Shown here one piece after another: positions 1 through 24,765 of a stretch of DNA of 24,765 nt. How positions within the stretch are numbered: position 1 is the first letter of the stretch; the number at the start of each line of letters is the position of its first letter. Made by a program: the position numbers and the translations under genes. Below the pieces are notes generated by a model. That model was given only the letters and a program-made list of their open reading frames with translations. It was not told the DNA's origin and did no database searches. This DNA is from a virus. Where the stretch lies: positions 1-24,765 of IMG/VR virus record IMGVR_UViG_3300025280_002275, one strand, 5' to 3'.

Positions 1-648
1 GAGATTAAGTTTATGAAGATCCCGTCTGACATAATCAATCCCAGTTTTGTGTCTGACTTTGAATATAAAGCCCGTGGAACTCACGAGACACCTTGGTTTA
101 ATGCAGGACAGTCAGAGGTTGATAAGCTGGCATTGAACTTGAGAGTAGAAGTACAGGATTCTTCTTCAACAGAGAAGGTAACTGTCTCATATGCAACGGA
201 TTACAGTGAGTCGGCTTACACCTCTATGGGAGAGATTACATCAGACGGAATAACTACCTATACATTTGGTTCATCTGCGGGCACTACGTTTCGGGCAATC
301 AAGTTCAAGCTGGAGTTAGCCCGTACCACGAATACCGACACTGACAATTATAAGAAGAAGACTCCTGATGTCGTTTCACTGACATTGGAATGGAGAAAGA
401 AGCTGCCTGCTAAGTGGGGCCATCAAGTACAGATAGACTTGAATAAAGATTACAAGGGCAAGAGTCCGAAAGACCTGAGATCTGCCCTGTTAAGTGCTAT
501 TGAAAGCACAACGCTTGTTGAGTTCACATTCAGGGACGATAGTGGCGGTACCCGCAATTTCTATGTAGACGTAGCTTCTGCTACCGGTATGGAATACAGC
601 GGATATGATGAACGCGGGGCGACTACGATCAACCTGGTGGAACCATGA
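1..648 (+). CDS. Tail-associated protein, C-terminal part (5' end cut by window)
   Basis: The frame is open from base 1 with no stop before the first ATG at 13, and no convincing ribosome binding site can be judged, so this is probably the 3' part of a longer gene. From the ATG it gives 211 residues. The first two thirds are beta-rich and Ser/Thr-rich with short strands; the last 75 residues (from about 137) form a separate module that includes WGHQVQIDL, a KSPKDLRSAL helix and a closing INLVEP. This layout resembles minor tail or baseplate proteins of environmental phages, recalled from family patterns rather than from a search. It overlaps the next gene by four bases (ATGA), which implies translational coupling. 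Role in tail or baseplate assembly is inferred from position before the fibre gene. Confidence 0.65.
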   Translation, partial: EIKFMKIPSDIINPSFVSDFEYKARGTHETPWFNAGQSEVDKLALNLRVEVQDSSSTEKVTVSYATDYSESAYTSMGEITSDGITTYTFGSSAGTTFRAIKFKLELARTTNTDTDNYKKKTPDVVSLTLEWRKKLPAKWGHQVQIDLNKDYKGKSPKDLRSALLSAIESTTLVEFTFRDDSGGTRNFYVDVASATGMEYSGYDERGATTINLVEP

Positions 649-938
649 TCATTGATATCGGCACAACTACAGTTTCTACGGCTGGTACTGAGCAGCAGAT
701 ATCCAACACGAATAACAGGGTACTGTGGATCAAGGCAAAGGCACTGGCTGCAAACAGTGGTATAGCCTATCTGGGCGTGTCAGATGTCACATCAACTAAC
801 GGGTATGAGTTATCTGCCGGTAACGAGATCGAGATAAACTTCAAAGATGTAGGTGGATCTGTAGTGTTCTCAAGTATCTATGTGGATGTTGCCACAAACG
901 GAGACAAGGTCTGCTGGGCCGTGATACTGGATGGCTGA
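645..938 (+). CDS. Small beta-rich virion protein, unknown function
   Basis: 97 residues. The ATG overlaps the stop of the preceding tail gene (ATGA), so translation is probably coupled. The sequence alternates short hydrophobic strands (VLWIKAKAL, IAYLGVSDV, VFSSIYVDV, VCWAVIL) with Gly/Asn/Thr turns, the look of a single small beta-sandwich; no signal peptide, membrane segment or catalytic motif is seen. Small domains of this type occur as decoration or tail-fibre accessory proteins in phages, but I do not recognise a named family. Position between a tail protein and the fibre supports a structural role. Confidence 0.7.
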   Translation: MIIDIGTTTVSTAGTEQQISNTNNRVLWIKAKALAANSGIAYLGVSDVTSTNGYELSAGNEIEINFKDVGGSVVFSSIYVDVATNGDKVCWAVILDG

Positions 939-965
939 ATATGGCAGGGAAGGTAAAGCCGGTAA

Positions 966-1346
966 ATGACTACTCAACAGGCCACTGTGCCAGATACATG
1001 GAAGGGCAGCGATGTGGCATATGTGGCATATGAGGCACTTATACGTGCAGGCAAGGAACCCGGCAGAGATTTCAGCTATCAATCACGTACCCAGGGAAGG
1101 CGGTTAGAGAGTAGCCTTGAAGTAGACTTCAGTTTCCAGAATCCGCCTAATCTTGCAATGCAGATACAGGAATCATTATACAGCCATCCGGGTGGCATAG
1201 AGACACGGGGAACTGATGTTTTGGCAAGGGCACAGCTTGCAGGACAGGGTGTTACGCTTATAATGTTGTCGCATGAGAAGCTTCAACAGGACCCTGACTG
1301 GCTCATATCAGAAGCATTACAGTACCGTGATCATAGCTGGGAGTAA
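966..1346 (+). CDS. Small protein resembling a PD-(D/E)XK/Vsr-like nuclease fold, probably catalytically altered
   Basis: 126 residues. An N-terminal helix (WKGSDVAYVAYEALIRAGKE) is followed by SSLEVDFSF (D54), LAMQIQESLYSHPGG (residues 63-77), a helix with ARAQLAGQG and a strand VTLIMLS, then DPDWLISEALQYRDHS. That order (Glu in helix 1, V-D-F strand, strand with E-x-K/Q, then R-x-x-x-L-x-x-x-G and a final strand) is the order of small Vsr-like/DUF559-like nuclease folds. The position expected to be acidic is Q66 (Q-I-Q), so activity is doubtful. It sits in the tail module between structural genes, an odd place for a nuclease. Recognition is by pattern only. Confidence 0.6.
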   Translation: MTTQQATVPDTWKGSDVAYVAYEALIRAGKEPGRDFSYQSRTQGRRLESSLEVDFSFQNPPNLAMQIQESLYSHPGGIETRGTDVLARAQLAGQGVTLIMLSHEKLQQDPDWLISEALQYRDHSWE

Positions 1347-1349
1347 ATT

Positions 1350-4337
1350 ATGGCTATAACTGATATTAATATAAGTGGAAAAATCTATCAAGACGATGGG
1401 GGTGCTGTAAATGGGGCCACGGTTGCCGTTCTTCATACTGGTACTACGAGTCAAGAAACATCAACAACCAGTGATTCTAACGGTGCGTGGTCAATTACTG
1501 AAACTTCCCTTGATGCCACCTATGACATTAAGATCACATCGGGTGCCAGTGTCAGGTACATCCTCTGGTCTGACGAGATTACAACCAAGGGAGTAGATAC
1601 TGCGTCCCTGAAGGTTCGCGGTGTGGAAGGTGCAGCAGCTCCTATATATTTCTTTGCCGATCAGGCGGATCAAGATATCGACGTATGGAGGATAAACGCA
1701 GCCGATGGGGGCATACTAACTTTCGACAACCGGGCGAGTGGTAGTAGTGACAGTGATCTCGTCGCCCAGATGACTATTACCCCTCACGCAACCGTAGCTT
1801 CGTCATCAGTGACATTCCCCGGAATTCTTGACGTAAACGGTACTGCTGATTTCGATGTAACTGATTTCGATATAGCATCATCAGGCGATATAGATCTTGT
1901 CTCTACCAACGACGCTGCTGCTGCTATCTATCTACGAGAGAACGCAGGCACAAGTGGGACTGTCAAAATACACGCAGATCAAGGAACCTCTGTTACTGAG
2001 GGTGCTGAGTCTATAAATATACTCTCAGATGCCGGGGGAGTAGGTATACGTTCAACTGCGAATCTTGCCAAGGCAGTTAACATAACTTCTGATGGTGGCA
2101 CAACTGGATCCATCTCTATCTTTAACGATCAGGGAACATCGGTCACAGAGGGAGCAGAGTCTATATCACTTCTGTCTGATGCAGGGGGAGTTGGAATACG
2201 ATCTACAGCGAACCTGGCTAATGCAGTCAATCTAACTGTAGACGGCGGGACCAGCTCTACTATGACATTGTTTAATGACCAGGGCACGGCAGCTACTGAG
2301 GGTGCTGCATCAATACAGCTACTGTCAGACGTAGGTGGGATCAATGTTAAGTCTGGGTTGAACGCTGCAAGTGCCATACTCCTGACTGCTGACGGTGGTA
2401 CATCTGAAACGATTGTTGTTCATGCTGATCAGGGTACAGGTACCGGATCTATTCAACTCCTGTCTGATGCCGGGGGAATAACTCTGACCTCTGGAGTAGA
2501 TATAGACCTCGCTGCAACTTCGGATGTAAACCTACCGGCTAATGTAGGACTGACCTTTGGTGATGATGGAGAAAAAATTGAGGGGGACGGTACTAACTTA
2601 GTAGTAGAGAGTTCAGGCACTCTTGATATGAATTCAGGAGGTGTCCTTACCTTAGACTCAGGTGCAGCTATCAATATAGAACCTGCCTCTGGGTCTGCCA
2701 TTTTACTTGATGGAACTATCAGTGTAGATGCTGGGGTAGTAACAGGCGCAACAAGTATTACTTCTACCAATTTTGTAGGAACTGTTACTACTGCTACTCA
2801 AAATAGCATCACTACTATGACAGGCTTAGTCACTACTGGTGCCTTGAACTCTGGGTCTATTACAAGTGGTTTTGGCACTATAGATACAGGATCTTCAGCT
2901 ATAACAACCACAGGGTTGATATCTGGTGGGTCATTGGACGTTGATGATGTACTCATCAACGGGACAACTATAGGACATACAGATGATACAGACTTGATGA
3001 CAGTTGCTGATGGAGTCTTAACTGTGGCAGGCGAACTAGATGCAGCAACTCTAGATATATCGGGTAATGCTGATATAGACGGAACCACTAACCTCGATGC
3101 GGTTGATATTGACGGTAACGTACAGCTTGATGGCACGTTTATTACCGGTGCTACTACAGACGGTTACGATGTTAAGTTTTGGGGGAATACGTCCAATACA
3201 TATATGCTCTGGGATGAGAGCACTGATGACCTGGTGTTAACTCTCGGAGCGGAACTATATTTCTACGATGCCGCTGGTGGTGAACACATCAAGTCAGACG
3301 GCACGGACATGACCATCTACGCCGGTACTGATCTCAACCTCACCGTTGGGGCTGATATCAACATTCCTACTGACAAGGGACTTACCTTCGGGGACGATGG
3401 GCAGAAGATAGAGAGTGACGGCACTGACTTCACGATAGCGTCAGGGGCACAATTAAACCTGACAGCTACCGGAAATGTTTCTTTCGGTGATGGAGATATC
3501 ACAAACGTCGGAACAATTGATCTTGACCAGATTGACCCAGACGGTAACACTATCGGGATCGGAAGTGCGCCGAGTGCGTCAGGCTATTTTCGGATTGGTG
3601 CAACGTCTGCTCCTGCTTCTTCAACTGACTATTATCAGTCCATAGTTGGAGGTCGAGTGAATCCTGTAGGTGGTAGACGGGGCGGTTTATTTTATGTTTC
3701 AGGAACTATTGGAACCGCAGCGGATGCCAGTAACGAACATCCACTGATAACAGCAGTAAATATAGGTGCGCCGACAGTATCGGCTGGTGGCGAGGATGTC
3801 GGTAAGCTAGTAACTCTCTATGTCGCAGCGGCACCAAGCGCACTAAGTTCAGGTTCAGTTACTGAAGGCGGTCCCCATGCGCTATGGGTAGATGCTGGAA
3901 CTTCACGGTTTGATGGTGGAGTGATAATAGGTGCATCAGAATCCACCAATAACTTGATTGATGATGCCAGTACAGGTTCTGGTTCTACTACGTTATATGT
4001 TGGGAATCAGTCCATCACAACATCATCAGATGCGCGATTGAAGGAGAACATAACTGACAGCACGGTTAATGCCCTGGATAAAATCAAGGAATTGCGTGTC
4101 GTAGATTTCGATTGGGTTGATCCGTCTGATACCAGTCCTAATAATAAGAACGCTCGTGGACGGTGGACAGGTATGCTGGCGCAGGAAACGGTTGAAACTG
4201 TGCCTTGGATAATCAATGCGCCACGTACTGAGGATGGAGAGATTGACCATGCAAGCAGTAATACGTGGTTCGTAGATTACCAGCATCTTGTTCCGATGTT
4301 GGTCAAGGCAATTCAGCAACTGGAAGCGAAACTCTAG
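1350..4337 (+). CDS. Tail fibre/spike protein with C-terminal S74 intramolecular chaperone domain
   Basis: 995 residues. Residues 1-85 look like an Ig/carboxypeptidase-regulatory-like domain (ISGKIYQDDGGAVNGATVAV). The middle is a long Gly/Asp/Ser/Thr-rich beta-repeat shaft with almost no Cys; it includes tandem 50-residue repeats (nucleotides 1981-2430, period exactly 150) and a second repeated unit around GLTFGDDGEKIEGDGT / GLTFGDDGQKIESDGT. The end carries SDARLKENI, whose S893-D894 and K898 match the Ser/Lys self-cleavage site of the peptidase S74 (endosialidase-type chaperone) domain, followed by about 100 residues typical of that domain with GMLAQE and a final coiled stretch. Such proteins trimerise and the chaperone end is then cleaved off. 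Likely host-receptor binding; no enzymatic glycan-cleaving motif was recognised. Confidence 0.9.
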   Translation: MAITDINISGKIYQDDGGAVNGATVAVLHTGTTSQETSTTSDSNGAWSITETSLDATYDIKITSGASVRYILWSDEITTKGVDTASLKVRGVEGAAAPIYFFADQADQDIDVWRINAADGGILTFDNRASGSSDSDLVAQMTITPHATVASSSVTFPGILDVNGTADFDVTDFDIASSGDIDLVSTNDAAAAIYLRENAGTSGTVKIHADQGTSVTEGAESINILSDAGGVGIRSTANLAKAVNITSDGGTTGSISIFNDQGTSVTEGAESISLLSDAGGVGIRSTANLANAVNLTVDGGTSSTMTLFNDQGTAATEGAASIQLLSDVGGINVKSGLNAASAILLTADGGTSETIVVHADQGTGTGSIQLLSDAGGITLTSGVDIDLAATSDVNLPANVGLTFGDDGEKIEGDGTNLVVESSGTLDMNSGGVLTLDSGAAINIEPASGSAILLDGTISVDAGVVTGATSITSTNFVGTVTTATQNSITTMTGLVTTGALNSGSITSGFGTIDTGSSAITTTGLISGGSLDVDDVLINGTTIGHTDDTDLMTVADGVLTVAGELDAATLDISGNADIDGTTNLDAVDIDGNVQLDGTFITGATTDGYDVKFWGNTSNTYMLWDESTDDLVLTLGAELYFYDAAGGEHIKSDGTDMTIYAGTDLNLTVGADINIPTDKGLTFGDDGQKIESDGTDFTIASGAQLNLTATGNVSFGDGDITNVGTIDLDQIDPDGNTIGIGSAPSASGYFRIGATSAPASSTDYYQSIVGGRVNPVGGRRGGLFYVSGTIGTAADASNEHPLITAVNIGAPTVSAGGEDVGKLVTLYVAAAPSALSSGSVTEGGPHALWVDAGTSRFDGGVIIGASESTNNLIDDASTGSGSTTLYVGNQSITTSSDARLKENITDSTVNALDKIKELRVVDFDWVDPSDTSPNNKNARGRWTGMLAQETVETVPWIINAPRTEDGEIDHASSNTWFVDYQHLVPMLVKAIQQLEAKL
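1981..2445 (+). repeat. In-gene tandem repeat, exact 150-bp period, inside the fibre shaft
   Basis: Units start at 1981, 2131, 2281 and (truncated) 2431, each opening with a DQGT-encoding sequence and carrying an ILSDAGG/LLSDAGG-type strand. The first two units are most alike in protein (both have VGIRSTANLA). The exact codon-preserving spacing shows recent duplication or homogenisation of the shaft repeat, which would change fibre length without breaking the frame. Confidence 0.85.
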
Positions 4338-4348
4338 AGAGGTGACGT

Positions 4349-4564
4349 ATGTCAACAGTATATAACGAGGACGTTTTGGAGTGGCTTGAGTCCAAGAAGT
4401 CCATAATGGTGGCAGGTATACAGGAAGTACGGAGATTACAGGCACAAGGCTCGTTGTATACGACTGCAAACAAAACGACTCTTCTAAACTCAATCAAAGC
4501 GAAATGTGCTGCCATTACAGCTTTAGATGTAACTGAGTATGCGGGAGCAGATGAGGCAACATAA
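4349..4564 (+). CDS. Small hypothetical protein after the fibre gene
   Basis: 71 residues, preceded by GAGAGGTGACGT, a good ribosome binding site ending six bases before the ATG. It looks helical and soluble: an acidic N-terminal helix, then VAGIQEVRRLQAQGSLYTT and a helix ending in EYAGADEAT. No known domain recognised. Directly after the fibre gene and before membrane-protein genes, so it could be a fibre-assembly or particle accessory protein, but this is only position. Confidence 0.7.
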   Translation: MSTVYNEDVLEWLESKKSIMVAGIQEVRRLQAQGSLYTTANKTTLLNSIKAKCAAITALDVTEYAGADEAT

Positions 4565-4570
4565 TTTATT

Positions 4571-4747
4571 TTGAATGAGCGAGAGAGGCATGAGGCCGTC
4601 AAGGCACTACTGGCAATAAAAATATTACCGTTACTGAAGTCTCAGCAACGGCGTGTCAGGCTGATTGTGATAATGCAGGCAGTAGGCTTTGTACTTTTGA
4701 TAGTGTTGATCGCATTAGTAGCGATATCCAGATTTATATATGGCTGA
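4571..4747 (+). CDS. Small single-span membrane protein (TTG start proposed)
   Basis: 58 residues if TTG at 4571 is used; there is no ATG near the beginning. A charged N-terminus (NERERHEAVKALLAIK) precedes a strongly hydrophobic stretch (LIVIMQAVGFVLLIVLIALV) and SRFIYG, giving one clear membrane segment. It begins six bases after the stop of the previous gene and in the same frame. Its stop overlaps the start of the next gene as ATGGCTGA, and that next gene has no obvious ribosome binding site of its own, which supports real translation and coupling. No strong ribosome binding site is seen for the TTG. Role in the lysis/membrane cluster is inferred from neighbours. Confidence 0.5.
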   Translation: MNERERHEAVKALLAIKILPLLKSQQRRVRLIVIMQAVGFVLLIVLIALVAISRFIYG

Positions 4748-4994
4748 CAGTCCTAATGGCAACGGTAAGAAGGGCAAAGAGTCTGTAACGCTGTCAGGGC
4801 GTGAACTGATACAGCTAGTGATATTCACGCCGGTGGTGTTTACATGGTTGTTCCTGGCAGCAAGGATCATATGGAGTGCATCTTCTAACCCGGACACCCT
4901 GGATAACATCGAGGGACTTTTAACAGCCCTCGCAGTCCTCACGATACCAGTGAGTGCGGGTATTGGAAAGATATTTGAAAGTGGCAAGGAATAG
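4740..4994 (+). CDS. Holin-like small membrane protein
   Basis: 84 residues with a polar, Lys/Gly-rich N-terminus (NGNGKKGKES), then two hydrophobic segments: about 29-47 (VIFTPVVFTWLFLAARII) and about 62-79 (LLTALAVLTIPVSAGIGKIF), with a short polar loop containing SNPDTLDN. Size and two-span topology fit class II-type phage holins, which permeabilise the inner membrane at the end of infection; many unrelated small phage membrane proteins look similar, so this is not certain. The start overlaps the end of the preceding membrane ORF by eight bases. Confidence 0.55.
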   Translation: MADSPNGNGKKGKESVTLSGRELIQLVIFTPVVFTWLFLAARIIWSASSNPDTLDNIEGLLTALAVLTIPVSAGIGKIFESGKE

Positions 4995-4997
4995 GAC

Positions 4998-5909
4998 ATG
5001 AAAAAGATAAAGCTGGTTGTCAAAGAACGCCGGATCTACTTTCCTTCAATCCCGTTTATCGGAATAACACTTCCCCTTAACCTTGCTTTCAAACTACCGG
5101 CCCTGCAAGGGCTTAGTTTCGGGCGCAATGCAAAGGCGATGGTGGTCTTCACCGTAATGATGTCCTTCGCTGTGATAGCAGGTGCGGTGTATTTCGCAAT
5201 CAAGGGCATTGATCCTGCCCCTGTGTGGCCCCAGAGCGCAACGTATGACGCAGCAAGGGCGCAGAGGCTTGGACAGGAGCAGATCGGTGTAGGGCAGGAT
5301 ATGCCAGAAGATACACAACAGGGAACCATGACCTTGGAACTCAACATCGGTGGGGCCAGGATCGAGTCCATCAAGTTCAGTGATATGTCAGTAGGTAAAG
5401 CGTCCGGGTTGACTGATGCAATTGCTATCTCCGCTACGACAGGTAACATCCTCTGCGAGACCCTGGAACTGATAGACGTTGAGGCAACTGATTTCCTTTT
5501 CAACACGAGCACTGCCTACTCGCTACAGGTTTCAACCACTACGGCAGACGGACTATCGATCTCTCCGACGCTATCCAGTGATCCTGTGAAGTACGCCTTT
5601 GGATCTACTCGTGGTGCGCTCAATGTACCTGAAGTTTCCGGTGGTACGTTTGACAGGATACTTTTGACCAGCAGTGAAACCAGTACGGTGGGTACGATCT
5701 CGTTCACGAGGGTTAAGGCGTTTGGAGCGGGGATTACGATGACCAACCTACAGTGCGGCACGGTTGTCATCCGTGGCACTGATGCCGAGGAGTCTGTGTA
5801 CGGTGACGGTACAGGTATCGATACGCCGAGCTTTACCATTGCCAGCTCAGTGAAGGTCCAGTCAAGTACATTAACGGGTAACGTAGAGAAGCCTGTTTCT
5901 GTAAAGTGA
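4998..5909 (+). CDS. Membrane-anchored beta-rich protein, unknown function
   Basis: 303 residues. Basic N-terminus (MKKIKLVVKERR), a hydrophobic segment at about 47-69 (AMVVFTVMMSFAVIAGAVYFAI) that should anchor it in the membrane, then a long Ser/Thr/Gly-rich beta-repeat region with alternating short strands up to the end, like a beta-solenoid or surface-exposed sheet. No catalytic motif seen. The ATG follows AAGGAATAGGAC, an acceptable ribosome binding site, four bases after the stop of the holin-like gene. It may be a membrane-tethered host-surface or superinfection protein; that is speculation from topology and position. Confidence 0.7.
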   Translation: MKKIKLVVKERRIYFPSIPFIGITLPLNLAFKLPALQGLSFGRNAKAMVVFTVMMSFAVIAGAVYFAIKGIDPAPVWPQSATYDAARAQRLGQEQIGVGQDMPEDTQQGTMTLELNIGGARIESIKFSDMSVGKASGLTDAIAISATTGNILCETLELIDVEATDFLFNTSTAYSLQVSTTTADGLSISPTLSSDPVKYAFGSTRGALNVPEVSGGTFDRILLTSSETSTVGTISFTRVKAFGAGITMTNLQCGTVVIRGTDAEESVYGDGTGIDTPSFTIASSVKVQSSTLTGNVEKPVSVK

Positions 5910-5915
5910 TATAAT
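5910..5915 (+). promoter_or_regulatory. Candidate extended -10 promoter before the second holin-like gene
   Basis: TGATATAAT (TG at 5907-5908, TATAAT at 5910-5915) is a perfect extended -10 box placed right at the stop of the preceding gene and about 60 bases before the next start. No good -35 box is visible at 17 bases upstream, which is tolerated by extended -10 promoters. A short GCTC/GAGC hairpin follows near 5939-5950. Function inferred from sequence only. Confidence 0.4.
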
Positions 5916-5975
5916 CCCCTACACTTTGTTATTGCGTCGCTCTATGAGCAACGTAGTAATCAGGAGGGTATGTGA

Positions 5976-6158
5976 ATGGACGTGTTGAATGTTCTCAGTA
6001 ATTTCATTGGTAAAATTCGGCCCCAGGTCTTCCTAGCACTGACAATTCTTGGAGTGATTGCATATATAGGAGTTCAGGAGAATCTGACCGAGATTGCGGT
6101 GGGCTGTATAGCGGGCATCATAGCTCTCGCAAAAGATGTGATGCAAGCCGATGCTTAA
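5976..6158 (+). CDS. Holin-like two-span small membrane protein
   Basis: 60 residues. Two hydrophobic segments, about 18-32 (VFLALTILGVIAYIG) and about 39-53 (IAVGCIAGIIALAKD), are joined by a short polar loop (VQENLTE). The strong ribosome binding site AGGAGGG at 5962-5968 lies seven bases before the ATG. Size, topology and position next to another holin-like gene suggest a holin/antiholin pair, but no lysin gene is visible in the window to confirm a lysis cassette. Its end overlaps the start of the next small membrane ORF by eight bases. Confidence 0.6.
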   Translation: MDVLNVLSNFIGKIRPQVFLALTILGVIAYIGVQENLTEIAVGCIAGIIALAKDVMQADA

Positions 6159-6237
6159 TAGACTTGCACAGGTCGCAACTATCGGGATATGCCTCGGCGT
6201 CTGGGTCACCCTCGCATGGCTGGTGATGAATGGCTAG
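6151..6237 (+). CDS. 28-residue single-span membrane peptide
   Basis: ATG at 6151 lies inside the end of the preceding gene; the product is MLNRLAQVAT followed by a hydrophobic helix (IGICLGVWVTLAWLVMNG). It overlaps the next gene start as ATGGCTAG, so the three genes form a coupled chain. Too short for family assignment. The chain of overlaps and the clean membrane segment argue for a real gene; a chance ORF remains possible. Confidence 0.45.
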   Translation: MLNRLAQVATIGICLGVWVTLAWLVMNG

Positions 6238-6409
6238 ATTACTGGAATGGTTGGGTGTTACACCTGTCGTCCGTGACGTCTGGTGCGTGAGATGTAAGGC
6301 GAGGCGCACCGTTAAGAAAATCGCAGTCCACGAGGAGCGATCAGGATCACGGCGCATGGTCGGCAAGTGTCAGGTCTGCGAATCTGCTACCTCGACATTC
6401 GTTAAATGA
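6230..6409 (+). CDS. DUF5679-like small zinc-ribbon protein
   Basis: 59 residues from ATG at 6230 to TGA at 6407-6409. WCVRCKARR (C19, C22) and GKCQVCES (C47, C50) with a ~24-residue basic spacer give a four-cysteine zinc ribbon; the order Y/W-C-V-x-C-x-A-K/R-R then G-x-C-x-V-C closely resembles the small DUF5679 domain often found in phages and bacteria, from memory of the family. Function of that family is unknown. It is the last rightward gene before the convergent hairpin, and overlaps the preceding membrane peptide gene by eight bases. Confidence 0.65.
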   Translation: MARLLEWLGVTPVVRDVWCVRCKARRTVKKIAVHEERSGSRRMVGKCQVCESATSTFVK

Positions 6410-6467
6410 TACCTATGTACAAGGCACCCGGCATAGAGTAAGATAGCCTCGTCATTCTCCTTTAGCT

Positions 6468-6522
6468 GGGCCGGGTAGTAGCGGAGACAGGCCTCTCCAT
6501 AATCGCGACTACTACCCGGCCC
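6468..6522. terminator. Strong hairpin between convergent operons, likely terminator
   Basis: GGGCCGGGTAGTAG (6468-6481) pairs perfectly with CTACTACCCGGCCC (6509-6522), 14 base pairs; the 27-base interior holds a second stem GGAGA/TCTCC (6483-6487 with 6494-6498). It lies between the last rightward gene and the end of the leftward operon and is followed on the + strand by CTCTTGTTT and, further on, a T-rich run near 6551-6563. Placement suits a (possibly bidirectional) terminator; the branched loop is unusual. Confidence 0.65.
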
Positions 6523-6568
6523 TCTTGTTTCCGGTACTAATCTCAGGCTGTTTTTTCTTCTTTGTCAT
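6512..6568 (-). CDS. Possible 18-residue lysine-rich peptide
   Basis: ATG at 6568 overlaps the stop of the VRR-NUC gene (ATGA), and AAGGAG lies nine bases upstream inside that gene, a well-placed ribosome binding site. The peptide is MTKKKKQPEISTGNKRAG and its stop lies in the distal arm of the terminator hairpin. The good start signals are the only argument for it; with 18 residues a chance frame is quite possible. Confidence 0.25.
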   Translation of the reverse strand: MTKKKKQPEISTGNKRAG

Positions 6569-6990
6569 GCCAGTATCTCCTTAATAGGGTCCATGTCATC
6601 GGGACAGTACCATAGATACGCTTCTATTCCGGGTATCTGTTGCAGCTTCTCAAGCCACAGTTCCTGTTCAGGCGTGGGCTTGTTGCCTTTCATCTTGAGT
6701 TCTGTAAAGAGGAGTCGAGGGGGGCGCACAAGTACCAGGTCAGGGAATCCCTTGTCACTGCCCCTGGAGTTCCGTGTGTGATAAATTAGATCCCACCCTG
6801 TTAAAGTTGCTTCATCCCGGATCATTTCAAGAAACTCTTTCTCGTTCTTCGGCACTATTACCAGCTCTACAGGTTCTTCGATCTCTGCTTCAACAGGATC
6901 TGCCTCATGGCACTCACACTCACACTCTTCGTATTGACAGTGTCTCCACTTGTCCCGGTGTACATTGTATTTGCATATTAGTGAGATCAT
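6565..6990 (-). CDS. VRR-NUC domain nuclease
   Basis: 141 residues. After a Cys-rich N-terminus (C6, C18, C23, C25, C27, possible metal site) and an acidic linker, residues 48-141 match the VRR-NUC nuclease fold: helix with E52, TGWDLIYHTRNS, KGFPDLVLVRPP (D84), LLFTELKM (E97, K99), then TPEQELWLEKLQ and a strand ending in AYLWYCPDD. D84/E97/K99 form the PD-(D/E)XK-type metal site. Stand-alone VRR-NUC proteins of phages are thought to process DNA junctions or branched intermediates. The ATG overlaps the methyltransferase stop (ATGA), so it is coupled to it. Confidence 0.88.
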   Translation of the reverse strand: MISLICKYNVHRDKWRHCQYEECECECHEADPVEAEIEEPVELVIVPKNEKEFLEMIRDEATLTGWDLIYHTRNSRGSDKGFPDLVLVRPPRLLFTELKMKGNKPTPEQELWLEKLQQIPGIEAYLWYCPDDMDPIKEILA

Positions 6991-8069
6991 TCAACAGAAT
7001 CTCTTGATATCAATTCCCTGAGCGCATAAGCGGCCTGTGCGGGCACGACGGCGTTGCCGAGCATCATCAACGCAGCCACCCTATCCGAGATTTTCCAAGC
7101 ATCATCCACGTTACGAACAGGGGATTCAGTCTCATACATCCCACTCCGCACCGGTGTTCCGTGCTTACAGGTTGCGGGGGCGAGCTCTGGGTAGTGTTCG
7201 ACGATCCATTCCCAGGCTGGGTCTCCTGGGCCAGGGGGGAATTCTGGGAGTTCGGGTCTGTCCAATTCCCAGCAATCGCCGAGAGGTTGTTCTGGTGATT
7301 CTCTCGGATCAATAGATTTGACTTGATCTCTGATGCCTGTGGCGTGGGCCAGTTCGTTGCTACCCCGTCTAGTGTTGCTCCCCACTCCGTTCCGTCCTTG
7401 CCCGTCCGTATGAACCGTCCGTTTTTGACTGTCATGGTATTCTGCACCATACCTTTGTAATCCCTCGTGGCTGGCGTGGGCCAGTTCTCCGCTTGGTTTG
7501 GAAGCATCTCCTGAAATCCAGTGTTCCTGCCCTTGTAGTCCCGTGCCTGTGGCGTTTGCCAGGATGAAGAGCCTCTCGCGCCTGTGGCTTGCGCCGATGT
7601 CCGAGGCTTTGAAACAGCCCCACTCCGCATCGTACCCTGCTTCGGCCAGCTCTCCGAGAATGGTACCAAAGTATGGGTGAGCAACGAGGCCTGGGACGTT
7701 TTCCAGGAAGACGTAGCGTGGTCGTAGTTCGCGTATGATCCTGATGGTATCGGGGAAGAGATTTCTATCGTCTGAGGCACCGGATTGTTTGCCGGCGACC
7801 GAAAAGGGCTGGCAGGGGAAACCGGAGAGCAAAAAGTCGATGTCCACTTTTCCAGCAAAGAGTTCTGTTGGGAATGTTTTAACATCAGAGTAGATCGGAG
7901 CTTCGTCAAGTAGTCCTTCTGAAGCTCTCTCTGCCAGGATTCTCGCCGCCTTGATTCCCCGTTCAACGTAACAGATCGTTCTAGTCGGGAGAACATCTCG
8001 GACTCCGAGGTCAAGTCCACCGATTCCTGAGAACAAGCTGATAACGGTATATTCGGTATATAAATCCAC
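6987..8069 (-). CDS. C5-cytosine DNA methyltransferase
   Basis: 360 residues from a GTG start at 8069. Motif I SLFSGIGGLDLG (residues 11-22) binds S-adenosylmethionine, SGFPCQPFS holds catalytic C86, FLENVPGLV (121-129) is motif VI, and SHRRERLFI (161-169) motif VIII; LMMLGNAVVPAQA near the end is motif X. The region between VIII and the C-terminus is short and repeats LANATG / LAHASHEG / LAHATG instead of a compact target-recognition domain, so the target cannot be predicted. Likely protects phage DNA from host restriction or marks it. GTG sits in ATGTG, four bases after AGGAG. The gene is overlapped almost completely by another long frame. Confidence 0.92.
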   Translation of the reverse strand: MDLYTEYTVISLFSGIGGLDLGVRDVLPTRTICYVERGIKAARILAERASEGLLDEAPIYSDVKTFPTELFAGKVDIDFLLSGFPCQPFSVAGKQSGASDDRNLFPDTIRIIRELRPRYVFLENVPGLVAHPYFGTILGELAEAGYDAEWGCFKASDIGASHRRERLFILANATGTGLQGQEHWISGDASKPSGELAHASHEGLQRYGAEYHDSQKRTVHTDGQGRNGVGSNTRRGSNELAHATGIRDQVKSIDPRESPEQPLGDCWELDRPELPEFPPGPGDPAWEWIVEHYPELAPATCKHGTPVRSGMYETESPVRNVDDAWKISDRVAALMMLGNAVVPAQAAYALRELISRDSVE

Positions 8070-8071
8070 AT
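7067..8071 (-). CDS. Overlapping-frame protein within the methyltransferase gene (dual coding)
   Basis: 334 residues in the same strand but another frame than the methyltransferase, starting with ATG at 8071, two bases after AAGGAG. The middle and end carry motifs I associate with a phage protein family found beside or within C5-methyltransferase genes: YDHATSSWKTSQASLL, PFSESWPKQGTMRSGAV, three repeats of the WQTPQARD / WPTPATRD / WPTPQASE type, and a closing LNPLFVTWMMLG. In the methyltransferase frame the first repeats correspond to the LANATG/LAHAS repeats. About 334 stop-free codons in a second frame is very unlikely by chance (roughly 1 in 10 million for random equal-base DNA, my estimate). 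The N-terminal 80 residues show no such motifs and might be incidental. Confidence 0.55.
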   Translation of the reverse strand: MWIYIPNIPLSACSQESVDLTSESEMFSRLERSVTLNGESRRRESWQRELQKDYLTKLRSTLMLKHSQQNSLLEKWTSTFCSPVSPASPFRSPANNPVPQTIEISSPIPSGSYANYDHATSSWKTSQASLLTHTLVPFSESWPKQGTMRSGAVSKPRTSAQATGARGSSSWQTPQARDYKGRNTGFQEMLPNQAENWPTPATRDYKGMVQNTMTVKNGRFIRTGKDGTEWGATLDGVATNWPTPQASEIKSNLLIRENHQNNLSAIAGNWTDPNSQNSPLAQETQPGNGSSNTTQSSPPQPVSTEHRCGVGCMRLNPLFVTWMMLGKSRIGWLR

Positions 8072-8084
8072 TACTCCTTCTTTC

Positions 8085-8477
8085 TTATCTACCGCATGAC
8101 CTGCATATTATAGGGGCTTCCGGGTCACAGCCATCAGGCCCTATCGGACAGACTCGTGGCACCATAAGCGTGTCGAGGATGTCCCACAGTGCGAGGCGTT
8201 CACCAAATATGCCAACCTGCTTATCGCTTCCTACAGGCCAGCCGTCCTTATCCCAAAGGGACTGGTTCTGTGATATCAATAGCTGCTGTCCCTTCCTCAG
8301 ACGTGTCCCCAGTTGGGCGTAGAAGGCTTCTATGCCAGGCTTGCAGTCTCTGAGCTTGCTGATGAGCGGATGTCCCTTATAGGGGCTCGTCACGCGCATC
8401 TGTCCCTCACCAGGATGCACCTTGATACCTGTATAGTATGCGTCCAGTAGTAAAGCTATTAAAACTGTGTCGTCCAT
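8085..8477 (-). CDS. TubC-docking-like small protein with C-terminal zinc motif
   Basis: 130 residues. The first ~53 (LIALLLDAYYTGIKV, QMRVTSPYKGHPLISKLRD, KPGIEAFY) have the order of a TubC N-terminal docking-like module: helix, G-I-x-V strand, L-R-V-T-x-P strand, then two helices. Such modules are often found next to phage helicase/primase genes, where they probably mediate protein contacts; this match is by eye. The end holds C110, C117, C125 and C128 (CRSCG), a likely zinc site. AGAGGAG precedes the start. Its first 19 bases overlap the end of the helicase gene, so it may be a partner of that ATPase. Confidence 0.6.
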   Translation of the reverse strand: MDDTVLIALLLDAYYTGIKVHPGEGQMRVTSPYKGHPLISKLRDCKPGIEAFYAQLGTRLRKGQQLLISQNQSLWDKDGWPVGSDKQVGIFGERLALWDILDTLMVPRVCPIGPDGCDPEAPIICRSCGR

Positions 8478-9793
8478 AAGTCGTCTTTCTCCTCTTTGTC
8501 AGGCGCAACAGTAGAATTGGCGTGATCATATATCATGCCGTCTTTCTCCACGAGCTTGCCTGCCTTACAGAAGCGGCTGATGGCAGTTTTTACTGCTGCA
8601 CGTAGGCCATCTTCCTTAGCTTCCTTGAATTCAGCTACCAGTTTCGGTAACGCATCTTTACTTGTAGGCCCCTCAGTCTCAATGATGTGCAGTACCACCT
8701 TTGCCACGCTCATTTCACGGGCAAAGTCAGTGTCAATCGGGTCTTTTGCAACGATATTTACAGACTGAGTGGTACCGGTAGTGGGATCAGGCGTGAAGTT
8801 GAGGCGGTATGCTCTCGGCACTTCCTTGCCAACGCTGTTGCTCTTTCTATGGAACAACCCAACATCGATTTGCCCTCGCGTCACGGCAGATCGTTTCACT
8901 TCCCAGAGATTTCTCGCTGCTGCGAGTGTGTACTGGGACCCGAACAGATGACCGTCCTTGTTGGTGTGAGTTATAGTCAGCGAGGTCGAGCCCAGTACTC
9001 TCAGGGCAGCAAAGTAGCTGATCACCATCTCCTCATCCACCAGTTTGCCGCCTGTGGCAAGGCCCATCGAGTCCACCATTATGACGATAGGCGTATCATC
9101 GCCGCCCCATCTACGTTCGATGAGATCCAGTATGTAATCAGTCTCTACGACCAGGGGCTGTGTACAATATCTGTACACAACATTAGAGGGCGCGGTTATC
9201 TCCATGCCCCTATGTAGCCATTTCAAGCGATGTAAAATTTCTATCTCGTCTGTTTCGTAGTCCAGGTAGAGGACATTAGCCCGCCGTGTGACCACCTTGA
9301 GTTGAGAATTCACATGGCCTGTGTCCATTAGCGCAGCCCATTGCAGGGCCATCATGCTCTTGGCTGTGCCGGGATCTCCATATATCACATTGGATTTGCT
9401 CTCTAGTATGTACGGCTCGACAAGCCAGGTGTCTTGCTCGATCTCCTTATCCCAGAGGTCGGAGACTGCCACTTCGGGTTGCCCCTGCCGGTGGGCATCG
9501 AGCGTACGTCCGGCTAATTCCTCGGCCCAGTCGCGCCAGTTGATCCCATAGTCGGTGGCTTTGCGTCTGTCCTCAAGCAGTCTACAGAAGTCCCGCATCG
9601 AACTCATTGATGTCAACGTGGGATGGGCTCTCACGAGCTGCACGTCATCGAGCCATACACATATCTGTGCTTTCAGGCTATCCTGTCCTTTTGACACAAG
9701 CCGTGATATCTCGGCCTTGACATCGTGCCCCGCCCAGTTATCGATCCACTGGTATCCCGATCCTACTTTCTGCCACGTTGTTACGTGGTCCAT
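8459..9793 (-). CDS. RepA-like AAA/RecA-fold ATPase, probable replicative helicase
   Basis: 444 residues. Walker A is YGDPGTAKSMMA (G139-S146), preceded by the WLVEPYILESKSNVI lead-in typical of AAA_25/RepA-like hexameric ATPases; Walker B is PIVIMVDSMG (D241), and ITHTNKDGHLFGSQ (274-287) followed by AARNLWEVKR matches the sensor region. The C-terminal ~65 residues (SVAKVVLHIIETEGPTSKDAL to KLVEKDGMIY) look like a winged helix for DNA binding. Expected role: origin or replication-fork helicase of the phage. AGAGGAG lies nine bases before the ATG. It overlaps both neighbours slightly. No primase or polymerase is in the window, so it may depend on host enzymes. Confidence 0.82.
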   Translation of the reverse strand: MDHVTTWQKVGSGYQWIDNWAGHDVKAEISRLVSKGQDSLKAQICVWLDDVQLVRAHPTLTSMSSMRDFCRLLEDRRKATDYGINWRDWAEELAGRTLDAHRQGQPEVAVSDLWDKEIEQDTWLVEPYILESKSNVIYGDPGTAKSMMALQWAALMDTGHVNSQLKVVTRRANVLYLDYETDEIEILHRLKWLHRGMEITAPSNVVYRYCTQPLVVETDYILDLIERRWGGDDTPIVIMVDSMGLATGGKLVDEEMVISYFAALRVLGSTSLTITHTNKDGHLFGSQYTLAAARNLWEVKRSAVTRGQIDVGLFHRKSNSVGKEVPRAYRLNFTPDPTTGTTQSVNIVAKDPIDTDFAREMSVAKVVLHIIETEGPTSKDALPKLVAEFKEAKEDGLRAAVKTAISRFCKAGKLVEKDGMIYDHANSTVAPDKEEKDDLWTTQF

Positions 9794-10044
9794 TTGTACG
9801 TTCTCCTCTCATCTGTCTGCTGTTGTGGTTTCGGAACAGGAACCGGGGCTTTCTGAGGTGCGTTGTCTGTGATGGGCCGCCGTTTATTAGGTACCTGGCT
9901 ACCGTCAAGTAGCAGCCTCGCAATGGTATCCATAGAATCACTGAGCTTTTCTAGCGTAGCTGACTGCCGGGATTGTTGCTGTTGGTCCCAGCAATAGCCA
10001 CAATAGACAGGGCTGTGAGGGCTATCAAAGTCGCACTGAGTCAT
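9781..10044 (-). CDS. Small Cys-rich protein with Pro/Gln-rich tail, unknown function
   Basis: I choose the ATG at 10044 (87 residues, MTQCDFDSPHSP) because it overlaps the upstream stop as ATGA and has AAAGGTGAT just before it; a longer frame starting at 10077 is less likely. CDFDSPHSPVYCGYCWD gives C4, C15 and C18, perhaps with a histidine as a metal site. Residues 25-45 are a helix (LEKLSDSMDTIARLLLDG), and the rest is a Pro/Lys/Gln-rich disordered tail. No family recognised. Located just before the helicase gene, so an accessory replication role is possible. Confidence 0.65.
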   Translation of the reverse strand: MTQCDFDSPHSPVYCGYCWDQQQQSRQSATLEKLSDSMDTIARLLLDGSQVPNKRRPITDNAPQKAPVPVPKPQQQTDERRTYKWTT

Positions 10045-10232
10045 GGTCTGATCACCTTTAAGTCCTCGATGAAACAAATTCTAACGTAGCCATCTGCGTT
10101 CTCCACGAGGGCGCGATCTCTCTCTCTGAATATGTGCCGTACAAGACAAGCCTGGTGAAAACAGTCTCTAGGATCTCGGTGCAGGCACTCAGGTACCTGA
10201 GTCATTTTGACGGTTGAATATACTTTCAACAT
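10041..10232 (-). CDS. Small His/Cys-rich hypothetical protein
   Basis: 63 residues; ATG at 10232 overlaps the stop of the upstream gene by seven bases and AGGATGA precedes it closely. A later in-frame ATG (MTQVPEC, 10205) is possible. C16, H18, C24, H26, C29 and H33 within CLHRDPRDCFHQACLVRH could bind zinc; the second half, ENADGYVRICFIEDLKVI, is a short beta-type module. No recognised family. The stop overlaps the next gene (ATGA), so it is in a coupled series of small Cys-containing genes ahead of the helicase. Confidence 0.6.
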   Translation of the reverse strand: MLKVYSTVKMTQVPECLHRDPRDCFHQACLVRHIFRERDRALVENADGYVRICFIEDLKVIRP

Positions 10233-10603
10233 TGTTCATCCTGTGCCTTCTTAGCGCACCATTTACACAGCCCTTCCCAGGGTTCCGGCATTGGAAGCAA
10301 CCCACCTGCGTGAGTGCCCCCAAAGAACAGCCCGCACGTAGGGCACTTCAGATGATCTGCAAGGGCGTTGAGTTTCAGCCCACTCACTCTTTTATATATA
10401 CGGGTCAGATCGCTCCGGAGGCTGGTAATGACTGACAGAATCGGCTCCACTGTAGCCGCGATCATTCTGTCAGCATCCTCGCACATACCGCAAGTGACCG
10501 GCGGCTCCGCCTCAGCGGGAACCTTCTCTTCACATACTTCCTCAACCACAACCACTGGCTTTCCCTTGGTTTTCTTTGCCGCTTTCTTTGCCGTTTTCTT
10601 CAT
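10226..10603 (-). CDS. Zinc-finger-type protein with Lys/Ala-rich N-terminus
   Basis: 125 residues. The first 15 residues are a basic histone-like tract (KKTAKKAAKKTKGK), then an acidic Val/Glu stretch. Three CxxC pairs follow: CGMC (38-41), CPTC (87-90) and CKWC (113-116), with a helix between the first two (MIAATVEPILSVITSLRSDL). The last two pairs probably form one zinc ribbon. The basic tail suggests nucleic-acid binding. A very strong purine run (AGGGGGGAAAG) lies just before the ATG. No named family recognised; sits between the nuclease and helicase genes. Confidence 0.7.
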   Translation of the reverse strand: MKKTAKKAAKKTKGKPVVVVEEVCEEKVPAEAEPPVTCGMCEDADRMIAATVEPILSVITSLRSDLTRIYKRVSGLKLNALADHLKCPTCGLFFGGTHAGGLLPMPEPWEGLCKWCAKKAQDEQC

Positions 10604-10617
10604 GCTCTTTCCCCCCT

Positions 10618-11379
10618 TTATTTATTTGATTCTTCCAGGGCGTTGTACAGTTCAAATGCAGCGTCCCAGATTCGATACAAAGACTCGTACTCACCAGGTT
10701 CTATCTCGACTACTTCAAAACTCAACTCCTGCTTACCCAACCGAACGATCATTGCGTCAATCGGACTCCCGGTATACGGTGCCATCGAACGAGCATACTG
10801 AGCTACCTGGACTTTATGTTCTTGATAGACTCCGTTGGAAGTCTTCCAGTCAATCAGTAACAATCTGCTATTATCACGCTCAAAAAGTGCATCAATGGTG
10901 CCTGCATAGCCATCTCCATAAACGGCTACCTCGCTGTCCACGAGCGTGAGATTCTCAGAGCTGTACCACTCATGAAATGCAGCCATTACTACTTCCAGTT
11001 CATCAGGTATACTCGGATCTTCGCCGAGCAAAAACCGATTGATTAGATCATGGGCCTGGCTACCCAGATTAGCCGCCTCATCTGCATCGGCCTTGGGCCG
11101 TGTCTTGGCTTCAGCCACGGCCTCATCGAGTAACGATGTGTGGATAGGCTCACCTATGTGGCCTTCCAGGTACTCCTTCATTGATTCCCTGCCACGCTTG
11201 GCGAACCAGTTATTTAACGCTGGCTTAGGGATGATTGTTCCAAGAACCGTCGTAACGCTGGGGGACTCCTTCCCATCAACCAAATAGTACCGTCTTGTAC
11301 GTTTAGTAACTCTTGCAATATGTGTGTGATCAAGCCGCTGTTGAAATCGGTTTAGCGGAATAAGTTCTGAGGTAGTCAT
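10618..11379 (-). CDS. PD-(D/E)XK exonuclease of RecB/Cas4 type
   Basis: 253 residues. GSQAHDLINRFL (H110), DSEVAVYGDGYAGTIDALFE (E150, D163), LLLIDWKTSN (D177, K179) and KVQVAQYARS (Q192, Y196) are the ordered motifs of RecB/Cas4-like PD-(D/E)XK nucleases: H, E, D-A-L, D-W-K and Q-x-x-x-Y. An N-terminal segment with SPSVTTVLGTIIPKPALNNW is the usual lead-in of phage exonucleases of this kind. No four-cysteine iron-sulphur cluster is seen, unlike most Cas4. Likely trims DNA ends for replication or recombination, working with the single-strand-binding-like protein encoded just upstream (ATGA overlap). Confidence 0.88.
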   Translation of the reverse strand: MTTSELIPLNRFQQRLDHTHIARVTKRTRRYYLVDGKESPSVTTVLGTIIPKPALNNWFAKRGRESMKEYLEGHIGEPIHTSLLDEAVAEAKTRPKADADEAANLGSQAHDLINRFLLGEDPSIPDELEVVMAAFHEWYSSENLTLVDSEVAVYGDGYAGTIDALFERDNSRLLLIDWKTSNGVYQEHKVQVAQYARSMAPYTGSPIDAMIVRLGKQELSFEVVEIEPGEYESLYRIWDAAFELYNALEESNK

Positions 11380-11984
11380 AGAGTTTCCTCAAACATTTCT
11401 TCTGTACTGGCACTGCTTTCAGGTTTAGATTCAGGCACAGGTTCAGGTTCTGGCTCTGGTTCCTCAAGAATCATCCTTGTGATCGGATCCAGTGCCTCTC
11501 GGACCATCTCACACGCGGCACTGATATCAACTGGGCTTTTGTGTTTAGCTATGATTGCCACTGTAAGTTCAGATCCGATCTTTGCTGCCACCTGTCGAAC
11601 GATTAATCTGTCTTTGGCGTTAGGTCCCTGAACAGCAGGAGTTGTGCTTGGCTGTGGCGGAGTTGCGTTATTTGTAGGGACGTTTTGTGCGTCGGCCTCT
11701 AGGCTCCGGGCAGATGTCACATAGTTGTTGTGATACACGTTGCCGTTCTTAGCCGTCTCGCTGCGATTCTGCACCTCTAGCAGCCAGTGCGTCCGGCTTT
11801 CTATCGGAAGAAGGTCGCGCTCTTCCATAACACGGCCAATCCACTCTGGAGACTCTTCAGGCTTGCCGCCGATCCACACAGTGGAACCATCGTCTGTTAC
11901 AAGCGAGGCCTTCAGGAGCCATATCTTGTTGCTCTTGGCGTTGAGCTTTGGTTCAACATCCTTGATGCGGCCTGTCATTTGCAT
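11376..11984 (-). CDS. Probable single-strand DNA-binding-like protein (OB-like N-terminus, acidic tail)
   Basis: 202 residues. Residues 1-95 have an OB-fold look: GRIKDVEPKLNAKSNKIWLLKASLV..., WIGGKP, then HWLLEVQNRSE and YHNNYVTSA. A Pro/Thr-rich linker (100-118) leads to a helical segment (DRLIVRQVAAKIGSELTVAI, then ISAACEMVREALD), and the protein ends in a strongly acidic Pro-Glu tail from about 174, like the protein-contact tails of SSBs. Family identity is not certain. GAGGAG precedes the ATG; the stop overlaps the exonuclease start (ATGA), a pairing common in phage recombination cassettes. Confidence 0.6.
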   Translation of the reverse strand: MQMTGRIKDVEPKLNAKSNKIWLLKASLVTDDGSTVWIGGKPEESPEWIGRVMEERDLLPIESRTHWLLEVQNRSETAKNGNVYHNNYVTSARSLEADAQNVPTNNATPPQPSTTPAVQGPNAKDRLIVRQVAAKIGSELTVAIIAKHKSPVDISAACEMVREALDPITRMILEEPEPEPEPVPESKPESSASTEEMFEETL

Positions 11985-12265
11985 TGATTATTCTCCTCAG
12001 TGTTGATTGTGTAACCTAGCTTAGCTATATCGTCAGCCGTGAAATACACACCCCGGCCTAACTTGACTCCTATTCTGTCTGTAGTCTTTGCCGATTTAGC
12101 TGAGTGCCTCCAACGGCGTTGGAGGGAGTCTGGGTGCAAAGGAGATGGCACTATCCTGCCTGCCGCATAGATGAGCTGATACCACCTCTCTTTTTGCTCT
12201 CCGCCCACAGGGTCATCGGCTATGACAGTGAAGCCCTCGTCATGCAATTCTATTCTTATACTCAT
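11975..12265 (-). CDS. Small hypothetical protein, possible DNA-binding
   Basis: 96 residues. The N-terminal half is beta-rich (SIRIELHDEGFTVIADDP), the second half carries a basic stretch (DSLQRRWRHSAKSAKTTDR) followed by GRGVYFTADDIAKLGYTI, which resembles the end of an excisionase/MerR-like helix-turn-helix where the wing reads 'G-R-G-V-Y-F' and a helix 'T-A-D-D-I-A-K-L-G'. The similarity is weak. A purine-rich GAGGGA run lies before the ATG. It overlaps the next gene by ten bases, so belongs to the same transcript as the SSB-like and nuclease genes. Confidence 0.6.
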   Translation of the reverse strand: MSIRIELHDEGFTVIADDPVGGEQKERWYQLIYAAGRIVPSPLHPDSLQRRWRHSAKSAKTTDRIGVKLGRGVYFTADDIAKLGYTINTEENNQCK

Positions 12266-12506
12266 GTTTCCCTCTCTCTCTCTTTACGGTCTGAATGTGT
12301 ATACAATTTTCGACTCGCTCCGATCCATCTTTCTCGCAGCTCCATCCCCAGTCATACTTATGGACGGCTACGCCCTCAACAGGCTTTTGGGATCTGGTGT
12401 GTACCAGATACGTGCCTTTAATCGGACAACTCATCGTCATCAGTTGATCATGCCACGCATCTGTTATCGCATCAATTAGGTTTGGTGATGTCGTTGCTAT
12501 TCTCAC
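12240..12506 (-). CDS. SWIM-like zinc-binding small protein (GTG start)
   Basis: 88 residues from GTG at 12506, with GGAGAGGGGGAAG ending six bases upstream. The segment GTYLVHTRSQ, then GVAVHKYDWGWSCEKDGSE and ENCIHIQTVKRE (C57, C68, H70) has the order of a SWIM zinc finger: strand, strand ending in a Cys pair, about ten residues, then C-x-H; here the first Cys pair is reduced to one cysteine, so metal binding is uncertain. SWIM domains bind DNA or proteins. The product overlaps the next gene by 26 bases. Confidence 0.55.
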   Translation of the reverse strand: MRIATTSPNLIDAITDAWHDQLMTMSCPIKGTYLVHTRSQKPVEGVAVHKYDWGWSCEKDGSERVENCIHIQTVKRERGKHEYKNRIA

Positions 12507-12645
12507 GGACTACTTCCCCCTCTCCATTGCAAGTTTCACAAATCGCGTGTGGTATCGGTAATAATGTCGAGGCATCTCCAGATTCGTACTCAGCTAGGAC
12601 AAAACCTCGTCCATTACAGTCATTACAGCCATCGACTGTCATCAT
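12472..12645 (-). CDS. Small DnaJ-type zinc-finger protein (two CxxCxGxG)
   Basis: 57 residues. CNDCNGRG (C7, C10) and CETCNGEG (C36, C39) are two copies of the CxxCxGxG motif of the DnaJ cysteine-rich zinc domain, joined by a short loop with PIPHAI. Such lone zinc hairpins are common in phages; function is unknown. Two adjacent ATGs at 12645 and 12642; AAAGGAG is two bases before the first and five before the second, so the second may be used. It starts 19 bases after the edge of the 35-bp repeat array. Confidence 0.7.
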   Translation of the reverse strand: MMTVDGCNDCNGRGFVLAEYESGDASTLLPIPHAICETCNGEGEVVRENSNDITKPN

Positions 12646-12663
12646 GTCTCCTTTCTATGCTTT

Positions 12664-12983
12664 TGTTACACTCAACTTTCGTGCTACATCTGCTTAGATG
12701 GTTCACTCATGTATTCTGCTACATCCCTCAAAGTGGTTCACTCATTCTTGCTGCTACATCCCTGTATCTGGTTCACTCCAACATAATGCTACATCTCTTT
12801 GTTTGGTTCACTCGCATCTCTTGCTACATCTTGATCAGTGGTTCACTCAATCCTTGTGCTACATCTTGTTGACTGGTTCACTACCGCCCTGTGCTACATC
12901 TTGTTGACTGGTTCACTCCTTCTCTTTGCTACATCAAAACGCTTGGTTCACTCTGTTTCTTTGCTACATCCCGAAGGTTGGTT
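12664..12983. repeat. Bipartite 35-bp tandem array (two alternating boxes, fixed 8-nt variable gaps)
   Basis: Nine exact copies of TGCTACATC start at 12682, 12717, 12752, 12787, 12822, 12857, 12892, 12927 and 12962. Eight copies of TGGTTCACTC (one ending in CTA) start at 12699, 12734, 12769, 12804, 12839, 12874, 12909 and 12944. Every unit is 9 + 8 + 10 + 8 = 35 bases. Degenerate boxes in register close the array at 12664 (TGTTACACTC) and 12979 (TGGTTACC, overlapping the stop codon of the IS110-like gene). The gaps are unrelated except one repeated TTGTTGAC. The array fills the whole intergenic space and is not coding: 35 is not a multiple of three. Possible protein-binding iterons, origin, partition site or repeated RNA. 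Confidence 0.95.
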
Positions 12984-13863
12984 ACCAATTTGGGGGCGGA
13001 ATAAACGCTTGGTGTCCACCTATGGCAATCACCCAGGGCTTGGGTGGAGCCGTGTTGTTCTTTATCTCATATCCGACATACCAGTAATGACTTAGGAATA
13101 GCTTTACCGCCCACCGCAAAGCCCGCATACGAATTTGGCCGTCAGGAAGCCTACCCTGCTCATAAGCCTTCTTTGCACTTGTCTCTTTCTTATAGGAACC
13201 ACTGGATAGAGCCTTCTTCGCAGTCTCGGCGTACTTCCCTGCATCATTGTTCGCTATCTCGTACAGCTTTCTATCAGCGAGCATGTGACCGTAGAAATCC
13301 TTATCACTGTTCTGCACCTTCTCAAAGGAAGATGCAATCTTGAAGCACAGTGTCTTCAGTTGACTGTTCCACGGACGCTTCTCGTTCTTGTCCCATGTTA
13401 CCGTAGGGTCAAGTCCTGCAAATCGCCATATACCCGCAGGGGTTTTTGCTATGTTCAAATCTATATGTGCAAGTAACCCTGCTGTAATAACTGGACCGAT
13501 TCCATGTATTGACCTAGCCCACTGACCCAGTGCCTGGCTTGAACCGTATTCATCCAGAACTTTATAGATCTGGTTCTCAGCAAACTTGAAGTTCTTGAAG
13601 TTGACATCCAGCAAATTGTGAGGTTCCTCGGCCTTCTTAGTTTCGGCAATCTGATTTCCAGCTCGGATACGGCCCTTCTGTGCCATGTAATAGTTATCGA
13701 CTAAGAACCTCGCTTCTTTAGCTGTTGCAGATCTAGCCAGCTTTCGCAGGTCATCATCAATAGCGGTCATAGATTCGGGGGCGCATCCGGGGCAAATGAG
13801 TCCAGACCCACAGAGAAAACATTCATCCTGTAATTCAATCTCAACCTTGGCAACTGTCATCAT
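12982..13863 (-). CDS. Stand-alone IS110-like helix-hairpin-helix protein with N-terminal zinc knuckle
   Basis: 293 residues. CFLCGSGLICPGC (C15, C18, C24, C27) is a four-cysteine zinc site. Residues 105-180 resemble the C-terminal (transposase_20) half of IS110-family recombinases: SIHGIGPVITAGLLAHID helix-hairpin-helix, IWRFAGLDPTV, then KRPWNSQLKTLCFKIASSF. The remainder is helical and ends in PPKPWVIAIGG. The N-terminal RuvC-like DEDD catalytic domain of IS110 enzymes is absent, and no insertion-sequence ends are seen, so it looks domesticated. Two ATGs (13863, 13860) follow AAAGGAG. The 35-bp array starts at its stop codon. A DNA- or RNA-binding role is inferred. Confidence 0.8.
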   Translation of the reverse strand: MMTVAKVEIELQDECFLCGSGLICPGCAPESMTAIDDDLRKLARSATAKEARFLVDNYYMAQKGRIRAGNQIAETKKAEEPHNLLDVNFKNFKFAENQIYKVLDEYGSSQALGQWARSIHGIGPVITAGLLAHIDLNIAKTPAGIWRFAGLDPTVTWDKNEKRPWNSQLKTLCFKIASSFEKVQNSDKDFYGHMLADRKLYEIANNDAGKYAETAKKALSSGSYKKETSAKKAYEQGRLPDGQIRMRALRWAVKLFLSHYWYVGYEIKNNTAPPKPWVIAIGGHQAFIPPPNW

Positions 13864-13898
13864 GTCTCCTTTCCTATCCTAATGTCGTGCTAGACGTT

Positions 13899-13904
13899 AG
13901 TATA
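13899..13904 (-). promoter_or_regulatory. Candidate -10 box for the IS110-like gene
   Basis: On the minus strand GTGTTATACTAACG contains TATACT, 36 bases before the start codon region of the IS110-like gene. The -35 region at 17 bases (GTCGAA) is poor, so an activator or weak promoter would be needed. It lies between the 36-bp palindrome and the gene, a sensible position for a regulated promoter. Confidence 0.35.
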
Positions 13905-13975
13905 ACACAAACCTTGTGCATTTCGACCACGATTCTACTAGATTCCCTCACAAGTCTCTTAAAGAACATGACATG

Positions 13976-14011
13976 TAGTACATACCTGTTCTTAAGAACA
14001 GGTATGTACTA
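13976..14011. promoter_or_regulatory. 36-bp perfect palindrome
   Basis: TAGTACATACCTGTTCTT (13976-13993) is exactly mirrored on the other strand by 13994-14011, with no loop. It starts 13 bases beyond the stop of the leftward gene at 14024 and about 110 bases before the IS110-like gene. There is no T-run, so it is better explained as an operator for a dimeric or tetrameric protein (or cruciform/replication site) than as a simple terminator, although it could also stop transcription. Confidence 0.7.
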
Positions 14012-14023
14012 GTACAGTACAGT

Positions 14024-14275
14024 TCATGTCTGTTTTTCTACGACATGGTAATTCGGATAACGTCCAACAATTTTGTACTCATCGGATTGCTCCTCGACAA
14101 ATGCAACGTGGATCGCGTTCCGAATGTCTCGTTTCGACTCGCCATAGGGATGCTCGTAAATGTGAAGTTCTTCACCATCGTGGACGGTGAAGAATTTCAG
14201 TGAGCGATAATCGCCACGTTTCAGCGTCCCAACATGCCACCATCCTAGTACCATCCTATTGTCGTAGCTACTCAT
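14024..14275 (-). CDS. Small hypothetical protein
   Basis: 83 residues, AAGGAG eight bases before the ATG; the start overlaps the upstream stop (ATGA). The sequence is beta-rich with WWHVGTLKRGDYRSLKFF, ELHIYEHPYGESKRDIRNAI and YKIVGRYPNYHVV, a compact soluble domain with many aromatic and charged residues. No family recognised. Last gene of the small-gene cluster before the 36-bp palindrome. Confidence 0.7.
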   Translation of the reverse strand: MSSYDNRMVLGWWHVGTLKRGDYRSLKFFTVHDGEELHIYEHPYGESKRDIRNAIHVAFVEEQSDEYKIVGRYPNYHVVEKQT

Positions 14276-14778
14276 ACTTGCACTCCTTCCGGGATGCCGC
14301 CTAATCGCCCCTCATCCACATCGAGTAGTTGTTGCTGCGAAAGCGCATCCTTCCTGACATAGACATCATCGCCCACGTTTATGTAGCTATTAGCATCACT
14401 ACTGGTACAGTTAATTATGTCTCCGGTTAGATAGCCGTCACCATCCACCTCTGGGTAGTAGTCAGTCCAATCAGCGGAGTTAATGAGGCCAACGGCGATA
14501 GGATTTTCGTAGTGCAGTCCCTCTGCCTTCTGGACTATGATATTCAGCAACTCCCAGGATGTGGGTTCTCGACTGTCGAATTTCGGTCCACCCGCCCAGT
14601 ATGTGACTATCTTGTAGCCACTCTGTGTGTGATGCCACGGCTCAAATTCAAACCATACAAGATCCCCATGCTTAACAGCGTGACGCTCATCAGCCGTTAG
14701 GCGTGTGACGCTCCTGTACTGCATCGTTCCCCAGCCGTTTTTCTGCGCAGTTTTTGATTCAATGAATTGTTGTCTCAA
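14272..14778 (-). CDS. Hypothetical protein (TTG start)
   Basis: 168 residues from TTG at 14778: GAGGTG lies six bases upstream and the start overlaps the upstream stop (TTGA). The next in-frame ATG (14724, MQYRSVTRL) is an alternative. The protein has an aromatic-rich beta core (LVWFEFEPWHHTQSGYKIVTYW) and an acidic second half. No known family or catalytic motif seen. Part of the coupled series 15295-14024. Confidence 0.65.
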   Translation of the reverse strand: MRQQFIESKTAQKNGWGTMQYRSVTRLTADERHAVKHGDLVWFEFEPWHHTQSGYKIVTYWAGGPKFDSREPTSWELLNIIVQKAEGLHYENPIAVGLINSADWTDYYPEVDGDGYLTGDIINCTSSDANSYINVGDDVYVRKDALSQQQLLDVDEGRLGGIPEGVQV

Positions 14779-15035
14779 CTTTGCACCTCACTGGCCTTGG
14801 CTGGTCGGGACCGAGTAAAAACTCGCTTCGCGGTGGTTGTCAGGGTATCGTTCTCCCGCCAAGGCGAGTAATGGGACTCGTAGCGAAACACGCTCATGGT
14901 GGTTGCAGCGGCGAATGCATCGCCCTTGCTACCTACAGTGCACTTCTGGAACAGGGTTACCCACTCCAGCATCTCCTTGGTGGAGAAGCCCAGATATTTC
15001 TCGCCATAGACCCGAATACCGTATTTCCCTCTCAT
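14775..15035 (-). CDS. Small hypothetical protein
   Basis: 86 residues with an excellent ribosome binding site (GAGGAGGTG) before the ATG, which overlaps the upstream stop (ATGA). KYGIRVYGEKYLGFSTKEMLEWV is a strand-strand-helix opening and the end is basic (TTTAKRVFTRSRPAKASE). Unknown family; small phage early protein by position. Confidence 0.7.
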   Translation of the reverse strand: MRGKYGIRVYGEKYLGFSTKEMLEWVTLFQKCTVGSKGDAFAAATTMSVFRYESHYSPWRENDTLTTTAKRVFTRSRPAKASEVQS

Positions 15036-15295
15036 ACGTTCACCTCCTCGGTGGCCCTGGCTATGGCATCTTCAGCGTGTTTCTTAACTGCGGCGAGTCC
15101 TACGGCGTGAACCAGGATATCCACCGGAATCAGTGTAGGAGTATTACTATCGCCTGCAAACAAGGCCAGGCACGGTATCAATTCATCAGTAATGCTACCC
15201 ATGGTGTATGTCATGGTCCTGCCAGTTACAGGCTCCTCATAATGCCAACTGGGACTGTCCGCTGTAATGATCGGTTCTCTTCCTGTTTTTGTCAT
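15032..15295 (-). CDS. Small hypothetical protein
   Basis: 87 residues from ATG at 15295 (MTKTGREPIITADSPSWHYE), chosen because AAGGAG lies five bases before it; a longer frame from 15319 starts upstream of that site. The C-terminal half is a helical stretch (VDILVHAVGLAAVKKHAEDAIARATEEVN). No family recognised. Its leader belongs to the repeated leader family described separately. Confidence 0.65.
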   Translation of the reverse strand: MTKTGREPIITADSPSWHYEEPVTGRTMTYTMGSITDELIPCLALFAGDSNTPTLIPVDILVHAVGLAAVKKHAEDAIARATEEVNV

Positions 15296-15310
15296 GTCAT
15301 CTCCTTCACT

Positions 15311-15343
15311 GAACTCCAAGGATTAACCACCGGAATGTGTGTC
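15311..15343 (-). repeat. Repeated intergenic leader, copy A
   Basis: Begins GAACTCCAAGGATTAACC on the + strand and continues with ACCGGAATGTGTGTC, directly before the ribosome binding site of the 15295 gene. It matches copy B at 15653-15686 with a few differences and one small gap, and the first half also matches copy C at 15900-15916. In copy B the same sequence encodes the end of the neighbouring protein; here it is non-coding. Confidence 0.75.
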
Positions 15344-15347
15344 GTTG

Positions 15348-15638
15348 TCACCTCGCTTCCATCATTTGATTAGCAAGCAGCCATGCACTATTTCTCATAT
15401 TTACGTAGTTGTCACCTAGGATATCTATGTCGCCTTTACCCACAACCGCTTGGATTGATTCCATCATTACCATGTCTGCATCGCAATAATCGTGCGAGTA
15501 ACAGAATCGATTACTGGTTCTTGCGGAATTTGATATACGCATGGCATCAAATTCCGCACACGTTAATTCATCCCGCAACCCTGCAATAAATCTACGAGCT
15601 ATCCTCGCCAGTGAGTTGCCACCTGTTATTTTTGTCAT
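15348..15638 (-). CDS. Small hypothetical protein
   Basis: 96 residues from ATG at 15638 (MTKITGGNSLARIARRFIAG), eight bases after AGGAG; an ATG two codons earlier (15644) is only two bases from that site. Mostly helical with ARIARRFIAGLRDELTCAEFDAMRIS and a C-terminal IDILGDNYVNMRNSAWLLANQMME. Two close cysteines (FCYSHDYCDAD) might bind metal. Family not recognised. Confidence 0.65.
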   Translation of the reverse strand: MTKITGGNSLARIARRFIAGLRDELTCAEFDAMRISNSARTSNRFCYSHDYCDADMVMMESIQAVVGKGDIDILGDNYVNMRNSAWLLANQMMEAR

Positions 15639-15652
15639 AGCCATTACTCCTT

Positions 15653-15686
15653 GAACTGTAAGGTCTTAACTACCGGAATGTGTGTC
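15653..15686 (-). repeat. Repeated intergenic leader, copy B
   Basis: Begins GAACTGTAAGGTCTTAACT on the + strand and continues with ACCGGAATGTGTGTC. Read on the minus strand it supplies the last codons (DTHSGS and stop) of the zinc-ribbon gene at 15666 and then the leader of the 15638 gene. Near-identical to copy A, which sits at the equivalent place in the next gene boundary. Confidence 0.75.
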
Positions 15687-15881
15687 AGTAGCCTCGCTTT
15701 CTGTTGAACAATTTTCACATGTCCAAAATTCGACATGTTCCCAACTAGAGCCGTTACTAGAGCCGTTCTGCCATGATTCGGTGTGGCTATAGCGTATCGT
15801 GGTATCCTCAACCAGGCATTGGGGGCAAGTTGCGTAATCCTCAGTTAATATTTTCGGCGGGTTGTATAATAAATCACTCAT
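15666..15881 (-). CDS. Small zinc-ribbon protein
   Basis: 71 residues. CPQC (19-22) and CENC (55-58) separated by a Ser/Gly/Asn-rich, aromatic loop give a four-cysteine zinc ribbon. GAGGAG lies nine bases before the ATG. The N-terminus reads LLYNPPKIL, the same short peptide coded at the start of the gene at 16468, with matching DNA. The last codons lie in the repeated leader copy B. Unknown function. Confidence 0.7.
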   Translation of the reverse strand: MSDLLYNPPKILTEDYATCPQCLVEDTTIRYSHTESWQNGSSNGSSWEHVEFWTCENCSTESEATDTHSGS

Positions 15882-15931
15882 TTGCCATTGCTCCTCAACT
15901 GAACTGTAAGGATTTAGCTTGATAACAGCCG

Positions 15932-16165
15932 CTAATCTTGTGCCTGTTGATATGCCGGATACAGGTGTTCCGGGACCGCGTCGATATGGCGGAGTACATA
16001 TAGTTCGTACTGATCAACATCGTAGGATTTCAGTTCAGCAACGCCTATAGCGCTCAGGGCTTTATCGATTGCATCTGATGGGCAAGTGGCGTCAACCGTT
16101 GCGATTACTTCATCGCCCGGAGGGTAATTCATGGCAGCATCGGTATCGATTACCAGATAGATCAT
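15932..16165 (-). CDS. Small hypothetical protein
   Basis: 77 residues, GGGGAG eight bases before the ATG. MIYLVIDTDAAMNYP opens with a beta strand, then VIATVDATCPSDAIDKAL and YELYVLRHIDAVP form an alternating strand/helix pattern, a small ferredoxin-like or similar fold. No motif indicating an activity. Upstream of it lies a 13-bp-stem hairpin. Confidence 0.65.
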   Translation of the reverse strand: MIYLVIDTDAAMNYPPGDEVIATVDATCPSDAIDKALSAIGVAELKSYDVDQYELYVLRHIDAVPEHLYPAYQQAQD

Positions 16166-16214
16166 AATTCAAACTCCCCGGCGGTATTATGGGCCCCGCC
16201 ATCCGGCCGCTATG

Positions 16215-16269
16215 ATTAGCTATCCGATGGAACCTTGAAAAGATTTTCAAGGTTCCGGCAGTAGCTAAT
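16215..16269 (-). terminator. Long two-part hairpin at the end of a small gene
   Basis: GGAACCTTGAAAA (16229-16241) pairs perfectly with TTTTCAAGGTTCC (16244-16256), 13 base pairs around a two-base loop, and an outer stem ATTAGCTA (16215-16222) with TAGCTAAT (16262-16269) encloses it. It overlaps the stop of the gene at 16265. The lack of a T-run on either side argues against a classic intrinsic terminator; it may stabilise the 3' end, attenuate, or bind a protein. Confidence 0.5.
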
Positions 16270-16468
16270 TTTGTGACAATACCTTGAGGGCTAGCTCGTA
16301 TTCGTGGTCAAGGTTATTTTTGAGTGTTTGCCGCATCCTGGCTTTAACCTCGCCATGCGTTGCCGAGATGGCCTCTACGCCTACGCCGCGTAGCGCGGCA
16401 ACAATCGTCCTAACTTTTAATATTTTCGGTGGGTTCATCAGTAAGTTGAATCGCTGCTCCATTGTCAT
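16265..16468 (-). CDS. Small hypothetical protein
   Basis: 67 residues from ATG at 16468 (MTMEQRFNLLMNPPKIL), with AGGAG eleven bases upstream; a longer frame from 16549 would overlap the next gene and has no better start. NPPKIL near the N-terminus is shared with the zinc-ribbon gene at 15881. The rest is a helical basic/acidic module (RTIVAALRGVGVEAISATHG, ARMRQTLKNN). No family recognised. Confidence 0.65.
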   Translation of the reverse strand: MTMEQRFNLLMNPPKILKVRTIVAALRGVGVEAISATHGEVKARMRQTLKNNLDHEYELALKVLSQN

Positions 16469-16494
16469 GTTGTCACTAACTCCTACAACGCCTA

Positions 16495-16857
16495 TTAAAT
16501 GTGAGTTTGTTCGTATCTTTTTTCTGCGCCATCTGCAAACGGTTCCCAAAAGATCTTATGTATCTCTTCTGTTACGTCCGATTCCATTGCCAGGTATGTT
16601 GATAGCATGCGCATAGTGCGCCAGTCTGCATCATTCGCAGACATTGCCCGAACATCTGCGGCATCTGGTTCGTTATCAGAGGCCTTCAGGGCTATTTCAT
16701 TTGCACTGTAATGGATGACGTATTCATTGCCATCTACAGATTCACTCACGAACTGTTGACGTTCATCATCTTGCCCATTTGGATATTCTTTGATTGCTTC
16801 CTCTGCTATGTTTCGTACTGTTTTTATATAATCCAATTCACTCCAAGCCATTGTCAT
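16495..16857 (-). CDS. Hypothetical phage protein
   Basis: 120 residues (118 if ATG at 16851 is used; AGGAG is three bases before the first ATG and nine before the second). AWSELDYIKTVRNIAEEAIKEY is an N-terminal helix, GNEYVIHYSANEIALKASDNE a strand-helix module, and the C-terminal half is helical and acidic (TEEIHKIFWEPFADGAEKR). Similar small acidic proteins occur in early regions of many phages, function unknown. The double start ATGACAATGG is also found at the 16468 gene. Confidence 0.7.
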   Translation of the reverse strand: MTMAWSELDYIKTVRNIAEEAIKEYPNGQDDERQQFVSESVDGNEYVIHYSANEIALKASDNEPDAADVRAMSANDADWRTMRMLSTYLAMESDVTEEIHKIFWEPFADGAEKRYEQTHI

Positions 16858-16875
16858 TTACTCCTGTGTGTGTGG

Positions 16876-17073
16876 TTATCCGATTGTCGTTACTATGTCG
16901 CGTACATAGTGGTCTGTATCAGTCAACATTTTGATTAGGTCTGGCGCGTACTGTGCCGCACAACTAAATCTACCCTCGGTCGAACCACGGTATCGAACGT
17001 TGACATTCTGCAGCCTAGGCAGTTCTTCCAGTTCTTCAATTGTCGTAATCCATCTGTCACTTCCAATGATCAT
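16876..17073 (-). CDS. Small hypothetical protein
   Basis: 65 residues, AAGGGGGAAA ahead of the ATG. MIIGSDRWITTIEELEELPRLQNVNVRYRG suggests strand-helix-strand, then APDLIKMLTDTDHYVRDIV helix. No recognised family or motif. A 28-bp imperfect palindrome lies in the gap just upstream. Confidence 0.65.
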   Translation of the reverse strand: MIIGSDRWITTIEELEELPRLQNVNVRYRGSTEGRFSCAAQYAPDLIKMLTDTDHYVRDIVTTIG

Positions 17074-17114
17074 TTGTGTTTCCCCCTTCCATTAGATTTA
17101 GGCCTTGATTGCCC

Positions 17115-17142
17115 ATGTCATAACCTCCGGAGGCCATGACAT
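17115..17142. promoter_or_regulatory. Imperfect palindrome, operator- or hairpin-like
   Basis: ATGTCAT (17115-17121) and ATGACAT (17136-17142) flank a perfect CCTCCGGAGG core (17124-17133), separated by symmetric two-base mismatches (AA and CC). An outer GATT/AATC pair (17107-17110 with 17147-17150) extends the symmetry. It occupies the 150-base gap between two leftward genes. Two-fold symmetry fits a repressor site; as RNA it would fold into a 12-pair stem. Confidence 0.5.
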
Positions 17143-17225
17143 CGATAATCAAAATGGCATAGGTTGACCCTATACTTTGCGCTACTAACGCGGCGCATAA
17201 TCAGGCAAAACCTGAAGCGGTAAAA

Positions 17226-17540
17226 CTATTCCTGATGCTTACAGGCAAGGATGGATTTAATCCCACCCACAACCCGATAACAAACATTCTTATAATGGAC
17301 ATACCCACAACACAATGTGCCGTTGCGCTTATGAAACCTTCCCTTGAATTCGGCACAGGGTTGCACTGGTTTGGGCTTGATACTGGCAAGCCTCAGGCCC
17401 GATGTCCAGCGATATTGCTCAATGTTCCTGGGCTTGATAGGCGGCTTTACCAGTGAGTCGTTGAGAATCTTCCAAGGGTATCTTGGAGATTCCCAGTTCA
17501 CCTTGGCTTTGCCGCCACGCCGTGTTGGTCGTTGTCCCAT
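17226..17540 (-). CDS. First gene of the leftward operon; basic hypothetical protein
   Basis: 104 residues from ATG at 17540 (a GTG one codon earlier is possible), with AGGAAGTGA just upstream. N-terminus is strongly basic (MGQRPTRRGGKAKVNW), and the middle carries KPPIKPRNIEQYRW. The C-terminal part has a Cys/His cluster (CCGYVHYKNVCYR, ACKHQE) that could hold zinc. Family not recognised. As the gene nearest the control region it may be regulatory, but nothing in the sequence proves it. Confidence 0.6.
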   Translation of the reverse strand: MGQRPTRRGGKAKVNWESPRYPWKILNDSLVKPPIKPRNIEQYRWTSGLRLASIKPKPVQPCAEFKGRFHKRNGTLCCGYVHYKNVCYRVVGGIKSILACKHQE

Positions 17541-17602
17541 CACTCACTTCCTGTCGTCTATGTTGGCGTCACGCTAGCTATGAAAACACACCTTCAATGG
17601 TT

Positions 17603-17608
17603 TGTCAA
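17603..17608 (-). promoter_or_regulatory. Candidate -35 box of the leftward operon
   Basis: On the minus strand the sequence reads TTGACA, a perfect -35 box, about 63 bases before the start of the first leftward gene. The -10 at 17-18 bases (TTTCAT/TTCATA) is weak. Two TAGCTATGA repeats (17575-17583 and 17613-17621) bracket it, as operators would. Confidence 0.4.
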
Positions 17609-17758
17609 GTCTTAGCTATGATCTGGCTATGCAGTCATGTGACTGAGGTACAGGCTGTCATGGTGGGCACAGTCAGGCGATCCATATAGCCTCGTCTGAC
17701 AGACCAATGCCAAATCAGCTGATATGGCCTGGCACGACATGGCACGTATGTACAATTG

Positions 17759-18014
17759 TGTATACATGTACATCGACACGAAATAAAGACCTTCAGAAGT
17801 CTTTCCCCGGAGTACACTGTCTTGGGGGGTGGGGATCCCGATCCGGATCCCGATCCCACGCACACGCGCACGAGGGGGGCAGGGCTTGGCGATGTCTTTA
17901 TATTACTATGGATACCCGTGCCAGAATTTTGCATGTATCAGGCGGTTACAGTGTATACACGTACATGGTTGTACAGTCATGGACGGCTGTATACAGTCAT
18001 GTACACTGTATACA
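17759..18014. promoter_or_regulatory. Cluster of TGTATACA palindromes (candidate operators)
   Basis: The eight-base palindrome TGTATACA occurs exactly at 17759-17766, 17952-17959, 17988-17995 and 18007-18014; two of them extend to ten bases (GTGTATACAC at 17951, CTGTATACAG at 17987). Related ATGTACAT, TTGTACA and CATGTACA words lie between them. Such density in a promoter region suggests cooperative binding sites of a phage regulator, whose gene is not identified. Confidence 0.5.
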
Positions 18015-18104
18015 CATTCTATACATTTAAAGAATTACAGTTATTACGGTTATTACGGTTATTTATGTATGTTGTCGGGATTAGTACATGGTTTGATTAA
18101 GTTA

Positions 18105-18157
18105 ACCGGGGTGTGATGAGATCGCCTTTAGAGGCATAGATCGAGTTACGCCCCGGT
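18105..18157. other. Stable hairpin, possible structured RNA or operator
   Basis: ACCGGGGTGT (18105-18114) pairs with ACGCCCCGGT (18148-18157) with one G-U pair, and an inner stem GCCT/AGGC (18124-18127 with 18132-18135) lies inside. No T-run follows on the + strand. The 53-base length is too short for a tRNA. It may be a short regulatory RNA or a terminator for stray transcripts entering the control region. Confidence 0.4.
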
Positions 18158-18217
18158 GTATTAAAAAGGTTCACGGTTCTTAAGACATGTCTTGTACTGT
18201 ACTGTCTTGTCTTTAAA

Positions 18218-18279
18218 TATTACATGTATTACATGGAATACAGGTACCTTTACAGGCACCTCATGTAATACATGTAATA
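18218..18279. repeat. 18-base perfect inverted repeat with 26-base loop
   Basis: TATTACATGTATTACATG (18218-18235) is exactly complementary to CATGTAATACATGTAATA (18262-18279). Each arm itself contains the palindrome ACATGT. The loop carries AGGTACCT. The + strand after it is pyrimidine-rich. Looks like paired operator sites or a transcript-start-region hairpin ahead of the terminase operon. Confidence 0.7.
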
Positions 18280-18280
18280 G

Positions 18281-18350
18281 TTTCTTTCTTTGTTACTTTC
18301 TTTCTTTGTTTGTCGGAGAAACCGTAGAAAGGGTAGAAAGGGTAGAAAGG
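18281..18350 (+). repeat. Short tandem repeats in the rightward leader
   Basis: TTTCTTTCTTTGTT is present twice (18281-18294 and 18297-18310), followed by three head-to-tail copies of GTAGAAAGG (18324-18332, 18333-18341, 18342-18350). A nine-base stem GCCGTTCTC/GAGAACGGC (18357-18365 with 18399-18407) follows. They lie in the long leader of the rightward operon. Confidence 0.65.
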
Positions 18351-18498
18351 GTGCTGGCCGTTCTCGGTGGTTTCCATTCCGCTGTTCCGTATAGGGGTGA
18401 GAACGGCAGAACGGAAACTACTGACAGGCTCTGGGTGGCTTGTTACAGTGCTGTATTCCGTTCCCGTGAATTTCCGTGTAGTTATTGCGGTACATGTA

Positions 18499-18527
18499 TT
18501 GACAGTAATGGGATATTGAAGTACGTT
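18499..18527 (+). promoter_or_regulatory. Candidate rightward promoter before the terminase operon
   Basis: TTGACA at 18499-18504, then 17 bases, then TACGTT at 18522-18527 (three of six -10 matches including the key T-A and final T). It would start transcription about ten bases before the HTH gene. The -35 is perfect and the -10 weak, typical of a regulated promoter. Confidence 0.4.
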
Positions 18528-18547
18528 TAGGTGTGGGGAAGCGTGAT

Positions 18548-18814
18548 ATGAGTACATATAGTATTTATAATGACCGGTATGAGAAGAGAAAAGGCAGTAC
18601 GAGGGGCCGGATGAGTGGTAAGTCTCTTGATATAGCGAGAACGGTGTTAATGGAGCCTGACCTGAGTTACGAGTTGATTGCGGGCAGGTTTGGTGTATCG
18701 AGGCAGAGGGTGGGGCAGATCGTGGTGAGGATGGGTGTGGCGAGGAACAGGATAAATGAGATGAGGCGTTCTCTCAATATACCGGGCGGAGGCGGAGATG
18801 GTGAAGAAGAGTAA
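18548..18814 (+). CDS. Sigma-region-4-like helix-turn-helix protein
   Basis: 88 residues from ATG at 18548, with GGGGAAG eight bases upstream (a GTG at 18533 would extend it by five residues but overlaps that site). Basic N-terminus, then LDIARTVLMEPDLSYELIAG and RFGVSRQRVGQIVVRMGVAR, the canonical sigma-70 region 4-like HTH ('F-G-V-S-R-Q-R-V-G-Q-I'). Ends in a Gly/Glu tail. Likely a DNA-binding regulator of the late operon or a DNA-recognition partner in packaging; it overlaps the small-terminase gene by 17 bases. It is too short to be a complete sigma factor. Confidence 0.75.
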   Translation: MSTYSIYNDRYEKRKGSTRGRMSGKSLDIARTVLMEPDLSYELIAGRFGVSRQRVGQIVVRMGVARNRINEMRRSLNIPGGGGDGEEE

Positions 18815-19298
18815 TACTGATAATAGTATTCCTGTTAAAAAGATGCTTGCGAACCAGGATGCTTTCCTGGCCGCGTACACGCTGGTTGGTTCGGTGAAAA
18901 AGGCGTGTGAGTCCATAGGGATTACGAGAGAAGCGGTATCTTCGTGGAACAGGAATGATATAAAGGGATTTAGGGAAAGGTACATATCGGCGCAGGAAGA
19001 TTTCAGGGAAGGGCTTCAGGACATGGCGGTGGAAAGAGTCAAGATGCAGAAGCCGTCTGATAATCCCGTGTTGCTGATAACCCTGCTCAATGCCCACTGG
19101 CCTGAGAAGTACCGGCGCACAGGATATGCTGTCGAAAGCGCAGGTAAGGATATGATCGACGCATGGAAGAAGTGGGAAAAAGAGAACAAGAAGACAAAGG
19201 GTAAAGAACAGGTAGAACAACGCGACAACGCTGTCGAGGAAGCCGAGAGGATCCTTGCCAGGAAATCTAACAGCGACACAGACGGGACCAACGGCTGA
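18798..19298 (+). CDS. terS: Small terminase subunit (candidate)
   Basis: 166 residues. FLAAYTLVGSVKKACESIGI with TREAVSSWNRND is an HTH for DNA recognition, GFRERYISAQEDFREGLQDM a coiled-coil/oligomerisation helix, and NPVLLITLLNAHWPEKYRR is the pattern seen in many small terminases; the C-terminus is highly charged (KKWEKENKKTKGKEQ). GGAGGCGGAG precedes the ATG. It binds packaging sites and presents DNA to the large subunit, whose gene follows and overlaps it. Confidence 0.8.
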   Translation: MVKKSNTDNSIPVKKMLANQDAFLAAYTLVGSVKKACESIGITREAVSSWNRNDIKGFRERYISAQEDFREGLQDMAVERVKMQKPSDNPVLLITLLNAHWPEKYRRTGYAVESAGKDMIDAWKKWEKENKKTKGKEQVEQRDNAVEEAERILARKSNSDTDGTNG

Positions 19299-20631
19299 TA
19301 GCCCGTCTATAAATGACTATATCTTCTCGCGGCTTGAGTTCATGCCCACACCCCTTCAGGCGAGTATACTCAGGTCAAGGAAGAGATTTGTCCTCGTGGC
19401 AGGCGGGGAACAAGCAGGGAAGTCTATGGTGGCTTCCAAATACCTGGTATCGAGGTTCCTTGAGAATGAGGACCCCGGACTGTACTGGCTTGTCGCCGCA
19501 GACTATGAACGCACAAGGGCAGAGTTCGATTACCTGGTCGAAGACTTTGCGACACTCGGTGTCCTTTCGGAAGTGTCTAAAAGGGTTGACCCCGGACGGA
19601 TTGTCCTCGCCGACGGCACAAAGATAGAAACGAAATCCGCAAAAGATCCCAGGACACTCGCAATGAGAGCCCCTAACGGGATTCTCGGCTGCGAAGCATC
19701 ACAGCTCGATCTCGACTCCTATCACAGGCTCAGGTCAAGGGTCGCACCGAAACGGGGCTGGCTCTTCCTCTCAGGTACGTTTGAAGGATCACTCGGCTGG
19801 TATCCACAGCTCTTTACCTCGTGGCAGGCAGGAAGAGATGACGAACAGTCCTTCTCGTTACCCTCATACTCCAATACGAACCTGTACCCGGAAGGGATAA
19901 ATGACCCTGAAATACTCAAGCTCAAGACAATGGCTTCCGATGAGTTCTTCATGGAACGTATACAGGGTATCCCGTGCCCGCCCGTGGGACTCGTGTTCGG
20001 TGAGTTCAGGGCTGACCTTCATATAGATCCAGAACTTAAATACGTTAAAGGTGAACCGGTGTACCTGTGGATGGACCCGGGGTACGCAGGAGCATACGCG
20101 GTAGAAGCGGCACAGATTATTAACGGCCAGGTCTGCGTGTTCGACGAGATATATGAACGCGGCCTGACTACCGAAGAGGTCATAACCGTAACAACGAACA
20201 GGCCCTGGTGGCCCGATGTCCATTCGGGAACAATAGATATAGCAGGCTACCAGCACCAGGCCATGTCTGCACCCGCAGAGATGTGGATGGATAAGACAGG
20301 TATATATCTCGATGCACAGAAAATACGGATAAACGAAGGTACCGAACGGCTCAAGGGATATATGAAAGTAGATCCCATGACAAGCAAGTCAGGTATCGTG
20401 TTCGCACCGAACTGCACAGGGATACTGTCCGAGTTCGGTGCTGTGCCGAGCCCGTTTGACGGCCAGACACGGGCCTACAGGTGGAAATCTGACCGGGAAG
20501 GCAACATAGTCGGAGAAACACCCGAAGATAAGAACAACCACGGTGTTAAAGCCGTGATTTACGGCCTGGTCAGCAGGTTCGGGTACGGCGTGGTTAATAA
20601 CAGGGAGTTCATAAAGATTAAGAGGCACTGA
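19255..20631 (+). CDS. terL: Large terminase subunit (packaging ATPase-nuclease)
   Basis: 458 residues from TTG at 19255, with GAGAGG five bases upstream; the start lies inside the small-terminase gene. A later start (ATG 19342) would leave Walker A intact, so the exact start is open. VLVAGGEQAGKSMVA is Walker A (K56), NGILGCEASQLD holds the Walker B-type acid (E147), FLSGTFEGS (173-178) the coupling motif III. The nuclease half has LWMDPGYAGAYAV (D274), VFDEIYERG (D297), TIDIAG (D328) and DKNNHGVKAVIYGL (D425). It cuts and pumps DNA into the procapsid through the portal encoded just after it. Confidence 0.93.
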   Translation: MPGNLTATQTGPTADSPSINDYIFSRLEFMPTPLQASILRSRKRFVLVAGGEQAGKSMVASKYLVSRFLENEDPGLYWLVAADYERTRAEFDYLVEDFATLGVLSEVSKRVDPGRIVLADGTKIETKSAKDPRTLAMRAPNGILGCEASQLDLDSYHRLRSRVAPKRGWLFLSGTFEGSLGWYPQLFTSWQAGRDDEQSFSLPSYSNTNLYPEGINDPEILKLKTMASDEFFMERIQGIPCPPVGLVFGEFRADLHIDPELKYVKGEPVYLWMDPGYAGAYAVEAAQIINGQVCVFDEIYERGLTTEEVITVTTNRPWWPDVHSGTIDIAGYQHQAMSAPAEMWMDKTGIYLDAQKIRINEGTERLKGYMKVDPMTSKSGIVFAPNCTGILSEFGAVPSPFDGQTRAYRWKSDREGNIVGETPEDKNNHGVKAVIYGLVSRFGYGVVNNREFIKIKRH

Positions 20632-20632
20632 T

Positions 20633-22477
20633 ATGGCACGACCCAGGCCTGAAGATATAATCGATAAGGTAGAAGCACACCGCGATGCCACCAATACGCT
20701 GCGTGATCGTATGGATGCAGATCACCAGCTCTATAAACTTACTCCGTTTGATGCGGGTGACGGCTACCAGAGCTACACGTCTAACGAGCCGCAGACATAT
20801 GCCGATAAGGTCGTGGCATGGCTTACCGCAGCCGATATGATTGTGCGGATACCGCCCAACGGTAATCCCCGCAATAACCGTGATATCAATAACGATAAGG
20901 AACGGTTTATCATCGGTGCGCTGCGCTCTGCCGATGAAAGACTGACTAAAAGACTCGTACCCGGCCTGAAAGATCAGCTTGCATGGCACATAACTGTCAG
21001 GGGCTGGTATGCGGGTAGGGCTCTTCTTACCAAGAACAGTGATAATAAAACTACCGTAGATATCACGCCTTGGGATCCAATGCACACTCACTGGGGCGTG
21101 GGACCGGATGGTCTTGCATGGGCCTGCTACAGGATCAAGAAAACACTCGACGAGGTAGAGTCACAGTACGGTGTCAGGCTCGGAGAGAGCCGTATGGATA
21201 CCGATGGGATTACGGTATATGACTATTACGATAATGAGTACAACACTGTCGTTATACCCGGCAGGTTTATTAAGAAGCGCACACCACACGGCTCCGAGGG
21301 ACAGGTTCCTGTATTCCTCGGCCCTGTTGGTTCTACACCACTTGTTCAGTCACTGGAGTGGTCGTCTATAGAAGATACGCTTGAAGACTACGGAGAGTCA
21401 GTATACAAGGCAACAAGAGAACTCTACGACAAGCATAACCTGATGATGTCCGTGATGCTTGAACTTACGGCAAGGGCAAGGAAACAGGGACTGAAGGTCA
21501 GGTCAAGGGACGGTGTGAAAACACTTGAAGAGGATCCATACCAGGAAGGTACGGAGATATCCCTCGGACAGGGCGAGGACGTGGAACCGCTCGGCCTGAT
21601 GGAGATGGCACGGGAGTCCGGTGCATTTATGGGACTCGTGTCGGGAGAGATGCAGAGAGGCTCTATCCCGCATACGGTTTACGGTGAGATACCGTTCCAG
21701 TTATCAGGGTTTGCCATAAACACTCTCAGGCAGGGCGTGGAGTCCGTACTCGTGCCCCGCGTAGGTGCTATGCAAAAAGCCTATACCCAGATATCTAATA
21801 TGCTCTGTGATCAGTACCAGTCAGGCTCATTTGAGGCAATGGAACTCACGGGGCAGGACAATAACAGGATGTACTTCTCAGAGACAATTACTCCTGAAAG
21901 GATACGAGAAGGCGGTGACCCTGAGATAAAACTCGTTACGAACCTTCCCGAAGACGATATGTCCAGGTACGGGATGGCACAGATCGCAAGAGAGGGACAG
22001 ACACCGCTTCTGCCAGACCTGTGGATACGGGACAACATCCTCGGTATACAGGACTCCGACCAGATCGAGGATGCAGTCAAGGAACAGATCGGGGAACGTA
22101 CTCTGCCTGAAGCAGGTATATGGTCACTCTACCAGGCTGCTGTCAAACAGGGCAGGGAAGATCTTGCCCAGCTATATCTCGGAGAACTCCTGTCGATGTT
22201 ATTTGCCAAAGCACAGCAGATGGCCCAGACTATGGGAGGGATGGCAGGGCCACCACCAGGAACTCCCTCCCCTGGGCCGGGAATCGCTCCCCCCGCAGCA
22301 GGTGGCCCGCCACCTATGCAGCCACCGGGAGTCATGCCGCCAGCTATGGCAGGAGTACCGCCTCCTATGCCAACGCCACAGGGTGGGCCGGTAGTTCCAC
22401 CGGGACAACCAAGACCGGGGGCACTGACTGAAGAAGAGCGATTACGTAGAATAGGACTTGCAGGACCGAGAGGATAA
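20633..22477 (+). CDS. Portal protein
   Basis: 614 residues, ATG two bases after the terL stop. An N-terminal helical region with YADKVVAWLTAAD, RGWYAGRALLTKN and DITPWDPMHTHWGV is typical of portal wing/clip regions; TLEDYGESVYKATRELYDKHN and the helix-rich 250-480 region fit the stem and crown. Residues about 525-595 are a long Pro/Gly/Met-rich low-complexity tail with repeated PPPM. Portals form the dodecameric ring at one capsid vertex through which DNA enters. Family called by order and position after terL; the Pro-rich tail is unusually long. Confidence 0.85.
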   Translation: MARPRPEDIIDKVEAHRDATNTLRDRMDADHQLYKLTPFDAGDGYQSYTSNEPQTYADKVVAWLTAADMIVRIPPNGNPRNNRDINNDKERFIIGALRSADERLTKRLVPGLKDQLAWHITVRGWYAGRALLTKNSDNKTTVDITPWDPMHTHWGVGPDGLAWACYRIKKTLDEVESQYGVRLGESRMDTDGITVYDYYDNEYNTVVIPGRFIKKRTPHGSEGQVPVFLGPVGSTPLVQSLEWSSIEDTLEDYGESVYKATRELYDKHNLMMSVMLELTARARKQGLKVRSRDGVKTLEEDPYQEGTEISLGQGEDVEPLGLMEMARESGAFMGLVSGEMQRGSIPHTVYGEIPFQLSGFAINTLRQGVESVLVPRVGAMQKAYTQISNMLCDQYQSGSFEAMELTGQDNNRMYFSETITPERIREGGDPEIKLVTNLPEDDMSRYGMAQIAREGQTPLLPDLWIRDNILGIQDSDQIEDAVKEQIGERTLPEAGIWSLYQAAVKQGREDLAQLYLGELLSMLFAKAQQMAQTMGGMAGPPPGTPSPGPGIAPPAAGGPPPMQPPGVMPPAMAGVPPPMPTPQGGPVVPPGQPRPGALTEEERLRRIGLAGPRG

Positions 22478-22480
22478 CAG

Positions 22481-23908
22481 ATGGCTATAGGACCGTTTGA
22501 AGGAAAGTCGCCATTCAGTATTACAGATATTGATCCCAATGACCTGTTAAGGGCATACGGGGATCTTTCTCCAGCCCTGTTTCATGGAATGATCACACAG
22601 GGAAGAGGCCCGATAGAGATAGCCTGGGATGTAGTAACAAATAAAAAGGGACAGCAAGGCCAGATCGGCACTACTTTTAAAGACTTCAATAACAGGTTAG
22701 GAGATGGTCAAGGACTTCCCGAAGAGGAGATGAACGACTATACAAGAGTAGTCTTGAATGGCGGCAATCCCGGAGATGTTGCCAGTGCTCAGATGGGATC
22801 TACTGTTAATAATGTTGAGAGAGTACAGTTAGCTTATGACCGAGAAGAAAAGAGCAGAAGTTTTGCCGCAGCGGCAAATAAAAGATTTCCTGAACTCGGC
22901 ATGATGGATCTTGATATATTCATTAAGGATTATCCTGAACGGGCTGAACAGCTAAGGATTAGCCTGGAAGAAGTAGGTCTTACCTTTAATGATATTAAGG
23001 GATATCTGGAAACACATCAGAAAGAAGCATTGGGAACAGGCTATGAGCCTCCCGGTCCACCTCCATCAGATGGCGAAGATCCTACAGAAGAGTTTTTTAA
23101 GACAACAGAGGCGGCGGCTGCTGCTGCTACAGATCCTTATGCAGATCCTGATGTAGTTGGATATCAATCATATGATCCGAAGATTCAGGAAACAGAGCTT
23201 GAAAAGTTGCGCGGAATCCTGTATCAACCTGAAGAAGAACAGTCATTAGCAGATTTACAAAAGGTGCAGTACAGTTTAGAAAGTGGATTTGAAAGTGAAA
23301 ACGAGGCTGAAGAAGATGAAAGATCTAAGTATGTTCAAAACAATAGCTTACCGCCAATAGTTATGCTGTCACCAAAAGAACAGTTTATGATGATAGCCGG
23401 TTCTAAGATGGGTGCTCAAATGTCCAGACCCGGTATGCGTCAGCAACTTGCAGCATATCACGATACAGCTTTCGGTGGATTTGTATTAGATAATATAGTG
23501 CCCAGAGATTATCGGGCAACACCAGATCCAACTACAGTAGAGTATCCTTATCAGTATTATATGAGGGGATTTACAGAATCACCTACTGAATTCCACTCTG
23601 ATAAAGTAAAAGAAACACGAAATAATAGCATGGCTAAGTTAATAGAGATGGGGAAAAGTATGGAAGACCTGAGTGGTTATTCTTACTTTGATCGAAAAAT
23701 AGCACATAACAATGCCATGCAAATTGCTGCGGTAAAAACTAATGCAAACATAACCGGGATTGGAATACATGGAAAACTTGAAGAAGCAGGTTTTAACAGT
23801 ATGTTGAACCGATATCGGGAAGAGCGTGGTCTTGGCAAAACGAAGCTTGGTATAGCTGCATGGTTTGCCCAGAAAGGCCCTCGTTTTAACGTACGACCAG
23901 CGGCTTAA
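22481..23908 (+). CDS. Unknown virion-type protein after the portal
   Basis: 475 residues, ATG three bases after the portal stop. Acidic, helical and rather low-complexity in the middle (a Pro-rich GPPPSDGED stretch and an Ala run, EAAAAAATDPYADP). The C-terminal 170 residues include SPKEQFMMIAGSKMGAQMS, DNIVPRDYRATPDP, YYMRGFTESP and GIHGKLEEAGF. No family recognised and no protease or capsid motif. Could be an ejection, internal or scaffold-like protein by position before the (absent) capsid genes. The codons are visibly richer in A/T than those of terL and portal. Confidence 0.75.
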   Translation: MAIGPFEGKSPFSITDIDPNDLLRAYGDLSPALFHGMITQGRGPIEIAWDVVTNKKGQQGQIGTTFKDFNNRLGDGQGLPEEEMNDYTRVVLNGGNPGDVASAQMGSTVNNVERVQLAYDREEKSRSFAAAANKRFPELGMMDLDIFIKDYPERAEQLRISLEEVGLTFNDIKGYLETHQKEALGTGYEPPGPPPSDGEDPTEEFFKTTEAAAAAATDPYADPDVVGYQSYDPKIQETELEKLRGILYQPEEEQSLADLQKVQYSLESGFESENEAEEDERSKYVQNNSLPPIVMLSPKEQFMMIAGSKMGAQMSRPGMRQQLAAYHDTAFGGFVLDNIVPRDYRATPDPTTVEYPYQYYMRGFTESPTEFHSDKVKETRNNSMAKLIEMGKSMEDLSGYSYFDRKIAHNNAMQIAAVKTNANITGIGIHGKLEEAGFNSMLNRYREERGLGKTKLGIAAWFAQKGPRFNVRPAA

Positions 23909-23939
23909 TAAAAATTAGTGTAAGCCAAGGAGAAAAGTG

Positions 23940-24765
23940 ATGCCACTGAGATGGGATCCCAACACATTTAGATATGTAGATACTGGGGAAGAAGGAGGTA
24001 TCTACGGAAGTGCCTATGAGGGCGCAATTCTGCCAACGCTGCCTGCTGCACAGCAGTTCGGTGCTGGAGCCGCAGCCGCATTACCGGGGTATTATGATAA
24101 TCCCTATGCACAGAGTGCTGTAGAAAGGTTATATGATCCCCTCTATGGACAGTATCTTACTGGATTTGGTGGCGTTACAGGCGAGGAAGAACCAACACAG
24201 TCTTTTGCAAAGTATGCAGGCGAAGCCCTTAGAGGAGGCATACCTGGAGGAGGCCTACCTGGTATTGTTGGTGAAGCTAGGCCTGATAACTGGCAAGATA
24301 TCCTTACTGTAGCCAGGGCACGGGGATTAGGATATACCGGAGTCCAGCCTGGTGCAGAGTTAGAAGATAGGTGGGCACCTGCATTATCAGATCAAGCACA
24401 AGCAAGGGCATTAACAGCCCTGGCAACATATGACCCTACTGCCGGAAGTATATATGGAAGGATGAGACAAAGAGGATTGGAGCGGTTGCAACGGCGGTTT
24501 GGAGCAGGTGAAATACTAGGAAAGGGAGATGTAGTGCTGGGAGGTCCCGCTTCCACCACGGCAGACTGGCTTGCCTTTATCACTGACCCGTCGAGAAATA
24601 TTGTTCCAGAACAATACCGATATAGAACGCCTACATATGTTGGGCAAACTGGAGCAAACTTTGATCCTACAACAGGTTTCCCGTTAGACCCTACGGTTAG
24701 CCAGTCTTCCACTATGTTTACCGAACCAACCGCTGGTCGTGAAGTTGATCAAACTGTTAAGTCCC
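23940..24765 (+). CDS. Unknown virion-type protein, 3' end cut by window
   Basis: ATG at 23940, eight bases after AAGGAG, with an open frame through to the last base (275 codons visible), so the gene is incomplete. It is rich in Gly, Ala, Tyr and Pro (LPAAQQFGAGAAAALPGYYD, ERLYDPLYGQYLTGFGG, GGIPGGGLPGIVG) with no recognised domain; the style resembles internal or scaffold-associated phage proteins. It follows the 475-residue protein gene and is the last gene visible in the packaging and head block. Confidence 0.7.
   Translation, partial: MPLRWDPNTFRYVDTGEEGGIYGSAYEGAILPTLPAAQQFGAGAAAALPGYYDNPYAQSAVERLYDPLYGQYLTGFGGVTGEEEPTQSFAKYAGEALRGGIPGGGLPGIVGEARPDNWQDILTVARARGLGYTGVQPGAELEDRWAPALSDQAQARALTALATYDPTAGSIYGRMRQRGLERLQRRFGAGEILGKGDVVLGGPASTTADWLAFITDPSRNIVPEQYRYRTPTYVGQTGANFDPTTGFPLDPTVSQSSTMFTEPTAGREVDQTVKS

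What the first reader, a model, noticed from the sequence alone, without database searches (positions are those of the whole stretch)
12664..12983. Exact 35-bp bipartite repeat array with fixed 8-nt variable gaps
Seventeen conserved boxes of two kinds alternate without a single spacing error, and the gaps between them vary freely. Ordinary tandem repeats would keep the gaps; CRISPR spacers would be longer. Selection is acting on the boxes and on their phase (17 and 18 bases start to start). This is a pattern of a multi-site protein array, iteron origin, partition site or a repeated RNA in which each box is read by one protein or pairs with a partner. It fills the entire space between two genes and is bounded by degenerate boxes on both sides.
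Basis: seen in the sequence. Interest (0 to 1): 0.87.

Follow-up and report, generated by a model that had tools for sequence, protein, structure and literature searches.

The report
TIGR guide-RNA array beside phage tasA
The striped repeat is a TIGR array, a bank of paired 8-letter guides that a neighbouring phage protein (TasA, a relative of IS110 transposases) most likely uses to find DNA; it is a well-formed new member of a system first described in 2025.

Summary
At 12664-12988 there are nine identical 9-nt boxes and eight (nearly) identical 10-nt boxes, strictly alternating with variable 8-nt gaps (period 35). It is not an iteron or partition site. It is a TIGR array (Tandem Interspaced Guide RNA) read on the minus strand as edge GAGTGAACCA - spacer A - loop GATGTAGCA - spacer B. 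It directly follows, and overlaps by the stop codon, a 293-aa Tas protein (12982-13863, minus). The protein's profile finds solved TasR (E 2e-28) and TasH (1e-16), and its predicted fold matches both (Z 18-19) better than IS110 transposases (Z 13). It has no RuvC or HNH domain, so it is a TasA. Relatives down to 23% identity, including Salicola phage CGphi29, the published TasH system, carry the same kind of array; 87 of 96 fetched loci show a 35/36-nt period next to the gene. In a 70%-identical sister the boxes are kept (85-87%) while spacers have nearly fallen to chance. Two features set this clade apart: a CxxC-x5-CxxC knuckle at the TasA N-terminus (0 of 89 other loci checked) and a 9-nt loop giving 35-nt instead of the usual 36-nt units. 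No natural target was found. Novelty: new member of a known kind.

The parts
12664..12988 (-). TIGR dual-repeat array: 9 complete spacer A - loop - spacer B units, 35-nt period, transcribed with the tas gene (inferred)
   Evidence: same anatomy as published TIGR arrays (PMC12045711)
12979..12988 (-). 5' truncated first edge repeat (TTGGTAACCA); contains the tas stop codon TAA (12982-12984)
12962..12970 (-). first of nine identical loop repeats GATGTAGCA (others every 35 nt down to 12682-12690)
12944..12953 (-). first full edge repeat GAGTGAACCA (others every 35 nt down to 12699-12708; one reads TAGTGAACCA)
12664..12673 (-). last, degenerate edge repeat GAGTGTAACA
12982..13863 (-). tasA: 293-aa Nop-domain Tas protein without nuclease domain (PHROG 4285 'transposase', Pfam Transposase_20 only)
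12985..13731 (-). Nop/Tas domain of TasA (residues 45-293) that aligns with TasR and TasH structures
13783..13821 (-). N-terminal CxxC-x5-CxxC zinc-knuckle-like motif (residues 15-27), found only in this clade
12472..12645 (-). 57-aa ORF with two CxxCxGxG motifs that starts just after the array (AGAAAGGAG ribosome-binding site); its first ~20 nt nearly copy the tasA start region

Best explanation
This is a phage TIGR-TasA locus. Shown here: a Nop-domain protein related to solved TasR and TasH, without a nuclease, directly followed in the same direction by a dual-repeat array with fixed box phase and free 8-nt spacers, and the same pairing in dozens of relatives. Inferred from published TIGR systems: tasA and the array are co-transcribed on the minus strand; the pre-tigRNA is cut in the middle of each edge repeat (GAGTGAACCA) into about 35-nt tigRNAs; a TasA dimer holds the edge ends on one protomer and the loop repeat (GATGTAGCA) on the other; spacer A pairs with one DNA strand and spacer B with the other over a ~16-bp site. 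Having no nuclease, TasA most likely binds and bends target DNA and so blocks transcription or replication of competing mobile elements or the host (least certain step, perhaps 50%).
For: Sequence profile: TasR 9mty E 2e-28, TasH 21kl E 1e-16, ahead of IS621 E 0.003. Fold (mean pLDDT 79): TasH/TasR Z 17-19 over 190-227 residues, IS110 recombinases Z 13, unrelated rows 8.6 or less. Array anatomy matches the paper: two alternating 8-12-nt repeats, 8-9-nt spacers, first edge repeat truncated at its 5' end. Homologues at 23-26% identity, including Salicola phage CGphi29, the published SpTIGR-TasH locus, also carry a 36-nt array directly after the gene. 87 of 96 relatives have best lag 35 or 36 near the gene, against 0 of 10 distant IS110-like hits. 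In 66 parsed arrays 1826 of 1874 spacers are exactly 8 nt. Last bases of edge and loop covary between loci (A/A 32, G/G 10, mixed 1; Fisher p 6e-9, relatedness not corrected), the covariation the paper reports. Sister phage (protein 70%): boxes 85-87% identical, spacers 28-41% (chance 29%). The array RNA has no excess folding (z 0.75), as expected of tigRNAs. The period of 35 is not a multiple of 3, so it is not a coding repeat.
Against: No RNA data: transcription and processing are not shown. No terminator was found after the array; here the array runs into another small gene. Box C of the loop is GCA while the edge has CCA, so the box motif is not perfectly shared between edge and loop. The unit is 35 nt, not 36. 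No natural target was detected: no self-target within one mismatch, and no excess over control pairings in 0.88 Mb and 0.64 Mb of related phage DNA.
Confidence: 0.94

Rival explanations
1. An iteron-type origin or partition (parS-like) array: a DNA-binding protein reads the boxes in double-stranded DNA, and the gaps are unconstrained spacers.
For: Fixed phase with free gaps, next to replication genes such as the AAA_25 ATPase at 8459-9793.
Against: The array type travels with the tas gene across unrelated phages. The repeats carry the box motifs and truncated ends of TIGR arrays. The array is in the sense orientation of tas and overlaps its stop codon. No ParB or initiator was recognised by the family searches that were run.
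Confidence: 0.03
2. The noncoding end of an IS110-family transposon, with the array as a bridge-RNA-like feature.
For: Pfam Transposase_20 hit and PHROG 'transposase' label; IS110 and Tas share the Nop-like domain.
Against: The N-terminal catalytic (DEDD) domain of IS110 is missing (no Pfam hit, and only ~44 residues precede the shared domain). TasR and TasH score far better than IS621. IS110 bridge RNAs are single two-stem units, not arrays (PMC12045711). Ten distant IS110-like hits have no 35/36-nt array.
Confidence: 0.01
3. It is a TIGR array, but it acts inside the phage's own programme (regulating its own genes or assisting integration or recombination) rather than against other elements.
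For: TasA has no nuclease; the paper suggests roles in transcription block or as an aid to integrases.
Against: No site for any of the nine units with 1 mismatch or fewer in the 24.8-kb window, and no excess of self-sites in the family; the window is only part of the genome.
Confidence: 0.15

Closest known systems
TIGR-TasA (FpTIGR and other solo-Nop Tas loci; Faure et al. 2025, PMC12045711)
   Same: Nop-domain protein without nuclease; adjacent array of alternating edge and loop repeats with short paired spacers; found in tailed phages.
   Different: Period 35 with a 9-nt loop and 8-nt spacers (FpTIGR spacers total 18 nt); N-terminal CxxC-x5-CxxC knuckle; no terminator after the array; loop box C is GCA.
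SpTIGR-TasH of Salicola phage CGphi29 (PDB 21kl, 9w04 and others)
   Same: 8-nt spacers, array directly after the gene; its GCGAGCCA-type repeat resembles the sister phage's GAGCGAGCCA; homologous C-terminal ~240 residues.
   Different: TasH has an N-terminal HNH nuclease; period 36; protein only 23% identical.
TasR (PDB 9mty)
   Same: Best profile hit; same Nop fold (Z 18).
   Different: TasR has an N-terminal RuvC nuclease and 9-nt spacers.
IS110 / IS621 bridge-RNA recombinases
   Same: Shared Nop-like RNA-binding domain (Z 13).
   Different: No DEDD domain, no bridge RNA, not a transposon here.
VIPR (PMC13142463)
   Same: Phage-encoded guide with constant and variable positions alternating.
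   Different: VIPR repeats are GGY/NN with a RAMP-type protein; here boxes are 9-10 nt, gaps 8 nt, protein Nop-type.

Membership tests
TIGR-Tas | Array of two distinct alternating 8-12-nt repeats separated by short variable spacers of fixed length (9 nt; 8 in SpTIGR) | tested here: met
   9-nt and 10-nt boxes, all gaps 8 nt; paper definition
TIGR-Tas | Array next to a gene for a Nop-domain protein of the Tas family | tested here: met
   Profile hit to TasR and TasH; fold; array begins at the stop codon
[quoted passage not shown]
   TTGGTAACCA at the start and degenerate GAGTGTAACA at the end; the last one is degenerate rather than cleanly truncated
TIGR-Tas | Terminator after the array (typical in the paper, not a defining requirement) | tested here: inconclusive
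   The simple scan shows no minus-strand terminator in 12300-14100; a small ORF follows at 12645. The paper calls a terminator typical only, and one further downstream was not sought
[quoted passage not shown]
   Both repeats GA...CA in the window; across 43 loci last base A/A 32, G/G 10, mixed 1. First base of box C differs (CCA against GCA)
TIGR-Tas | Expression and processing into ~36-nt tigRNAs bound by Tas | not testable with these tools
   needs RNA sequencing
TIGR-Tas | DNA recognition by spacers A and B on opposite strands | not testable with these tools
   searches for natural targets gave no excess over controls
TasA subtype | No RuvC or HNH domain | tested here: met
   Pfam finds only Transposase_20; only ~44 residues lie before the shared domain, the first 15 with pLDDT under 50
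IS110 transposase | N-terminal DEDD (RuvC-like) catalytic domain | tested here: not met
   no hit; structure match starts at model residue 45 and IS621 residue 125
CRISPR array | One repeat of ~25-36 nt with spacers of similar size, cas genes | tested here: not met
   two repeats of 9 and 10 nt with 8-nt gaps
VIPR | Alternating GGY/NN motifs | tested here: not met
   boxes GATGTAGCA and GAGTGAACCA with 8-nt gaps (PMC13142463 abstract)
Iteron or parS array | Bound as double-stranded DNA by an initiator or ParB | not testable with these tools
   no initiator or ParB recognised among the proteins scanned

The most novel reading that the evidence does not exclude
This clade is a distinct TasA variant: an added N-terminal zinc knuckle and a one-nucleotide-shorter loop (35-nt guides) evolved together, and the knuckle gives nuclease-less TasA an extra activity, such as holding DNA or recruiting a partner (possibly linked to the small CxxCxGxG protein encoded just after the array).
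Probability: 0.2. Interest if true: 0.55.

Novelty: new member of a known kind. Interest (0 to 1): 0.45.

Why it matters
TIGR-Tas is a recently described RNA-guided DNA-targeting family whose natural role, targets and array growth are open questions; the function of nuclease-less TasA is the least clear. This locus adds a compact, intact phage TasA system and a clade with an unusual N-terminus and unit length. The survey made to test it shows phages with tas genes 97-98% identical that share only a minority of spacers, which makes array turnover in nature directly testable.

Tried and rejected
Target search. The published 8-nt 3' overhangs imply a target of spacer B followed by the reverse complement of spacer A, gap 0-2 (deduced from PMC12045711). 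I searched the window and sister, 0.88 Mb of fetched loci with three control pairings, the same split by edge- and loop-spanning pairs, full contigs of five sibling phages and 0.64 Mb of phage contigs. No pairing stood out after removing redundant relatives. One cell looked high (33 against ~13) but came partly from counting near-identical contigs several times. One guide of L035 matches its four siblings at 15 of 16 positions while L035's own site has a further change; control orientations give as many such hits, so I treat it as chance. RNA folding of the array and Rfam: nothing. No tRNAs. Plasmids hold no homologue. Deep-sea or other origin of the contigs was not tested.

Full report
What is there. 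The array is exactly as described: nine copies of TGCTACATC and eight of TGGTTCACTC alternate at 17/18-nt steps with 8-nt gaps that vary. The genes on both sides run on the minus strand, so the array is best read there: edge GAGTGAACCA, spacer A (8), loop GATGTAGCA (9), spacer B (8). The nine units (A/B) are ACCTTCGG/AAGAAACA, AGCGTTTT/AAGAGAAG, GTCAACAA/CAGGGCGG, GTCAACAA/CAAGGATT, CTGATCAA/AGAGATGC, AACAAAGA/TTATGTTG, GATACAGG/GCAAGAAT, CTTTGAGG/GAATACAT and TCTAAGCA/CGAAAGTT. Units three and four share spacer A. Calling GAGTGAACCA the edge rests on the ends of the array: it starts with a 5'-truncated copy (TTGGTAACCA) and ends with a degenerate one. In Salicola phage CGphi29 and Microcystis phage Mvi-JY20 the matching GCGAGCC-type repeat is the last one before a terminator-like hairpin and T run.

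Neighbour gene. The 293-aa protein (12982-13863, minus) is labelled 'transposase' in PHROGs and has a weak Transposase_20 hit. A six-sequence profile finds TasR 9mty (2e-28) and TasH 21kl (1e-16) before IS621 (0.003). The AlphaFold2 model (mean pLDDT 79, pTM 0.75) matches TasH and TasR with Foldseek E 2e-7 to 5e-6 and Z 17-19, IS110 recombinases with Z 13, and nothing else well. No nuclease domain is present, so it is TasA by the paper's definition (PMC12045711).

Relatives. Exact-pattern search found two near-identical contigs with an identical array (L006, L007) and a sister phage (L003-L005, protein 70% identical) with 11 units of the same period at the same place. Boxes are 85-87% identical between the two and spacers 28-41% depending on register; the best register (offset 1) keeps a weak trace of common descent (permutation p 0.005). 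Distant homologues in Salicola phage CGphi29 (the published SpTIGR-TasH locus) and Microcystis phage Mvi-JY20 have arrays in the same position and orientation. A wider search gave 330 IMG/VR relatives, of which the best 80 were kept, and 10 good ones in GTDB genomes. Of 96 loci, 87 have their strongest lag at 35 or 36 near the gene; of ten distant IS110-like hits, none. In 66 parsed arrays 1826 of 1874 spacers have 8 nt. The last base of the two repeats covaries, as the paper describes for box C/D.

What is unusual. The window and its sister have a CxxC-x5-CxxC motif before the Nop domain; none of the 89 other loci examined has it, and the paper's main text does not mention zinc. The loop is 9 nt, so the unit is 35 nt; L022 and L086 are other 35-nt arrays. 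The simple scan shows no terminator after the array, which leads into a 57-aa ORF with two CxxCxGxG motifs whose first ~20 nt nearly copy the tasA start region.

Mechanism. By analogy with TasA, TasR and TasH experiments, the transcript should be cut in the edge repeats and each ~35-nt RNA should guide a TasA dimer to a ~16-bp site, spacer A on one strand and spacer B on the other. Without a nuclease the likely outcome is bound and bent DNA and a block of transcription or replication. None of this was measured here. Searches for targets among this phage, its sister and related phages gave nothing above controls.

Verdict. The identification as TIGR-TasA is firm; the biological role is inferred. 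It is a new member of a known kind with two clade-specific features.

Noticed in passing
L033, L034, L035, L036, L039 (IMG/VR 3300044994, 3300045922, 3300044993, 3300044941, 3300044940): tas genes are 97-98% identical between the distinct phages (L036 and L039 are the same), but arrays of 25-93 spacers share only about 4-17 spacers in order, in scattered blocks: fast spacer turnover with a constant tas gene.
   Followed up: partly
L061 vs L064: Two otherwise identical arrays (63 and 65 spacers) differ by one inserted unit (CTCCAGCA/CGATCCAC) that adds no new spacer sequence, so arrays can grow by copying a unit.
   Followed up: partly
L025:5842-8157: This tas gene is interrupted in frame by a ~420-aa stretch that looks like an intein (starts CHPTT..., ends ...VADGIAVHN before C), splitting the Nop domain; a 37-spacer array follows.
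   Followed up: no
L026:5986-6822: tas gene broken into three reading frames, although a long array (48 spacers parsed) with well-kept boxes follows it.
   Followed up: no
window 13976-14011: Perfect 36-bp palindrome (TAGTACATACCTGTTCTT and its complement, no loop) between tasA and the upstream gene; possible operator or hairpin.
   Followed up: no
window 12472-12645 and 13842-13885: The start regions of the small ORF after the array and of tasA are nearly identical (GAAAGGAGACATGATGACAGT / GGAAAGGAGACATGATGACAGT), and both proteins begin MMTV with paired cysteines nearby.
   Followed up: no
L110 and L113: Tas genes with 36-nt arrays lie in genome contigs of Halomonas sp. NO4 and an Acidobacteriaceae strain, probably proviruses; the Halomonas locus resembles IMG/VR contig L093.
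   Followed up: no
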